NCBI RefSeq assembly: GCF_000012645.1
Contig: NC_007577.1
Coordinates: forward strand, 1 to 64,000
Direction of reading: 5' to 3'
Source: Prochlorococcus marinus str. MIT 9312
GTDB lineage: Bacteria > Cyanobacteriota > Cyanobacteriia > PCC-6307 > Cyanobiaceae
DNA length: 64,000 nucleotides
Shown here: one piece after another, positions 1 through 64,000 of the stretch
How the letters are laid out: each line of letters starts with the position of its first letter
Numbering within the stretch: the first letter of the stretch is position 1
The notes under the pieces: generated by a model
Told to the model about the DNA's origin: nothing
The model's input: only the letters and a program-made list of their open reading frames with translations
The model's database searches: none
Made by a program: the position numbers and the translations under genes

Positions 1-100
1 AATTTTTTCCACTTATTTAAATGTTTGTAAATTAAGTAAATAACGTTTTTAATCTAAAAATTCCACAATTTCCACAATAACTACTACTACTAAATTTTTT
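1..100. other. candidate oriC edge: DnaA-box-like cluster upstream of dnaN
   Basis: Three sequences close to the cyanobacterial DnaA box TTTTCCACA lie in the first 76 bases: TTTTCCACT at 5-13 (8/9), AATTCCACA at 59-67 (7/9) and ATTTCCACA at 68-76 (8/9), all in the same orientation. They are embedded in a nearly pure A/T stretch that continues to about 135. In Synechococcus elongatus the origin lies next to dnaN, so position supports this reading. The window starts here, so any further boxes to the left are out of view. Inference only; replication was not assessed by GC skew. Confidence 0.45.
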
Positions 101-204
101 TAATTATTTTATTTATTTATATTAGAAAAGAGAACAATATAAGTTATTGAATTTAATTTACGAAAAAAGTATATTGTGTATGTGTTAAAAACTTCCAAAT
201 TCCG

Positions 205-1362
205 ATGGAAATTATTTGTAATCAAAATGAGTTAAACAATGCTATACAACTAGTAAGTAAAGCAGTTGCTTCACGACCAACTCATCCAATTCTTGCAAAT
301 ATACTTTTAACAGCTGACCAAGGAACTAATAAAATTAGTTTGACAGGATTTGATCTTAATTTAGGAATTCAAACTTCTTTTGATGGAACTGTTAAAAATA
401 GCGGTGCTATTACGATACCTTCAAAACTTTTATCTGAAATAGTAAACAAATTACCTAATGAAAGTCCTGTTTCATTAGAAGTTGATGAAAATTTAGATAA
501 TATTTTAATAAAAAGTGATAGAGGTTCTTTTAATCTTAAAGGCATACCCTCTGATGATTATCCTAATTTACCATTTGTTGAAAGTGGTACTTCTTTAAAT
601 ATTGACCCTAGTTCTTTCTTGAAAGCTTTAAAAGCTACTATATTTGCTACTAGTAATGATGATTCCAAGCAATTACTTACGGGTGTCAATTTTACCTTTA
701 AACAAAATTATTTAGAGTCTGCCTCTACAGATGGTCATAGATTAGCGGTTGCGTTAATTGGTAATGAAGAACATATTGAAAATAAAGATAAATCACCTTC
801 AATTGAAGATGATTTATCAGTAACTATTCCAACAAGATCATTAAGAGAAATTGAAAAATTAGTATCTTTGAGAAGCTCAGAAAATTCAATAAAGCTATTC
901 TACGATAAAGGTCAGGTAGTTTTTATTTCTTCTAATCAAATAATTACAACAAGAACTCTTGAAGGTGCCTATCCTAATTATTCGCAATTAATTCCTGATA
1001 CTTTTTCTAAGATTTTTAATTTTAATACTAAAAAATTAATTGATGCATTAGAAAGAATTGCTGTTTTAGCTGATCAGCAAAGTAGTGTTGTGAAAATTAA
1101 ATTGGATAATACAGATTTAGCTTCAATAAGTGCAGATGCACAAGATATTGGAAATGCAAATGAATCAATACCTGTTTCTTACTCTGGAGAAGATTTTGAT
1201 ATTGCATTTAACGTTAGATATCTTTTAGAAGGTTTAAAAGTTATTGCTTCAAAAAATGTACTATTAAAATGTAATCTTGCTACTACTCCAGCAGTTTTTG
1301 TACCAGAAGATAATCTTAATTCTTTTACTTATCTAGTCATGCCTGTTCAGGTTCGTTCTTAA
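205..1362 (+). CDS. dnaN: DNA polymerase III subunit beta (sliding clamp)
   Basis: The 385-residue protein has the usual length and three-domain layout of the bacterial beta clamp, the homodimeric ring that tethers DNA polymerase III and other repair factors to DNA. Typical landmarks are the N-terminal MEIICNQNELNNAIQLVSKAV, the STDGHRLAV segment near residue 175 in domain 2, and the C-terminal YLVMPVQVRS tail, which matches the conserved MPM(R/V) clamp terminus. ATG at 205 is the first start after the AT-rich leader. It is the first gene of the window and is followed one base later by the PRC-barrel gene, suggesting cotranscription. Confidence 0.97.
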   Translation: MEIICNQNELNNAIQLVSKAVASRPTHPILANILLTADQGTNKISLTGFDLNLGIQTSFDGTVKNSGAITIPSKLLSEIVNKLPNESPVSLEVDENLDNILIKSDRGSFNLKGIPSDDYPNLPFVESGTSLNIDPSSFLKALKATIFATSNDDSKQLLTGVNFTFKQNYLESASTDGHRLAVALIGNEEHIENKDKSPSIEDDLSVTIPTRSLREIEKLVSLRSSENSIKLFYDKGQVVFISSNQIITTRTLEGAYPNYSQLIPDTFSKIFNFNTKKLIDALERIAVLADQQSSVVKIKLDNTDLASISADAQDIGNANESIPVSYSGEDFDIAFNVRYLLEGLKVIASKNVLLKCNLATTPAVFVPEDNLNSFTYLVMPVQVRS

Positions 1363-1363
1363 C

Positions 1364-2068
1364 TTGAAATTACCTAAAGAAATTTTATTAAGTGAATTAC
1401 TAAATTATAGTGTTAAGGGTAGTATGTCACTTAATTATGGAAATGGTGAAAATGTTTGGATGCATCCTCCAGTTCATCGAATTTTAGGATGGTACTCACG
1501 TCCTTCAAATTTTGATTTAAAACGAAATGTTTGGCGATTAAATCAAATTAGTCAAATAATAGATAACGAAATTTATGTAAAAGGTGATCCAGCAATTTCT
1601 GATTTAGGAACCTTAAATAGGTTTCCAACTTTAATAGAAGCTAATCTTATAAATGCAAATGGCTCAAAAATAGGATTTATTGCAGATTTTTTATTTGAAA
1701 TGAAAACAGGTGAAATTAAATACTATTTAGTTTCTAGATCTAATCCTAAGATTCCAGGTTCTAGCAGATGGAAATTAAATATTGAAAATATTAGTGATCA
1801 ACAACCTGGCTTAGTATTTTGTGAAGGTAATTCTTTAGATGATTTATCTTTAATAAAATCAAGTATTAAGAATGAATTTTTGCAAAAAGGGAAAAAAATT
1901 ATTGAAAGATTTGATGATATGAAAAATGTTGCCTCTAATAGGTTAGAGGATTGGCTTGAAGAAGATGAAGATATAAACCAAAACTTAGGTTTTAAACAAA
2001 AAAGTTTTTATAATGATAAAACATCAAGATCTTTTAGTGATAAAAAAGAAGATGACCCTTGGATCTGA
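1364..2068 (+). CDS. PRC-barrel domain protein, cyanobacterial type
   Basis: This 234-residue protein begins with a TTG codon one base after the dnaN stop and ends four bases before purL, so it is likely translated in one operon with both. Residues about 70-155 carry the pattern seen in cyanobacterial PRC-barrel proteins: VKGDPAISDLGTLNRFPTL, then a G-I-F-D-F-L-F segment and LVSRSNPKIPGSSRW. PRC barrels are small beta folds found in RimM and photosynthetic reaction-centre H subunits and usually mediate protein binding. The C-terminal third (about 165-234) is charged and probably flexible. The specific function is unknown. Confidence 0.7.
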   Translation: MKLPKEILLSELLNYSVKGSMSLNYGNGENVWMHPPVHRILGWYSRPSNFDLKRNVWRLNQISQIIDNEIYVKGDPAISDLGTLNRFPTLIEANLINANGSKIGFIADFLFEMKTGEIKYYLVSRSNPKIPGSSRWKLNIENISDQQPGLVFCEGNSLDDLSLIKSSIKNEFLQKGKKIIERFDDMKNVASNRLEDWLEEDEDINQNLGFKQKSFYNDKTSRSFSDKKEDDPWI

Positions 2069-2071
2069 AGA

Positions 2072-4411
2072 ATGATAAATCCAGACAATAATGATCTTTA
2101 TGATCTTAATGAAGCGCTTAAAGTTGAAAATTTAACAATTAATGATTACGAGGAAATTTGCAAAAGATTAAAGAGAAAACCTAATAGGACTGAACTAGGA
2201 ATGTTTGGTGTTATGTGGTCTGAACATTGTTGTTATAGGAATTCCAAACCTTTACTATCAAATTTTCCTACTAAAGGAAAAAACATTTTGGTTGGCCCTG
2301 GAGAAAACGCTGGTGTTATTGATGTTGGAAATAATCAAAAACTTGTTTTTAAAATAGAAAGTCATAATCATCCCTCTGCAATTGAACCTTTTCAAGGAGC
2401 CGCAACAGGAGTAGGAGGAATATTAAGAGATATTTTTACAATGGGAGCAAGGCCAATCGCAGTATTGAATTCATTGAGATTTGGAAATCTTGATAAGACA
2501 TCAAATATGGATTTACTTCGAGGAGTTGTATCAGGTATTGCACATTATGGAAATTGTGTAGGTGTTCCTACTGTTGGAGGTGAGATTGACTTCGATGATA
2601 GTTATTCTGGAAATCCTCTAGTCAATGTTATGGCCTTAGGGCTTTTAGAGACTAATGAAATAGTTTGTTCTGGAGCTAAAAATGTAGGATCACCAGTACT
2701 ATATGTTGGTAATACAACTGGTAGAGATGGTGTTGGTGGTGCTAGTTTCGCAAGTTCAGAATTAACTATTACTTCATTAGATGATAGACCTGCAGTGCAA
2801 GTAGGTGATCCATTTATTGAGAAAAGTCTTATAGAAGCTTGTTTAGATGCTTTTAAGACAGGAGATGTAATTGCAGCTCAAGATATGGGTGCAGCAGGTT
2901 TAACCTGCAGTAGTGCAGAAATGGCCGCTAATGGAAACTTAGGTATATCTATTGATTTAGATTTAGTTCCTTCTAGAGAAGATAATATGTCTTCATACCA
3001 ATATTTATTATCTGAATCTCAAGAGAGAATGTTGTTTGTTGTAAAAGAAGAAAAAATTAATAATCTTATTGAGAAATTTAATAAATGGGGATTATATGCC
3101 AATGTAATTGGTGAAGTAATAGAGACTAATGAGGTAATTATTTCTCATAAACGAAAAATTGTTGCTCAAATACCTACTTCTGCTCTATCTGATGATACGC
3201 CTGTTAATTTACATAATGTGATGAAAAATCCACCTAATTATTTGTTAAAGAAATGGAAATGGAATGAAAATAATTTACCAGAAATTAATGAGCAAAAAAT
3301 ATTTTCATTAAAGGAAAACAAAAGTTTTTCTTATTCGGAAATCATTTTAAAACTTCTCGCTAACCCATCAATAGCTTCTAAAAGATGGATTTATAAACAA
3401 TATGACTCTCAAGTCCAGGCAAATACTGTTTTTAAACCTGGAGAATCAGATGCTGCTGTAATAAGATTAAGAGAACAAAATGAAAAAAATAAAAGTAAAG
3501 TATTTTCTGGTGTTGCTGCTTCAGTTGACTGTAATAGTAGATGGGTTTCTCTTGACCCTTTTAGAGGAACTATTGCTGCAGTTGCAGAATCCGCAAGAAA
3601 TGTGAGTTGTGTTGGAGCTGAACCAGTAGCAATTACAAATAATTTAAATTTTTCATCTCCTGAGACTGAAATTGGATATTGGCAACTTTCATCTTCATGC
3701 AATGCAATTTCTGAAGCCTGTAAAGCTTTAGAAACTCCAGTTACGGGAGGAAATGTTTCCTTATATAATGAATCCAAAAATAGAGATAATGAAATTACTC
3801 CTATTAATCCGACTCCAGTTATTGGAATGGTTGGGAAGATAGATAATGTTGAAAAAGCTATAAGTACTGAATGGAAAAATATTAATGATCAAATCTGGTT
3901 GATTGGCTCTCATAAATCAGAAACAACAATTGCAGCTAGTTCTTATTTGGAATATTTTCATGGAGAAATTACAGGTCGTCCTCCAAAAATAGATTTACAG
4001 GATGAAAAGTTTTGCCAGAGTTTTTTAAGAAATGCGATTTTAAATAATTTTGTAGTTTCTTCTCATGATATTAGCGATGGGGGTTTAGCTATAGCTTTAG
4101 CAGAGTGTTGTATTTTGTCCGCAAAAGGCGCAACTATTGAATTAGAGAAAGATCTTAATAGAGATGATAATGTATTGTTTTCAGAAGGAGGTTCTAGAAT
4201 TATTTTTTCAATAGATAAAATGAAGGAAAAAGAATGGAGTAATTATCTAAAAAAGATTCAAATAAATTCTCAATCAAATGTATATGTAAAAAAAATAGGA
4301 TATGTTTCGAGTGAAATCCTTAAGATAAAAATCCAAGATAAAAATATCTGTGATATTAGTGTTGAGGAATTAACCGAAAAATTTAATAATAGTATTTCAG
4401 GTTACTTTTAA
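2072..4411 (+). CDS. purL: phosphoribosylformylglycinamidine synthase subunit PurL
   Basis: PurL carries the ATP-dependent FGAM synthase activity of purine synthesis, converting FGAR to FGAM with ammonia delivered by PurQ; PurS completes the complex. At 779 residues this is the small, separate-subunit form rather than the roughly 1300-residue fused enzyme. Visible motifs are EHCCYRNSK at residues 51-59, ESHNHPS at 96-102 followed by the EPFQGAATGVGG segment, and a second AIR-synthetase-like half with SHDISDGGLA near residue 665. It starts with ATG four bases after the PRC-barrel gene and is followed 47 bp later by purF, giving a purine block next to dnaN. Confidence 0.97.
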   Translation: MINPDNNDLYDLNEALKVENLTINDYEEICKRLKRKPNRTELGMFGVMWSEHCCYRNSKPLLSNFPTKGKNILVGPGENAGVIDVGNNQKLVFKIESHNHPSAIEPFQGAATGVGGILRDIFTMGARPIAVLNSLRFGNLDKTSNMDLLRGVVSGIAHYGNCVGVPTVGGEIDFDDSYSGNPLVNVMALGLLETNEIVCSGAKNVGSPVLYVGNTTGRDGVGGASFASSELTITSLDDRPAVQVGDPFIEKSLIEACLDAFKTGDVIAAQDMGAAGLTCSSAEMAANGNLGISIDLDLVPSREDNMSSYQYLLSESQERMLFVVKEEKINNLIEKFNKWGLYANVIGEVIETNEVIISHKRKIVAQIPTSALSDDTPVNLHNVMKNPPNYLLKKWKWNENNLPEINEQKIFSLKENKSFSYSEIILKLLANPSIASKRWIYKQYDSQVQANTVFKPGESDAAVIRLREQNEKNKSKVFSGVAASVDCNSRWVSLDPFRGTIAAVAESARNVSCVGAEPVAITNNLNFSSPETEIGYWQLSSSCNAISEACKALETPVTGGNVSLYNESKNRDNEITPINPTPVIGMVGKIDNVEKAISTEWKNINDQIWLIGSHKSETTIAASSYLEYFHGEITGRPPKIDLQDEKFCQSFLRNAILNNFVVSSHDISDGGLAIALAECCILSAKGATIELEKDLNRDDNVLFSEGGSRIIFSIDKMKEKEWSNYLKKIQINSQSNVYVKKIGYVSSEILKIKIQDKNICDISVEELTEKFNNSISGYF

Positions 4412-4458
4412 ATATGAAATATACTTCTCAACTATCAAAATTTTTCAGTAATTAAGTT

Positions 4459-5919
4459 ATGTGCGGAATAGTTGGAATCGTTTCTTCAGATGATGTAAAT
4501 CAACAAATTTACGATAGCCTTTTGCTTCTACAGCATAGAGGTCAAGATTCAACTGGTATAGCTACAATGGAAAATACTATTTTCCATATACATAAGGCTA
4601 AAGGTCAGGTGAATACTGCTTATAGAACCAGAGATATGAGGAATTTAATCGGAAAAATTGGATTAGGTCATGTTAGGTATGCAACAAAGGGATCAGCAGA
4701 AAGTGTAGAAGAAGCTCAACCTTTTTACGTTAATGCTCCTTATGGAATTGTTTTGATACATAATGGTAATTTGACGAATACCAGAGATTTAGAAAAACAA
4801 TTATTTAATATTGATAAGCGGCATACAAATTCTTCAAGTGATACTGAAATGCTATTAAATGTACTTGCTACAGAATTGCAAGAACAAATTCATAATCAAG
4901 AATTAGAACCTGATATTATTTTTGATGCTGTAAATTCTTTACATAAAAGAATTCAGGGATCATATGCTTCAATTGCATTACTTTCAGGACATGGTTTATT
5001 AGCATTCAGAGATCCTTTTGGTATTAGACCTTTAGTCATAGGCAAAAGACTTTCATCAAAGACAAAAAAAGAAGAGTGGATGGTAGCTAGCGAATCTCTA
5101 GTGCTTGAGAATAACGATTATCAAGTAGTGAGAGATGTAGATCCTGGAGAAGCTATTTTTATAAATCTTAATGGCGAATTTTTTTCTAAGCAATGTTCCG
5201 AAAATCCAATCTTATGTCCTTGTGCTTTTGAATATGTTTATTTGGCTAGGCCAGATTCAATTATGAATGGAATTTCCGTTTATAAAGCTCGTTTAAAAAT
5301 GGGAGATTATTTGTCTGAAACTATAAAAGAATCAATTAATACTGGAGATGTTGATGTTGTTATGCCTATTCCGGATTCTTCTCGACCTGCAGCTATGCAA
5401 GTTGCAAGACAGTTAGGTATAGAGTACAGAGAAGGTTTTTTTAAAAATAGATATGTTGGAAGAACATTCATAATGCCTGGTCAGCAGAAACGCAAGAAAT
5501 CTGTAAGACAAAAATTAAATGCTATGAGTACAGAGTTTAAAAATAAAAATGTATTAATTGTTGATGACTCAATAGTGAGAGGTACTACTTCAAAAGAAAT
5601 TGTCCAGATGGCTAAAGATGCAGGAGCAAATAAAGTTTTTTTTACATCAGCAGCACCTCCTGTGCGTTTTCCTCACGTTTATGGAATTAATATGCCTAAT
5701 AGATGTGAATTAATAGCTCATGATAGAACAATAAGTGAAATTGCTAATCAACTTGAAATTGATAACCTCGTTTATCAAAGTGTTGAAAATTTACGCAAAT
5801 CTATAATAAGCGAATCTCCTATTGAAGATTTAGAGATGAGTTGCTTTACTGGTATTTATGTAACAGGAAAAGTAAATCAAGAATATTTAAATTGGGTTGA
5901 AAATGAATATAAATCTTAG
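4459..5919 (+). CDS. purF: amidophosphoribosyltransferase PurF
   Basis: PurF makes 5-phosphoribosylamine from PRPP and glutamine, the first committed step of purine synthesis. The protein (486 aa) begins directly MCGIVGIV, so Cys2 becomes the N-terminal nucleophile after Met removal and no propeptide is present. The PRPP loop [14 protein letters not shown] lies near residues 363-376. The Fe-S cluster cysteine pattern of the Bacillus-type enzyme is incomplete: the C-terminal site reads EMSCFTG rather than CxxCFTG. Long stretches such as [15 protein letters not shown] and [13 protein letters not shown] resemble the cluster-free E. coli enzyme. The stop overlaps the end of the convergent topoisomerase gene by 4 bp. 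Confidence 0.96.
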
Positions 5920-8357
5920 TCAAGAAAGTTTTCGAGTTGAAAACAATTTTCAATATATTCCTCATCGTCTAATTTTAAAAAGTCAATTAAAAAATTTGTT
6001 TTCTTAGATTTAAAATTCAATTTATCAAAATTTAACCTAGCAGATTTATTTTTATTAGTTTCAATATCAAGGTAATGGTTACTCGGCAAAATTTTTAGGA
6101 AGTAATCGTTTTTAAGTTGAGTAATTTCATTTAAATATCCTAAACTGTATTCATTGGCATAATAAATTTCATTACTATTTATACAAAAGATTTTCCCTTT
6201 TCTAGAAACTAAGTAAATATTTTCTCCATTTTGATATGAACAACAAGATACAATTTTTTCAGTTGGTAAAAGTTTTGTAAGCATTAATCCTTGCGATTGT
6301 TTAGTAGTCGGGGTTAAAAATTTGTTTGATAAATTAAATTTAAACATTCTTCCTATTGAGGTTAATATTATTAAATTTTTTTCTTCACTAAAAATAAATG
6401 AATCAATTGTTTTAATATTATTTTTTAATTTTGTTATTGAGAAACATCTATTACTTTTAATCATATCTTCATCAAACAAAACTTTTTTAAATCTTCCATC
6501 TGAATTTAAGATACATAAATAATTTTTAATTCCCTTTTTTATTGAATGAAAATTTATTATTTTATTTTGATCAATATTCCCAATGATTTTTTTATCTAAT
6601 TTATAGTCATTATTAATATTTGACTCCCAATTAATATGAAAAACTTTTCCTGTATATGTGATCCCAATTATTTTTACATTTTTATCGATATTACATATGA
6701 ATTTTTGAATGTTTTTATTATCTATAATTTTATTTACATCTTCAAACGATTTTTTATAATTATTTAAAATCATCTTTCTTAAATATAATCTGTTGTCTAT
6801 AAATAATTTAGTTTTTTTATTGATAAAGTCTTCTAATATCTGATTATTAATTGTTTCTAATTCTTCATTTTGATCAATATTTTTAAGTAGTTTTGTTTTT
6901 CTTTTAACATTATATTTTTTCTTTAATATTAATAATTCATCTACTAGTAATTCAAGTAATAATTTTCTTTCATTTAATAAATTTTGAAAATAATCTTTTT
7001 TTTCTTGTAATTTTCTTATATCCTCATCAATTTGATTTTTTTCCAGATTTGTTAATTTTTTTAGAGGCATATCCAAAACTGAATTTGCCTGTTTTGCACT
7101 TAAGTAGAAAATATCAATTAATTTTGATTTGGCTTCAGCAGAATTTTCTGAATCTTCAATAATCTCGATAATTTTTTTGATGTTTTTTGTTGCTTTAGAT
7201 AAACCTTCTAATATTTCTAGTTTTTCAAGAGTGTTTTTCAGAAAATAATTAGTTCTTTTTCTAATTGTTTCTTCTCTAAATTCAAGAAAATAGTTTAGAT
7301 ATTGTTTTAAGTTTAGTTGGACAGGTTTGCCCTTTATTAATGCTAAAAAAATGGCACCAAAGTTGGTTTGGAGAGTAGTTTTTTTATATAAATTAGAAAT
7401 TACAAGTTCAGCATTAGAATCTTTTTTTAACTCTATTACAATTCTCATTCCATCTCTATCACTTTCGTCCCTAATATCAGAGATCCCATTAATTTTGCTT
7501 GAATTAACAAGTTCTGCTAGTTTTTCAATCCATCCTGCCTTACTGATTTGAAAAGGAAGTTCAGTAATGATTAATGCATTTCTTTTATGTTTACCTTTGC
7601 CTAAATTTATTGCTTCTGAATTTATGACACCTCTTATTGTGATTGAACCTTTTCCTGTGGCGTAAAGTTCTTCTATTGCACGACTATAAATTAACTCTCC
7701 CCCTGTAGGAAAATCAGGTCCTTTAATTATATTAGAAAGTTTTTTATTACTTACCTCTTTATTGTTGATTAGAGCAATTAAACCATCTACTATTTCCCCT
7801 AGATTGTGGGGGGGAATGTTTGTTGCCATTCCAACTGCAATACCTGATGATCCGTTCAATAATAAAAATGGAAGTTGGGCTGGAAGAACATCTGGTTCTT
7901 TTTGTGAACCGTCAAAGTTATTTGAGAAATTTACTGTTTCTGAATCTATCTCTTCAAGAAATCCTTTATGTGATATCGGTGCTAATCTGGTCTCTGTGTA
8001 TCTCATTGCTGCTGGCGGATCATTATCTACAGATCCAAAATTCCCATGGCCGTCTAGAGTAGGATATTTAGTTGAAAAATTTTGAACTAGCCTGACTAAT
8101 GCATCATATACTGCCTGATCTCCATGAGGATGATATTTTCCAAGTACATCTCCAACAACTCTGGCACACTTTCTAAATGGCTTATCTGGTGTTAAACCTA
8201 ATTCATACATTGCAAAAAGTATTCTTCTTTGTACAGGCTTAAGACCGTCTCTTGCATCGGGTAAAGCACGACCAACTATTACACTCATTGCATACTCCAA
8301 ATAAGAACGTTGCATTTCTTCTTGGAGAGAGATAGAAGTGAATTTTTTCTTATCCAT
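5916..8357 (-). CDS. type II topoisomerase subunit A (GyrA/ParC family)
   Basis: This 813-residue protein is the DNA breakage-reunion subunit of a type II topoisomerase. The N-terminal half is well conserved: [17 protein letters not shown] at 31-47, [14 protein letters not shown] at 76-89, and the catalytic tyrosine Tyr120 in AMRYTETRL. Gln81 occupies the place of the E. coli GyrA Ser83 quinolone-site residue. The C-terminal beta-pinwheel region (about 500-813) is strongly Lys/Asn/Ile-rich and I see no canonical GyrA box (QRRGGKG); the corresponding loop may be TTKQSQGL. This makes a ParC-like or degenerate GyrA role plausible; which it is depends on whether another gyrA exists in the genome. 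Confidence 0.85.
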
Positions 8358-8434
8358 CAGAGCGTAAAATTAAATATTTATTGATTTATTAAATTAAGAC
8401 TAATAGGTAAACAAATATTTACCAGTATTGGAAA

Positions 8435-9298
8435 TTAAGAAGATGTATTTATTTTTGATTTTGCCAATATTACATCTCTTTTAAGCTGATCATTTTTTAA
8501 AAGTATTTCCGTTGAGGTTTGCAATTTTTCTCCCCACAACTGTTCTTTTCTATAATCATAATTAACATAGTTGGGATTTTTCTTTAAAGCTCTTTTTGCT
8601 ATTTGAAGAGCTAATTTAATATCTTTTGTTCTTAAACACGAAGCAAGTCCTAGTAATGGCTCTGCATTGTCATCAATTGAGATTGCTTTTTCAAAAAGTT
8701 TTATAGATAGATTGATGTTGTTTTTCTCGAAATAAGCTAAACCTTGATTATTGATTGCTTGCCAGAAATCAGGTTTAATCTTGACAGATTTATCAAATAA
8801 TTTGATGGCTTCTGAGTAATTTTTTTCCATTAAAAAAATATTTCCTAATTGAAAAATAGCTTTATAGTTGTTTGATTCAATCCTTAATGCAGTTTCTAAA
8901 GCAGTTTTCGCATTTTGTAGTTGTGAAATTTTAAGATAAATATTACTTTTAGCAAAGTATGTTTCAGGATTCTTGGAATTAATTTTTTGAGCTTTATCTA
9001 GTGAAATTAATGCGTTTTTGTATAATTTGTTAGCTAGTTGTGCTTCAGAAAAAATTAACCATAGTTTTTCATCTGTAGGATTTATCTTTATAGCTAATTT
9101 TGCTAAGTTAAGGCTTTCTTTATATTGTCCAAAATATAAAAGTTGATATGCATTCTTGCCAATGCCTAAGCTTTCCTTTTGTAAATTTTTTATTGTTGGG
9201 AAATAATAATAGGGAATAATTGATTGAACTTTTTCTATTTTAAGAACGTAAAAACTTATCAAAGAGACGCATAGTATATTTTTTAAAAACTTTTTCAT
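8435..9298 (-). CDS. TPR-repeat protein with N-terminal signal or anchor
   Basis: The 287-residue product opens with a basic, hydrophobic leader (MKKFLKNILCVSLISFYVL) that could be a signal peptide or membrane anchor. From about residue 45 to 250 it consists of successive 34-residue tetratricopeptide units, recognisable from patterns such as AYQLLYFGQYKESLNLAKLA, AIFQLGNIFLMEKNYSEAI and ALAYFEKNNINLSIKLFEKA-like helices. TPR arrays are protein-binding scaffolds, so a periplasmic, lumenal or membrane-bound adaptor role is likely, but no partner is apparent. It lies 4 bp downstream of queG on the same strand and may be its operon partner. Confidence 0.75.
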   Translation of the reverse strand: MKKFLKNILCVSLISFYVLKIEKVQSIIPYYYFPTIKNLQKESLGIGKNAYQLLYFGQYKESLNLAKLAIKINPTDEKLWLIFSEAQLANKLYKNALISLDKAQKINSKNPETYFAKSNIYLKISQLQNAKTALETALRIESNNYKAIFQLGNIFLMEKNYSEAIKLFDKSVKIKPDFWQAINNQGLAYFEKNNINLSIKLFEKAISIDDNAEPLLGLASCLRTKDIKLALQIAKRALKKNPNYVNYDYRKEQLWGEKLQTSTEILLKNDQLKRDVILAKSKINTSS

Positions 9299-9302
9299 AT
9301 TT

Positions 9303-10247
9303 TTATTTTGTATTCTTTAAATTCGCTTGTATGTTTCTTCTCCACATCCATGGTTTAATTCTCTTAAGTGTAGTTCCTTTAAGATTTTCTTCCCAAGTTT
9401 TATCATCCCAATTTAACGAATCACTATTAAGATTTTTAATCCATTCTTTCGGAGTAGTTTCAAAAATATTATTGTATGGAACTGACTTATTCCAAGGGCA
9501 TACATCTTGACAAATATCGCATCCTGCAATCCATCCATTTAAATTTTCTTCTATTTTTTTTGGAATATTTTTTTCTCTGCTTTCTATTGTGTGATAAGCA
9601 ATGCATAGATCTGATTTTATTACAAAGGGTTCTACTATTGCCTTTGTTGGACAATGTTCAATGCACTTATCACATTTTCCGCAAAGTGATTGATGAGGTT
9701 TGTCTGATATTAAATCTTTTGTAAGGATTATAAAACCTAAAGTAAACCAAGAACCATTTGTTTTGCTTATTAAATTGCTATTTTTGCCTATCCACCCTAG
9801 ACCTGATTCTTCAGCCCATGCTTTTTCAAGAAGTGGCGAGGTATCAACACATATTTTCCATTTGCAATCGGGAATTTCTAGTTTGATCCATTTGCCAATA
9901 TTCTTTAATTTTTTGTAAATCACTTTATGATAATCTTCTCCTTGTCCAAATTTTCCTACTTTGAAGAGGTTGTTTTTCTTGTGTGAACTAATGTAATTAA
10001 ATCCAACGCTTAGAACACTTTTTCCATCCTTAAGAAGTGAACCTATGTTTTTCCTTCTTTCTGCTTCCATCCATTTCATCTCTGCATGGTGATTATTTGA
10101 TAACCATCTTTCTAATGCATTAGTTCTTAATTTTATCCGGGAACTTCCTGGTATTGAAGCGATTCCAGCCATTGCAAAACCTTCAGAAATTGCTCTTTCT
10201 TTTAATTTCTTACTTATTTCTTTTATGTCTTGGATAGTTTCGAGCAT
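9303..10247 (-). CDS. queG: epoxyqueuosine reductase QueG
   Basis: QueG reduces epoxyqueuosine to queuosine in the wobble base of tRNAs with GUN anticodons, using cobalamin and two [4Fe-4S] clusters. The 314-residue length is close to the family norm. Residues about 133-155 contain CVDTSPLLEKAWAEESGLGW, with Asp135 matching the proposed general acid. The ferredoxin-like cysteines are C189, C192, C195 and C199 (CGKCDKCIEHCP), then C243, C246 and C250 (CDICQDVCPWN). The cobalamin cofactor links it to the cobalamin gene cbiD elsewhere in the window. It heads a two-gene minus-strand unit with the TPR gene. Confidence 0.95.
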   Translation of the reverse strand: MLETIQDIKEISKKLKERAISEGFAMAGIASIPGSSRIKLRTNALERWLSNNHHAEMKWMEAERRKNIGSLLKDGKSVLSVGFNYISSHKKNNLFKVGKFGQGEDYHKVIYKKLKNIGKWIKLEIPDCKWKICVDTSPLLEKAWAEESGLGWIGKNSNLISKTNGSWFTLGFIILTKDLISDKPHQSLCGKCDKCIEHCPTKAIVEPFVIKSDLCIAYHTIESREKNIPKKIEENLNGWIAGCDICQDVCPWNKSVPYNNIFETTPKEWIKNLNSDSLNWDDKTWEENLKGTTLKRIKPWMWRRNIQANLKNTK

Positions 10248-10394
10248 TTCTTTATTATTTATAGCATTTCTTTGTTAATCTTAATTTTGAAGATGCAACT
10301 AATAAATAATTTAAATTTATTAATGAAAAATATATCCTAACTCATTAAAAACAGTTAAATTATTAGTAAAATTAGTTTAGTTAGAAACGTTATT

Positions 10395-11129
10395 TTGGTT
10401 GAATCTAATCAAAATCAAGATTCGAACCTAGGTTCTAGGCTTCAACAGGATCTAAAGAATGATCTTATAGCAGGGTTGTTAGTTGTAATACCTTTAGCAA
10501 CAACAATCTGGCTTTCATCATTAGTTAGTAAATTTGTTTTAACATTAGTTACTTCTGTTCCGAAGCAATTAAATCCTTTTATTACTTTAAATCCTTTATT
10601 ACAAGATTTAATTAATCTTACTTTGGGCTTAACTGTTCCTTTATTAGCTATTTTGCTTATAGGGTTAATGGCCAGAAATTTCGTAGGAAGATGGTTATTA
10701 GAATTTGGAGAAGGAACTTTATCAAAAATTCCTGTAGCTGGTGCGGTTTATAAAACCCTTAAACAACTGCTCGAAACTTTTTTAAGTAATAAATCTAATC
10801 GTTTTAGAAGAGTTGTTTTAGTTGAATATCCACGTGAGGGACTATATAGCGTAGGCTTTGTAACTGGTAATGTTGGCCCTTCTTTGCAGCCAGAATTGGA
10901 AGAAAAGTTGCTAAGTGTTTTTATCCCTACAGCGCCAAACCCAACTACTGGGTGGTATACCTTGGTCCCTGAGGCTTCTGTTAAGGATTTGGATATTTCT
11001 GTTGAAGATGCTTTTAGAACAATAATTTCGGCTGGGATAGTTAATCCGGATGAGAAAAACAACACTACAAACCCAACATTTTCAAAATTATTCTCTCAAT
11101 TACGTGCCTCTACAAATACTTCTTCTTAA
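10395..11129 (+). CDS. DUF502 family integral membrane protein
   Basis: A 244-residue membrane protein of the DUF502 family, common in cyanobacteria and plants. Two hydrophobic segments are clear, about residues 25-50 (LIAGLLVVIPLATTIWLSSLV) and 70-95 (LTLGLTVPLLAILLIGLMA). They are followed by the family hallmarks SKIPVAGAVYKTLKQL and FVTGNVGPS, and then PTAPNPTTGWYTLVPE near residue 180. The molecular function is not established; plant relatives are linked to membrane trafficking and stress. I take the TTG at 10395 as start because no in-frame ATG precedes the first membrane segment. Only 3 bp separate it from nusB, implying cotranscription. Confidence 0.85.
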   Translation: MVESNQNQDSNLGSRLQQDLKNDLIAGLLVVIPLATTIWLSSLVSKFVLTLVTSVPKQLNPFITLNPLLQDLINLTLGLTVPLLAILLIGLMARNFVGRWLLEFGEGTLSKIPVAGAVYKTLKQLLETFLSNKSNRFRRVVLVEYPREGLYSVGFVTGNVGPSLQPELEEKLLSVFIPTAPNPTTGWYTLVPEASVKDLDISVEDAFRTIISAGIVNPDEKNNTTNPTFSKLFSQLRASTNTSS

Positions 11130-11132
11130 TTC

Positions 11133-11759
11133 ATGTATAATAAATCCCTTTCTAGAGAATTATCTTTAATTTCTCTTGGCCTTATAAAAGATAAAGGGGA
11201 TTTTAAATTAAGTAAATTTCAGATAGAAGAAATTTTTGAATCTGCTTTGGATTCTTTAATAAACCATTGCAGAGATGAGTTAGATAATTGTCAAGCTGAG
11301 TTAGAAAATGCATCACAAAACATAATAGAGAGTGAATTAAAAGAAGGGGTTGATTCCTCTTATGCAAATGTTAGAGATGACTTAAAAAAATCTTTAACAA
11401 AAATTGAAACTGTTATGAATACACTCTCAATCACTTTAGACTTTCCAAAATTAATAGTTTCTAGTGGTCAAGTTGATATCAGAGATGATGTGAATCAGAG
11501 GATTAGTAAAACCATTAATAATCTTACAATTATTGATTCTGATATTGATCAAGCTATGGATGGCTGGAAATTAAAAAGATTACCAAGAATTGATAGAGAT
11601 ATTTTGCGTTTAGCCTACGTGGATATTAATTTTCTTAATACACCTGTTGCTGTTGCTTGTGATGAGGCTGTTAATTTAGCTAATAAGTATAGTGATATGC
11701 AAGGAAGAAAACTTATTAATGGAATTTTAAGGAGATTACAAACAGTTAAATTCCAATGA
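11133..11759 (+). CDS. nusB: transcription antitermination protein NusB
   Basis: NusB binds boxA RNA with S10/NusE to allow processive rRNA transcription. The protein is 208 residues, longer than the roughly 140-residue E. coli form, because of an inserted/extended helical region at about 25-110, which is usual for cyanobacterial NusB. The diagnostic C-terminal part is present: WKLKRLPRIDRDILRLA at 147-163, VAVACDEAVNLANKYSD and the terminal KLINGILRRL. ATG at 11133 lies 3 bp after the DUF502 stop. ftsY follows after 58 bp on the same strand. Confidence 0.93.
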   Translation: MYNKSLSRELSLISLGLIKDKGDFKLSKFQIEEIFESALDSLINHCRDELDNCQAELENASQNIIESELKEGVDSSYANVRDDLKKSLTKIETVMNTLSITLDFPKLIVSSGQVDIRDDVNQRISKTINNLTIIDSDIDQAMDGWKLKRLPRIDRDILRLAYVDINFLNTPVAVACDEAVNLANKYSDMQGRKLINGILRRLQTVKFQ

Positions 11760-11817
11760 TTATTTGATATAAATAAATAGTATTTTAAAATTTACTAAAT
11801 ACGGTCTATAAATATCA

Positions 11818-13110
11818 ATGAAAAATACTGATTCTGATAATTCTCAAGAGTGGGCTGCACAAGCTTATGCTCTTTTAAAAAAACGACAAGAGGAGCAAAA
11901 ACAAGAATTACAGAAGCAAGAGGAGCAAAAACAAGAATTACAGAAGCAAGAGGAGCAAAAACAAGAATTACAGAAGCAAGAGGAGCAAAAACAAGAATTA
12001 CAGAAGCAAGAGGAGCAAAAACAAGGTTGGACTGCTAATGATGCTAGCAATGAAAATCTGCTTGGCCCCCCTAAAATCATTGATGAACCTAAACTTGGAG
12101 ATTTTGATGATAATTTTACTTGGTCGGCAATGGTATTAGCTGCTCAAGGAAAAAAAATAAATCAAATATCTATAGATGAAATTGATTGGTTAACTAAATT
12201 AAGAAAAGGATTAGAAGAGACACGAAAAGGATTTGTTACTGAATTATTGGATAAATTGGGAGATGATCCTCTTACACCTGAGTCTCTTGATGATTTAGAG
12301 ACTCTGTTAATTAGAGCTGATGTCGGTATTGATTCAACTGATAAAGTTATCAGTTCTCTTAGAACAAAATTAAATGAAGAAGTTGTGGGTGGAGAAGCAG
12401 GAATAAAATTCTTAAAGAAAGAATTAAAATTAATTGTTGATAAACCAATAAAAAACTCAGGTACTGATCTTTTAATACCCCAAAAGGGTAAATTAAATGT
12501 TTGGTTATTAGTAGGAGTTAATGGGGTTGGTAAAACTACAACTTTAGGAAAATTGGCATATTTGTCATCAAGGAGTAATTATAAAACTTTGATAGCTGCT
12601 GCTGATACTTTTAGAGCTGCGGCAGTAGAACAACTTAAAGTATGGGGTGAAAGGAGTAATGTTGATGTTATATCTAATCAATCAAAAAATGCTGATCCAG
12701 CTGCTGTAGTTTTTGATGCAATTAATTCTGCACAAAAAAGAAATGTTGATCTATTACTAGTTGATACAGCAGGTAGATTGCAAACAAAAAATAATCTAAT
12801 GGATGAATTAGCAAAAATAAAAAAAATTATCGATAAAAAGGTTCCAGATGCAATCATTGAATCATTATTAGTGTTAGATGCAAGTCAAGGTCAAAATGGC
12901 TTAAAGCAAGCAAAAAGTTTTGCAAAATCAGCAAATTTAAGCGGAGCAATCATCACTAAATTAGATGGCACTTCACGAGGAGGCGTTTCTTTAGCTGTAT
13001 CTGAAGAAGTTAATTTGCCTATAAGATTTATTGGGGCTGGAGAAGGTATAAAGGATTTGAGACCTTTTAATAGTTACGAATTTGTAGAGGCTATGCTTGC
13101 AGATAAATAA
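11818..13110 (+). CDS. ftsY: signal recognition particle receptor FtsY
   Basis: FtsY is the SRP receptor GTPase that docks ribosome-nascent chain complexes at the membrane. The NG domain occupies about residues 125-430 with G1 GVNGVGKTTT near 238-247, DTFRAAAVEQL, G3 DTAGRL and G4 TKLDGT, ending in the family-typical FIGAGEGIKDLRPF. The N-terminal region is acidic and hydrophilic, as expected, but residues 25-70 are a perfect decapeptide repeat EEQKQELQKQ (4.5 units) encoded by identical 30-bp DNA units, probably forming a coiled or single alpha helix. The core GTPase is unaffected. The gene sits in the nusB-ftsY-phosphatase run. Confidence 0.97.
   Translation: MKNTDSDNSQEWAAQAYALLKKRQEEQKQELQKQEEQKQELQKQEEQKQELQKQEEQKQELQKQEEQKQGWTANDASNENLLGPPKIIDEPKLGDFDDNFTWSAMVLAAQGKKINQISIDEIDWLTKLRKGLEETRKGFVTELLDKLGDDPLTPESLDDLETLLIRADVGIDSTDKVISSLRTKLNEEVVGGEAGIKFLKKELKLIVDKPIKNSGTDLLIPQKGKLNVWLLVGVNGVGKTTTLGKLAYLSSRSNYKTLIAAADTFRAAAVEQLKVWGERSNVDVISNQSKNADPAAVVFDAINSAQKRNVDLLLVDTAGRLQTKNNLMDELAKIKKIIDKKVPDAIIESLLVLDASQGQNGLKQAKSFAKSANLSGAIITKLDGTSRGGVSLAVSEEVNLPIRFIGAGEGIKDLRPFNSYEFVEAMLADK
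11891..12026 (+). repeat. 30-bp perfect tandem repeat inside ftsY
   Basis: Four identical, in-frame 30-bp units run from 11891 to 12010, each made of AGGAGCAAAA, ACAAGAATTA and CAGAAGCAAG. A partial fifth unit reaches 12026. The identity is complete at DNA level, including third codon positions, which points to recent expansion by slippage or recombination. Each unit encodes ten residues, so gain or loss keeps the ftsY frame. Confidence 0.98.
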
Positions 13111-13176
13111 ATTTTTAAAAATTTTATTTAAAACTTTAAATTTAATGTTAAAACATATTTAACTATTAGATTTGTT

Positions 13177-14520
13177 TTGACAAATAATCAAAAAGAAAAA
13201 TTATTTTCAAACAAATTTATTCAAAAATTTTTAGAAAACGAATCAAAAGTATCTTTAAACAATAAATATAAATTTGCTGAAATTGCATCTTCATTATCAT
13301 ATTATTTAAAAACCTTTTCCAATATAAATAAATTACTTGATTTTATATGCTTAATTTTTAAACATATTTTTAAAGAAAAAATAATATTAATTATTCCTTT
13401 AAATTATGAGGGAGAAATATGGAATGAAAACATAAAAATTTCCGCTAATAATGAATTTTTTAGAATTCAAGAAGAAATTAATAGTTTTTTTAACAAATTT
13501 AATTTTTCTAAAAATTTTAAAATAAAAGAAATTCTAACTTTTGAAAATGCTCTGAAAAATAATTTTAAAGAATATAAAATAGAAACAGAAAAAATACTAT
13601 CTAGGGGAAAATGCAGAGGATTTACATATATTTTAAGCAAAGATTCATCAGGGGATTCCATAACTCATGATTCTAATTTTATTTTTATCCAAAATTGTCT
13701 TGCTGTTGGATTAGAGAATTACTGCTTAATTAAAATAAAGAAAAAGCATGAAAATGTAGATAGAGAAATTTCTACTGGGGCTGAGATTCAATCTCAATTA
13801 CTTCCAGATTATTGTCCCATTATTTATGGTATAGATCTTGCTGCACATTGTAGACCTGCTCTCCAATTAGGTGGAGATTATTATGATTTTATGTGCTTAA
13901 AAACGAATATTTCAGACAAAAGGAAAGAAAAAGCTAGGTGGGCGTTAGTAATTGGTGATGTTATGGGTAAGGGTATTCCAGCTGGTCTTCTAATGACTAT
14001 GCTAAGAGGAATGTTACGTGCAGAGGTTCTTACAGGGTTACCTCCAGATAGAATTTTGCATGACTTGAATCAACTAGCAATAAATGATTTAGATCAATCC
14101 CATAGATTTGTCACGTTATTTTATTCTGATTATGATCCTAGAACTAGAAAATTGAGATTTGCCAATGCAGCACATAACCCCCCTTTGCTCTGGAAAAGTT
14201 TAGATCAAAAAATTATAAGATTAGATGCAGAAGGATTTGTACTTGGACTTCAAAAAGACGCTGAATATCATTGTGGTGAAATTAAGCTTAATAAAAATGA
14301 TTTAGTGCTTTATTACACTGATGGAGTTATCGATACCTCTAATTCCTTAGGCGAAAGGTTTGATGAGGAAAGGTTAATTAAAACCCTTACAAAATTATGC
14401 AAGCAATCCTATACATCTCAAGAAATTTTAAATAAAATTTTTAAAAAATTAGATGACTTTACAGGACAAAATAGACATCTCGAAGATGATGCATCAATGG
14501 TTATTTTTCAAATTAATTAG
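13177..14520 (+). CDS. PP2C-type serine phosphatase (RsbU/SpoIIE family)
   Basis: The 447-residue protein carries a C-terminal SpoIIE/PPM phosphatase domain at about residues 195-445. Metal-binding and fold motifs are visible: EIQSQLLPDYCP near 203, LGGDYYDF, VIGDVMGKGIPAGLLM near 260, FANAAHNPPLLW, and LVLYYTDGVIDTSN, with a final EDDASMVIFQ. The N-terminal 190 residues are Lys/Asn/Phe-rich and could be a degenerate GAF-like sensor. RsbU-type phosphatases act on anti-sigma antagonists or similar phosphoproteins, but no partner gene lies nearby. The TTG at 13177 is the only plausible start after an in-frame stop. Confidence 0.85.
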   Translation: MTNNQKEKLFSNKFIQKFLENESKVSLNNKYKFAEIASSLSYYLKTFSNINKLLDFICLIFKHIFKEKIILIIPLNYEGEIWNENIKISANNEFFRIQEEINSFFNKFNFSKNFKIKEILTFENALKNNFKEYKIETEKILSRGKCRGFTYILSKDSSGDSITHDSNFIFIQNCLAVGLENYCLIKIKKKHENVDREISTGAEIQSQLLPDYCPIIYGIDLAAHCRPALQLGGDYYDFMCLKTNISDKRKEKARWALVIGDVMGKGIPAGLLMTMLRGMLRAEVLTGLPPDRILHDLNQLAINDLDQSHRFVTLFYSDYDPRTRKLRFANAAHNPPLLWKSLDQKIIRLDAEGFVLGLQKDAEYHCGEIKLNKNDLVLYYTDGVIDTSNSLGERFDEERLIKTLTKLCKQSYTSQEILNKIFKKLDDFTGQNRHLEDDASMVIFQIN

Positions 14521-14582
14521 ATATTTTTTGTCACTAATATAAAAAAATGCTTTATTAGAGATATCTAAAGTTACTAATTGAT

Positions 14583-15962
14583 ATGGCAAAAGTTTGGAGT
14601 AAAAGATTCGATAATACACTTAACCCTTTCATTGAAAAGTTTAACGCTTCTATTAGTTTTGATAAAAAGCTTATTTTAGAAGATTTAGAGTGCTCAATTG
14701 CCCATGCAAAAATGCTTGGTAAGACAAAAGTATTATCCTCTTCTGAAACTTTGCTTATTATTAATGGGCTAGAGAAAATAAAAGTTGAGTATCTGGAAGA
14801 TAAATTTTCTCCAAGCCTCCCTTCCGAAGATATTCACTATTGTATTGAAGAAAAATTAATTAGTTTAATTGGTGAAACTGGAAAAAAATTACATACAGGT
14901 AGAAGCAGAAATGATCAAGTTGGTACAGATTTACGATTGTGGCTCAGAAAGGAGATAGACAATCTTGAAATTTTAATAACTGATTTGCAAAAATCTTTCT
15001 TAAATCTTGCGAAATCTAATATTCATACCTTAATTCCTGGATATACACATATGCAAAGAGCCCAACCATTATCTTTAGCTCATCATTTATTAGCTTATCT
15101 AGAAATGTTCCAAAGAGACCGTGAAAGGTTTCAAGAAGTAAGATCACGAGTGAATATTTCCCCATTAGGAGCTGCAGCATTAGCTGGTACAAAAATAAAA
15201 ATAGATAGGAACTTTACAGCTGAAGAATTGGGTTTTGACAAGATTTATAAAAATAGTATTGATGCTGTGAGTGATAGGGATTTTTGTATAGAGTTTGTTT
15301 CTGCATCTGCTTTGGCAATGTCTCATTTGAGTAAAATATCGGAGGAAATAATTTTATGGGTAACAGATGAATTTTCTTTTGCCAAATTAACAGACAAATG
15401 TGCGACGGGTAGTAGTTTAATGCCGCAGAAAAAAAATCCAGATGTTCCAGAATTGATAAGAGGTAAAACGGGAAGAGTTTATGGAAATCTCCAAGCATTA
15501 TTAACGATGGTTAAAGGTGTACCACTTGCATATAATAAGGATTTTCAAGAGGATAAAGAGCCAATATTTGATACTGCAGAGACTATATCTTCTTCCATTA
15601 AAGCAATGACTATTTTAATTACTGAGGGCATAGAATTTAATATTAAAAATTTATCTGAATCGGTACAAAATGACTTCTCTAATGCCACTGATTTGGCAGA
15701 TTACTTAGTTTGTAAACAGGTTCCTTTTAGGACTGCTTATCATGTAGTGGGTGAAATTGTTAAGTATTGCTTAGAGAGAGAAATTTTGTTTAAAGATCTT
15801 AAAATTAGTGAAATTAAAAAATTTCATCCCGAATTTGATGAGGATGTTTTTGTGGATCTTGAACCTTTTAATGTTGTTAAGTCAAGAACAAGTGAGGGTG
15901 GAACAGGTTTTACTCAAGTAGAAAAGGAGGTCAATAATTGGCAAAAAAAATTGTTACTCTGA
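14583..15962 (+). CDS. argH: argininosuccinate lyase
   Basis: ArgH cleaves argininosuccinate to arginine and fumarate, the last step of arginine synthesis. The protein is 459 residues, standard for the fumarase/ASL superfamily. Signatures include [19 protein letters not shown] near 111-129, [17 protein letters not shown] near 156-172 and the flexible catalytic loop [15 protein letters not shown] near 277-291. ATG at 14583 is preceded by a 62-bp gap after the phosphatase gene. An AT-rich hairpin follows the stop. It complements argJ and speA, also present in this window. Confidence 0.97.
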
Positions 15963-16023
15963 ATCCGAATGATTTTTCTACAACAAGGGTATGCTTTGAA
16001 GTAGAATAATAAGGTAATGTTAT

Positions 16024-16047
16024 AAAACTACCTTAAGTAGTTTTTTA
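16024..16047 (+). terminator. Rho-independent-like hairpin after argH
   Basis: AAAACTA (16024-16030) and TAGTTTT (16038-16044) form a 7-bp stem around a CCTTAAG loop, followed by a short T run. The stem is AT-rich, as expected in this genome, so strength is uncertain. It lies between argH and the RRM gene and could also belong to the 5' leader of the latter. Confidence 0.5.
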
Positions 16048-16074
16048 ATTAGGTTTTTCTTTGTTGAGTTTAAA

Positions 16075-16743
16075 GTGAGTATTTTTGTTGGCAATTTGCC
16101 TTTCCGCGCAGAGCGAGAAGATGTTTTACAGTTGTTTGCCCCTTTTGGTGAGGTTTTAAATTGTTCTCTTCCTCTTGAAAGAGATACTGGAAGAAAAAGA
16201 GGATTTGCATTCGTTGAGATGGCAGATGAAGCAATTGAATCAGCAGCTATTGATGGTTTGCAAGGTACAGAGCTTATGGGTAGACCATTAAGAATTAATA
16301 AGGCAGAGCCAAGAGGTTCTGGAGGGTCTCGTAGAGGAGGAAGAGGCGGTGGAAATAATGGCGGCGGCTATGGCGGTGGCGGCTACGGCGGTGGAAATAA
16401 TGGCGGTGGCTATGGCGGTGGCGGTGGCGGTGGCGGTGGCGGCTACGGCGGTGGAAATAATGGCGGCGGCTACGGCGGTGGCGGTGGTGGCTACGGCGGT
16501 GGAAATAATGGCGGCGGCTACGGCGGTGGCGGTGGTGGCTATGGCGGTGGAAATAATGGCGGCGGCTATGGCGGTGGTAATCCTGAACCTAAAACTTCTT
16601 ATACGAATAACTCCTCGGGAGCTGAAGGTTGGGAAGATAGAAGTTATGGAAACTCTTCTGAAAACTCTGAATATGAAAGTGGCAGAAGTAGGAGAAAAAG
16701 AGGAGTTTCAAACGAGAGTAATTTATCAAATGAAGAGAATTAA
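16075..16743 (+). CDS. glycine-rich RNA-binding protein (RRM)
   Basis: This 222-residue protein has one N-terminal RNA recognition motif (residues 1-80) with RNP2 IFVGNLPF at 3-10 and RNP1 KRGFAFVE at 41-48. It belongs to the cyanobacterial Rbp family, single-stranded RNA binders often induced by cold. Residues about 88-170 are a long Gly/Tyr/Asn repeat of GGYGGGNNGG type, and the tail is acidic and serine-rich. The start is GTG at 16075. The Gly-rich part is far richer in G+C than its surroundings because of GGC/GGT codons. The stop overlaps the convergent dusA end by 4 bp. Confidence 0.92.
   Translation: MSIFVGNLPFRAEREDVLQLFAPFGEVLNCSLPLERDTGRKRGFAFVEMADEAIESAAIDGLQGTELMGRPLRINKAEPRGSGGSRRGGRGGGNNGGGYGGGGYGGGNNGGGYGGGGGGGGGGYGGGNNGGGYGGGGGGYGGGNNGGGYGGGGGGYGGGNNGGGYGGGNPEPKTSYTNNSSGAEGWEDRSYGNSSENSEYESGRSRRKRGVSNESNLSNEEN
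16336..16580 (+). repeat. imperfect GC-rich tandem repeats in the RRM gene
   Basis: Units built from GGCGGTGGAAATAATGGC and GGCGGCTACGGCGGTGGC recur about six times with variable spacing, encoding GGGNNGGGYGGG-like segments. The tract stands out as a local GC peak in a genome of roughly 30% GC. Unit lengths vary in multiples of three bases, consistent with in-frame slippage. Confidence 0.95.
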
Positions 16744-17744
16744 TAACCCATTTCTTCAAGTCTAGAAGTTAACTTAAGAAGATAATCAATATCTAATTCC
16801 TTTTTTATAGATTTAGTTGAAATTTGATTTCTCCAAACTTTAGCTTTTGGAATACCTTCGACTAAATTAATAAGATGTTTACATATATCCCAAGATTTAC
16901 CTCCATTACTTAAATGTTCCTCTATGTATGGAATTAAGGAGAAGATGATATCTGAAGCAGATTTGGGTTTTGTATTGATCCCATAAACTTTTTGATCAAT
17001 TTCAGACCATCTTAAGGGATGTTTATATACTGATCGTCCAATCATTACACCATCAAAATTACTTAGGGCTTCTAATGATTCATTGATATTTGTGAAACCT
17101 CCATTGATTTCTATTAACAATTCTGGATTTAATTTTTTTAATTTTTTTACTACATCATATTTAAGTGGAGGAATAGTTCTGTTTTGTTTTGGATTTAGAC
17201 CTTTTAATATGGCTTTCCTTGCATGAACTGTAAATCTGTCTGCGCCAGCATTTGCTATGTATCGTACAAAATTATTTAAATTTACGAAACTATCATCTTC
17301 GTCTACACCGATTCTGTGTTTAATTGTAACCGGTAAGCTACAGCTATTTTTTAAGGATTCTATGCATTTTGCTACTTTTTCAGGATCTTTCATAAGTGAA
17401 GCGCCAAAATTGCCTGAACAGACTCTTGGACTTGGACAACCAACATTAAAGTTTATTTCGTCATAACCCCAATCTTGTGCCATTTTGGCACCCTCTTTAA
17501 GGATTTTAGGATTATCCCCACCAAATTGAATAGAGATCGGATGTTCTTCATTATTAAAATCTAAAAATTTTTCTTTCTCATTGGTATAAATTAAACTTTG
17601 GGCCACAATCATTTCTGTATATAGGAGAGCTTTAGAACTTATTTTTCTCATTATCATTCTGAAATGTTTATCAGTACAATCCATCATTGGAGCAATACTT
17701 AATTTATGAATATTTTTAATAGAATTAGATTTAATAGAACTCAT
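16740..17744 (-). CDS. dusA: tRNA-dihydrouridine synthase, DusA type
   Basis: Dus enzymes reduce uridine in the tRNA D-loop using FMN and NADPH. The 334-residue sequence shows the family N-terminus LSIAPMMDCTDKHFR at residues 15-29, the IQFGGDNP strand, and the signature NVGCPSPRVCSGNFGASLM around 100-118, with Cys103 as the conserved catalytic cysteine. VHARKAILKGLNPKQN and EINGGFTN near 220 place it in the DusA subgroup. It converges on the RRM gene with a 4-bp overlap and is divergent from msrB, only 23 bp away, so the two share a very small promoter region. Confidence 0.93.
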   Translation of the reverse strand: MSSIKSNSIKNIHKLSIAPMMDCTDKHFRMIMRKISSKALLYTEMIVAQSLIYTNEKEKFLDFNNEEHPISIQFGGDNPKILKEGAKMAQDWGYDEINFNVGCPSPRVCSGNFGASLMKDPEKVAKCIESLKNSCSLPVTIKHRIGVDEDDSFVNLNNFVRYIANAGADRFTVHARKAILKGLNPKQNRTIPPLKYDVVKKLKKLNPELLIEINGGFTNINESLEALSNFDGVMIGRSVYKHPLRWSEIDQKVYGINTKPKSASDIIFSLIPYIEEHLSNGGKSWDICKHLINLVEGIPKAKVWRNQISTKSIKKELDIDYLLKLTSRLEEMGY

Positions 17745-17767
17745 TACTTTTTATGTGATTTAAATAT

Positions 17768-18262
17768 ATGAATCAATTTTTTTCAAGACGAACTTTCATT
17801 TTAATTCCTACTATGTCAATTTTAAAAATAATCTTTCAGCCTATGAAAGTATTAGCTTCTTCATTCTCTTCCAAAGATGAGTGGAATTTATCAAAAGATG
17901 AATGGAAATCTAGGCTTAGTCCAGAATCTTATTATATTTTGAGGGAGGAAGGAACTGAAAGAGCTTTCAGTAGCGAATTAAATAATGAGAAAAGAAAAGG
18001 GGTGTTTCATTGCGCAGGATGTGATTTACCACTATTTCTTTCAGATAAAAAGTATGATAGTGGTACTGGATGGCCAAGTTTTTGGGATCCAATTAAAGGA
18101 TCAGTTGCAACAAAGGTTGATTTCAAGTTAATTGTCCCAAGAACCGAATATCACTGCTCTAGATGCGGAGGTCATCAAGGACATGTCTTTAATGATGGGC
18201 CACTTCCTACAGGTAAAAGATACTGTAATAACGGATTAGCATTAAGGTTTGTTCCTGAGTAA
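17768..18262 (+). CDS. msrB: methionine-R-sulfoxide reductase MsrB, probably exported
   Basis: MsrB repairs oxidised methionine (R isomer). The catalytic domain spans about residues 40-164 with zinc pairs CAGC and CSRC, the GTGWPSFWDPI segment, and the catalytic Cys153 in RYCNNG. The first 33 residues contain SRRTFI followed by a hydrophobic stretch and end in VLASS, resembling a twin-arginine signal peptide; a location in the periplasm or thylakoid lumen is therefore inferred. ATG at 17768 is needed to include that leader. It is followed by a GC-rich hairpin and then grpE. Confidence 0.92.
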   Translation: MNQFFSRRTFILIPTMSILKIIFQPMKVLASSFSSKDEWNLSKDEWKSRLSPESYYILREEGTERAFSSELNNEKRKGVFHCAGCDLPLFLSDKKYDSGTGWPSFWDPIKGSVATKVDFKLIVPRTEYHCSRCGGHQGHVFNDGPLPTGKRYCNNGLALRFVPE

Positions 18263-18265
18263 AAA

Positions 18266-18294
18266 TTTGTGCGGCCTTCCGCAACTTGTTTTGT
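18266..18294 (+). terminator. hairpin downstream of msrB
   Basis: TGCGG (18270-18274), loop CCTT, CCGCA (18279-18283) form a GC-rich 5-bp stem that is conspicuous in this AT-rich intergenic sequence, with a weak T-containing tract (CTTGTTTTG) after it. A terminator for msrB is the simplest reading; the U tract is imperfect. Confidence 0.45.
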
Positions 18295-18337
18295 GCCTCA
18301 CTTTATTAGAAAATAGTTTTATTAAATTTTTAGAAAA

Positions 18338-19057
18338 ATGATTGAAAATCAATCAGACAATATTGATATTAAAGAAAATGATGTTTTGAATCAGGATAAT
18401 GCCCCTGAGGATAATTCATCTGCTGCAGAAAAAACAATCGAAAATGATGAATTATCTCCACAAAAAACAGAAGAAATAAATACCGAAGAATTAAAAAATA
18501 CTATTTCCAATAATGATGCAAGGTTAGAACAGTTAGAAAAAGAGCACGAAACATTAAAAAATCAATATGTAAGAATTTCAGCAGATTTTGATAATTTTAG
18601 AAAAAGGCAGTCTAGAGATCAAGACGATTTAAAAGTCCAACTTGTTTCTAAAACTTTAACTGCAATACTCCCTATTGTTGATAATTTTGAGAGAGCAAGA
18701 CAGCAACTTAAACCAGAAAGTGAAGAAGCTCAAGCCCTTCATAGAAGTTATCAAGGATTGTATAAACAATTGGTAGAAGTTTTAAAACAACAAGGAGTTT
18801 CGCCGATGAGAGTTGTTGGTCAACAATTTGATCCAAATTTACATGAAGCCGTATTAAGAGAGCCTAGTGAAGAGTTTAAAGAAGATTTGATTGTAGAAGA
18901 ATTGCAGCGAGGATATCATTTAGAGGGAAAGGTTTTGAGACATGCTTTGGTTAAAGTTTCTATGGGACATGGTCAACAAAATTCACAAGAGGAAGTAGAA
19001 AAGGATACAGTTGAAGAGGATATTGATTCAGAGGAAAATACTTCTGAAGATGTATAA
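18338..19057 (+). CDS. grpE: nucleotide exchange factor GrpE
   Basis: GrpE promotes ADP release from DnaK. The protein is 239 residues: an acidic disordered N-terminus (about 1-55), a long helix beginning [20 protein letters not shown], the family core [15 protein letters not shown], and the C-terminal beta domain with [20 protein letters not shown] and [21 protein letters not shown]. The C-terminal tail is again acidic. It is followed 29 bp later by dnaJ, forming the usual cochaperone pair; no dnaK lies in the window. Confidence 0.95.
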
Positions 19058-19086
19058 ATTCCTAATTTTTACTTGAGCATTATCTA

Positions 19087-20211
19087 ATGGCTGATTTTTA
19101 CCAAATACTTGGAGTTTCTCGAGATGCTGATGCGGATACCTTAAAAAGGGCTTATAGAAAATTAGCAAGACAATATCATCCTGATGTTAATAAAGAACCT
19201 GGTGCTGAAGATAAATTTAAAGAAATTGGCAAGGCTTATGAAGCATTAGCTGATCCTGAAACTAGAGCTAGATATGATCAGTTTGGAGAGGCTGGCCTTG
19301 GAGGCGCAGCTGGAATGCCTGATATGGGCGATATGGGTGGTTTTGCAGATTTATTTGAAACCTTTTTTAATGGCTTTGGAGGGCAAACTCCTCAAGGAGG
19401 AAGAACTCAAAGAAGAGGTCCTCAACAAGGAGATGATTTAAGATATGACCTTAATGTTGATTTTAAAGATGCAATATTTGGCCAACAAAGAGAAATTACA
19501 ATTCCTCATCTTGAGACCTGTGAAGTCTGTAGGGGAACAGGTGCCAAACCAGGAACCGGACCAAAAACTTGCTCAACTTGTGGAGGAAGTGGACAAGTTA
19601 GAAGAGCTACGAGAACACCATTTGGTAATTTCACACAAGTAGCTGAATGTCCTTCATGTAATGGAGCTGGGCAAATAATCGCAGATCCATGTACAAGTTG
19701 CGGTGGTAATGGAGTAAAGCAAGTCAGAAAAAAATTACGAATTAATATTCCTGCAGGAGTTGATACTGGTACTAAATTAAGAGTTTCCGGAGAGGGAAAT
19801 GTTGGTTTGAAAGGAGGCCCTCCTGGAGATCTTTATGTTTTTATCAAGGTTAAGAATGATTCAAAATTGAAAAGAGATGGTGTTACTATTTACTCAGAAA
19901 TAGCTGTGAGTTATTTACAGGCTATTTTAGGAGATACAGTTGAAATCACTACAGTTGATGGCAATGTTAATTTAAAAATTCCCAGTGGTACGCAACCAAA
20001 TACAACTCTTTCACTTGAGAATAAAGGGGTACCGAGACTTGGTAATCCAGTTGCCAGAGGAAATCATGAAGTATTAGTAAAGGTAAAATTGCCAACTCGC
20101 ATAACTGACGAAGAACGAGAGCTTTTAGAAGGTTTAGCTTCTCAATATTCAGATAAAAATATCAATTCGAGTAGTGGACTATTTAGTAAATTATTTGGTA
20201 AAGAATCGTAA
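19087..20211 (+). CDS. dnaJ: chaperone protein DnaJ
   Basis: This 374-residue type I DnaJ has a J-domain (1-65) with the HPD triad in QYHPDVN at 30-36, and a Gly/Phe-rich linker (about 70-115). The zinc domain has four CxxCxGxG-type repeats: [24 protein letters not shown] and CTSCGGNG (about 141-210). The two C-terminal beta domains follow. It stimulates DnaK ATPase and delivers substrates. Its stop codon TAATG overlaps the start of the TusA-like gene by one base, implying translational coupling. Confidence 0.97.
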
Positions 20212-20441
20212 TGACTTCTTTAAAGTATTTGGATCTTAAATCTGTTCCATGTCCTTTAAATGTCGTCAAAATTAAATTGGCTTTAGAGAAGTTATCCAAA
20301 AATGAACAACTCATAGTTGAACTTGATAAAGGTGAACCAGAAGAAATGGTATTAAATAATTTAAAAGAGATGGGATGTATATTTACACAAATCAAAGAAC
20401 ATGAAAAATTTTTAAAAATAAAAATATTGAATGAAAACTAA
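20211..20441 (+). CDS. TusA/SirA-like sulfur carrier family protein
   Basis: A 76-residue protein with the TusA-fold signature: LDLKSVPCPLNVVKIKLALEKL at the N-terminus, with Cys and Pro in the conserved CPxP-like position, followed by VELDKGEPEEMVLNNLKEMGC. TusA relatives relay sulfur as persulfide, for example in tRNA thiolation; members can also be of unknown role. The ATG overlaps the dnaJ stop by one base, and the 3' end overlaps rsgA by 11 bases, so dnaJ, this gene and rsgA are probably one operon. Confidence 0.8.
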   Translation: MTSLKYLDLKSVPCPLNVVKIKLALEKLSKNEQLIVELDKGEPEEMVLNNLKEMGCIFTQIKEHEKFLKIKILNEN

Positions 20442-21348
20442 TAGTAAACATTTAGGTTTAGTTACAAAAAAATTTAATGATTTTTTTTTAGTTGACTTAA
20501 AAAATAAAGAAAACATTGGTAAGAGTAAAAAATTTTTGTGTAAGGTGAAGAAGTCTATAAATTTCAAGGATCAATTTATTTATGTTGGAGACGAAGTAAT
20601 AATTGATAATATTGATTTAAGAAGTAAACGCGCATTAATAACAAGTTTAAAAAAAAGAAAGAATTTATTAATCAGACCATCAGTTGCAAATATTTCTAAC
20701 ATATATATTATTTTTTCCGTTAAAGAGCCAGAGTTAAATTTATCTCAAGTTAATAGGTTTTTGATATCAGCAGAATCGATGGGAGTTGAAGTTTCATTAG
20801 TTTTGACAAAGTGTGATTTAATATCAGAGAAAAAAAGGTCTTTTTTACTAGATAAATTTGGCAAATGGGGTTACCAAACAATTACTTTAAATTTACAGAA
20901 ACCTAATTATTTAAAAAATTTATTAGTTGAGTTAAAGAAAAAAAAGTGTTCTATATTTATGGGCCCATCTGGTGTTGGTAAAACTACTTTGCTTAATATG
21001 ATAATTCCAGGTCTTCAAAATATTACTGCTCCAGTTTCTAATAAAATTAAAAGAGGGAAAAACACTACTCGAAATGTTGAGTTATTTCCTATATCAAGTC
21101 AAAGTTACATTGTGGATACCCCTGGTTTTAATATGCAACCTCTAAAGGTTGATATTAGATTGTTACCAAATCTCTATTCGGAAATATATACACAAGTAAT
21201 TGATGATGGAATTAGGTGTAAATTTCGTAACTGCTTACATTTGAATGATGAGGGCTGTAATTTAAATAAATCTTTTGAAAGATATTCTTTTTATAAAGAA
21301 ATGATTGAATCTTCTAAGAGTCAGTATTATCAAAACCAGGAAGATTAA
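20431..21348 (+). CDS. rsgA: ribosome small subunit-dependent GTPase RsgA
   Basis: RsgA (YjeQ) is a circularly permuted GTPase that checks late 30S assembly. An N-terminal OB-fold region (about 1-75) precedes the permuted G motifs: G4 TKCD near residue 128, then G1 [10 protein letters not shown] near 180 and G3 DTPGFN near 230. The C-terminal zinc knuckle is [14 protein letters not shown]. At 305 residues it is of normal length. The start lies inside the TusA-like gene, and the 3' end overlaps the convergent ybaB gene by 35 bp. Confidence 0.94.
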
Positions 21349-21664
21349 GATTTAAACCACCAGTCAAATCATTCATTCTTTCTTTCATCGTTGTAGTAGA
21401 TAATTCATGAGCTTTTTGAATAGCTTGTAAAATATTTTGCTCTATTTTTTCTTTATCTGAATTTAAAATATTTTCTTGAACTTCTACCCTTAAAGGAAGT
21501 TGGTTGCCACTTATCCAAACTTTTACCATTTCATCATCACTTTCCCCTTCAATTTCCATATTTTCAAGTTCATCTTGTAATTTTTGAGCATCTTGTTGAA
21601 TTTGTTTAGCTTTTTTAAAAGCTTCTGTAAGTTGTCCAAAGTTAGGAAGTCCAAAACCCGCCAT
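21314..21664 (-). CDS. YbaB/EbfC family nucleoid-associated protein
   Basis: The 116-residue protein has the YbaB/EbfC layout: an N-terminal helix starting [30 protein letters not shown] (residues 4-33 in outline), a central strand with [14 protein letters not shown], and a C-terminal helix. These dimeric proteins bind DNA without strong sequence demand and bridge the nucleoid. It lies 17 bp downstream of murB on the same strand. The C-terminal 11 codons overlap the end of rsgA on the other strand, an unusual amount of coding overlap. Confidence 0.9.
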
Positions 21665-21681
21665 TTTTTAAAAAAGTTTCT

Positions 21682-22575
21682 TTAATTAGGATAGTCAAAA
21701 CCAATCATTCTTACTTCTGGTTGCAAATAAATTCCTTTGTTTTGTAGTACTTTTTGTTGAATTACTGTTATTAATTCATAAATATCTTTTGAACTTGCCG
21801 AAGAATTGTTAATTATAAAATTTGAATGCATTGTAGAAATTTCAGCACCGCCAATTTTAAATCCCTTTAAACCCATATCATCAATTAATTTTGCTGCATA
21901 ACTATTTTCAGGATTTTTAAAAACACTACCAAAACTTGGAAGATGATATGGCTGTGCTGCTGTTTTTAATTTAAGGTTGTTTTTCGTTTTTTGAATTAAT
22001 TTTGCGAGATTTCCATTAGGTTCAAAATGTAGTTTTGAACTAATAATTGCCAAATTATTACTTTGAAAAGAGCTGAATCTATACTCAAAATTGATATCTT
22101 TTTTTTCAATTTCAAGTGTTTCAAGAGTTTTATTATTAATAACTTTCACAGAAATAAGATTTTTTGCTAAGGATAAATCACCTGTACCAGCATTCATGTA
22201 AATTGCTCCTCCTAAAGTGCCTGGAATTCCGATAGCCCATTCTCCTCCTTGTAATCCATTTTTAGCGAGAGAATTAGATAATGTCGGGAGCATTACACCT
22301 GCTTCTGCCTCAACAATTCCTGAATATGGCTCAATCCTTAATGACTTCATTTTTTTTGTACATATAACTAAACCTTTTATGAAAATATTATTTATTAAAA
22401 GATTTGAACCTGCGCCAATTATTTGGCATTTGTGATTATTTAATGTAGACCATTTTATTAGATAAGAAAATTCTTCAATACTTCTTGGTTCAGCAAAATA
22501 TTCTGCGACTCCACCAACTTTTATAGTTGTATAATTACTTAAATTACAGTTCTCAGACAAAATTTTCTTATTCAT
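21682..22575 (-). CDS. murB: UDP-N-acetylenolpyruvoylglucosamine reductase
   Basis: MurB reduces UDP-GlcNAc-enolpyruvate to UDP-MurNAc with FAD and NADPH, the second committed step of peptidoglycan precursor synthesis. The 297-residue protein shows NYTTIKVGGVAEYFAEP near residue 14, the FAD-binding GAGSNLLIN near 57, GTLGGAIYMNAG near 118, the catalytic serine in FGSVFKNP near 215, and the C-terminal QPEVRMIG. It follows murC by 8 bp, so murC-murB-ybaB read as one minus-strand unit. Confidence 0.96.
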   Translation of the reverse strand: MNKKILSENCNLSNYTTIKVGGVAEYFAEPRSIEEFSYLIKWSTLNNHKCQIIGAGSNLLINNIFIKGLVICTKKMKSLRIEPYSGIVEAEAGVMLPTLSNSLAKNGLQGGEWAIGIPGTLGGAIYMNAGTGDLSLAKNLISVKVINNKTLETLEIEKKDINFEYRFSSFQSNNLAIISSKLHFEPNGNLAKLIQKTKNNLKLKTAAQPYHLPSFGSVFKNPENSYAAKLIDDMGLKGFKIGGAEISTMHSNFIINNSSASSKDIYELITVIQQKVLQNKGIYLQPEVRMIGFDYPN

Positions 22576-22583
22576 AAATCAAT

Positions 22584-23993
22584 TTAATTATTTTTACCAT
22601 TTAAAATTGACCAGAAATTATGACAATCTCCAGCTCCCATATTCAAAATCAAATCCCCTTTTTGAGTTAATTCGTAAAACTTCTTTGTAATTTCATGATA
22701 ATTATTGATGTAACTAACATTTTTGTTTTGTTTATATATCAGATCAGTAATAATTGTTGAATTAATGTTATCTTCGTTTCCTTCTCCTGCGGCATAAATA
22801 CTAGTTATGTAAATAATATCTGCTTTTGATAATTCTAAAGCAAATTCTTTTGCAAATTGCTTTACTCTAGAGTATCTGTGAGGTTGAAATATTGCTATTA
22901 ATCTTCCATTATGTGATTCATTATTACGTTTGTGATTAATAAATAATCTTCCTAATTTAATTGTTGCTTTTATTTCGTTTGGGTGATGTGCATAATCATC
23001 ATATAAATTTCTTTCATCTACTTGACCTCTGAATTCAAATCTTTTTTTTGGAAGTTTAAGATATTTAATATTTTTTTTAATTTCTAAAAAATCTACACCT
23101 ATCATTCTTGAAGCTGCTATTGCAGCTGTGATATTAGATAGGTTGTGTAATCCTGGGATTGGAATATCTAAACTACTAATGAAATTTCCATTTTCATAAT
23201 ATTTACCAATTGTATGACTTTCATTAATTTCAGTTGGGATTATGGCATAAGCTGCTTTATTGGCTGTAATATTTGACCAATTATTCTCAGAATAAAAATT
23301 ACTTCTGGTAGTTACACAATCAAAATTAAGTAATAATTTTTTAGAATTTGCAGCGAAATCTTTAAAAGAAGATATAACTTCACCTAAATCAGAAAAATGA
23401 TCGCAATGATCAAAATCAATGTTATTAATTAATCCAATATCAGATTTATATTTATTAATTGTTCCATCAGATTCATCAACTTCAGCTACTAAGAATTTTG
23501 TATTTGCTAAATGACAATTAGAATTGTAGATAGGAATTATTCCCCCAGTTATTGAAGAAGAATTATGCGTACATAATTCAAGAAGTGTCGATAGAAATGT
23601 ACTGGTTGATGTTTTTCCATGACTACCTGCTACGGCCAATGTAGTGTAGGTTTGCATTAACATTGCAAGTATCTCTGAACGATGTTTTATTGTTAAATTT
23701 TTTTTTCTACAGTAAGAAAATTCTTCATTTTCTGGCTTAATCGCGGAGCTTACAACAAAATTAATCAATTTGTTGTTAAATTTTGAAGTTACAAATTCAA
23801 TATTCTGTCGAATTTGAGAATTAAAGATTACTGCGCCTAATTGCGCTAATTTATTAGTTTCATTGTTTTTAACTAAATCAGATCCTGAAACTGAATAACC
23901 TTTTTTGAGCAAACCTATTGCAACTCCTGACATTCCAATACCTCCAATTCCAATAAAATGAAAATGACTCTTCGACAGTAATTCTTTATCCAA
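22584..23993 (-). CDS. murC: UDP-N-acetylmuramate--L-alanine ligase
   Basis: MurC adds L-alanine to UDP-MurNAc. The 469-residue protein has the three Mur ligase domains: an N-terminal Rossmann fold with FHFIGIGGIGMSGVA at 11-25, the ATP-binding P-loop AGSHGKTSTSTFL near 117-129, VAEVDESDGTI, and a C-terminal domain with YDDYAHHPNEIKAT near 305-319. It is the first gene of the murC-murB-ybaB minus-strand set and is divergent from gap2, with a 193-bp intergenic region in between. Confidence 0.96.
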   Translation of the reverse strand: MDKELLSKSHFHFIGIGGIGMSGVAIGLLKKGYSVSGSDLVKNNETNKLAQLGAVIFNSQIRQNIEFVTSKFNNKLINFVVSSAIKPENEEFSYCRKKNLTIKHRSEILAMLMQTYTTLAVAGSHGKTSTSTFLSTLLELCTHNSSSITGGIIPIYNSNCHLANTKFLVAEVDESDGTINKYKSDIGLINNIDFDHCDHFSDLGEVISSFKDFAANSKKLLLNFDCVTTRSNFYSENNWSNITANKAAYAIIPTEINESHTIGKYYENGNFISSLDIPIPGLHNLSNITAAIAASRMIGVDFLEIKKNIKYLKLPKKRFEFRGQVDERNLYDDYAHHPNEIKATIKLGRLFINHKRNNESHNGRLIAIFQPHRYSRVKQFAKEFALELSKADIIYITSIYAAGEGNEDNINSTIITDLIYKQNKNVSYINNYHEITKKFYELTQKGDLILNMGAGDCHNFWSILNGKNN

Positions 23994-24121
23994 TTTTTAT
24001 CTTTTACTTAAATCAAAATAACTTCTTAGCGAATTTTTGGTATTTTTTCTTAAAAAAAAATGTTTTTTTTCCTGGAATTAATACAAAACTAGACTTATTT
24101 GCTTAATAAATCAAAAAAACC

Positions 24122-24150
24122 TTACGTTATTGCACAAAATTCAGTATGAT
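24122..24150 (+). promoter_or_regulatory. predicted sigma70-type promoter of gap2
   Basis: TATGAT at 24145-24150 matches the -10 consensus and lies 17 bp from TTACGT at 24122-24127, a weak -35 match, about 37 bp before the gap2 start codon. Called by eye from spacing and consensus only. Confidence 0.35.
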
Positions 24151-24186
24151 CAGCAACTTAGGTTAATCATTTAGAAATTTTTAGTT

Positions 24187-25209
24187 ATGACTTTGCGTGT
24201 TGCAATTAACGGCTTTGGCAGAATTGGTAGAAACTTTATGCGCTGTTGGCTTAGTAGAGGTGCTTATACCAACATTGAAGTTGTTGGTATTAATGTTACT
24301 TCAGATCCAAAGACGAATGCTCATCTTCTAAAATACGATTCAGTTCTTGGCCAATTGGATGGTGTTGATATTCAATATACTGATGACACTTTTGTAATTA
24401 ATAATAAGACTATTAAGTGTTTTTCTGATAGAAACCCAATGAATCTCCCTTGGAAAGACTGGGGAGTTGACTTAGTAATTGAATCAACGGGAGTTTTTAA
24501 TACAGATGTAGGGGCAAGTAAGCACTTAGAAGTAGGGGCAAAAAAAGTTATCTTAACTGCTCCGGGTAAAGGGGATGGGGTTGGTACTTATGTAGTTGGA
24601 GTTAATGCTGATCAATATAATCATAAAGATTATGATATTTTAAGTAATGCTAGTTGTACTACAAATTGTTTAGCTCCAGTAGTTAAAGTTTTAGATCAAA
24701 ATTTTGGTATTAATAAAGGTTTGATGACTACAATTCATAGTTATACCGGTGATCAAAGAATTCTAGATAATAGTCATAGAGATTTAAGAAGGGCTAGAGC
24801 CGCTGCCACCAATATTGTTCCAACTTCTACAGGAGCTGCTAAAGCAGTAGCATTAGTGTATCCAGAAATGAAAGGCAAATTGACAGGAATTGCAATGAGG
24901 GTTCCTACACCTAACGTTTCAGCGGTAGATTTCGTTTTCGAATCCTCTAAATCTGTCACAAGCGAAGAAGTAAATAATGCTCTTAAAGAAGCATCTTTAG
25001 GTTCAATGCAGGGCATCATTAAGTACGGAGATGAACCATTAGTGTCAAGCGATTATGCAGGTACTAATGAATCATCAATTGTAGATAGTGACCTCACTAT
25101 GTGCATCGGAGATAATCTTGTCAAGGTCCTTGCATGGTATGACAACGAGTGGGGTTATAGCCAGAGGGTCGTTGATTTGGCAGAGATTGTTGCTAAAAAG
25201 TGGGAATAA
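24187..25209 (+). CDS. gap2: glyceraldehyde-3-phosphate dehydrogenase, Gap2 type
   Basis: This 340-residue GAPDH reduces 1,3-bisphosphoglycerate in the Calvin cycle. It has the [12 protein letters not shown] nucleotide-binding loop at 8-19, the catalytic Cys157 in [13 protein letters not shown], and the [20 protein letters not shown] region typical of the photosynthetic Gap2/GapAB line. Position 37, where NAD-specific enzymes carry an Asp after the second strand, is Val (INVTSDP), which is compatible with use of NADP. The C-terminal [14 protein letters not shown] is canonical. Its stop abuts the end of convergent thiL without a gap. Confidence 0.97.
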
Positions 25210-26196
25210 TTAAAAGTGCTTGAAAGGTGAGTTTTTCAATAATTTATTTTTATTATTATCTTTAAATTCTATTGATGGTTCACCATGAGCAAAATAACCA
25301 ATTGCATTAATAGTTTTATCAAGTTTAGATAAATTCTTTGCCCATTTTTTGGGCAATGAGAAAACTAATTCGTAATCTTCACCTCCAAAAAAATAATATT
25401 CATCCCATTTATCTCCCTTTGGCCAATCCTTATCTTTAGGTATTTTTTTATAAATCATAATTGCTTTACATTTGCTAGCGATTGCTAAATCTTGTACCGC
25501 TTGAAATAGACCATCACTGCTATCAGTACAACCTATTCTCTTTATTTTTTTATTTGTGCGAGTTTTAAGGAGATTTTTTAGAAAATTTGGGTAAACTTGA
25601 GGGCGACAAAAACGTTCAATGGACTTACTGATTAATCTTTCATTAAGAGAAATATTATTATCTAACTTTATTTTATTTTGTATCAAAAATCCTAGTTTGC
25701 TAAGTCCATGAATTCCTGTGGTTAAGATAATATCCCCTGGTTTACATGCGTTTCTTCGTAATTCGAGTTCACCTTGAATTCCAAAGGCTGTAATTGATAT
25801 GGTTTTTTGATTTCCCTTTGAGCAATCTCCTCCAAGAATTTTTCCGCCATATTCTTTTAAAGCTTTATTTATTCCTTTATATAACTCTTCAACCCAAACC
25901 CACTCAGTTTTAGCAGGTAGAATCAAACTTATTGTAATTCCTATAGTTTTCTTGCTACCACTGGATAATAAGTCAGAGATGTTGCTGACAACTGCTTTCC
26001 ATCCGAGGTCTTGAGGGCAAATAGTAATGTCATTGAAATGAACATCTTCTACCAAAGAATCATTATTAACAAGTAAGTTATTATTTTTAGTTTTTATTAA
26101 AGCACAATCATCTGTAACTTGATTTTTAGGCATAAATTTTCCAAGCCTAGTTATTAATTCTTTTTCCCCTATATTTTCTAATATTTCTTTATGCAT
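25210..26196 (-). CDS. thiL: thiamine-monophosphate kinase
   Basis: ThiL phosphorylates thiamine phosphate to thiamine diphosphate. The 328-residue protein matches the family with GEKELITRLGKF near residue 10, the metal-binding DCALIK and NDSLVEDVHF near 42-54, LGWKAVVSNISDLLSSG near 64, GGDCSKG near 122 and CTDSSDGL near 224. It belongs to the PurM-like ATP-binding superfamily. The start codon lies 8 bp inside the upstream cyclophilin gene, so the two are translationally coupled. It pairs with thiO elsewhere in the window in thiamine metabolism. Confidence 0.94.
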   Translation of the reverse strand: MHKEILENIGEKELITRLGKFMPKNQVTDDCALIKTKNNNLLVNNDSLVEDVHFNDITICPQDLGWKAVVSNISDLLSSGSKKTIGITISLILPAKTEWVWVEELYKGINKALKEYGGKILGGDCSKGNQKTISITAFGIQGELELRRNACKPGDIILTTGIHGLSKLGFLIQNKIKLDNNISLNERLISKSIERFCRPQVYPNFLKNLLKTRTNKKIKRIGCTDSSDGLFQAVQDLAIASKCKAIMIYKKIPKDKDWPKGDKWDEYYFFGGEDYELVFSLPKKWAKNLSKLDKTINAIGYFAHGEPSIEFKDNNKNKLLKNSPFKHF

Positions 26197-27280
26197 TTAA
26201 TTTGAGGTTTTCAATCCCTGCTAAAACATCTATTGAGATTATTGTGTCATCTTTCGTTAGTTCTTCCAATACATCAAAACCATCTACAACATAACCAAAG
26301 GCAGCATTCCGTCCATCAATTAAATTGCGACCTGCTGGATTTAATTCTGCTTCATATAAAAAGAAGAAAAATTGCGATGAGCCATCATCAACTGCGGTAT
26401 TTGAATGGGACCATCCTAGAGTTCCAAGTGTCGCGAAAGGTAAGGTTGGTGTCTCTGTGTAAAGGCCTAAATCTTCAAACGTTTGATTATAAAAAGTATC
26501 CTTTTCATCAGGAATTCTAATTTCGAGAGGAACGTGACGTTCTTCATTTGTTTCAGGATCTAAATAACCAATTGCTTCACCAATTGGATCACCTGTTTGC
26601 AGTACAAAAAATTCTTCTGCTCTATTTATAGGAAGATCTTTATAGAAATTTTTTGAAGATAAATCTATAAATGCTCCTGCTGTAAGTGGGGCATTAAATC
26701 CATCCACAATAGCTTTCATGTCTCCTTTGGAGGTTTTTATATTGACTTTTGCTCTGCCTAGTAGTCTTGGTAGGTTATCAAACTCTTCTGGAATATAGTA
26801 AGGAAATTGATTTGGTAGAAAATATTCTTCTAATCCACCTATTTTATCTAGAGCTTCTTTTCGGGTGTCTATAAATGAGTACTTATCCTTTGATTTAGAA
26901 TGATCTTGAAGGCTATCAAAATTTTCTTTGAGTTCTAAAAATGTTTTTTCAGCAATTTTCTTTTTATCGTTTGGTAATTCTTGGATAATTCGACTTTGAT
27001 ATTTTTTTAGTAAAGATTGACATTTTGTAACAGTTTTTGTAAGAGCTGGCCATCTTCCTCCTCTTACAAGGTCACTGGTTTCTTCCAATTTGTGTTGAAT
27101 TTCTTGTAACTCAAGTTGCTTGATAGGGAGTGCGTTTCTGAGGATTGCATTAGGGTCTTTTACCGCATTTCCAGTAGGTAAATCTGCTAGTACTTGAATG
27201 GGTTTAAAGAGAAAAACCTGTAAAATTATGATTGATAAAATTAAGAAAAGTTTGTTCTGATTTGATAAGAATTTTTGCAT
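26189..27280 (-). CDS. exported cyclophilin-type peptidyl-prolyl isomerase (CYP38/TLP40-like)
   Basis: The 363-residue protein has a signal peptide (residues 1-32, ending QVLADLP), a helical N-terminal region (about 45-160) and a C-terminal cyclophilin-like domain (about 175-360) with GFNAPLTAGAFIDLSSKNFY and SSQFFFFLYEAELNPAGRNL. This architecture matches the thylakoid-lumen cyclophilin CYP38/TLP40 and its cyanobacterial homologues, which assist photosystem II assembly; some members have lost isomerase activity. Location in lumen or periplasm is inferred from the leader. Divergent from efp with a 43-bp gap. Confidence 0.9.
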   Translation of the reverse strand: MQKFLSNQNKLFLILSIIILQVFLFKPIQVLADLPTGNAVKDPNAILRNALPIKQLELQEIQHKLEETSDLVRGGRWPALTKTVTKCQSLLKKYQSRIIQELPNDKKKIAEKTFLELKENFDSLQDHSKSKDKYSFIDTRKEALDKIGGLEEYFLPNQFPYYIPEEFDNLPRLLGRAKVNIKTSKGDMKAIVDGFNAPLTAGAFIDLSSKNFYKDLPINRAEEFFVLQTGDPIGEAIGYLDPETNEERHVPLEIRIPDEKDTFYNQTFEDLGLYTETPTLPFATLGTLGWSHSNTAVDDGSSQFFFFLYEAELNPAGRNLIDGRNAAFGYVVDGFDVLEELTKDDTIISIDVLAGIENLKLNA

Positions 27281-27323
27281 AGCACTCTTGTAGGTTTATG
27301 ATCCTTGGGGATGTAATACAGGA

Positions 27324-27884
27324 ATGATCTCCAGTAACGATTTTCGCACAGGTACCACCATAGAATTGGATGGACAAGTTTGGCGTGTTGTAGAATTTCT
27401 ACATGTCAAGCCTGGTAAGGGTTCTGCTTTCGTGCGAACAAAATTAAAATCAGTTCAAAGCGGCAACGTGGTTGAAAAAACTTTTCGAGCCGGAGAATCA
27501 GTACAGCAGGCTATCCTTGAGAAGTCTAACCTGCAACACACTTATGTGGAGTCTGGAGATTACGTTTTTATGGATATGACAAGTTTTGAAGAGACAAGAC
27601 TTTCCTCTGAACAAATCGGTAAAGGCTCAAAGTATTTGAAAGAAGGAATGGAGGTTAATGTAATTTTACATAATGGTAAAGTTTTAGAAGTGGAACTTCC
27701 AATTTCTATTACTTTGAAAGTTACAGAGACTGATCCTGGAGTTAAAGGCGATACTGCTAGTGGGGGCACGAAACCAGCTATTCTAGAAACTGGTGCTCAA
27801 GTTATGGTTCCTTTATTTATTTCTGTGGGAGAAATGATTAAAGTTGATACACGTAACGACAGTTATCTTGGACGTGAAAATTAA
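27324..27884 (+). CDS. efp: translation elongation factor P
   Basis: EF-P rescues ribosomes stalled on polyproline. The 186-residue, three-domain protein starts [20 protein letters not shown] and carries the exposed tip loop KPGKGSAFV with Lys32 at the modification position. The C-terminal OB domain includes the EF-P signature region [22 protein letters not shown] near residues 137-158. The stop overlaps the accB start (TAATGG), so the two are coupled, an arrangement long conserved in cyanobacteria. Confidence 0.97.
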
Positions 27885-28387
27885 TGGCTATGAAATTAGA
27901 TCATGAAGACTTAAATCGCTTAATAGAGAAAATCTCTACAAGCGATATTCAAGAATTCTCCCTAGAGGGAGAAGATTTTAAACTTGAAATAAAACGGAAT
28001 TTATTTGATCAGAACCAAGTTCCTAATAATTTAGCCTCTAATACTTTATTTGATAGGCAAACAATTGCTAATCAAAAATCCATTAATGATATCCCAGCAG
28101 TTAATGAGCCTGAGGCGTCTCAGGTAGCTCCTCCTGGGCGTTCAGATCTTACTGACATTACTTCTCCTATGGTTGGGACCTTTTATAGGGCTGCAGCGCC
28201 TGGTGAGGATCCATTCGTCGATCTAGGCAGCAGTGTTAAAGTCGGCCAAACCATTTGTATTTTGGAAGCTATGAAGTTAATGAATGAAATAGAATCTGAA
28301 TTTAATGCAGAAATAGTAGAGATTCTCGTTGAAAATGGAACGCCAGTTGAATTTGGTCAAGTTTTAATGCGTGTTAAGCAGTCTTGA
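27884..28387 (+). CDS. accB: biotin carboxyl carrier protein of acetyl-CoA carboxylase
   Basis: AccB carries biotin between the carboxylase and transferase parts of acetyl-CoA carboxylase, feeding fatty acid synthesis. The 167-residue protein has an N-terminal helical segment, a Pro/Ala-containing linker (about 70-90) and a C-terminal biotinyl domain. Biotin attachment is at Lys131 in EAMKLMNEI. The domain also shows SPMVGTFYRAAAPGEDPFVDLG, typical of AccB including the thumb. The start overlaps the efp stop, and the last 24 bp overlap convergent pdxA. Confidence 0.97.
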   Translation: MAMKLDHEDLNRLIEKISTSDIQEFSLEGEDFKLEIKRNLFDQNQVPNNLASNTLFDRQTIANQKSINDIPAVNEPEASQVAPPGRSDLTDITSPMVGTFYRAAAPGEDPFVDLGSSVKVGQTICILEAMKLMNEIESEFNAEIVEILVENGTPVEFGQVLMRVKQS

Positions 28388-29395
28388 ACTTTTAGTCATT
28401 TCTATGGCTGTAATTATAGCTTCAATCATGCTTTGAGATTCAGCTATTCCTTTGCCAGCAATATCAAATCCTGTTCCATGGTCTGGAGATGTTCTTATAA
28501 AGGGTAAACCTATTGTCATATTTACTGAATAATTAAGAGCTATAACTTTCATTGGAATTAAACCTTGATCATGATACATAGCAAGAATGCCATCATGTTT
28601 TTCGGCATCTTTGTTTCTCCAAGCTTTTGCGGAAGAGTTCCAGCAACTATCTGGTGATAAAGGGCCTAATAATTTAATATCTCTATTATTCTCATTCCAA
28701 GCAATCAACGCATCATTGAGCCAATCTTTTTCTTCATTACCTAAAAGCCCTTCTTCACCAGCATGAGGGTTTAATCCTGAAACTTTAAAAGAAGGTTTAT
28801 CAACATAGGTACTACAAAAATCTTTGAAAAGATCTAATTTAGAATGTATTAATTCTGTAGTTAATTTCTTGGGAACCTCACAAAGAGCTATGTGGGTTGT
28901 AGCTAGCAAAGTATTTAATCTCCAGCCTGTAATTGGTGATTTTGCTGTGAATAACATTCCAACATTTTTTACTCCGCATGATTTTGCTAAAACTTCAGTT
29001 TGGCCAGAGAAGTAATGACCTGCTAGTGACCATGATTTTTTGCAAATTGGTCCAGTTACAAGTGCTGAATTAGGATATTGTTTTACAATTTCAATTGCTT
29101 TTGTTAGGTAATTAAAACTTGAATCACCATAACTTGCTTTAGAATCATCAGATGAAGAAATTTCAAGATCATGGATATTTAAATTTTTAGGATTTGCGAG
29201 GTTTTCTAATCCTAAAGATTTCAGTTTTCTATATGTATTTTGTAGATTTTTTTTTGAACCAACAATTACAAAGTCAATATTTTCTGGAATCTCATTAGAA
29301 TAAAGAGCTTTTAAGATTATTTCAGGTCCAATACCGGACTCGTCTCCGACGCTTAAAACTAATTTCAATCTATTACTTGTATTCTGAAAATTCAT
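28364..29395 (-). CDS. pdxA: 4-hydroxythreonine-4-phosphate dehydrogenase
   Basis: PdxA oxidises 4-phosphohydroxy-L-threonine in the DXP-dependent pyridoxal phosphate route. The protein is 343 residues, with LSVGDESGIGPEIILKAL near 14-31, the GHYFSGQTEVLA segment near 126, a metal-binding histidine in SGLNPHAGEEGLLG near 207, and MYHDQGLIPMKVIAL followed by TSPDHGTGFDIAGKG near 300. It lies 23 bp downstream of the epimerase gene on the same strand and shares 24 bp with the 3' end of accB. Confidence 0.94.
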   Translation of the reverse strand: MNFQNTSNRLKLVLSVGDESGIGPEIILKALYSNEIPENIDFVIVGSKKNLQNTYRKLKSLGLENLANPKNLNIHDLEISSSDDSKASYGDSSFNYLTKAIEIVKQYPNSALVTGPICKKSWSLAGHYFSGQTEVLAKSCGVKNVGMLFTAKSPITGWRLNTLLATTHIALCEVPKKLTTELIHSKLDLFKDFCSTYVDKPSFKVSGLNPHAGEEGLLGNEEKDWLNDALIAWNENNRDIKLLGPLSPDSCWNSSAKAWRNKDAEKHDGILAMYHDQGLIPMKVIALNYSVNMTIGLPFIRTSPDHGTGFDIAGKGIAESQSMIEAIITAIEMTKSSRLLNTH

Positions 29396-29418
29396 AGACA
29401 GTTTAAAATTTATTTTTT

Positions 29419-30297
29419 TTAACTATTTAATAAGCAATTTTTTAAGCCTATTTTATAGTTTTTATAAATTAGTTTATATCCAAGTGTTTCGCATAAAAGT
29501 TTATTAGAAACTTTTCTATTTTCCATCCAAAAAGATTGAGCGATAGGCGATAATTTCTTTTTTGCATCCTCAAATAATATTGGCTTTGGCATTTTTAAAC
29601 CAAGTAAATCGTAGCAATATTGAATAACTTCTATTTGAGAACAGGGTTCATCATCTGTAATATTAATAATCTGGTGAAAATTTAAGGAATTTTTATTTTC
29701 TAATAGATAGATAATTGCATTTGTAATATCAGCAACATGAATTCTTGAAAATACCTGATTTTTTTTAGAGATAACGCGAATTTTTTTATTTCTTATTGCT
29801 TCAAAAGTGGATCTTCCAGGTCCATAAATACCAGGTAACCTAAAAATTTGTACAGGTAAACCAGATTCAATCCATTCTTTTTCACAATTTAATCTCTTGT
29901 GACTTCTGTTTTGAAAAGGATTAGGTTGATCAGTCTCAGAAACCCAATCACCTTTGGTGTGCCCATATACTCCTGTGGTAGATAAATATCCAGCCCATTC
30001 AAGGGATAAACTTTTGAGCTTATTTTTAAGACTTCCTAGTACTGGATCATTTCCATTTTTGTCGGGAGGTATGCAACTAAGAATATGTGTGACTCCATCA
30101 AAAATTTTTTCATTAGGAACAATGTTATTTTCACTATTAAAGACGAAACTATGTGGATCTTTATTTTCAGATCTCGAAGTGGTTAAAGCAGTATAACCTA
30201 ATTGCCTTATCGTTTTTGCAAAGAAACTACCGCTAAAACCACATCCAAAGATAAAGAATTTATTTTTATTTCCTAGTGAACTTGCTGGATTCGTCAT
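29419..30297 (-). CDS. NAD(P)-dependent epimerase/dehydratase family protein
   Basis: The 292-residue protein is an atypical short-chain dehydrogenase/reductase with an N-terminal Rossmann fold, FIFGCGFSGSFFAKTIRQLG at about 15-34. A YLSTTGVYGHTKGDWV region near 119-134 would hold the Ser/Tyr catalytic area, and PGIYGPGRS near 171 is typical of nucleoside-diphosphate-sugar epimerase relatives. Substrate is unknown. It precedes pdxA on the minus strand, and the two may share a transcript. Confidence 0.8.
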   Translation of the reverse strand: MTNPASSLGNKNKFFIFGCGFSGSFFAKTIRQLGYTALTTSRSENKDPHSFVFNSENNIVPNEKIFDGVTHILSCIPPDKNGNDPVLGSLKNKLKSLSLEWAGYLSTTGVYGHTKGDWVSETDQPNPFQNRSHKRLNCEKEWIESGLPVQIFRLPGIYGPGRSTFEAIRNKKIRVISKKNQVFSRIHVADITNAIIYLLENKNSLNFHQIINITDDEPCSQIEVIQYCYDLLGLKMPKPILFEDAKKKLSPIAQSFWMENRKVSNKLLCETLGYKLIYKNYKIGLKNCLLNS

Positions 30298-30329
30298 ACG
30301 GCGTTAGAGTAGTACATATGTATTAATTA

Positions 30330-30560
30330 ATGATGAAGACAGCTGTTAAGCCTGATTTAAAATCAACAACTTTCTGCATTAGCAAAAGTTATAATCGTCT
30401 GATAGAAAAAGAAATCAGTTTAGTTAATTTTAAATTCTACCAAAAATTATTTGTCCTTCTCATTTCATTTTCGACAATTTTAATATTTCCAGAATCGCCA
30501 AGAGAATTGGGAAATATATGTGAGAGTTATAACTCTAGAAAAATTTGTAATATTTGGTAG
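30330..30560 (+). CDS. small hypothetical protein with one membrane segment
   Basis: A 76-residue ORF starting at tandem ATGs (30330 and 30333) with one hydrophobic stretch, about residues 38-55 (LFVLLISFSTILIFP), and three cysteines, two of them in the short C-terminal CESYNSRKIC. It fits between the divergent epimerase and convergent HNH gene with no overlap (next gene ends at the following base). I do not recognise a family. Codon use resembles its neighbours, and it occupies otherwise empty sequence, so it is probably real. Confidence 0.5.
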   Translation: MMKTAVKPDLKSTTFCISKSYNRLIEKEISLVNFKFYQKLFVLLISFSTILIFPESPRELGNICESYNSRKICNIW

Positions 30561-30962
30561 TCAAGCTGCTTTATATTCTGATTTATCTTTTTTGTAATTT
30601 TTATTACTTATTTTAAAACTAGGATTAGCCCATTGCAGTAATCTTATAGCTAATCTTAAATCTCCTTCTAACCAAGCTCTTATAGCCATTGCTCTTCGAG
30701 GATCATAAAATTTTTGTCTTCTATACCAATACAAAGCATTTTCATCTGATTTATCCCCATTACAGGAAAGACATGCAGGTACACAATTTTCTGTTGTACT
30801 TAAGCCGCCTTGGCTTCGAGGTAATACATGGTCTATAGATTCAGATGGTTTTCCGCAATATATACAACTTTTTCCTGTAAATCTATGAATAGATTTTCTC
30901 CATTGTCTAAATCTGAACTTAGGACATAAATCCTCTAAAAAGACAGCATCATTAATATGCAT
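30561..30962 (-). CDS. HNH endonuclease family protein
   Basis: This 133-residue protein contains a complete HNH fold: zinc pairs CIYC (33, 36) and CLSC (64, 67), the Asp44-His45 pair in SIDHVLPRSQGG, and the CNGDKSD end of the motif. The C-terminal part (RAMAIRAWLEGDLRLAIRLLQWANP) is typical of a single-copy cyanobacterial HNH family. There is no intron, methylase or phage gene beside it, so a homing or restriction role is not supported; a housekeeping DNA repair or processing nuclease is more likely but unproven. Confidence 0.85.
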   Translation of the reverse strand: MHINDAVFLEDLCPKFRFRQWRKSIHRFTGKSCIYCGKPSESIDHVLPRSQGGLSTTENCVPACLSCNGDKSDENALYWYRRQKFYDPRRAMAIRAWLEGDLRLAIRLLQWANPSFKISNKNYKKDKSEYKAA

Positions 30963-31105
30963 TCAGACCATTTAGTTAAATGAATAATGGCTTGAATTTA
31001 TCAAAAGTCAATATTTAATTATTATTTTTTAGCTGAAATTAGCCCGTAAAAATATAATTTAGTGTTAATAGATACAAAAAAAATTGCAGACAATCAAAGC
31101 CGTAA

Positions 31106-31516
31106 TTAATAACTGTATCTTTCAATTGTTTCTTCTGAAAAATCTTCATTAGTTTCTTCTAATTCTTTTTCTTTTCTTTCTTCTTCTTTTTCCAATTCTC
31201 TTAGTAATTTTCTATTTGGATGAAGTTTATCGAGGTATTCAACACAGTAGCTGAAGGTTTCTTTATCTCTTATAACTGATTCAGTAATTTGCGATGCTGC
31301 TTGTTTAGGTGAGACTTTGAAAATTCCTCCTTTTTGCTTTTTTATATACGTATATGCTGCCTCCCAACTACTTTCATGATCATTACCTCCATCTCTCATA
31401 GTACAGAAAATTTCCGCTGCAAATGAGCCCGCATGCACTTTGAATGTCGAAAGGGCTAAAGGCATTAAAATACTTAAAATTAAAAATATCTGTTTTTTCT
31501 GCTTGAATCTTTTCAT
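31106..31516 (-). CDS. small exported protein of unknown function
   Basis: The 136-residue product has a clear signal peptide, residues 1-29 (basic start, hydrophobic core FLILSILMPLALS, cleavage after VHA). The mature part has two cysteines (in EIFCTMRDGG and FSYCVEYLD) that may pair, and a C-terminal, highly charged Glu/Lys segment (about 105-136). This resembles a small secreted protein family of marine picocyanobacteria. The function is unknown. It stands alone between the HNH gene and the AbrB-like gene. Confidence 0.7.
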   Translation of the reverse strand: MKRFKQKKQIFLILSILMPLALSTFKVHAGSFAAEIFCTMRDGGNDHESSWEAAYTYIKKQKGGIFKVSPKQAASQITESVIRDKETFSYCVEYLDKLHPNRKLLRELEKEEERKEKELEETNEDFSEETIERYSY

Positions 31517-31572
31517 TAGACTTTTTTCATCTATTTAAAAATATCTTTTATTAAGAATATGTCTATAGAAAT

Positions 31573-32085
31573 TTAAGATTTTATTACTCCAAATAAGTAT
31601 AAGCATTTCACAATTAAAGGAAGAATTAGAAGCACAGTAATCAATCTTACAGCGTGTAGAGTTGCGACTGCAGCTCCCACTCCATATTCTGACCCTACAA
31701 GACTCATGCCGCTAATTCCTCCTGGTGCGGCACCTAGAATTGTAGTTATCACATCTATCTTAAGTAATCTGCTTGTCCATAATCCAATTGCTAATCCCGT
31801 AATAACTAAAGTAAATGTTATTAAGATGGCAGGCCTCCATAAGCTTTGAAGATCAACTAATGAGTCTTTGGTTAATGATGTACCAATAACTGTTCCAATT
31901 CCGATTTCTAAAATCGTTCTTGTGCCGATTGGCCACTCTGCAATTTCGACTTTGCCACTAATGCTAAGTATACTTGCGCCTATTAAAGCACCCGCAAGAG
32001 GAGCAGCAGGAATACCTGTTTTTAGAGCTAAAGCTCCAAAGATAACGCCTGCAATTAGATAATAGATTAGATTTATGTTTGGCAT
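31573..32085 (-). CDS. AbrB-type membrane protein, single-repeat form
   Basis: A 170-residue hydrophobic protein with about five membrane segments and the AbrB-duplication family features TGIPAAPLAGALIGA near residue 23 and TTILGAAPGGISGMSLVGSE near 115-134. Full-length members (once called ammonia monooxygenase-like, COG3180) have two such repeats in roughly 350 residues; this is one unit, as is common in picocyanobacteria, where the second half is often a separate gene. It is unrelated to the AbrB DNA-binding regulator. The transported substrate is unknown. Confidence 0.75.
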   Translation of the reverse strand: MPNINLIYYLIAGVIFGALALKTGIPAAPLAGALIGASILSISGKVEIAEWPIGTRTILEIGIGTVIGTSLTKDSLVDLQSLWRPAILITFTLVITGLAIGLWTSRLLKIDVITTILGAAPGGISGMSLVGSEYGVGAAVATLHAVRLITVLLILPLIVKCLYLFGVIKS

Positions 32086-32219
32086 AAATATGAAAGATGT
32101 TTGGTCATAATATTAGAAAAAATTTTTTTTGTTTCAGTTTATATTCAAATAATATTTTTGGTTTCCTCTCGTAATGTCCCCTTTAGTTGGCATAATATTA
32201 TGTAAAGCATGAATTTTTT

Positions 32220-32417
32220 ATGGCTTCACAAATTTCTTACAAAGCTAATAAAATCAGAATTAAAAAGAAATTATCTTTTTTTGAGGGCGGACACCAGCTT
32301 GAAAAATTAGAATTTGCTCTTGCAATCGCTCAAACGAAGGGGGATGAAAAAAAATCAATCATTCTCAGAAAAAAGATTGTTGAATTAGGCGGAAATGTTG
32401 AAGAGCCAGGTACTTAA
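32220..32417 (+). CDS. small conserved cyanobacterial-type hypothetical protein
   Basis: A 65-residue, lysine-rich soluble protein (ISYKANKIRIKKKLSFFEGG near the start, then a predicted helix HQLEKLEFALAIAQTKGDEKKS). The ATG at 32220 follows a 134-bp intergenic stretch, and the stop is one base before the end of the convergent aminotransferase gene. No domain is recognised. Its helical, charged character suggests a nucleic acid or protein-binding role, but nothing in the neighbourhood decides this. Confidence 0.55.
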   Translation: MASQISYKANKIRIKKKLSFFEGGHQLEKLEFALAIAQTKGDEKKSIILRKKIVELGGNVEEPGT

Positions 32418-32418
32418 C

Positions 32419-33582
32419 TTAATTTCCATCAAGATACTTAGATACTACAACTAATGCTTCACCAGCTTGTTGGGCAGTAATTTTACCGAGCTCAAGAAGT
32501 GTATTACTTATAGCAGAAACTACTGTAATAATATCTCGATCGTTTACATAACCTAAGTGGCCGACTCTAAATATTTTCCCCTTTAAATGATCTTGACCAC
32601 CAGCAAGTAAAATATCAAAATTATTCTTTATTGTTTTTCTGAATTCTTCAGCATCCATTTCTCCAGTTTCTATTGCAGTAATTGAAGGGCTTAAATATTT
32701 TTCATCAGCAAATAATTTTAGATTTAAAGCCTTTACAGCATTGCTCATTGCTAATTTATGTTTATTGTGTCTGTTGAAAATGTTATCTAAGCCTTCTTCT
32801 CTCATCATTGTTAAAGCTTCATCTAAAGCAAAAACCAAATTAACTGCTGGAGTATATGGATTACTGTTACTTAAAAGACTCTTTCTGTAGGATTTTAAAT
32901 TTAAATAAAATTTTGGTAAATTAGATTTTTCTGCAGCTTCCCATGCTTTTTGGCTCATTGCTATAAAACTAAGCCCTGGAGGTATCATATATCCCTTTTG
33001 TGATCCTGACGCAACGATATCTAATTTCCATTCATCTACTGGTACATTGCAAGCTCCAAGACTTGTAACGCAGTCAACAATTGATAAAGCTGTATTGTGT
33101 TCGCGAATATATGAACTTATAGTTTCTAGATCATTAATTACACCTGTTGAGGTTTCAGAATGAGTCAAAATAACTCCCTTTATTTCTTTTTGGTTATCTT
33201 CCTCTAATACCTTTTTGAATTCTTCTGGATCAAGCGGAGTACCCCATTCGGAATCAATTTTTATTACTTCTAAACCAAATTCTTTAGCAACTTTTACCCA
33301 TCTTTCGCCGAATTTTCCATTTTCTCCACAAATTACTTTATCTCCTTTACTTAAGGTATTTATTATTCCAGCTTCCATTGCGGCAGTTCCACTACCAGTA
33401 ATTGTTAGAACATCATTTTGAGTTTGATGAAGCCACTGTAAATTTTTAGTAGTACTTTCTACGAGATCTTGGAATTCTTTACTGCGATGTCCTATCGGAT
33501 GCTTACTTAATGCTTGTAAAACTTTTTCTGGAACTGGGGTGGGTCCAGGAATCATCAATGATAATTTTTGTTGTATGGCCAC
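32419..33582 (-). CDS. class V aminotransferase (serine/alanine-glyoxylate aminotransferase family)
   Basis: The 387-residue PLP enzyme has the fold-type I class V pattern: MIPGPTPVPEKVL at 10-22, TGSGTAAMEA at 62-71, SIVDCVTSLGA at 167-177 with the cofactor-binding Asp, and Lys196 in SGSQKGYM for the Schiff base. Family members transfer amino groups from serine or alanine to glyoxylate in photorespiratory metabolism; cyanobacterial copies are often misnamed soluble hydrogenase small subunit. Exact donor and acceptor cannot be told from sequence. Confidence 0.9.
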   Translation of the reverse strand: MAIQQKLSLMIPGPTPVPEKVLQALSKHPIGHRSKEFQDLVESTTKNLQWLHQTQNDVLTITGSGTAAMEAGIINTLSKGDKVICGENGKFGERWVKVAKEFGLEVIKIDSEWGTPLDPEEFKKVLEEDNQKEIKGVILTHSETSTGVINDLETISSYIREHNTALSIVDCVTSLGACNVPVDEWKLDIVASGSQKGYMIPPGLSFIAMSQKAWEAAEKSNLPKFYLNLKSYRKSLLSNSNPYTPAVNLVFALDEALTMMREEGLDNIFNRHNKHKLAMSNAVKALNLKLFADEKYLSPSITAIETGEMDAEEFRKTIKNNFDILLAGGQDHLKGKIFRVGHLGYVNDRDIITVVSAISNTLLELGKITAQQAGEALVVVSKYLDGN

Positions 33583-33642
33583 TTTTTGTTAAATAGGTCA
33601 TTCTTAGATTAGTTCTCATTATATATTTTTCAATTACTTGAT

Positions 33643-34755
33643 TTGAAAAAAGGATTTTCTTTACCTTTGTGGGTTGCTGGAGCTGCTAGGTCAGCATTAA
33701 AAAAACTAGTAGGGTTGCCATTTGATAATTATGAACTAATAAAAATTCCTAATGAAAAAAAAGAAATAAAAATCGAGATTCATTCTGTTGGTTTACTTAA
33801 AGATGACTCGCATGCATTAGGAATTTCCTTTGCAAAGTCTGGCTTATATCTTGACATTACACAAAACTTAGAAATATGGACAATAGCCTCTTTAGAAAGA
33901 AATTCTTTTAATAATCCTCTTCAAACAAATCCAATAAATATTATTGCAGGATCTGGTGTAGGTATAAAAGAGGATACATCAGAAATATGCATTTCTGATT
34001 TTGCAAAAGAAGTTTTATATGAAAATTTATTAGATATTATTCCTGAGGGCTTTAATTTGAAATTAGAAATTATTTTCCCAAATGGGGTATTTTTAGCTGA
34101 AAGAACTAGTAATAAGTCATTTGGTATCGTTGATGGATTATCTATTATTGGAACTTCTGCTGAGACTTATTCCAGTGCTTCACCTGATCAATTAGAAGAG
34201 GCTAAAACTAATCTAGCAAAGTTAGTTCAAAATGATTTTAAAGGGAAAGTTGTTTTTGTTATTGGTGAAAATGGTTTAAATTTGGCAAAAAATTGTAATC
34301 TTAAATTTCCTATTCTAAAGGTTGGCAATTGGATAGGACCATTAATAGTTGATGCTGCAATAAAAAAAGTTAAAACTGTAATTCTTTTTGGTTATCACGG
34401 AAAATTAATTAAATTAGCAGGTGGTATTTTTCATACACATAATCATTTGGCAGATGGAAGAATTGAGATTCTTGTTTATTTAGCTGTTCAAGAAAAGGTA
34501 CCAACAGAAATAATAGTCCAATTATCTCACTTAAAGAATCTTGAAGAAGCCCTATTACTACTTGAAAGATTTGATAAATCTATAGCTGAAAAATTATTCC
34601 TTAATTTATCAAATACGATTGAAAAGCGTTCTTTTACATATGTCAATAGGTATGTAAAAACGGATATGGAAATCGCATCAATCATTTTTGATAGAAAAAG
34701 AGAAATTAGGTGGGCTGGAACTTACGGTAATAAGTATATTTCTGATTTTCAATGA
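33643..34755 (+). CDS. cbiD: cobalt-precorrin-5B C1-methyltransferase CbiD
   Basis: CbiD methylates C1 of cobalt-precorrin-5B in anaerobic-type cobalamin synthesis. The 370-residue sequence begins GFSLPLWVAGAARSAL at residues 4-19, matching the family N-terminus, and has GSGVGIKE near 104, GIVDGLSIIGTS near 165-176, and FGYHGKLIKLAGGIFHTHNH near 248-267. The start is a TTG at 33643; no ATG fits the conserved N-terminus. It lies 54 bp before guaA on the same strand. Cobalamin is needed by QueG, encoded in this window. Confidence 0.93.
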   Translation: MKKGFSLPLWVAGAARSALKKLVGLPFDNYELIKIPNEKKEIKIEIHSVGLLKDDSHALGISFAKSGLYLDITQNLEIWTIASLERNSFNNPLQTNPINIIAGSGVGIKEDTSEICISDFAKEVLYENLLDIIPEGFNLKLEIIFPNGVFLAERTSNKSFGIVDGLSIIGTSAETYSSASPDQLEEAKTNLAKLVQNDFKGKVVFVIGENGLNLAKNCNLKFPILKVGNWIGPLIVDAAIKKVKTVILFGYHGKLIKLAGGIFHTHNHLADGRIEILVYLAVQEKVPTEIIVQLSHLKNLEEALLLLERFDKSIAEKLFLNLSNTIEKRSFTYVNRYVKTDMEIASIIFDRKREIRWAGTYGNKYISDFQ

Positions 34756-34809
34756 GATTAATTTTTGATTGATTATGCTTTTGTAAATAAATTGAGCTAA
34801 CTTTTATAC

Positions 34810-36396
34810 ATGAGTCAAACATCTTTAAAAAAAGAACGCGATCCTTCAATACTAATTTTAGATTTCGGATCTCAATATTCTGAATTGATTGCAAGAAGAA
34901 TTAGAGAAACTAATGTTTTTTCTCTTGTAGTAAGTAACTGTATTTCAATTGAAGAAATTAATGATATTAATCCTAAAGGGATAATTTTGAGTGGCGGTCC
35001 AAATTCTGTATATGAAAAAAATGCTCCAAAATGTGATGAAAAAATTTTTAATTTAGGAATTCCTATTCTTGGCATATGCTATGGAATGCAATTAATGGTC
35101 AAAGAACTTGGTGGATCTGTAACTTCAGCAACCAAAAAAGCAGAATATGGTAGAGCACCAATAAATATAGATCAAGAATCTGAACTCCTTTCTGATGTAG
35201 AAGATAAATCCATAATGTGGATGAGTCATGGCGATTCAATTAATTGTTTGCCTGATGGATTTAATAAAATTGCTCATACCGAGAACACACTCCATGCAGC
35301 AATTTCAAATGATAGAAAGAAATTATTTGGCGTACAATTTCATCCTGAAGTAATTCATTCAGAGTTTGGGATAACGGTAATTAAAAATTTTGTTTATGGC
35401 ATTTCTAGTTGTGTGGCTGATTGGACAACCGAAACCTATATAGAGGAAACTATTCCTAGGATAAGAGATCAAGTTGGCAATAAAAAAGTTTTGCTTGCTT
35501 TGTCAGGAGGAGTTGATTCGTCAACTCTTGCGTTTCTTCTCAATAAAGCAATTGGAAATCAGCTTACATGCATGTTTATAGACCAAGGTTTTATGAGAAA
35601 AGGTGAACCTGAATTTTTAATGAATTTTTTTGATAAGAAATTTCATATAAAGGTTGAATATATTAATGCAAGGGAAAGGTTTATTTCCAAATTAAAAGGG
35701 ATTACTGATCCAGAACAAAAAAGGAAAATTATTGGTGAAGAATTTATTAGAGTATTTGAAGAAGAAAGTAATAGATTGGGCCCTTTTCAGTATTTAGCCC
35801 AAGGTACTCTTTATCCTGATGTTATTGAAAGTGCTGGTACTAATATTGATCCAAAGACTGGGGAAAGAATAGCTGTAAAAATTAAGAGTCATCATAATGT
35901 GGGGGGATTACCAAAAGATTTACAATTTAAATTAGTTGAGCCATTAAGAAAACTTTTTAAGGATGAAGTCCGCAAATTGGGAGCTGCCTTAGGTTTGCCG
36001 GATGAAATTATAAAAAGGCATCCATTCCCGGGACCAGGTTTAGCGATAAGAATTTTGGGAGAAGTTAATAATGAAAAACTTGACTGTTTAAGAGATGCAG
36101 ATTGGATAGTGCGAGACGAAATTAAAAAAGCAGGTCTTTACAATGATATTTGGCAAGCTTTCGCAGTATTGCTACCAGTTAAAACTGTAGGAGTTATGGG
36201 TGATAAAAGGACTTATGCATGGCCAATAGTTTTACGTTGTGTATCTAGTGAAGATGGTATGACAGCAGACTGGTCAAAAATTCCTTTTCCGATTTTAGAG
36301 AGAATTTCTAATAGAATCGTAAATGAAGTAGTTTCAGTTAATAGAGTGGTTTATGATATTACAAGCAAACCTCCAGGAACTATTGAGTGGGAGTGA
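34810..36396 (+). CDS. guaA: GMP synthase (glutamine-hydrolysing)
   Basis: GuaA converts XMP to GMP with glutamine and ATP. The 528-residue protein has a class I amidotransferase domain with nucleophile Cys90 in GICYGMQL and His in FGVQFHPEV, the ATP pyrophosphatase P-loop LSGGVDSST near 233-241, and a dimerisation domain ending in [12 protein letters not shown]. The gene is intact. Its last 21 bases are repeated in degenerate form downstream at 36515-36535 and 38289-38309, suggesting the 3' end is an integration or recombination target, as guaA is in several other bacteria. Confidence 0.97.
36376..36396 (+). repeat. guaA 3'-end repeat, copy R1 (native terminus)
   Basis: These are the last 21 bases of guaA, GGAACTATTGAGTGGGAGTGA, coding for GTIEWE and the stop. 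Copy R2 at 36515-36535 and copy R3 at 38289-38309 each match it at 17 of 21 positions in the same orientation. Confidence 0.8.
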
Positions 36397-36433
36397 CGGA
36401 AAATTGCCATATTTTATCAACAATGGAATTTTT

Positions 36434-36455
36434 GGGTTTTACGTGGGTTTTACGT
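36434..36455 (+). repeat. 11-bp perfect tandem duplication
   Basis: GGGTTTTACGT occurs twice back to back (36434-36444 and 36445-36455) in the gap between guaA copies R1 and R2. Its function is unknown; it may be a slippage product or a remnant of a recombinase-binding region. Confidence 0.9.
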
Positions 36456-36514
36456 GGAAATTTCACTTTCATAAATCCCTTGATACCAATGTGTTTCAAG
36501 GTTCGAAATCAAGA

Positions 36515-36535
36515 GGTTCTATTGAATGGGAGTAA
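36515..36535 (+). repeat. guaA 3'-end-like repeat, copy R2
   Basis: GGTTCTATTGAATGGGAGTAA would encode GSIEWE and a stop, an alternative allele of the GuaA C-terminus. The codons before it read GSKSR, weakly like the ITSKPP that precedes the native terminus, so slightly more than 21 bases may be homologous. It lies 119 bp beyond guaA, just before the 3' end of the sulfotransferase gene. Confidence 0.65.
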
Positions 36536-36580
36536 AGGATTACAGGGTTTTTTGCGATGTTTTATGGATATTATTACTGA

Positions 36581-38065
36581 TTAATACTTTAGGTCTTTAT
36601 ATTGATCCTTTTGAGTAATGATTTCCATTGCAGGTCTAAGCATCTCTTTATAGTTTTTCCATCCTCCTAAAGATTTTGTAGTGATTGGTGAACGAACCTC
36701 AACATTGCTTCTTGTTGAGACTTTACGATTATTTAAATGTGGCGATAAATATAAATCATTCCATTTCCAACCTAACCAAAGAATTAATGATTTTATCTCT
36801 TCTGAAGGATGAGTCACTAATTTATCGTAATTTAATTCATATATATGATTTTTAAATTCTTTTTTGTATATTTTCATGATCTCCTCTTGATCAGAATAAA
36901 CTGCAACAGAATCAACCAAACTTGAAGAGAAATTATTCCCTGTTGCGAAATGTGCTCTATACATAGAAAGGATATTATCTAAAGGATTTCTATAGCAATG
37001 TATTATTTTTGCATTAGGAATTGCTTGTGCAATTATGCCTGCATATTGATAATTAAATAACCATTTATTTGTTGTGGATCTTTTATTTTTGGTTATTTCT
37101 AATTTTTTCCAATATATTTCACTAAGGTCTGTTTTTTTTTCAGATTCTTTATATTCTCTATATGATTTTTCAAAGATATTGACTTCTCCAAGATCTCTTA
37201 CATGAGAATTCAAACTTATGATTGATTCAACCAGGGTAGAACCACATCTAGGAAGTCCTACTATAAAAATAGACATTGGATAATTTCCAAATGCTTTATT
37301 TTTTCTTTCATAATTATCTGAGGATATTTTCAACTTTTTAGTTTTATTGATTAATAAATTTGCTTCAGATTTATTCAATCTAAGTTTGATATTATTTGCA
37401 TTAATAAGATTCTCAGCGCTTTCTTGATATTTTCCTTCTCTATGAAAAATATTTGATCTTGCGAAAAAAATATTTATTAATTCTCTATTATTTTTGTTTT
37501 TTATAAGACTTTCAGAAAAAAGTTGATTGTGCCATTTTGGAGTTTTATCACCAGAATACATAGTTGATAATGATAAATATGCATCAGTCAAGTGAGGATC
37601 TATTTCAACTGCTTTTTGATTATATGAATCTGCCTCTTTTAATCTACCCAGATCTTTTAAAATAAATCCAAGATTATAGTAAGCAATAGCAAAGTCTGAT
37701 TTAAGTTTTATTGCTTTTTTAAGTTCTAATTCTGCTTTCCCCAAATTTCCTTGACCAATAAATAAAACTGCCAGATTGTAGTAAGCATTTGCATATTTAG
37801 GATTTAAAGAAATTGCTTTTTTAAGTTCTAATTCTGCTTCTTTGTGTTTTCCGATTTCGTTTAGGAATATTCCATAATTTGAAAAAACTCTATAGTCTTT
37901 TATTCCATGTTTAATAAGATATGCATAGTGTTTTGCTGCTTCTAGTGTCCTTCCTTGTGCTTGCAGTGTGAATGCTTTTTTAATCAATTGATCGCTATCT
38001 AGTATCTCTGCATTTTTTGGTGTTTTTATTTTCTTTAATTGGTTCTTTTCGCCAAAACCTTTCAT
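36581..38065 (-). CDS. TPR-sulfotransferase fusion protein
   Basis: The 494-residue protein joins an N-terminal TPR array (about residues 25-225) to a C-terminal sulfotransferase domain (about 262-490). The PAPS 5'-phosphosulfate loop is GLPRCGSTLVES at 270-281, and the 3'-phosphate region is HCYRNPLDNILSMYRAHF. Two adjacent TPR units share an identical 28-base stretch exactly 102 bp (34 codons) apart (37710-37737 and 37812-37839), so the array has expanded recently. The acceptor is unknown, perhaps a cell-surface saccharide or protein. Such proteins are typical of variable regions in Prochlorococcus, and this one is flanked by guaA-terminus repeats. Confidence 0.9.
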   Translation of the reverse strand: MKGFGEKNQLKKIKTPKNAEILDSDQLIKKAFTLQAQGRTLEAAKHYAYLIKHGIKDYRVFSNYGIFLNEIGKHKEAELELKKAISLNPKYANAYYNLAVLFIGQGNLGKAELELKKAIKLKSDFAIAYYNLGFILKDLGRLKEADSYNQKAVEIDPHLTDAYLSLSTMYSGDKTPKWHNQLFSESLIKNKNNRELINIFFARSNIFHREGKYQESAENLINANNIKLRLNKSEANLLINKTKKLKISSDNYERKNKAFGNYPMSIFIVGLPRCGSTLVESIISLNSHVRDLGEVNIFEKSYREYKESEKKTDLSEIYWKKLEITKNKRSTTNKWLFNYQYAGIIAQAIPNAKIIHCYRNPLDNILSMYRAHFATGNNFSSSLVDSVAVYSDQEEIMKIYKKEFKNHIYELNYDKLVTHPSEEIKSLILWLGWKWNDLYLSPHLNNRKVSTRSNVEVRSPITTKSLGGWKNYKEMLRPAMEIITQKDQYKDLKY

Positions 38066-38340
38066 TATTTATAAAGATAATTTCTTTATAGCGATTATAG
38101 TCTTAACGTAAAGTTTTTATAAATTGTTTACTAAGTAGATTAATGATTAATTTAATTGTAATTCCTAATTAATTATCTACAATTAGTTAGACAAGTTTTT
38201 TGAACTTACATAATGTTAGTAATCCTTTTGCTTAGCACTTGTTTCTGACGTAAAATTTACTCCTGTCTTAGTGCAAGCTTAGAGCAATGGAACTATTGAA
38301 TGGTGGTAAATTATCAAATTTTTTAAATTGGATTTAAAAC
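38066..38340. other. 275-bp AT-rich intergenic region
   Basis: This gap between the divergent sulfotransferase and PD-(D/E)XK genes holds a weak inverted repeat (AATTGTA at 38154-38160 and TACAATT at 38178-38184) and the guaA-like repeat R3 at 38289-38309. No convincing ORF or RNA gene was seen. Promoters for both flanking genes must lie here, but none is clear enough to call. Confidence 0.6.
38289..38309 (+). repeat. guaA 3'-end-like repeat, copy R3
   Basis: GGAACTATTGAATGGTGGTAA, in the guaA orientation, would encode GTIEWW and a stop, and the preceding codons give SN after an in-frame TAG. It matches native R1 and copy R2 at 17/21 each. It lies 1.9 kb beyond guaA on the far side of the sulfotransferase gene. 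Confidence 0.65.
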
Positions 38341-39057
38341 GTGATGAGCGAGATTATTAAATTAAGTAGATCCACTGTAGAAAAATATCTGAGCTGTCCT
38401 AGATGTTGTGTACTCGACAAAAAGTATCAAATAAAACCACCATCGTTACCATTTACTCTAAATATAGCAGTAGATAATTTATGTAAAAATGAATTTGATC
38501 ATTACAGAAGAATTCAGGAGCCACATCCATTATTGATTGAAAATGGTATTGATGCTGTGCCTTTCAAACACAAAGATTTAGAACGCTGGAGAAGTAATTT
38601 TCAAGGGATAAGATATAAATCAATTGAGCATAACTATGATTTTGGCGGAGCTGTTGATGATATTTGGCAGAAAAAAAATGGTGATCTTATCATCGTTGAT
38701 GTAAAAGCAACATCTAGAAAGAATTTTGATTGGTCCGAGACTTTTAATAAATACGAATATGCAAAAGCTTATAAGAGACAATTGGAAATGTATCAGTGGT
38801 TATTTCAGAAAAACGGTTTTCAAGTTGCTAATGAAGCATATCTTTTATATTTTAATGGAAAAAAAAATGAACAGTTTTTTAATAATCAATTAAAATTTGA
38901 TGTAAATTTAATTAGATTAGACTGCTCAACATCCTGGGTAGAACTTAAGATAATTGATACAGTCAATTTATTACGTTCCGATACTTTTCCAAAACCTTCA
39001 TTAAGTTGTGAATATTGTAATTATTTAAAAAAGCGTTGGCAGTTATCAATTACTTAA
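38341..39057 (+). CDS. PD-(D/E)XK nuclease-like protein with paired CxxC motifs
   Basis: The 238-residue protein has the catalytic core of RecB/Cas4-like PD-(D/E)XK nucleases: an acidic residue at 106/107 (GGAVDDIW), then IIVDVKAT with Asp120 and Lys122, and the downstream QLEMYQ motif at 147-152. CPRCC at 19-23 and CEYC at 223-226 could bind a metal or Fe-S cluster, as in Cas4 and AddB. No cas gene, CRISPR or helicase lies nearby, so a repair role is more likely than immunity. The start is GTG 38341 or the adjacent ATG 38344. It lies just past guaA repeat R3. Confidence 0.8.
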   Translation: MMSEIIKLSRSTVEKYLSCPRCCVLDKKYQIKPPSLPFTLNIAVDNLCKNEFDHYRRIQEPHPLLIENGIDAVPFKHKDLERWRSNFQGIRYKSIEHNYDFGGAVDDIWQKKNGDLIIVDVKATSRKNFDWSETFNKYEYAKAYKRQLEMYQWLFQKNGFQVANEAYLLYFNGKKNEQFFNNQLKFDVNLIRLDCSTSWVELKIIDTVNLLRSDTFPKPSLSCEYCNYLKKRWQLSIT

Positions 39058-39138
39058 TACTCATAGAAAATTTTTCTAATAGTTCTGGAAAAATAATAAA
39101 TAAAAGATAATCTTTAATTAGATTCTTAATTTAGACTT

Positions 39139-39747
39139 TTGATAAATTTGAAAAACTCTGATAAAAAGATAACTAATCATCTTCAACAAGATGTAGTCAA
39201 AATATCCGGTAAAACAATTTTTATTAATCCTTTTTTGTATTGGAGAAGATTCGATGAAAATACTAATAGATGGCTTAGAGAACCTGGTCAAATGTCAGAG
39301 GATCAAATTCATCCAAATAGGAATCGTTTTTATCCAGAAATAGAGTGGGCTGATTTAAGTCATGAGCAAAAATTAATCAAAGATGCAACTGTTGAGATGT
39401 TTTTAAAAACTCTTGAATTGATAAGTACATTTCATCCTTATCTTAATTCAGGTCAGTTATTAGAACTAGAGAGAAAAATGGCGATTATAAAAAAAATACC
39501 TTTTGAAAACTGGGTTAAAAAATCTTTCGCTAAAAAAGCAAGATTATTAGAAAATGAAAAAAGAAAATTTCAAAGAGAAAGGTTTTTTAGTAGCTGGATG
39601 GAGTGGTTTAGTCTTGAAAATACTCAACAAGCTCTTTTACCAGTAATCGTCACGATATTTATCTCATCATTTATAGGGTGGTCTTTAGGAATATCTAAAA
39701 ATAGTTGTAATCCTTATTTTGAACAAAACTCAGAACAGTTAAATTAA
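39139..39747 (+). CDS. hypothetical membrane-anchored protein
   Basis: This 202-residue protein starts at TTG 39139 and has no recognised domain. Residues about 25-60 (FINPFLYWRRFDENTNRWLR) and 60-90 are aromatic and polar. A helical charged region follows (KKARLLENEKRKFQRERF, about 130-150), and one transmembrane helix is near the C-terminus (ALLPVIVTIFISSFIGWSLG, about 170-189). It probably faces the cytoplasm with a C-terminal anchor. It is followed by the small ORF at 39856 and PBP2, but a cell-wall role is only a guess from position. Confidence 0.55.
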   Translation: MINLKNSDKKITNHLQQDVVKISGKTIFINPFLYWRRFDENTNRWLREPGQMSEDQIHPNRNRFYPEIEWADLSHEQKLIKDATVEMFLKTLELISTFHPYLNSGQLLELERKMAIIKKIPFENWVKKSFAKKARLLENEKRKFQRERFFSSWMEWFSLENTQQALLPVIVTIFISSFIGWSLGISKNSCNPYFEQNSEQLN

Positions 39748-39855
39748 TTGTTTTATGATTTATGTACAGTATCGAACTTAATATTGTTTTGAAAAAATTA
39801 ATTTTTTTATTTAACATTGGATTATATAGAAAACTGAAGTTAAAAATTAAAGTTT

Positions 39856-39999
39856 ATGAATGAAGAATTCACTCCAAATAATCTTGAAAATGAGGAGCTT
39901 AATCTGAATAATGAAGAGAGAGATTATAAAAATTTAATCACCAGGCTAAAAGATATAAGTTCAACCATTGCTTTATTAGAAAAAACAATATTTAGATAA
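39856..39999 (+). CDS. 47-aa acidic small protein
   Basis: ATG at 39856 opens a 47-residue ORF beginning MNEEFTPNNLENEELNLNNE, followed by a predicted helix NLITRLKDISSTIALLEKTI. The stop is 11 bp upstream of the PBP2 TTG start, so it would be cotranscribed with it. The high Asn/Glu content and amphipathic C-terminal helix look protein-like rather than random, but there is no similarity I can name. It is too short for length alone to support it. Confidence 0.45.
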   Translation: MNEEFTPNNLENEELNLNNEERDYKNLITRLKDISSTIALLEKTIFR

Positions 40000-40010
40000 A
40001 TTTTAAATTT

Positions 40011-41801
40011 TTGATCAAAAGACCGTATAGTAAAAAACTTATTTCATTCAAGAGACAACCGTTAGTCTTACTTATCTTTTCCTCGATTTCATTTCTATTG
40101 ATTTTGTTACGGTTGATTTTTTTACAACTATTAAATTACGAATCTTTTAAGAAAATGTCTGATGAGAACAGGATTAGACTTATCGCTTCACAACCAATAC
40201 GCGGAAGAATACTTGATAAAAATGGTAAGGTTCTAGCAGATAGTAGAGTGAAATATTCTCTAATAATAAAACCTCAATCGGTAAATGAAAGCGATTGGGA
40301 AAAACATAAAGTAATTATTTCTGACTTTTTAAATATTGATAAAAATTTAATTCAAACAAAATATTTTGATGGTTTAAAAAAGCAGAAACTTGCAGTAACT
40401 ATTATTGATGATTTAAGTGTGGATCAATTAATAAAATTTAAGGAAAATGAAGATAATTTATTTAGTTTTGAAATAGCGACGAAATTAATTAGAAATTATC
40501 CTTATAAATCACTAGCTGCTCACGTAATTGGATATACACAACCAATTACTGAGTCAGAATACAAATTTTTATCTAAAAAGGGTTATAAATTAAATGACTT
40601 AATTGGTAGAACTGGCATTGAATATGTTTACGAAGACTTCATAAGAGGTGAATGGGGCGGAGAGATGGTTGAAGTGAATTCTTTAGGAAAATTCCAAAGA
40701 TCCTTGGGGGTTAAACCCTCCAGACAAGGTAACGATATTGAATTGACTATTGATATGGACTTGCAATTAATTGCCGAGGAAGTTCTTAACGACAAAAAAG
40801 CTGGAGCGATAATAGTGATTGATCCAAGAGATGGTGCAATAAAGGCAATGGCAAGTAGGCCTACTTTTGATTTGAATTTTTTTTCAAAGGATTTTAAGCC
40901 TGAAAAAGAATATGATAAGTTATTCAACTCTCCTGAAAAACCTCTTTTCAATAGAGCATTAAATGCTTATGATCCCGGAAGTGTTTGGAAGATTGTAACG
41001 GCTTTAGCTGGCTTAGAAAGTGGAAAATTTCCTATTGATACTATGTTAGAAACTAAACCATGTATAACTTATGGGAGTCAATGTTTTAGGGAACATAATG
41101 ATTTAGGCTTTGGGGTAATAGGTTATGAAGATGCATTAAGAGTTTCAAGTAATACTTTTTTTTATCAAGTCGGATATGGAGTAGGTGTTGATGCAATTCA
41201 TAAGGTCTCTAGAAAGCTTGGTTTTAATTCTTTATCTGGAATTGAAATTTCTGAACAAGAAAATATAGGATTAGTAGCAAGTAGCAAATGGGCTAAAGAA
41301 GGGCGGGGATGGGGCGAACCAGGTAGAACTCCTTGGGTTCCAGAAGATATTGCGAGTATGTCTATTGGACAATTTGTTGTTCAAGTTACTCCTATTCAAT
41401 TAGCTAGAGCATATGCTGCTATTGCAAATGGAGGTTATCTAGTTACTCCTCATTTAGTTAAAAAAGATGATGAAAATATTTCACACAAAAAACGTATTAA
41501 AATTGATGTTGATCCAAAAAATATTCAGTTGATAAAAGACGGTCTGAGGAAAGTAGTAGAGTCTGGCACAGGAGTATCCATTAATTATGGAGTTTCAAAT
41601 TTACCTCCAGTTTCAGGTAAAACTGGAACTGCTGAAGATGGTGAAGGCGGCTTAGATCACGCTTGGTTCGTTTGCTTTACTCCTTCTGAAAAAAGTGAGT
41701 TGCTTGTAGTCGCTTTTGCTCAAAATACTCCTGGTGGAGGCTCTGTACATGCACTTCCTATGGCTAGACAAATTTTAAAAGTTTGGAATGAAAAAAATTG
41801 A
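40011..41801 (+). CDS. mrdA: penicillin-binding protein 2 (peptidoglycan transpeptidase)
   Basis: PBP2 is the class B transpeptidase that works with RodA in side-wall synthesis. The 596-residue protein has an N-terminal membrane anchor (about 18-36), a dimerisation region with IRGRILDKNGKVLADSR-like sequence near residue 62, and a transpeptidase domain. That domain holds the SxxK motif SVWK near 323, SSN near 380 and KTGT near 540. TTG 40011 is taken as start because the next ATG would remove the membrane helix. It reads alone on the plus strand, convergent with the flavin reductase gene 22 bp away. Confidence 0.95.
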   Translation: MIKRPYSKKLISFKRQPLVLLIFSSISFLLILLRLIFLQLLNYESFKKMSDENRIRLIASQPIRGRILDKNGKVLADSRVKYSLIIKPQSVNESDWEKHKVIISDFLNIDKNLIQTKYFDGLKKQKLAVTIIDDLSVDQLIKFKENEDNLFSFEIATKLIRNYPYKSLAAHVIGYTQPITESEYKFLSKKGYKLNDLIGRTGIEYVYEDFIRGEWGGEMVEVNSLGKFQRSLGVKPSRQGNDIELTIDMDLQLIAEEVLNDKKAGAIIVIDPRDGAIKAMASRPTFDLNFFSKDFKPEKEYDKLFNSPEKPLFNRALNAYDPGSVWKIVTALAGLESGKFPIDTMLETKPCITYGSQCFREHNDLGFGVIGYEDALRVSSNTFFYQVGYGVGVDAIHKVSRKLGFNSLSGIEISEQENIGLVASSKWAKEGRGWGEPGRTPWVPEDIASMSIGQFVVQVTPIQLARAYAAIANGGYLVTPHLVKKDDENISHKKRIKIDVDPKNIQLIKDGLRKVVESGTGVSINYGVSNLPPVSGKTGTAEDGEGGLDHAWFVCFTPSEKSELLVVAFAQNTPGGGSVHALPMARQILKVWNEKN

Positions 41802-41823
41802 TATTTAGTTTTATTTTTAAAGT

Positions 41824-42348
41824 TTATGTTTTTATCTTTTTCATTTGTAAAAGTCTTTGAATAATATCTTCAATAGTTTTTGTATCTATAGGTTTACTAT
41901 ATGAGGATAAAAGTTGTCTTCCTAATACCTGACTTCCTAAATGTACTAATTGAATGCGTAATGAAGTAAGTAATTCTAACCCTATGCCACCAGAGAAAGT
42001 TGCAATTGCAATTGGTTGACCATTAAATAAATTTCTAAAGTCATCTCCGGAAATAGAAAGCCATGCTATGAAGTTGGAGAGAATAGGAGGTATGGATCCA
42101 TTATATTCAGGAGCACAAATCACCCACTTTTCTATTGAGAAAAGCTTCTTTTTAATTTCTTCTATTTCAACTGGAATATTTTCTTTGCTGTGAATTCGTG
42201 GATTAAATAGTGGAATATCAAGAGTGGTAAGATCCAAAATTTCAGAACTTACTTTCAGTTCATTACTCTTTTCAAGGAATTTTTCAGAAAGTTCTAGATT
42301 TTTCCCACAACTAGCTGTAATAATAATCAGATCTTTTGATTCAGTCAT
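41824..42348 (-). CDS. NAD(P)H-dependent FMN reductase family protein
   Basis: The 174-residue flavodoxin-fold protein carries the family segment APEYNGSIPPILSNFIAWLS near 83-102 and TFSGGIGLELL near 123. These enzymes reduce FMN with NAD(P)H or act as quinone/azo reductases. It lies 18 bp downstream of the flv1 gene as the last of three minus-strand genes, so its expression is probably tied to the flavodiiron pair; whether it supplies electrons to them is inference. Confidence 0.85.
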   Translation of the reverse strand: MTESKDLIIITASCGKNLELSEKFLEKSNELKVSSEILDLTTLDIPLFNPRIHSKENIPVEIEEIKKKLFSIEKWVICAPEYNGSIPPILSNFIAWLSISGDDFRNLFNGQPIAIATFSGGIGLELLTSLRIQLVHLGSQVLGRQLLSSYSKPIDTKTIEDIIQRLLQMKKIKT

Positions 42349-42365
42349 AAATTAGATAAATAAAA

Positions 42366-44147
42366 TTAATAGTTAGATCCAGTTTTACGGTGATGAACTG
42401 CTGTTAAACTATCGGATTTTAATATATTACCGTGTAGGACTTCTGCGTAAATCACCCAATGATCTCCACATTCCATTCTTTCTTTTACAGAGGCATCTAA
42501 CCATGCTAAAGATTGAGGAATAATTATTTGTTCATTAGGTGTCAATTCAATATCTAATCCTTGAAATCTATCTTCTCCTGGTGCAAAGGGTTTAGTGAAT
42601 CTTTTTAAAGGTTCTTTAAAATCTTTTTCACTTAAAATGTTTAAAGCAAAAGAGTCTCCAATTTGAAGGAGTGACTCTACCGATCTATCTTTTGCTACTG
42701 CAATACTTAATCCAGGCGGGGAAAAACTTGCTTGACTAACCCAAGATGCAAGCATTGCTCCTTTGATATTGTTCTTATCTTTACCTTTAGAAGCAGTTAG
42801 AACACATAGTGAGCCAATCACCCTTCCAAGAGCTTGTAATTTTGGATCCGTTTTACTTGTAATCATTCCGGTATCAGATTTTCTGGGCTTTTTCTTTGCT
42901 TTTTTTATAATTTTTCTCCCAAAGTGAGTTCCTATTTCTTCTAGCTCTTTAATCTTTGGTTTATTTGGACTGAATTTAATTCTTATAGGGTCAAAACTAA
43001 ACCTAAAACCACCATCTTTTAGTTTTGATTCCAGTAAATCTATTGCTTCGCCGCTCCAGCCAAAACTACCAAAAATTCCTACTGGTTTATCTCTATTACC
43101 TTCTGATAATAATGTTCCAAGTGCACTTATTATAGGAGTTGGGGCGTGACCACCAAGTGTGGGAGATCCTATTAAATAGCCATCAGCATTTTGGATAGAT
43201 TTTATAAGTACATCATTTGACGTAAATTCACAATTAATACTTTCAACTTCAACAGAAGTTCTATTTATCCCTTTAGCTAATGCATCACCTATTGAGGCCG
43301 TATTTCCATACGCACTTGCATATATCAGAGCGATCTTAGGATTATTTGTTGAAAGATTCTCACCCCATCTAATGTAGTCATTTAAAAAGCTTTTTAGGCT
43401 ATATTCGATCGCGGGACCGTGCAGAGGGGCAATAGTTTTAATGTCGTAATCTGCAATTTTTTCAGCAATTGATACTACTTGATTAGACATTGGTGCCATT
43501 AAGCAATCATAAAAATGTTTCCTATCAACTTCTGTACTAACTCGATTTGTCTCAGACCAATCTTCAGATGCTATATGGGCAGAGAAAATTTTTTCACTTA
43601 GAAGTATTTCTTGATTACGTTCATAAATTATCAAGCCTCCAGGCCAACGTGCTGTTGGAATAGGAATTAACTCTAGATAAATGTTATCTAATTCTAAATT
43701 AAGTTCTTTTTTGATTATGTTTATTTCAGGTAATTTAGTTTCAACAAAGTTTTCTAAGTTAGGATTTCTTTGATTCCAAAGTTCGCTAATAAGTTTATAA
43801 CCTGGATTAGAGCAAGTAATAGTTGTGTTTTTAAATTGGGTACTTAGATTTTTTATAGTTTCAATAATTTGGGGATTAATATGACCAGAAATGACATTGA
43901 TTTTATCTAATTTAAATTGATCGCAAACACTAGAGATTACTTTTTTAAATGAGTTTAAATATTGTTTTTCAGGTGGATGAATAATAAAAAGTTCCTCATG
44001 ACTTCTAATTAAAAAAGTATTAAAAGAGGTTCCTTTCTCAAGGTTAAATTCAAGTTCAAATCTTTCTTTATTTTGGTCTAAGAATCTGATACAAGTAAAA
44101 TTTTTGGTAATTTCAAATTTTGATAAGTTTTTATTAACTTCTGACAT
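42366..44147 (-). CDS. flv1: flavodiiron protein, Flv1 type (non-canonical iron site)
   Basis: Cyanobacterial flavodiiron proteins reduce O2 to water with electrons from photosystem I. The 593-residue protein has the three expected domains: metallo-beta-lactamase-like (about 1-260), flavodoxin-like (270-410, SAYGNTASIGDALAKG) and flavin-reductase-like (425-593, WVSQASFSPPGL). Most diiron ligands are replaced: the HxExDH motif reads H89-I-N91-P-Q93-I94, the next His is Arg167, and the Asp position is Glu185. This pattern is known for Flv1, which pairs with Flv3. It follows flv3 by 16 bp. Confidence 0.93.
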   Translation of the reverse strand: MSEVNKNLSKFEITKNFTCIRFLDQNKERFELEFNLEKGTSFNTFLIRSHEELFIIHPPEKQYLNSFKKVISSVCDQFKLDKINVISGHINPQIIETIKNLSTQFKNTTITCSNPGYKLISELWNQRNPNLENFVETKLPEINIIKKELNLELDNIYLELIPIPTARWPGGLIIYERNQEILLSEKIFSAHIASEDWSETNRVSTEVDRKHFYDCLMAPMSNQVVSIAEKIADYDIKTIAPLHGPAIEYSLKSFLNDYIRWGENLSTNNPKIALIYASAYGNTASIGDALAKGINRTSVEVESINCEFTSNDVLIKSIQNADGYLIGSPTLGGHAPTPIISALGTLLSEGNRDKPVGIFGSFGWSGEAIDLLESKLKDGGFRFSFDPIRIKFSPNKPKIKELEEIGTHFGRKIIKKAKKKPRKSDTGMITSKTDPKLQALGRVIGSLCVLTASKGKDKNNIKGAMLASWVSQASFSPPGLSIAVAKDRSVESLLQIGDSFALNILSEKDFKEPLKRFTKPFAPGEDRFQGLDIELTPNEQIIIPQSLAWLDASVKERMECGDHWVIYAEVLHGNILKSDSLTAVHHRKTGSNY

Positions 44148-44163
44148 TTTTAGGATTTATTTT

Positions 44164-45939
44164 CTAATAGTGATTAGCAACTTTTCTGTGATGAACAGCT
44201 GTTTTGCATGATAAATCAGAGACATTACCATTTTCAACAATTCCATAAATTATCCAATGATCTGGAGTCTCTAATCTGGAGCTCACTTTACAATCTAAAA
44301 AAGCGAGAGAATCTGATAGGACTGGTCCTCCTTTTGCGATGTTACTAATTACATCTACATCAGCAAATCTATCAGCTCCAGGGGCAAATCTTTTTAGAAA
44401 ATGTCTAAACATTTTCTGATAGTTGTCTTCTCGCAAGATATTAACAACAAAACCTTTTCCAACTTGCATATAAGATTCAATAGCTCTATCTTTTGCTACT
44501 GCTACCGTAATACCTGGTGGAGAAAAACTTGCTTGACTAACCCAACTTGCGACCATTGCACTTTGTCGAAACGTTGAACCTTCTCCTTGACTAGCTGTAA
44601 CTACATATAATCCTCCACTTAATCTGCCTAAAGCTTTATCTAAATTTGAATCAAGGCTCTTCATAGAAGCAATATTTTTCTTTTTATTGATCAATTGACC
44701 CAAGTCAGTTCCAGCTTCTTCGAATTGTTGATAAACAATGGGATCTGGAATGGTTTTAACTCTTAAAGGAGAGAAAGCTTCTTTTTGACCAAGTTCTCTT
44801 AATTTATTTGCTAAAGAATCTATTGGTTCATCATTTCCACCAAATGCATCATAGACAGCTGTAAATTGTTTTGATTTTAGTGCTGCAAATAAAGTACCAA
44901 GAGATTCTTTTAATTCATTATCTGAATCTACTGGCCATGTGGGGATGACTACTGCTTTTGACTCTGAAATTAAACTTGTTAATTCTTGGGGGTCAGAAGA
45001 TCTCAAATCAATTAATTGTACTTGAGCATCTGCTTTGCTTATTCCATGAGATATCGCTTGACTTAGTCGATCACAATAACCATAGTCGCTGATGTAGCAG
45101 ACTGATACAAAATCATTACCTTTGCTTTTATTGCTACTCCATTCTTGATATTTTCCTTTCCAAAAATTAACTTGATTATGAAGCAAAGGCCCATGACCTA
45201 CGGCTATTGTTTTTAATTCAGGTAGCTTATCTATTCTTTTAATTGCCTGCAGAACGCTTCTAGCGTTTGGACCCATTAGGCAATCGTAATAAAAACGAAA
45301 ATCATCATATATTTCTTTTTGATCAGTGTCATAAAATTCATCAGAACAGTAATGGAGTCCAAATGCATCGCATGTGTAGAGAACATGAGTGCTGTGGTCA
45401 TATGAAAAAATTGTATCTGGCCAATGTAAATTTGGTGCGCTTATAAATTCAATATTATGTTCTAAACCGCTATTAGGATTAGTCCCGAGATTTAAAAACT
45501 CTCCACTTTTAACTTCTATTTTCTTAAAGGGAACATGTATTTGGTCTTCAATAAACTTAAGGGCTAATTTTGATCCTACTACTGTGATATTTTTGTTTAA
45601 TTCTAGAAGATTACCTATTAAACCAGAATGATCAGGTTCTGTATGGCTTGTAATTAGATAATCCACTTCTTGTGGATTTACCTCTTTTAGTAATTCTTCA
45701 AACCATAATTCTTCGAATTTTGCGTGACTAGTATCAATTATTGCTAGTTTTTCGCCTTTAATAATAAAACTATTATAAGTAGTGCCATTCCTTAAGCCAA
45801 ATTCAATATCAAATCTACTGCGATCCCAATCCAGAGATCTTATGGCATAAGAATCATCAGCGAAGTTTTGAGATTGAACTGTCAACTTGTTATTTATTTG
45901 TGCCAATTTAGAATTACTTGTCTGGGCAGAGGCTAGCAT
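44164..45939 (-). CDS. flv3: flavodiiron protein, Flv3 type (canonical iron site)
   Basis: This 591-residue protein is the partner of the adjacent Flv1. Its diiron ligands are complete: H99-x-E101-x-D103-H104 (SHTEPDHS), H172 (NLHWPD), D191 (TCDAFGLH) and H249 (VGHGPLLH). The flavodoxin and flavin-reductase domains follow (VCYISDYGYCDRLSQAI near 273; WVSQASFSPPGITVAVAKD near 465). Flv1/Flv3 heterodimers catalyse the Mehler-like reaction that protects photosystem I under fluctuating light. It is first in the three-gene minus-strand unit. Divergent from alaS. Confidence 0.94.
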   Translation of the reverse strand: MLASAQTSNSKLAQINNKLTVQSQNFADDSYAIRSLDWDRSRFDIEFGLRNGTTYNSFIIKGEKLAIIDTSHAKFEELWFEELLKEVNPQEVDYLITSHTEPDHSGLIGNLLELNKNITVVGSKLALKFIEDQIHVPFKKIEVKSGEFLNLGTNPNSGLEHNIEFISAPNLHWPDTIFSYDHSTHVLYTCDAFGLHYCSDEFYDTDQKEIYDDFRFYYDCLMGPNARSVLQAIKRIDKLPELKTIAVGHGPLLHNQVNFWKGKYQEWSSNKSKGNDFVSVCYISDYGYCDRLSQAISHGISKADAQVQLIDLRSSDPQELTSLISESKAVVIPTWPVDSDNELKESLGTLFAALKSKQFTAVYDAFGGNDEPIDSLANKLRELGQKEAFSPLRVKTIPDPIVYQQFEEAGTDLGQLINKKKNIASMKSLDSNLDKALGRLSGGLYVVTASQGEGSTFRQSAMVASWVSQASFSPPGITVAVAKDRAIESYMQVGKGFVVNILREDNYQKMFRHFLKRFAPGADRFADVDVISNIAKGGPVLSDSLAFLDCKVSSRLETPDHWIIYGIVENGNVSDLSCKTAVHHRKVANHY

Positions 45940-46057
45940 AGGACAAATCGCGTTATAAATAACTTTAGTTGTGTAGAATATAAATCCGCGTGATTATTTT
46001 TGCGAAATAACCGAAATTACGCTTTTCTTTAATTTTTAATCTTCTTATTCTGGATAA

Positions 46058-48718
46058 ATGACATCTCAACTAATTAAAAAAATAGTTACTGGAGATGAGA
46101 TAAGAAATGCTTTTTTAAAATTTTACAGTGAAAAATTACATAAAATCATTCCAAGTGCATCTTTGATTCCAGATGACCCTACGGTTATGCTAACAATTGC
46201 TGGAATGCTACCTTTTAAACCAGTTTTTTTAGGTTTAAAAGAAAGACCATCAAAAAGGGCTACATCTAGCCAAAAGTGCATCAGAACAAATGATATAGAA
46301 AACGTTGGAGTTACAGCTAGACACCACACTTTTTTTGAAATGCTTGGTAATTTCTCTTTTGGAGATTATTTTAAACGAGAGGCTATTCAATGGGCTTGGG
46401 AATTAGTTACTAATATTTATCAACTTTCTGTTGAAAATATAATTGTGAGTGTTTTTCACGAAGACGAAGAGTCTGCAAAAATTTGGAGAGATGAAATTGG
46501 TATTCATCCAGATAGGATAGTGAAACTAGGTGAGGAAGATAATTTTTGGTCATCTGGCAAAACAGGTCCATGTGGACCTTGTTCAGAACTTTATTATGAT
46601 TTTCATCCTGAAAAGGGTCTGCAGAATATTGATTTAGAAGATGGAGATCGTTTTATTGAATTTTATAATCTTGTTTTTATGCAATATAATCGTGATTCTA
46701 ATGGAAAATTGACAGATTTAAAATTTAAAAATATTGATACAGGAATGGGTCTTGAAAGGATGGCTCAAATACTACAAGAAAAGCAAAATAATTATGAGAC
46801 AGATTTAATTTTTCCTATTATTCAAAAAATTTGTGAGATTGCAAATATTGATTATTTTTCTTCAGATGATAAAAACAAAATTTCTTTAAAAATCATTGGT
46901 GATCATACAAGAGCTGTGATTCATTTAATTTCTGATGGAGTAGCAGCAAGTAATCTCGGAAGGGGATATATATTAAGAAGGCTTATTAGAAGAATGGTCA
47001 GACATGGGAGATTATTAGGTATAACAAATGAATTTTTACCCCATATTGCTACTGTCGGGATCAATTTAATGCAAAATAATTATCCTGATTTAAAAAATAA
47101 TAATGATTTAATTTTGAATGAGATAAAAATTGAAGAAATAAGATTTAGGGAAACTCTTGAAAGAGGAGAGAAATTGCTAGATGAGTTAATTTCTTCAGGG
47201 CAGAAATTAATTTCTGGTTTTAAAGCTTTTGAACTTTATGATACTTATGGATTTCCTCTAGAACTTACTGTAGAAATTGCTGAAGAAAATAGTATCAGTG
47301 TAGATGTAAAGGGTTTTGAAGAAGAAATGAATGCACAAAAAGAGAGAGCTAAAGCTGCTTCAAGTAATATTGATTTAACTTTAGAGGGATCATTAGAGCG
47401 AGAAATAGATCTTTTTAACAAAACTGTTTTTAATGGTTATGATTTACTCCTTTCGGAAGCTGAAATAAAGGGTATATTCTTGGATTCAACATTAGTAAAG
47501 CAAGCAAGTGAAGGACAGAAAGTTTTAATTGTTCTTGATCAGACAACTTTTTATGGAGAATCTGGCGGGCAAGTTGGTGATATTGGAACGATATTTTCAA
47601 AAGATTTAGAGGTCTTAGTTGATAATGTTATGCGAAAGAAAAATGTTTTTTTACATTATGGAACGATCAAAAAAGGAATATTAACTATTGGACAAAAAGT
47701 CAAGACTAATGTTAGCTCCTCTAATAGAGCTAAGGCTGCTGCAAATCATACAGCTACTCATTTATTACAATCTGCACTTAAATCAGTTGTTAACGAAAGT
47801 GTTGGACAAAAAGGTTCATTAGTAGCCTTTAATAAATTACGATTTGACTTTAATTCCTCTAATCCTATTTCTAAAGATCAAATTTCTAAGATTGAGACTT
47901 TAGTTAACTCTTGGATTATGGAAAATCATGCCTTAGAAATAAAAAATATGTCTAAGAGTGAGGCTCTTGAAAAGGGCGCAGTCGCCATGTTTGGAGAAAA
48001 ATATGATGATGAAGTGCGCGTTGTTAATGTACCAGGAGTTTCAATGGAACTTTGTGGTGGCACACATGTTAAAACTACATCCGAATTAGGTTCTTTCAAA
48101 ATAATTAGCGAGGAAGGAATCTCAGCCGGCGTAAGAAGGATCGAGGCATTATCAGGCCAATCAGCATTAGACTATTTCAGTGATAGAAATGCTTTAGTAA
48201 ATCAACTAAGTGATTTGTTAAAAGCAAATCCTAATCAACTTTTTGAAAGGGTTAATAATTTACAAGCAGAGCTTATTAATAAGAATAAAGAGATACAAAA
48301 AATGAAAGATGAAATTGCATATTTTAAATACTCTTCTATAAAATCCTCCGCAGAAATAGTAAATTCTTTTTCAATTTTAGTAAATCAGATTGATGGCTTA
48401 GATGGGAATTCTTTGCAATCTGCAGCACTTAATTTAACTTCTCATTTGGGAAATAAAGCAATAGTGATTCTTGGGGGAATACCAAATCCAGAAAATAGAA
48501 AGTTGTTATTTGTAGTTTCTTTAGGTGATGATCCAGTAAAAATAGGATTGCATGCAGGTAAAATAATTAATGAGATTGCAAGAATTTGTTCGGGAGGAGG
48601 AGGAGGAAAGCCTAACTTTGCTCAAGCAGGTGCTAAAGATATTGATAAGTTAAGTGATGCTCTAGATTATGCTAAAAATTATTTGCAAAAAACATTAGAT
48701 AGTCATTCTGATAAATAA
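46058..48718 (+). CDS. alaS: alanyl-tRNA synthetase
   Basis: AlaRS charges tRNA-Ala and edits mischarged Ser and Gly. The 886-residue class II enzyme has [20 protein letters not shown] near the N-terminus, [19 protein letters not shown] near 88-106, and [17 protein letters not shown] near 305. The editing-domain zinc motifs are HTATHLLQ near 565 and CGGTH near 666, and the C-terminal oligomerisation domain ends in the [13 protein letters not shown] loop. The 3' end overlaps the convergent speA gene by 16 bp. Confidence 0.98.
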
Positions 48719-50649
48719 CTACTTTTTCTGAGACTAATTTCGATTTGATCCATTAATTTCCTTGCTTCTTCAATAGTTAATTTTTTTTGATCAATTGCTG
48801 ATTCAGTATTAATTCTTATAGATTCAACCAAAGAAGCTGAACTGTAATCTAATAATTGTAAAATTTCAGATTTACTGTCCTCTTTAATAATATTTTTGAC
48901 CTTATATGAATTATCTTGATTTATGTCTATATGAACAACGTTTGTACTGCCAAATAAATTGTGCAAGTTTCCTAATGCTTCTTGATAGGCTCCAGTCATA
49001 AAAATGCCAATTAGATAATCTTTATCTTCTTCTGGCTTATGTAAATTTAGTAATGATTTAATTTTTCCATCATCAATAAAATTATTCAGTTTCCCATCTG
49101 AATCACAAGTTAAATCTGCAAAGTTGCCTTTGCAGAAAGGCTCCTCTAAGTGCCTATGTATTGGTACTATTGGAAAAATCTGATTTATTGCCCAGCTATC
49201 GGGAATAGATTTAAAGATAGATAAATTTGCATAATAAGTTGATGCAAGAGTTTCTGTAATTTCAGATAAATCAGGGTGATTTATTGCATCATTATTCAGG
49301 TTTTTAGAAATTTCTTTTGCGCAAGCCCAAGTAAGTTCTTCGGCATAAGCTCTCTCTGCCAAACTTAAAAATCCTAATCTAAAAGCGACTAAGCAATCTT
49401 CTTTAAACTTTTTTGCATCGTTCCATAGTTCAATTATTTGAGATAAATTTATTTTTTTATTTTTAAGTTTTTTTAATTCATAGAAAGTTTCAAGTAAATT
49501 TGAAATTATTAATTGTTGATTTTTTTTATCAAAAATTTGTAGTTTGGAACTGACATGGCTTGTTCCTAAGACATTAAAAATTAAAACTGAACAATGACTA
49601 ATTATTGCTCTTCCACTTTCTGAGATTATGATTGGATGCTTTATATTATTTAATTCACATGAATCCTTAATAGTTGCAATTACATCGTTAGCATAATTTT
49701 GAAGAGAATAATTAGTAGAGGTGTTGGAGGAGGTTTTAGTTCCATCAAAATCTATTCCTAATCCTCCCCCAACGTCGATATATTGCATTGGGGCTCCTAG
49801 TTTGCATAGTTCAACATATATTTGACTCGCTTCTTGTAATGCGTCTTTGATCACAGCAATATCACTTATTTGACTGCCTATATGAAAATGGAGCAATTTC
49901 ATTTCGTTGATAAGATTTGCTTCTTTTAGTTCTTTTATTGTCAACATAATTTCTGGGATTGATAATCCAAATTTGGAATTATCTCCAATAGATTTACCCC
50001 ACCTACCACTACTTTTACTTGATAACTTTGCTCTAATTCCTATCAATGGAGTCGCGTTAAGTTCTTGAACTGCTTGAATAATTCTTTTTACCTCATCTCG
50101 TTGTTCAATAACTATTATTGGATTCTTGCCGAGTTTTCTGGCCAAAGTAGCAATCTCAATATATTTTTTATCTTTATATCCGTTGCAAATTAATAATGAA
50201 TTTTGGTTTTCAAGAAGTGCAAGGCCAATTAATAGTTCTGATTTACTTCCTACTTCTAAACCAAAATTCCATTGGCTACCAAACTCTATTATCTTTTCTA
50301 GGACATTTTTCTGTTGATTACATTTGACAGGAAAAACGCCTTGATAAATGTTCTTATATTTATAGGTTTTTATTGCTTTAAAAAAAGAGTCATGTAATGC
50401 ATTTATGCGATCTTTCAAGATATCATTAAATCTTATAATTAATGGGGGATTTATTTCTCTACTCTTAAGTTCTTTGACAAGCTTAAAAAGATCAATCTTA
50501 TTTTCAGATTTTATATCTTTAGTTACTGATATATTTCCTTTGGAATTTATAGAAAAATATTTATCTCCCCATTTGTCTATGTTATAAGTCGAAATACTAT
50601 CTTCAATAGTCCAAATATTCTTTAATTTTTTCGGCTCAAAATTGGTCAA
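48703..50649 (-). CDS. speA: biosynthetic arginine decarboxylase
   Basis: SpeA makes agmatine from arginine for polyamine synthesis. The 648-residue fold-type III PLP enzyme has the cofactor lysine Lys109 in [20 protein letters not shown] near 132-142, [12 protein letters not shown] near 254, [11 protein letters not shown] near 295 and [11 protein letters not shown] near 350. Length and order of motifs match the long bacterial and plant ADC family. It converges on alaS with a 16-bp coding overlap. With argH and argJ in the same window it belongs to arginine-derived nitrogen metabolism. Confidence 0.96.
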
Positions 50650-50771
50650 TTTATGTCTTAGTGATTAATAAATGTTTTTGAAAATAACTCAAAACAATAT
50701 CTTTTATTTTAATGATTACTTGCCAAGTTACCACCCAAAAGTTGAATATACATAGAGTGATTATTAACTAA

Positions 50772-51230
50772 ATGACCAAAGAGAGAACCTTTATTGCAAT
50801 TAAACCAGATGGAGTTCAAAGGGGATATGTTTCTGAGATTATTGGCAGATTTGAAAAAAAAGGATTTAAATTGGTTGGTTTAAAGCAATTAATTCCCTCA
50901 AAAGATCTTGCTCAAAATCATTATGGAGTACATAGAGAAAGACCCTTTTTTGGTGATTTAGTAGACTTTATTTCAAGTGGGCCTGTTGTAGCAATGGTGT
51001 GGGAAGGCGAAGGAGTTATTTTGAGTGCTAGAAAACTAATAGGTGCAACAAAACCTCTGGAAGCAGAGCCTGGAACAATTAGAGGTGATTTAGCTATTGA
51101 TATTGGGAGGAATATTATTCATGGTTCTGATGGAGAAGATACAGCAAAATTTGAAATTGATCTATGGTTTAACGAAGAGGAATTATGTGAGTGGTACACT
51201 TCTGATTCGAAATGGCGATCTGAAAATTAA
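50772..51230 (+). CDS. ndk: nucleoside diphosphate kinase
   Basis: NDK transfers gamma-phosphate between nucleoside triphosphates and diphosphates. The 152-residue sequence is fully typical: [14 protein letters not shown] at 5-18, the Kpn-loop area around [17 protein letters not shown], and the phosphorylated His117 in RNIIHGSDG. The ATG at 50772 follows a 122-bp gap from divergent speA. The stop is three bases before the end of convergent thiO. Confidence 0.98.
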
Positions 51231-51233
51231 AAT

Positions 51234-52343
51234 TTAAATCGCAAATCTATCTAAACTAAATTTTTCTAAAAAGCTTTTTTCTATTTCTTTGAGATTTTTA
51301 TTTTGAACTATTTTCAAAAGAAGATCACTTGTTATTGCAGAAAATAAAACTCCATTTCTGTAATGTCCTGTAGCTATAAAAAGATTTTCAATTTTTGATT
51401 TTCCAATTATTGGTTTTAGATCTGGTGTGCAGGGTCTAAATCCCCACCAATGTTCCATTTGTGGCCAATTAATAGCTTCTGGCAATAAGGAGCGAATGCC
51501 TTCTTGCAGTTGTTTTATTCCATTAGGAGTATTACCCTGATTAAATTTTGAATCTTTTTCAACTGTCGCTCCAACTATAATAAGTCCATCATCACGGGGA
51601 ACTAGATAAGTTTTTGGACCAAAAATAACTCTTTTCAAAAAATTTGTGGGACCTTGTATTGATAGCATTTGTCCCTTTACAGGAAAGACTGGAATCTTAT
51701 TAAAAATTTTTTTACTCCAAGCACCGCTGCAAATAATTGCTTTTTCGCAGTTAATTTTTTTTATTTCCCCAGTGGCACATACAACTGTTGCACCTGTAAT
51801 TTTGTTTTTTTCGAATGTCAAACCCTCTACTTCTGATCCCTCTTGAAATTCGACTCCATGCAAGGAGCATGCTCTCTCAAGAGCACGCATCAGTCTTCTT
51901 CGGTTGTCTATTTGACCATCTTGTTCAAAAAGTAAACCATGTTTCCAAAGAGAATTCATTCCATTAATTTCTGTTTGAAGATCTTTTTGATTTAAATATT
52001 TTCCATATTTATAAGTTGGAAACTCTTCAAGATCTTCTTTGTTTTTAAAAGGAACTACTATGCCACATTTTTTTAAACCGCATTTAATATTACTATCTTG
52101 TTCAATACTTTTTATCCACTTTGGAATTAGATTTTGACTTTCTTGGCCAAATTTTAGTAATTCATCTTCGAGCCCTTCGGCATGAGTAGCTAACATTCCT
52201 GCAGCAACAAATCCAGCTGATTCATTTCTGTTTTTGCTTAAAACTAAAACTTTGAAGTTATTTCTAGAAAATTCATAAGCAATAGATAAACCTAAAAGTC
52301 CTCCGCCAATTATTAATATTGAATTTTTGGTTTCTTGTGCCAT
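51234..52343 (-). CDS. thiO: glycine oxidase ThiO-type FAD oxidoreductase
   Basis: The 369-residue DAO-family protein binds FAD through IIGGGLLGLSIAYEFSR at 11-27 and has the FAD-dependent oxidase features SAGFVAAGMLATHAEG near 41, ICSGAWSKKIF near 203, and RPCTPDLKPIIG plus ATGHYRNGVLFSA near the C-terminus. ThiO oxidises glycine to dehydroglycine for the thiazole ring of thiamine. In many cyanobacteria it is fused to ThiG; here it stands alone. Substrate specificity among glycine and D-amino acids is not certain. Divergent from gatB. Confidence 0.88.
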   Translation of the reverse strand: MAQETKNSILIIGGGLLGLSIAYEFSRNNFKVLVLSKNRNESAGFVAAGMLATHAEGLEDELLKFGQESQNLIPKWIKSIEQDSNIKCGLKKCGIVVPFKNKEDLEEFPTYKYGKYLNQKDLQTEINGMNSLWKHGLLFEQDGQIDNRRRLMRALERACSLHGVEFQEGSEVEGLTFEKNKITGATVVCATGEIKKINCEKAIICSGAWSKKIFNKIPVFPVKGQMLSIQGPTNFLKRVIFGPKTYLVPRDDGLIIVGATVEKDSKFNQGNTPNGIKQLQEGIRSLLPEAINWPQMEHWWGFRPCTPDLKPIIGKSKIENLFIATGHYRNGVLFSAITSDLLLKIVQNKNLKEIEKSFLEKFSLDRFAI

Positions 52344-52422
52344 TTAAAAATTAATATTTTTATTTGTGTTTTGGTCCTCTTTTCCTTTATATCCAATAAT
52401 ATTAATAAAGAGACTTTTGATA

Positions 52423-53895
52423 ATGAACAATTTGGAATCTTGGGAAGCTGTGATTGGTTTGGAAACTCATGTACAGCTTAATACGAAAAGTAAAATATTC
52501 ACATCTGCGTCAACAGCTTTTGGTGATGCACCTAATACGCATATAGATCCTGTAGTTTGTGGGTTACCAGGAACTCTTCCAGTTTTGAATGAGACTGTTC
52601 TTGAGTATGCTGTAAAAACTTCGTTAGCATTAAATTTAAACGTTGCAGAACATTGTAAATTTGATAGAAAACAATATTTTTATCCTGATCTGCCTAAAAA
52701 TTATCAAATTTCACAATTTGATGAGCCACTAGCTGAAAATGGCTGGTTAGAGGTTGAAATAATAGAAAAGGATAAAGATCCTTATACAAAAAAAATTGGT
52801 ATAGAAAGGTTACATATGGAAGAAGATGCTGGTAAATTAGTTCATTCAGGCAGTGACAGATTAGCTGGTTCTAAGTATTCCTTAGTTGATTACAATCGTG
52901 CTGGAATAGCACTTTGTGAAATTGTAAGTAAACCAGACATTAGAACAGGTAGAGAGGCAGCTGAATATGCTTCTGAGATTAGAAGAACAGTTAGATATCT
53001 AGGTGTATCAGATGGAAATATGCAGGAGGGTTCATTAAGATGCGATGTTAATATTTCAGTTAGAAAAGGACCTAATGCTCCTTTTGGTACCAAAGTGGAA
53101 ATTAAGAATATGAATTCATTTTCTGCAATTCAAAAGGCTTGTGATTATGAAATAGCAAGACAAATAGAAGTTTATGAAAATGGAGGAGAAATCTTCCAAG
53201 AAACAAGGTTATGGGATGAAGCTAAGCAATTAACAAAAAGTATGAGATTAAAAGAAGGTAGTAGTGACTATAGATATTTTCCTGATCCTGACTTAGGACC
53301 AATTGAAATTACAAAAGCACAAAAAGAAATATGGTTTAATGAACTACCAGAATTACCTTCAAAGAAAAGAAATAAATATGTGAATGAATTTGGTTTGTCT
53401 GCATATGATGCACGGGTAATTTCTGATGAAATTAACATGGCAAATTTTTTTGAAGAAACTGTAGCTAATGGTGCTGAGGCTAAACTAGCTTCAAATTGGG
53501 TGACAAGTGATATCGTGGGCTATTTAAAAGCAAATAAACTTAGTTTTAGTGAATTAAAGCTTAGTCCTGAAAATCTTGCTGAAATGATTAATATGATTTT
53601 AAAAAATACTATTAGTGGAAAAATTGCAAAAGAAATTTTACCTGAATTAATTAAAAAAAATATTTCTCCGAAAAAATTAGTTGAAGAAAAAGGGTTGGCT
53701 ATGATATCTGATTCTTCAAGTATTTTGCCAATAATTAATGAACTTATAAATGAATATCCAAATGAAGTTCAAGCATTTAGAAATGGTAAAACTAAATTAC
53801 TTGGTTTTTTTATTGGTCAACTTATGAAAAGAACTAAAGGTAAAGCTGACCCTAAACTTGCAAATAAACTTCTTGCAGAAAAGTTGAATGGCTAA
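52423..53895 (+). CDS. gatB: aspartyl/glutamyl-tRNA amidotransferase subunit B
   Basis: GatB is the tRNA-binding kinase subunit of GatCAB, which makes Gln-tRNA-Gln and Asn-tRNA-Asn by transamidation. I start it at ATG 52423 (MNNLESWEAVIGLETHVQL), not at an upstream in-frame ATG at 52366, because the family begins near this point, giving 490 residues. Motifs: GLPGTLPVLNE near 44, KFDRKQYFYPDLPKNYQISQ near 81-100, RLHMEEDAGKL near 130, YNRAGIALCEIVS near 160, and the C-terminal YqeY/GatB helical tail. gatA and gatC are not in the window. Confidence 0.97.
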   Translation: MNNLESWEAVIGLETHVQLNTKSKIFTSASTAFGDAPNTHIDPVVCGLPGTLPVLNETVLEYAVKTSLALNLNVAEHCKFDRKQYFYPDLPKNYQISQFDEPLAENGWLEVEIIEKDKDPYTKKIGIERLHMEEDAGKLVHSGSDRLAGSKYSLVDYNRAGIALCEIVSKPDIRTGREAAEYASEIRRTVRYLGVSDGNMQEGSLRCDVNISVRKGPNAPFGTKVEIKNMNSFSAIQKACDYEIARQIEVYENGGEIFQETRLWDEAKQLTKSMRLKEGSSDYRYFPDPDLGPIEITKAQKEIWFNELPELPSKKRNKYVNEFGLSAYDARVISDEINMANFFEETVANGAEAKLASNWVTSDIVGYLKANKLSFSELKLSPENLAEMINMILKNTISGKIAKEILPELIKKNISPKKLVEEKGLAMISDSSSILPIINELINEYPNEVQAFRNGKTKLLGFFIGQLMKRTKGKADPKLANKLLAEKLNG

Positions 53896-53899
53896 AGCT

Positions 53900-54517
53900 T
53901 CAAAGAATTTCTCTAATCGTGTTGATCCATTTATTTTGGTCATCTGAATTATCTAAAATAATATCTGAAAATTTACTTTTTTCTTCAAAACTTAATTGAA
54001 GATTTATTGTTTCATATGCTTCTTTTTCGCTAATTTTATCTCGTGTGATAAGTCTTTTTTTTTGAAGTTCTCTAGGACATTTAACTAACCATATTTCAGT
54101 GCAAATATCTTCAAATTTTGCTTCAAATAATAATGGAATAACCAATACTATAGTTTGATTATTTTTGTATTGAATGCATTCTTCTATCATTTTTTCTTTA
54201 ACTAAGGGGTGAAGCAGGTTGTCAATCCATTCTTTACTTTCTGAATGTTTAAAAATAATGTTTCTTAAAAGTTTTCTGTTTATTGCTTTTTCTGAATTGT
54301 TCTTAGTATCAATAATTTGATTTCCAAAATAATCTAAAATTTTTTTATATCCATATGTGTTTGGTTTAATTAATTCTCTTGATAAATTATCTGCATCTAA
54401 TATTGGAATGTTTTTATGTTTTCTAATATAATTCGTTATTGTTGACTTCCCACTGGCAATACCTCCTGTTAAACCAATTCTTCTTTGGTTATTTTTTAAT
54501 TTTTGAAGAACATCCAT
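53900..54517 (-). CDS. coaE: dephospho-CoA kinase
   Basis: CoaE performs the last step of coenzyme A synthesis. The 205-residue P-loop kinase has GLTGGIASGKSTI at 15-27, the LDADNLSRELIKP segment near 40, IIFKHSESKEWIDNLLHPLV near 87, and VIPLLFEAKFEDICTEIWLV near 126. It is slightly extended at the N-terminus compared with minimal homologues. It ends 4 bp after the convergent gatB stop and is divergent from argJ. Confidence 0.94.
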   Translation of the reverse strand: MDVLQKLKNNQRRIGLTGGIASGKSTITNYIRKHKNIPILDADNLSRELIKPNTYGYKKILDYFGNQIIDTKNNSEKAINRKLLRNIIFKHSESKEWIDNLLHPLVKEKMIEECIQYKNNQTIVLVIPLLFEAKFEDICTEIWLVKCPRELQKKRLITRDKISEKEAYETINLQLSFEEKSKFSDIILDNSDDQNKWINTIREIL

Positions 54518-54594
54518 ATTTTTAATAATAATCTAATTACCTGTTTCTTTAGTATTAAAGAGAAGTTAGTATGAATTAAAAATATTAAAAGAGA

Positions 54595-55833
54595 TTGAGC
54601 CAGTCTGATTCCACTTGGTCGTTTGTTGATGAAGGTAATGTAACACCCAACGGGTTTCTTTTTGCTGGCATATCGGCTGGATTAAAAGCTTCTAATAAAA
54701 AAGATTTAGCACTTATACTTGCTCCAGAAGGAAGTATTTTTAGTGGGATGTTTACCCAATCTATAGTTCGCGCTTCTTGTGTTGATATTTGTGAGGAAAG
54801 GATTAAAAAATCTTCAGGTTTTGTACGAGCGATACTAATTAATTCTGGTCAAGCAAATGCATGTACAGGAAATCTTGGAATTCAACATTTTCAAATTGCT
54901 ACAGCAATGATTGCTGAACTTTTAGCAATAAAAGAAGAAGAAGTTTTAATGTGCTCAACTGGTGTAATAGGTGTTCCTATACAAATAAACGATTTAGTAA
55001 AAAATTTACCGTATTTAGTGAGTGATTTAAAAGTTAATAATTTTCAAAATGCAGCAGAAGCAATTTTAACTACTGATTTGACTTTGAAAAAAGTTTTAAT
55101 AGAGACTTTTATTCAAGATAGAAAAATAAAAATAGCAGGATTTGCAAAAGGGTCAGGCATGATTTATCCCAATATGGCTACAATGCTTGCCTTCCTAACC
55201 TGTGATGTGGGTATTGAGAAAGAAGAATGGGACAATATGATTTCTATTGCTGTTAAAAAATCTTTTAACGCAATATCAGTTGATGGAGAGACAAGCACAA
55301 ATGATTCTTTCGTTGCAATAAATGCAGGAGATAAAATTGATAAAAGATTTTTTCCAATCATCCAAGAAGGAATTGACATTGTATGTCAAAACTTAGCAAA
55401 AAATATTGCGAGGGATGGAGAGGGAGCAAATTGTTTATTAGAAGTTTTAGTTCAAGGAGCAAAAAATACTGATGATGCAATTATCTTGGCTAAATCCATT
55501 TGTAATTCTGCATTGGTAAAAACAGCGATACATGGCTGTGATCCTAATTGGGGAAGAATCATTTCTGCTGCTGGTAATTCTGGGGTTAAATTCACTCTAA
55601 ATGAGGTTGACTTATATATAGGTAATGATCAGATTTTGGACAAGGGAAAGTTAAATCAATATGACTCGCAAAAAGTTACAGACTATATTAGGTCTAAAAT
55701 GAAAGGTACATATTTAGTGGATGATATTGTACAAATTATGATCAATCTCAATTCTGGCGAATCGAAAGGCAAAGCTTGGGGATGCGATCTTTCTAAAAAG
55801 TATGTTGAAATAAATAGCGAATATACTACTTGA
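54595..55833 (+). CDS. argJ: bifunctional ornithine acetyltransferase / N-acetylglutamate synthase
   Basis: ArgJ transfers the acetyl group from N-acetylornithine to glutamate, closing the cyclic arginine pathway, and can also use acetyl-CoA. The 412-residue precursor is autocleaved before Thr196 in YPNMATMLAF; GSGMIYPNM just upstream and DGEGANCLLEV near 275 are also conserved. The start is TTG 54595; no ATG gives the normal N-terminus. It ends 8 bp inside the convergent small membrane protein gene. Together with argH it supplies arginine, the substrate of speA. Confidence 0.95.
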   Translation: MSQSDSTWSFVDEGNVTPNGFLFAGISAGLKASNKKDLALILAPEGSIFSGMFTQSIVRASCVDICEERIKKSSGFVRAILINSGQANACTGNLGIQHFQIATAMIAELLAIKEEEVLMCSTGVIGVPIQINDLVKNLPYLVSDLKVNNFQNAAEAILTTDLTLKKVLIETFIQDRKIKIAGFAKGSGMIYPNMATMLAFLTCDVGIEKEEWDNMISIAVKKSFNAISVDGETSTNDSFVAINAGDKIDKRFFPIIQEGIDIVCQNLAKNIARDGEGANCLLEVLVQGAKNTDDAIILAKSICNSALVKTAIHGCDPNWGRIISAAGNSGVKFTLNEVDLYIGNDQILDKGKLNQYDSQKVTDYIRSKMKGTYLVDDIVQIMINLNSGESKGKAWGCDLSKKYVEINSEYTT

Positions 55834-56062
55834 GTTTTAGTAAATCTATTGGTAGATATTCATTAACATAAAGGAACAATATTGTTAAAGTTCCAATTAT
55901 AGAACCTATAAAACCTCCAAATAAATTAACGAATAATCCAGAGTTTGTAATTATTGGCTCTTCTTTTTTTTCTTTCTCAAAATCAGGCGCATCTACTACT
56001 TTTAAGCGCTTATTGGTTGTTGGTTGTTGTTGGTGTCGGATGAGGGCTTCGAAATCAGGCAT
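55826..56062 (-). CDS. small membrane protein overlapping the ParA-type gene
   Basis: From ATG 56062 this ORF encodes 78 residues: a polar N-terminal half (MPDFEALIRHQQQPTTNKRL, then acidic/basic DAPDFEKEKKEEP) and one hydrophobic segment near the C-terminus (VNLFGGFIGSIIGTLTILFLYV, about residues 43-64). Its first 61 bases overlap the 3' end of the ParA gene in another frame, so it is probably translated by coupling. A TTG at 56086 would add eight residues but is less likely. A membrane partner or anchor for the ATPase is the obvious hypothesis; no family is recognised. Confidence 0.7.
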   Translation of the reverse strand: MPDFEALIRHQQQPTTNKRLKVVDAPDFEKEKKEEPIITNSGLFVNLFGGFIGSIIGTLTILFLYVNEYLPIDLLKLK

Positions 56063-56667
56063 GGAATTTGTGAGGCAATTGAACAATAAGCAGACCAGCC
56101 CGTCATTCGACGAGGATCTGATCTGCCTAAATCGTCTACAGCTTCAAATACAGCATTACCCGAGGCTTCTGCTTTATCGAACGCTGAAAGTAAGGGTATA
56201 AATGTATCAAAAACATATAAACCAAAATTCTCTAGAGCTGCTTTAGCTTGTTGCGCAGCTTTTTGCTGTCTAAAATCAACTTTTACTATCACTACTGCAT
56301 GGTTAACTTTTAAGTCGCTTAATAAATTAGCTAGTTCAACTGTTAACTCTACTGATCTTGCTTTCGCAGTGGTTGGTAAGATTACTAAATCCGAACCATA
56401 AGCTAAGTGTTTTAGTTCTTCTTGATCACTGCTAGCTTGTCCATCAGTTATTACGATTTCTGATGATCTTGATGCTTTAGCAGCTGAACTTACTGGGAAA
56501 ACTGGAAATGGAAGGTTGCCTCTTGATGAATATGCTAATGCTGATCTATTTTTATCAGCATCGACGATGCAAACTTTTTTACCTTCAGAATGCCAAACAC
56601 TAGCAAGGTGAATACTTGTGCAGGTCTTGGCCACCCCTCCTTTTTGTCCGCAAACGGTAATAAACAA
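56002..56667 (-). CDS. ParA/MinD-type ATPase
   Basis: The 221-residue protein has the deviant Walker A motif KGGVAKT at 9-15 (GQKGGVAKTCTSIHLA), VDADKNRSA near 37, and ILPTTAKARSVELTVELANLL near 96, all typical of ParA-like ATPases that position DNA or cell cargo by surface gradients. No parB-like gene is next to it; instead the following gene encodes a small membrane protein overlapping its last 61 bases. Candidates for cargo include the chromosome, carboxysomes (as for McdA) or membrane sites; sequence alone does not decide. Confidence 0.9.
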   Translation of the reverse strand: MFITVCGQKGGVAKTCTSIHLASVWHSEGKKVCIVDADKNRSALAYSSRGNLPFPVFPVSSAAKASRSSEIVITDGQASSDQEELKHLAYGSDLVILPTTAKARSVELTVELANLLSDLKVNHAVVIVKVDFRQQKAAQQAKAALENFGLYVFDTFIPLLSAFDKAEASGNAVFEAVDDLGRSDPRRMTGWSAYCSIASQIPCLISKPSSDTNNNQQPISA

Positions 56668-56798
56668 TTTTTTGTTTTTTATTTCTTTTACTTTGAAGAA
56701 TAATTTCTTAATGTCAAGAGCAATTGATTTTAAATGCGTTAAATTTATTTTTTTTGAAATAATTTAAAGGAGTCAATATTTTCAGATAACCTTATAAG

Positions 56799-57782
56799 GT
56801 GCTTTATTTAAATAGGCTAGTGAAGAAAAAAGTTGGACTAGGAACTTGGTCTTGGGGGAATAAGCTTTTTTGGAATTACAAATCTGCAAATGACGATGAT
56901 TTACGTGAGACATATAATGAAGCTTTGAAAAGAGGTATTGATCTAATAGATACTGCAGATTCTTACGGTACTGGGAATATTCAGGGTAGAAGTGAATCAT
57001 TGATAGGCAAATTTTTCCTAGATACTCCCTCTGCCAACAAAAAAAGAATGCAAGTAGCAACCAAACTCGCACCTTATCCTTGGAGAATTGGTGATAGAGG
57101 TTTTAATAAACCTTTTTTAAAAAGTTTAGAAAGGCTTAATCATAAATTAGACATAGTCCAATTGCATTGGTCAACTGCAAAATACAATCCTTGGCAGGAA
57201 TTAGGACTGTTAAATAATCTTTGCGATTTAAAAGATCAAGGGTTTAATTTTCAAATTGGCTTATCAAATATAGGTCCTCAACGGTTGACTAAATTAATTA
57301 ATTATTTAGGAATAAGAGGTCAGAAACTAAAAAGCGTTCAGATACAATTTTCTTTACTTGCTCCCGATTTAGAAAAACAATATAAGGTAAAAAATATTTG
57401 CGAAGAAAATAATATTGATTTTTTGGCTTATAGTCCCTTGTCCTTTGGAATACTTTGTATTGATCCAGATAAGGACGAAAATAAAGAAAATAGTTTTATT
57501 CGTAATGCTTTATTTGAAAACTATAAAAAACCAACATATGAATTGCGGAGTTGTCTTAAAAGAATTGCGAATAAAAGAACAGTTTCTCAGGCTCAAGTAG
57601 CCATTAATTGGTGTTGTTATCAAGGAACTATTCCACTTGTAGGAATGCGAAAAAAATCTCAAGTTGTAGATGTATCGAATGTTTTTAACTGGAATTTAAA
57701 TAAAGATGAATTTAAAGAACTTCAGGAGGTTTCAGAAAATTGCTTAAAAAAAATGCCTAAAAATCCTTTTTCAAGTATTTAA
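56799..57782 (+). CDS. aldo/keto reductase
   Basis: This up to 327-residue AKR-superfamily protein has the barrel motifs LGTWSWGN near residue 14, DTADSYGTG with the catalytic Asp and Tyr near 51-59, VATKLAPYPW with the catalytic Lys near 87, and VQLHW near 119. The C-terminal NADPH-binding SQVAINWCCYQG and PLVGMRKKSQV match plant and cyanobacterial AKRs related to pyridoxal reductase-like enzymes. Substrate is unknown. The start is uncertain: GTG 56799 or in-frame GTG 56820, which gives MKKKVGLG. Confidence 0.88.
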   Translation: MLYLNRLVKKKVGLGTWSWGNKLFWNYKSANDDDLRETYNEALKRGIDLIDTADSYGTGNIQGRSESLIGKFFLDTPSANKKRMQVATKLAPYPWRIGDRGFNKPFLKSLERLNHKLDIVQLHWSTAKYNPWQELGLLNNLCDLKDQGFNFQIGLSNIGPQRLTKLINYLGIRGQKLKSVQIQFSLLAPDLEKQYKVKNICEENNIDFLAYSPLSFGILCIDPDKDENKENSFIRNALFENYKKPTYELRSCLKRIANKRTVSQAQVAINWCCYQGTIPLVGMRKKSQVVDVSNVFNWNLNKDEFKELQEVSENCLKKMPKNPFSSI

Positions 57783-57790
57783 TTAAATTT

Positions 57791-57928
57791 TCAGGTAGCT
57801 ATCTTTTTATTTTTTTTGATTTGACAATTACTATTCCATAGTTCAGTAGGAAATTTTTCACCAGTGAATCTAATAACTTTAGGTTTGAGATTTGTTAATA
57901 AGTCATTTAAGTTTTTATTAGGTTCCAT
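57791..57928 (-). CDS. 45-aa small hypothetical protein
   Basis: A short minus-strand ORF starting at ATG 57928 encodes MEPNKNLNDLLTNLKPKVIR, then FTGEKFPTELWNSNCQIKKN and a short lysine-rich tail. The composition (Trp, Cys, Pro, Gly among charged residues) looks like a folded or binding peptide rather than random AT-rich DNA. A competing 61-residue plus-strand ORF at 57864-58049 is low-complexity Phe/Leu/Ile/Lys and less believable. It lies between the aldo/keto reductase and the ssrA terminator. No family recognised. Confidence 0.5.
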   Translation of the reverse strand: MEPNKNLNDLLTNLKPKVIRFTGEKFPTELWNSNCQIKKNKKIAT

Positions 57929-58080
57929 TTTCAAGATTAGAGTTTTTAATAAGATAAATCAATTCAAACTAATCTTCTCACTAATTTATACTTATAAAAT
58001 TAAAAAATTTTGTTTAATACAATCAATTGCAGCAATATTTACAAAATAATAAATTATCTACTACAAATTCTTAGTTATTT

Positions 58081-58108
58081 AAAAAAGTGGAGTCCTTCCA
58101 GACTCCGC
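58081..58108 (-). terminator. Rho-independent terminator of ssrA
   Basis: On the minus strand GGAGTC, loop TGGAAG, GACTCC form a 6-bp GC-rich stem (58089-58106), followed by AC and a run of six T (58081-58086). It closes the tmRNA coding piece. Confidence 0.85.
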
Positions 58109-58346
58109 GTATCATTTGGTTGATAAGGCTGATATCACCCCATCTCCTTAAGGATCAAGCGGCAACTAGTGCTGTTTGACGGGAGAAACTAACGATTTTG
58201 TTAGCGTTTGTGTTTTTGCTCTAACCGAGCCGGCTTCAGTCACCTTCCTTATGCCCCGTCGAAACCATTACAACCCCAAAAAGTGGAGTTGAGCGGAATC
58301 GAACCGCTGTCCGAAACATCGGTTGAGATCACCTAGTCCAATTGGA
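58089..58346 (-). ncRNA. ssrA: permuted two-piece tmRNA
   Basis: Read on the minus strand, the acceptor piece comes first, with the T arm AGCGGTTCGATTCCGCT at 58292-58308 and acceptor strand CAACTCC (58285-58291). A few bases later the coding piece begins with GGGGTTG (58271-58277), which pairs with CAACTCC to form the seven-base acceptor stem. The tag ORF at 58155-58205 encodes ANKIVSFSRQTALVAA and TGA. This circularly permuted order is known from marine alpha-cyanobacteria, whose precursor is processed into two RNAs. CCA is not encoded after the discriminator. tmRNA with SmpB frees stalled ribosomes and tags their products for proteolysis. Confidence 0.96.
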
Positions 58347-58408
58347 CATTTATATTCTGACAGGCAAAATGAGTATTGAATAGTTTTTTTATTAAGTTTT
58401 TATCGTAT

Positions 58409-59533
58409 ATGAAGGTAGTTGCATCCGCTCCACAGGGACTTGAGAAATATTTAGCTGAAGAAATTTCAAATTTAGGTGGCTTTAATATTAATACTTATAA
58501 AAGATTTATTAATTTTGAATGTGATTATGAAACTTTTTATAGAGTTCATTTCTATTCCAGATTAGCTTTTCGCTTTTATAGAGAAATTGCAAGTTTTAAT
58601 TGCTACGATAAACAATCTTTATATGAGGGTGTTAGAGATTCATTTAATTGGTTAGATTGGTTGCACTATAAAAAAACGTTTAATGTTCAAGTAACTGGGA
58701 GAACATCTTCTTTAAGTCATACACATTTTTCTGCTCTTGAAGTTAAAAATTCTATAACTGATTTGCAACAGGCAGTTTGGAATAAAAGATCAAATATTTC
58801 TTTAGATGATCCTGATTTTATAATTCATCTTCATTTAAATAATAATAAAGCAATTATTAGTCTTCAAAGTAGTTTGGAAAGCTTACACAAGCGCGGTTAT
58901 AGACCCGCAGTTGGAAATGCACCATTAAAAGAAAATTTAGCTTCTGGATTGATAAATATGACTCAATGGAATGGCAAAGTCCCTTTAATTGACATTATGT
59001 GCGGCTCAGGAACTTTTTTAATTGAGGCAGTTAACCAATTTATTGAAGTTCCTATAAATATTCATCAAGTATATCTTTTTGAGAATTGGTTGGACTTTAG
59101 GAAAGATATTTATCTTAATGAAAAAAATAAGGCAAAAAATAAAATTATAAATTATGAAAAATTACCAAAAATTATAGGCTGCGAAATTAATAAAAAGGTT
59201 TTTGAGCAGGCGAAAGTAAACATATCATTGGCAGGACTCGAAAATTATATTGAACTTATAAATAATGATTTTTTAGAACTCCAGTTAAAATTTACACCTG
59301 GGATAATTATATGTAATCCTCCATATGGCAAAAAATTGGGCGATGAAAATGAATTAATTTGTTTATATGAACAAATGGGTACTTTCCTAAAGAATAACTT
59401 TTCAGGCTGGGAATTTTGGCTGCTAAGTGGAAATCCAAAACTAACAAAATATTTGAAAATGAAATCTTCATTGAAAATTCCTGTTAGTAATGGGGGGATT
59501 GATTGCAGATGGATAAAGTATTTAATAAGGTAA
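58409..59533 (+). CDS. THUMP-domain class I methyltransferase (RlmL-like)
   Basis: The protein (374 aa from ATG 58409) has an N-terminal ferredoxin-like/THUMP RNA-binding part (MKVVASAPQGLEKYLAEEI near the start, about 1-155) and a C-terminal methyltransferase domain with RGYRPAVGNAPLKENLASG near 168-186, the SAM motif DIMCGSGTFLIEA near 200, and the catalytic NPPYGKKLG near 308. It corresponds to the N-terminal half of E. coli RlmKL, which makes m2G2445 in 23S rRNA. I reject the upstream TTG at 58376, which would add 11 residues not seen in the family. Confidence 0.9.
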   Translation: MKVVASAPQGLEKYLAEEISNLGGFNINTYKRFINFECDYETFYRVHFYSRLAFRFYREIASFNCYDKQSLYEGVRDSFNWLDWLHYKKTFNVQVTGRTSSLSHTHFSALEVKNSITDLQQAVWNKRSNISLDDPDFIIHLHLNNNKAIISLQSSLESLHKRGYRPAVGNAPLKENLASGLINMTQWNGKVPLIDIMCGSGTFLIEAVNQFIEVPINIHQVYLFENWLDFRKDIYLNEKNKAKNKIINYEKLPKIIGCEINKKVFEQAKVNISLAGLENYIELINNDFLELQLKFTPGIIICNPPYGKKLGDENELICLYEQMGTFLKNNFSGWEFWLLSGNPKLTKYLKMKSSLKIPVSNGGIDCRWIKYLIR

Positions 59534-59534
59534 T

Positions 59535-59936
59535 TTATTTTTTGCCTAAAACGGCTTTTGTTGTCTTGCCTAAACCCTCCAATGTTTGAGGAAGATAAGG
59601 TCCTTTGGCTAATTTTCCTCCAAGCTTCAAACTTAAACCTGCAAGAAATAAATCGATAAAAATTATAAGTAATAAATTATATTCTGTATTCCAGTTATTA
59701 TAGTTCTTTAGAAAAAGATAAAAAATAATATGGATGCACATTAGAACTAATAATAGTAAGGTCAATCCAATTGCCAAAAATATTCCACCACTAATTAATC
59801 TTCTTTTCTCTCTATCTACTTCTTGAAGAGCTATTTTTACATGCAAATCCATCACTGAACTTGCGATAGCTGAAATTCTGGAAGCTGTATTTGCAAAGTT
59901 TTTATTTTTTGGTTTTTCCATATTATTTTCTGCCAC
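59535..59936 (-). CDS. YqjE-like membrane protein (holin superfamily III / DUF1469)
   Basis: The 133-residue protein has an amphipathic N-terminal helix (ASRISAIASSVMDLHVKIALQEVDREKRRLISG in outline, residues about 18-50) and two transmembrane segments (about 50-75 and 83-105), the layout of the YqjE/Actinobacterial holin-X family. The name is historical: there is no lysis gene or phage context. It overlaps the preceding DUF883-like gene by 14 bp, so the two are coupled, as E. coli yqjD and yqjE are. Confidence 0.8.
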   Translation of the reverse strand: MAENNMEKPKNKNFANTASRISAIASSVMDLHVKIALQEVDREKRRLISGGIFLAIGLTLLLLVLMCIHIIFYLFLKNYNNWNTEYNLLLIIFIDLFLAGLSLKLGGKLAKGPYLPQTLEGLGKTTKAVLGKK

Positions 59937-60384
59937 TGTTTAGAAGAGTTCCTATTAGTAAACCAATACCAGCGGCAATAGCAATAGATAATATTGGTTT
60001 TTTTCTAATTGGACTTTCTATTTTTGGTCTAAGTGTATTGTTCAGTTCCTCTAGTAACTCTTCTAATTGACTTTCTATAGGTTCAATTTTTTCTGATATC
60101 TCCCAATTGTTTTCTCGGATTGAATCAATGATTTCAAATAGTTGGCGTTTGATTCCAATTGCTGAGGTTCCACTATGGCTAGCTATTACTTCAACTAAAT
60201 CATCAATACTTCCTTTTGTGGCTTCAATGGTTTGCTGAGCAATGGTAGGCCATTTTTCTTTTATTAAAGGTATTAAACTGTCAATTTTTTCAAGTAACCA
60301 TTTCTCAGAGATAACTTCTTTCTCAGGAAGTTCAGAGTCATCTTCTTTTTCTTCTACTTCTTTGGGAGGATGGTAAGTCTCCAT
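59923..60384 (-). CDS. YqjD/ElaB-like (DUF883-like) membrane-anchored protein
   Basis: This 153-residue protein has a long acidic, helical cytoplasmic part (about 1-125) and a C-terminal single transmembrane helix, KPILSIAIAAGIGLLIGTLL, with the GxxxG-like pattern characteristic of YqjD/ElaB/YgaM proteins. E. coli YqjD binds ribosomes at the membrane in stationary phase; a comparable role here is only inference. The length is greater than the roughly 100 residues of E. coli YqjD. The 3' end overlaps the YqjE-like gene by 14 bp. Confidence 0.7.
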   Translation of the reverse strand: METYHPPKEVEEKEDDSELPEKEVISEKWLLEKIDSLIPLIKEKWPTIAQQTIEATKGSIDDLVEVIASHSGTSAIGIKRQLFEIIDSIRENNWEISEKIEPIESQLEELLEELNNTLRPKIESPIRKKPILSIAIAAGIGLLIGTLLNSGRK

Positions 60385-60572
60385 TATTTAGGCTTATTTA
60401 TTTTAAGATTAGACCCTATTTTCTTAATTTGGAACCCTTATCTAAAGATTTGTGCAATTTATATAGAATAAAAACATATAAATGTTTATTTACATTTTAT
60501 TTATCTACTCTGTTCTGCAAGAAGGTTTTGTTAAGCTATTACTGAATTTATTAAATTAGTTTAAATTTCATC
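60385..60572. other. 188-bp AT-rich intergenic region
   Basis: Lies between the divergent DUF883-like gene and the 45-aa membrane protein gene. TATATAGAAT-like sequence near 60459-60468 and an ATATAAATGTTTATTTACATTTTAT tract near 60475 could hold promoters for the plus-strand gene, but none is clear. No RNA gene or ORF seen. Confidence 0.4.
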
Positions 60573-60710
60573 ATGGATATCACATTTGCATCATTAATTT
60601 TTGCATCTCGCACAATCCCTACAGATTTTGGATTAGTAGCGGCAGCAATCGCTGGAGCTGGAAGTTTGCTATTCATTGCTTTAAGATTTGTCCCTGATGC
60701 AAGTAATTAA
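60573..60710 (+). CDS. 45-aa single-pass membrane protein
   Basis: ATG 60573 opens a 45-residue ORF that starts MDITFASLIFASRTIPTDFG and has one hydrophobic helix (GLVAAAIAGAGSLLFIALRFV, about residues 20-40), ending PDASN. Size and shape resemble the low-molecular-mass subunits of photosystems or the cytochrome b6f complex, but I cannot match it to a named one. It is the only ORF in a 400-bp gap and has its own AT-rich leader. Well-balanced amino acid use supports coding. Confidence 0.65.
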   Translation: MDITFASLIFASRTIPTDFGLVAAAIAGAGSLLFIALRFVPDASN

Positions 60711-60789
60711 ATGCCAGGAATGATCTTAAATAAGATATATTTCTCAACTTTCTTTTGAAAATAGATTCGATTGATTTATCAACTAGATA

Positions 60790-61152
60790 ATGAATAAATG
60801 GGTTTTGCTTGAACATACAGTTTATTCTGCTAACTCTTTAGATATTCATTACGATTTTCTTGTTGAAAATGGAATAGATTGTTTAACTTGGAAATTTTTA
60901 AAACTACCTTTTTTAAATCAAGCTTCTATAGAAATTTTTAAACAGCCGAATCATAGACTTGTATGGCTATCCAGGGTAGAACATGAACTGTCTGCAAATC
61001 GAGGATTGGTAAAAAGAATCGACCATGGAATATTTAAAAACGTTTCTGATAAATTGGACTCTGAATGTTTTCGATTCATTTTGGACGGAGAACTTCTTTA
61101 TGGTTTGTTTGAAATTTCGGGTAATTCTTGTAGATTGAGCAAAAATAATTAA
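60790..61152 (+). CDS. LigD 3'-phosphoesterase-like domain protein
   Basis: The 120-residue protein resembles the small phosphoesterase domain of bacterial DNA ligase D: WVLLEHT at 4-10 and IHYDFLVENG at 19-28 match the family QKHxAxxLHYDxRLE pattern with His9, His20 and Asp22, and VKRIDHGIF near 76 is a further conserved-type stretch. In LigD this domain trims 3' ends during non-homologous end joining. Here it is a stand-alone gene without ligase or Ku nearby, so activity and role are uncertain. It precedes smc on the same strand. Confidence 0.6.
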   Translation: MNKWVLLEHTVYSANSLDIHYDFLVENGIDCLTWKFLKLPFLNQASIEIFKQPNHRLVWLSRVEHELSANRGLVKRIDHGIFKNVSDKLDSECFRFILDGELLYGLFEISGNSCRLSKNN

Positions 61153-61234
61153 TATTCATTTATAAATAATCGTAAAATTACTATTGAGAATTTTTGCAAA
61201 TTAGTTATTCTTATTTAGCTATTGAGACTTGAGA

Positions 61235-64000
61235 TTGGTACATATCAATCAGGTCGAGTTTGAAAATTTTAAATCTTTTGGGGGAAGTGTAAAAATTCCT
61301 CTTGAAGAAGGTTTTACAGTGGTTACCGGCCCTAACGGTTCTGGGAAAAGTAATATTTTAGATGGCATTTTATTCTGTTTAGGTTTAGCTAATAGTAGAG
61401 GAATGAGGGCAGAAAGATTACCTGATCTAATAAATAATTCCAAAGTTAAAGAAGGCAAGTCATCCGAAACATTTGTATCGGTAAAATTTAATATTCAAGA
61501 TTGGTCTCCCAGAGAGGACCTTCCGCCCTTGGAATTAGAAGAAGAAGAAATTGCTCTTAAGAAAGGTCAAAAAGAATGGGTAGTTTCTAGAAAATTAAGG
61601 CTTATGCCGGGTGGTTCTTATGCTTCGACTTATACTTCTGATGGAAAACAATGTACCTTGCAACAAATACAGAGAATATTAAGGGACATTAGTGTTGATC
61701 CTGAGGGAAGCAATGTTGTTATGCAGGGTGATGTAACAAGAATAGTATCAATGAATAACAAGGAGAGGAGAAATCTTATTGATGAATTAGCAGGAGTCGC
61801 ACTGTTTGATACAAGAATAGAACAAACTAATGCAAAATTAAATGATGTTTTCGAAAGACAAGAAAGGTGTGAAATTTTAGAAAATGAATTGCAATCTAGT
61901 AAAAATAAGCTTGAAAAAGAATGTGAAAAAGCAAAGCGATACAAAGAGTTAAAGGCAAAACTTCTTCAAATAACCGAATTAGAGAAAGTTCTTATTTTTG
62001 ATAAACAAGTGAAGCATGTTGAATCTATAGAGAAAAAAGAAACTGAAATTGAAAAAAACAAAATATTATTTAATGAACAAAAAGAATCTATTAATAAAGA
62101 AATATCAGTTTTAGAAGGTGCTCTGAAAATTCTGGTTGCTGAGCTTAAGGAGAAAGGAGAGGATACCTTGATAAAGGTCAATTCTGATATTGGAAGTATT
62201 AATTCTAGCTTGAGAGAACTTGATAGGGTATCAAGTTTGAATAAAGAAGAGGGTATTAAATTACAAAAGCAGAGAGATGAAATTGCAATATCTAAGAGGA
62301 ATATCGAGTCAGAAAAGATGAGACAAGAAAATTTTGATGAGAATTTTTTAAATAAATTGAACTTGCAAATTGATGATCTGACATTAAAACACAAATTATC
62401 CAGAAAAAAACTTTCTGATGCAGCGGGAGAATCTGGAGAATTCTCAAAACAAAGTATCAAATTAAATGCTGAGCTTGAAAGTATAAAAAATAAAATTAAT
62501 CCTTTGGAAATAAAAAAAAGGAAAGTTGAAGAAGAAACGATCCAAAATAATATTCAAAAAGATGCAATATCTTCTCAGATCGATGCTTTAGCTTTAGAAA
62601 AGCAGAAACTTTTAGAGGGAAATCAAATAAAAAAAGAGACATCCGAGATAAATAAAAATAATTTAGCAAGTAACAGCTTGGAAATTAATTCTTTAAAAAA
62701 TGAAATTGATTTATTAAATAAAACTAAACTAAGGCTAAACAACGAGCAATTAAGGCTTGAAAAGGATTTATCTAGATTTGAAAGCAGAAAGGAAGCTTTA
62801 AATGAATCTAGAGGTTCATACGCTCTAAGAATTCTTTTAGAAGCAGGATTAGAGGGTATACATGGTTATGTAGCTCAACTTGGAGAGGTTAGTGAGAAAA
62901 ATAGATATGCATTAGAAATTGCTGCTGGAAATAGACTAGGACAAATTGTTGTTGACAATGATCATATTGCAGCTAAAGCTATTGAAATTCTTAAAAAGAA
63001 GAAAGCGGGAAGATTAACTTTTTTACCTTTAAATAGAATTAAAAGTCAAAAGAAGAATTATGCAATTTCAAGATTTGAAAATAATAGAGAGCATGGATTC
63101 ATTGATAAAGCCATTAATTTAATTACTTTTGATGAAGTTTATTCAGATGTTTTTAGATATGTTTTTGGAGATACATTGGTTTTCTCAGACTTAGCCTCAG
63201 CTAGATTATCTAAACAAAAAAATAGGTTGGTTACTTTAAGTGGTGAACTATTAGAAGCAAGTGGAGCTATTACAGGGGGCAGTAAGTTAAATAAAGATTT
63301 AGCTTATAGATTTGGAATTAATAATGATCTTGATGACTCTAGCCCTATAAAAGAAAGATTATTGGTTATTGAAGAAGCCTTAAGGGAGTCAAATAATGAT
63401 TTAATTATAAAAAATAATAGACTCAATAAATTAAATTCTAACCGCAGTCATATAATTGAGGATTGTGCTTCATTTAACAAAGAAATTGAAGTGAATAAAA
63501 ATTCTGTTGAAGTTGTCATGAAAAGAATTCAGGATTTCAAATTGAGTTTAAATAAACTTGATAGTGCTAATAATTTATTAGTTGAGGAGTTAGATAGTTT
63601 AAAAAATGAATTGAAGCCTCATCATGATAAGTTTGATCAATTGCAAATCATTCTTAAGGAGAATTATGAAAAAAATCAAAAATCATCATTAATAGCTTTT
63701 AATAACGATTTTAATAATCTTGATAAAAAACTTGAATTACATATTAAGGAGAGAGATACATTACTAGATAAGAAGAATCAATTTGCTTTAAATAAAGAGC
63801 GTATCAATAATTCATTAAAAATAACTTTATTACAAGAAAAAAACTTGCAGGAATCTATCAAAGAACTTGCAATTGCTCATAGTGAATGGATAGAAAAAAG
63901 AGATAAATTTAAAAAAGAGCTTTTAGTTCTCAATAATCAAAAAAATTCCCTAGAGAAGGATTTAGGTTTTTTGAGAAGAAAAAGAGATGAATTAAACTCT
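61235..64000 (+). CDS. smc: chromosome segregation protein SMC (partial, runs off window)
   Basis: The reading frame is open from TTG 61235 to the window end (922 codons), so the C-terminal coiled coil and Walker B head are missing. Visible parts are the N-terminal head with INQVEFENFKSFGG and Walker A GPNGSGKSN at 32-40, the Q-loop-like VMQGDVTRIVSM near 168, a first coiled coil (about 200-515), and the hinge (about 520-690) with GIHGYVAQLGEV and AGRLTFLPLNRIK. The second coiled coil then begins. SMC with ScpAB compacts and segregates the chromosome. An alternative start is the TTG at 61229. Confidence 0.96.
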   Translation, partial: MVHINQVEFENFKSFGGSVKIPLEEGFTVVTGPNGSGKSNILDGILFCLGLANSRGMRAERLPDLINNSKVKEGKSSETFVSVKFNIQDWSPREDLPPLELEEEEIALKKGQKEWVVSRKLRLMPGGSYASTYTSDGKQCTLQQIQRILRDISVDPEGSNVVMQGDVTRIVSMNNKERRNLIDELAGVALFDTRIEQTNAKLNDVFERQERCEILENELQSSKNKLEKECEKAKRYKELKAKLLQITELEKVLIFDKQVKHVESIEKKETEIEKNKILFNEQKESINKEISVLEGALKILVAELKEKGEDTLIKVNSDIGSINSSLRELDRVSSLNKEEGIKLQKQRDEIAISKRNIESEKMRQENFDENFLNKLNLQIDDLTLKHKLSRKKLSDAAGESGEFSKQSIKLNAELESIKNKINPLEIKKRKVEEETIQNNIQKDAISSQIDALALEKQKLLEGNQIKKETSEINKNNLASNSLEINSLKNEIDLLNKTKLRLNNEQLRLEKDLSRFESRKEALNESRGSYALRILLEAGLEGIHGYVAQLGEVSEKNRYALEIAAGNRLGQIVVDNDHIAAKAIEILKKKKAGRLTFLPLNRIKSQKKNYAISRFENNREHGFIDKAINLITFDEVYSDVFRYVFGDTLVFSDLASARLSKQKNRLVTLSGELLEASGAITGGSKLNKDLAYRFGINNDLDDSSPIKERLLVIEEALRESNNDLIIKNNRLNKLNSNRSHIIEDCASFNKEIEVNKNSVEVVMKRIQDFKLSLNKLDSANNLLVEELDSLKNELKPHHDKFDQLQIILKENYEKNQKSSLIAFNNDFNNLDKKLELHIKERDTLLDKKNQFALNKERINNSLKITLLQEKNLQESIKELAIAHSEWIEKRDKFKKELLVLNNQKNSLEKDLGFLRRKRDELNS

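Follow-up and report, generated by a model that had tools for sequence, protein, structure and literature searches.

The 3' end of guaA in Prochlorococcus marinus MIT 9312 is very probably the attachment site (attB) of integrative elements whose tyrosine integrases form a picocyanobacterial clade and which build arrays of units there. Sequence comparison reveals that the site is empty in some genomes and filled in others, that cores are hybrid, that arm repeats are present and integrases linked to the site, and that divergent hosts share unit ends. The window analyzed is the 64,000-nucleotide stretch at positions 1 to 64,000 of contig NC_007577.1, and its guaA islet consists of two units, one mini-unit followed by an old sulfotransferase unit (Table 1).

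Table 1. Features at the guaA 3' end in the MIT 9312 window (NC_007577.1)
Feature	Position	Strand	Remarks
guaA (GMP synthase)	34810..36396	+	528-aa ORF; 3' end is the very probable attachment site
Copy R1, the tail of guaA itself, left junction (attL)	36376..36396	+	Genome scan and sequence
Unit 1, mini-unit of 139 bp without a gene, including its right core copy	36397..36535	+	CGGAAAATT family
TGGGTTTTACG arm repeats in unit 1, two copies	36433..36454	+	Lag 11
Copy R2, hybrid core joining units 1 and 2	36515..36535	+	GAATGGGA at 36524-36531
Unit 2, the sulfotransferase unit, 1774 bp with its right core	36536..38309	+	
TPR-sulfotransferase cargo gene	36581..38065	-	494 aa
Copy R3, right junction (attR)	38289..38309	+	Core decayed to GAATGGTG at 38298-38305
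Chromosomal stretch that follows guaA in empty strains	38310..38340	+	Old site, right half
Next conserved gene, bounding the hotspot on the right	38341..39057	+	Labelled PD-(D/E)XK in the first-pass annotation

The first-pass annotation had described three copies of the guaA 3' end in one orientation, each pair identical at 17 of 21 bases. A recount gives the same figure (4/21 differences per pair), and the translations GTIEWE, GSIEWE and GTIEWW, each followed by a stop, had been read correctly. A whole-genome scan with a pattern of the guaA tail (R accepted at each of four positions, at most three mismatches) returns exactly R1, R2 and R3, all on the forward strand, with no hit on the reverse strand and none for a reversed control pattern; the similar repeats elsewhere in the genome that would have pointed to chance are thus absent. 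The crossover 8-mer in R1 is GAGTGGGA at 36385-36392, an interval taken from the comparison of hybrid cores described below. guaA is the only GMP_synt_C Pfam match in the whole MIT 9312 genome, and it has relatives in 261 of 266 genomes of the genus. In empty loci, G038 and G116 among them, guaA is followed by sequence similar to the short stretch after R3.

Unit 1 is among 22 units shorter than 200 bp, out of 138 bounded units, and has kin in G190 (87%) and G203 (84%). Its TGGGTTTTACG repeats are probably integrase arm sites. An RNA gene within the mini-unit was considered and dropped, as Rfam gave no match in window positions 36200-38500 at E values up to 1. Unit 2 has relatives at 86-90% in seven genomes, where its position in the array differs. 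The enclosed gene had been called a TPR-sulfotransferase, and this agrees with its matches to Sulfotransfer_3 (E 8.9e-27) and to TPR domains. Unit 2 has no recognizable left arm, and what may be a degenerate right arm is located near 38239-38255. Since its right-hand core has decayed, unit 2 is probably immobile on its own. There is no integrase gene in the window's own islet.

Among 155 guaA loci compared, 42 are empty, the next gene lying 37-74 bp from guaA; the other 113 are filled, with islands of up to 20 kb where measured. The filled islands (492 kb) contain 132 tail copies on the strand of guaA versus one on the opposite strand, at no more than 4/21 mismatches and with guaA's own copy left out. 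The control sequence downstream of the next gene (835 kb) has one copy and none on its two strands, and dinucleotide shuffles give 0.5 copies per set. These counts, together with the whole-genome scan, exclude chance repeats. Two to four tail copies are present in 26 of the 113 islands, whereas 23 have no second copy at up to four mismatches, which counts against the attachment-site reading. As in additive islands, tandem units are separated by guaA 3'-end copies in one orientation. The cargo includes sulfotransferase, restriction-modification and envelope genes, and the units often carry cell-surface or anti-virus genes. The proposal that integration takes place at the guaA terminus is therefore supported: empty sites, other cargo and integrases all occur at guaA, copies of the R1, R2 and R3 type form junctions in other loci, and the site varies among strains rather than holding one fixed gene and set of repeats.

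The tail copies are hybrid in sequence, and the switch falls inside GARTGGGA. Core positions 1, 3, 6 and 9 track the family of the right end, positions 18, 20 and 21 track that of the left end, and positions 10-17 track neither; the family patterns were written after the ends had been viewed, and they left 112 of the 199 left junctions and 72 of the 138 right ones unassigned, which tells against the preferred reading. The first-pass annotation held that an incoming allele restores the 3' end of guaA and displaces the old one. Restoration holds only from the crossover on, with positions 18-21 of 21 tracking the incoming unit. A displaced copy is indeed left behind, but it is a hybrid, with its first nine positions tracking the right end of the unit.

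Arm repeats are present at 120 of 199 left ends versus 192 of 2,800 control stretches, and they fall into several classes. A matching 11-bp arm repeat at the right end was found in 49 of 116 units, compared with 1 of 115 interior controls and with 5 of 116 when the match was made to right ends of units from other genomes. The remaining 67 full units fall below the arm-match threshold, and this too counts against the preferred reading. Units without an integrase have the core and arm layout of those that bear one. In the cargo-less units of 138-162 bp, the lengths are as expected if two arm copies had fused. One mini-unit is 96% identical between hosts with guaA ends at 82%.

Core DNA in these bacteria is exchanged by homologous recombination. 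The guaA end could in principle have undergone tandem duplication or gene conversion, with the genes in between exchanged by homologous recombination and with no site-specific recombinase involved, and the familiarity of such core-DNA exchange and the lack of a resident integrase in most arrays would fit this. Yet the homology ends at about 21 bases, the copies switch inside one 8-mer, conservation extends to the unit ends and to the spacing of the arms, and the integrase clade is tied to guaA in two genome sets, so that an origin by duplication appears highly improbable.

The integrase clade is closely linked to guaA. All five intact members in the genus lie downstream of it, at 0.2 kb in four of them and in the remnant found downstream of guaA in G257, and at 1.0 kb in G177. 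The strong relatives in other genera are beside guaA in eight of eight cases, as predicted, whereas all five weaker relatives tested (E 1e-46 to 1e-30; G542 left out) are located elsewhere. Two points here weigh against the preferred reading: two scans of IMG/VR turned up no close relative, with only six matches at 23% identity, and the AlphaFold model of the integrase is of low confidence (pLDDT 60.6). Viral contigs were dropped as integrase carriers. Foldseek places Tn1549 Int and Cre at the top for the integrase model, with TM-scores of only 0.2-0.3. A Rep-like protein gave a model with pLDDT 47.9, which was set aside, and a profile of this protein matched nothing in the PDB convincingly.

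An intact integrase of the guaA clade is present in only 5 of the 266 genomes of the genus, so most arrays, including that in the window, lack a resident enzyme, another point against the preferred reading. It is therefore worth considering that another enzyme, such as the integrase of a tRNA-linked element or the small serine resolvases, moves the units while the guaA integrases serve only their own carriers. The resolvases accompany four of the five integrase-bearing elements (by Pfam in three, by clustering in the fourth), and the variety of arm classes would also suit several enzymes. However, integrase-less units share the core and arm layout of integrase-bearing ones, and the weaker integrase relatives sit at other sites, which makes this alternative rather improbable. 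The hybrid cores and the integrase linkage favor the tyrosine integrase over a serine resolvase as the guaA recombinase.

The site may once have been active and the present arrays mostly fossils that are inherited along with the chromosome or passed on when the entire region undergoes homologous exchange. The decayed right core and unit 2 left arm in the window are in line with such a history, as are the integrase remnant in G257 and the fragments in G475 and G349. Against this, filled and empty loci can have guaA ends that are 98.9% identical, an identical 40-nt left end is shared by hosts with only 77-78% identity between their guaA ends, and the integrase frames are open in five genus genomes. 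We regard mostly fossil arrays as unlikely, and the elements may still be mobile today.

Based on these observations, integration at guaA would proceed as follows. The joined ends of an element would form a core resembling the guaA tail, with arm sites on either side, and the integrase would exchange strands inside GAGTGGGA. The last bases and stop of guaA would then come from the element, leaving guaA intact, and a hybrid tail copy would stay at the far end. Later rounds, whether or not the element has an integrase gene of its own, would insert further units next to guaA and so create arrays. The occurrence of both empty and filled sites suggests excision as a circle and re-integration. Elements without an integrase gene are presumably served in trans, and loss of cargo between two arm copies could yield the 138-162-bp mini-units. 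More tentatively, the units could be trans-mobilized cassettes, with many arm classes on one core driven by a few integrase-bearing, probably self-replicating elements; mini-units would then be mobile empty cassettes that take up new cargo between their arms, and the same design might exist at the ends of other protein genes, for example a flavodiiron-like gene 8 kb away.

Islands linked to tRNA genes are the usual explanation for gene exchange in Prochlorococcus. A docking site in a protein gene, occupied at 113 of the 155 loci, could be a route by which neighboring cells come to differ in traits related to phage attack. With crossover, arm sites and integrases mapped, transfer becomes testable in the laboratory and cassette turnover readable from single-cell genomes, and mini-units offer a possible measure of cargo loss. 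The guaA site and this type of mechanism are already known in other bacteria. No report of the picocyanobacterial guaA system was found in the literature searched, a search to which Hackl et al. 2023 and its supplements did not belong: queries on Prochlorococcus guaA integration turned up only a Rheinheimera study, those on guaA and Synechococcus genomic islands only Pseudomonas work, and no title among the matches listed concerned cyanobacterial guaA islands.

Tycheposons are picocyanobacterial elements with a tyrosine recombinase and variable cargo and are reported to use seven tRNA genes as sites (Hackl et al. 2023, as cited in PMC10872708), whereas the guaA system uses a protein gene. A tRNA attachment site was rejected here, as ARAGORN found no tRNA in loci L162, L163, L182 and L219, and its sole hit in the window was a tmRNA at 58 kb. 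Another picocyanobacterial integrase family is similar in its Prochlorococcus and Synechococcus hosts and in its neighborhood, which often includes a small serine recombinase along with restriction-modification and other cargo, and is set apart by its site near tRNA-Phe or tRNA-Cys rather than guaA (PMC10187409). The Methylophilaceae additive islands likewise have recurring copies of the last 20 bases of a gene, but these are tRNA-Lys ends instead of a protein gene, and the part of the paper available mentions no arm repeats or mini-units (PMC10872708).

Islands at the guaA 3' end elsewhere include GIsul2, ICERspD18B, ATE-1 and a Brucella IncP island, and published examples with the GAGTGGGA core bear out the earlier remark that guaA is an island site in other bacteria. 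The picocyanobacterial elements resemble these in guaA 3'-end insertion, in the GAGTGGGA core and in a tyrosine integrase that adjoins guaA. The GIsul2 type is described as having a P4-type integrase with an AlpA regulator (PMC7775301), whereas three guaA integrases gave only PF00589 above the cut-off, with no P4-type arm domain, and no AlpA was present among 20 proteins scanned. Unlike GIsul2-type islands, the annotated picocyanobacterial elements have no recognized conjugation genes. GIsul2 itself has three att sites and a separately mobile sub-unit, which is akin to the unit arrays reported here; compared with what is described for that type, the picocyanobacterial system is distinguished by having several short units per array, many classes of 11-bp arm repeat, and gene-less mini-units.

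There is strong evidence that the 3' end of guaA serves as an integration site in Prochlorococcus. In MIT 9312, whose genome is a single contig of 1,709,204 bp, the two further copies of the last 21 bases of guaA (the tail) claimed by the first-pass annotation are confirmed, and a scan of the whole genome finds no others at up to three mismatches to the tail pattern. No recombinase is encoded within the window's own guaA islet.

Features of the guaA and flavodiiron-like loci, with examples of island cargo
Feature	Sequence	Position	Strand	Remark
guaA	window	34810-36396	+	
Predicted crossover 8-mer	window	36385-36392		GARTGGGA
Mini-unit	window	36397-36535		arms 36433-36454
Tail copy	window	36515-36535		17/21 identical to the guaA end
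Sulfotransferase unit	window	36536-38309		
TPR-sulfotransferase gene	window	between second and third tail copies	-	494 aa
Tail copy	window	38289-38309		17/21 identical to the guaA end
Next conserved gene, putative PD-(D/E)XK	window	begins 38341		label from the first-pass annotation
Presumed flavodiiron protein gene	window	44164-45939	-	16-bp gap to 44147
MreB cargo gene	locus L228	753-1871	+	
EPSP-synthase-family cargo gene	locus L192	2550-4172	-	MurA-like by eye
DnaB-like helicase C-terminal domain gene	locus L099	2166-3113	+	316 aa

guaA is matched in 261 of the 266 genomes of the genus, and the stretch downstream of it was compared in 156, including the window, in a sample favouring complete genomes and loci distant from contig ends. 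Genome G006 was set aside because the gene that usually follows guaA is on the opposite strand there, at a distance of 23 kb (loci L036 and L095), an arrangement that suggests an inversion starting at the guaA hotspot. Among the remaining 155 loci, 42 are empty, with the next gene 37-74 bp downstream, and 97 have 188-19,974 bp in between; in the other 16, scored as filled, the next gene lies beyond the fetched stretch or the contig end. One of the 42, G228 (37 bp gap), starts with a left end of the insert type and may be a scar. Near relatives can differ in occupancy, with empty and filled loci whose guaA ends are 98.9% identical. Empty sites, other cargo and integrases, which the first-pass annotation suggested seeking in other strains, are all present among those compared.

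The tail copies behave as junctions. At up to 4 mismatches in 21, the island DNA (492 kb) has 132 copies on the guaA strand and one on the opposite strand, versus one and none on the two strands of control DNA (835 kb) and 0.5 per set in shuffled sequence. There is no tail copy besides that of guaA itself in 23 of 113 islands. Junctions were assigned to families by the sequence after the tail copy (left ends, 87 of 199) or before it (right ends, 66 of 138), with patterns drawn up after inspecting the ends. Core positions 18, 20 and 21 track the left-end label, and positions 1, 3, 6 and 9 the right-end label, each exceeding all 300 permutations. Positions 10-17 (GARTGGGA) track neither, which is strong evidence that the crossover lies inside this 8-mer.

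Within the left ends, an 8-base match (at least 7/8) is repeated at short lag in 120 of 199 cases, versus 192 of 2,800 control stretches. The lag is 11 in 106 cases, and the repeats start at +38 to +40 in 96. The repeated word varies by family (e.g. GTTTCCCTCAG, GTTACACGTGG, GTTTGTCACGG, ATCACACACAG), and we infer that the 11-lag repeats act as integrase arm sites. The arm stretch also precedes the right core: a match of at least 22/32 is present in 49 of 116 full units, compared with 1 of 115 interior controls, and 67 units fall below this threshold; matching against the unit of another genome reaches it in 5 of 116. The right-hand copy starts 88, 89, 96 or 97 bases upstream of the core in 41 of the 49. 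Since the stretch recurs there, joining the ends of a unit would leave its core flanked left and right by arm sites, as in a lambda-type attP. A motif like AACCCAGTTATAG lies about 10-30 bases inside left ends at guaA (e.g. L163, L182, L219), and likewise inside left ends at the flavodiiron-like site described below (L207, L209, L210).

Mini-units account for 22 of the 138 bounded units, spread over 22 genomes. They measure 138-140 bp (16), 147-148 bp (5) or 162 bp (1), and the smallest bounded unit above them is 414 bp. Inspection of their sequences typically shows one arm pair, not two. If the two arm copies of each of the 49 full units fused, the product would measure 147-148 bp in 32 cases, 139-140 bp in 9, 138 bp in 1 and 162 bp in 1, the remaining six falling between 119 and 159. 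With their single arm pair and these predicted lengths, mini-units look like units of several families stripped of cargo by arm-copy recombination. The closest kin of the window's mini-unit are in G190 (87%) and G203 (84%). The mini-units of G246, G203, G257 and G096 are not the first in their arrays.

A Phage_integrase search of the genus led to genes adjoining guaA. Searching with protein sequence yielded 16 matches from 15 genomes, of which five matches are strong (E 1e-87 or better) and lie downstream of guaA, at 0.2 kb in G185, G113, G147 and G182 and at 1.0 kb in G177; G257 has a remnant 0.2 kb from guaA. Of ten weaker matches, six are at the flavodiiron-like gene, two come from loci that lack it and two were left unplaced. 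An alignment of the five strong integrases matched 40 of 400 genomes of the family, with eight strong matches outside the genus (E 1.2e-171 or better), including one in G341 that has an in-frame TAG. The location of guaA was sought for 16 of the 40, with no guaA match in G584. All eight strong matches lie 0.2-0.4 kb past guaA, as does a fragment in G475; in G349 an array of tail copies separates guaA from a fragment 17 kb downstream. The five weaker matches covered (E 1e-46 to 1e-30) are not near guaA; a sixth in this range is in G542. In G596, from another genus, five tail copies with arm repeats follow guaA (locus L277), and integrase relatives are on a different contig from this array.

All three of the genus integrases that were scanned, out of five, match Pfam PF00589. 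A profile search finds Tn1549 Int and Xer structures (best E 5.5e-7), and Tn1549 Int and Cre rank first in a Foldseek search with a weak model. Arginines, one lysine and one tyrosine are invariant in the alignment at the expected places, and we take these to be the catalytic residues; in the HxxR box, a tyrosine stands where a histidine is usual.

The 7.6-kb unit of G113 (L162) encodes the integrase, a serine resolvase and proteins of 216, 314 and 663 aa, the last of which matches DUF5906; three more bounded units come after it. G147, G177 and G185 likewise have the integrase and a resolvase, together with proteins of 216-266 and 314-327 aa; G177 also has the DUF5906 protein, below cut-off. 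The G182 element has an integrase and an acyltransferase. The 216-266-aa protein is likely Rep-like, of the rolling-circle type, judging from invariant HxH and YxNK motifs, which we take to resemble those of such Reps. Its single weak Pfam hit is REP_ORF2-G2P (E 3.4e-4, below cut-off), and its predicted model is poor.

The same ends recur in different hosts. The first 40 nt are common to 55 pairs of filled loci at no more than one mismatch; those of G025 match G017 and G245 exactly, with guaA ends 77-78% identical. Between G149 and G052, identity is 96% for the mini-units and 82% for the guaA ends. Over 4.4 kb, guaA end included, the G182 element is collinear at 86% with the element in G341, a genome of another genus. 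Relatives of the window's sulfotransferase unit occur at 86-90% in seven genomes, at varying array positions, and one in G053 sits between two tail copies.

Sulfotransferase domains are found in 37 of 407 ORFs (at least 80 aa) and 32 of 93 islands, a set that may include ordinary neighbour genes at the 16 loci where the sequence ends short of the right border. Other cargo clusters, identified from one scanned representative each, include MreB (13 genomes), the EPSP-synthase family (10 genomes), acyltransferase-SGNH (9 islands) and asparagine synthase (3 islands). These extra MreB and MurA-like genes perhaps serve cell-wall variation. Ten cargo proteins chosen for their defence-like appearance all match PADLOC models, mostly of restriction-modification. 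The surface and defence cargo may serve as protection from phage. A DnaB-like helicase C-terminal domain occurs alone in the islands of four genomes.

The end of the gene that we take to encode a flavodiiron protein looks like a second integration hotspot. Six of the weaker integrase matches, from a different group, adjoin its 3' end. The distance to the next gene, also flavodiiron-like, is 16-41 bp in 87 of 112 loci and 324-5,754 bp in 25, and the last 21 bases are repeated at the far side with 3-4 mismatches in G010, G123, G009 and G137. On this evidence, ends of protein genes may be a general class of integration site here.

Islands at guaA 3' ends are known elsewhere, and those in cyanobacteria are new as far as found: a literature search, with the main tycheposon study outside its coverage, found no report of them. 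According to PMC7775301 and PMC9376610, guaA 3' ends are established ICE and IME sites in other phyla, and islands inserted at guaA in Rheinheimera and Shigella have GAGTGGGA as their core. In experiments reported in PMC9376610, the GIsul2 integrase moves GIsul2 as well as a sub-unit that an internal att site delimits. PMC10872708 describes additive islands in Methylophilaceae, recognisable by repeated tRNA ends, and cites seven tRNA genes as the sites of Prochlorococcus tycheposons. PMC10187409 places another Prochlorococcus integrase family at tRNA-Phe and tRNA-Cys, and a small serine recombinase often accompanies it.
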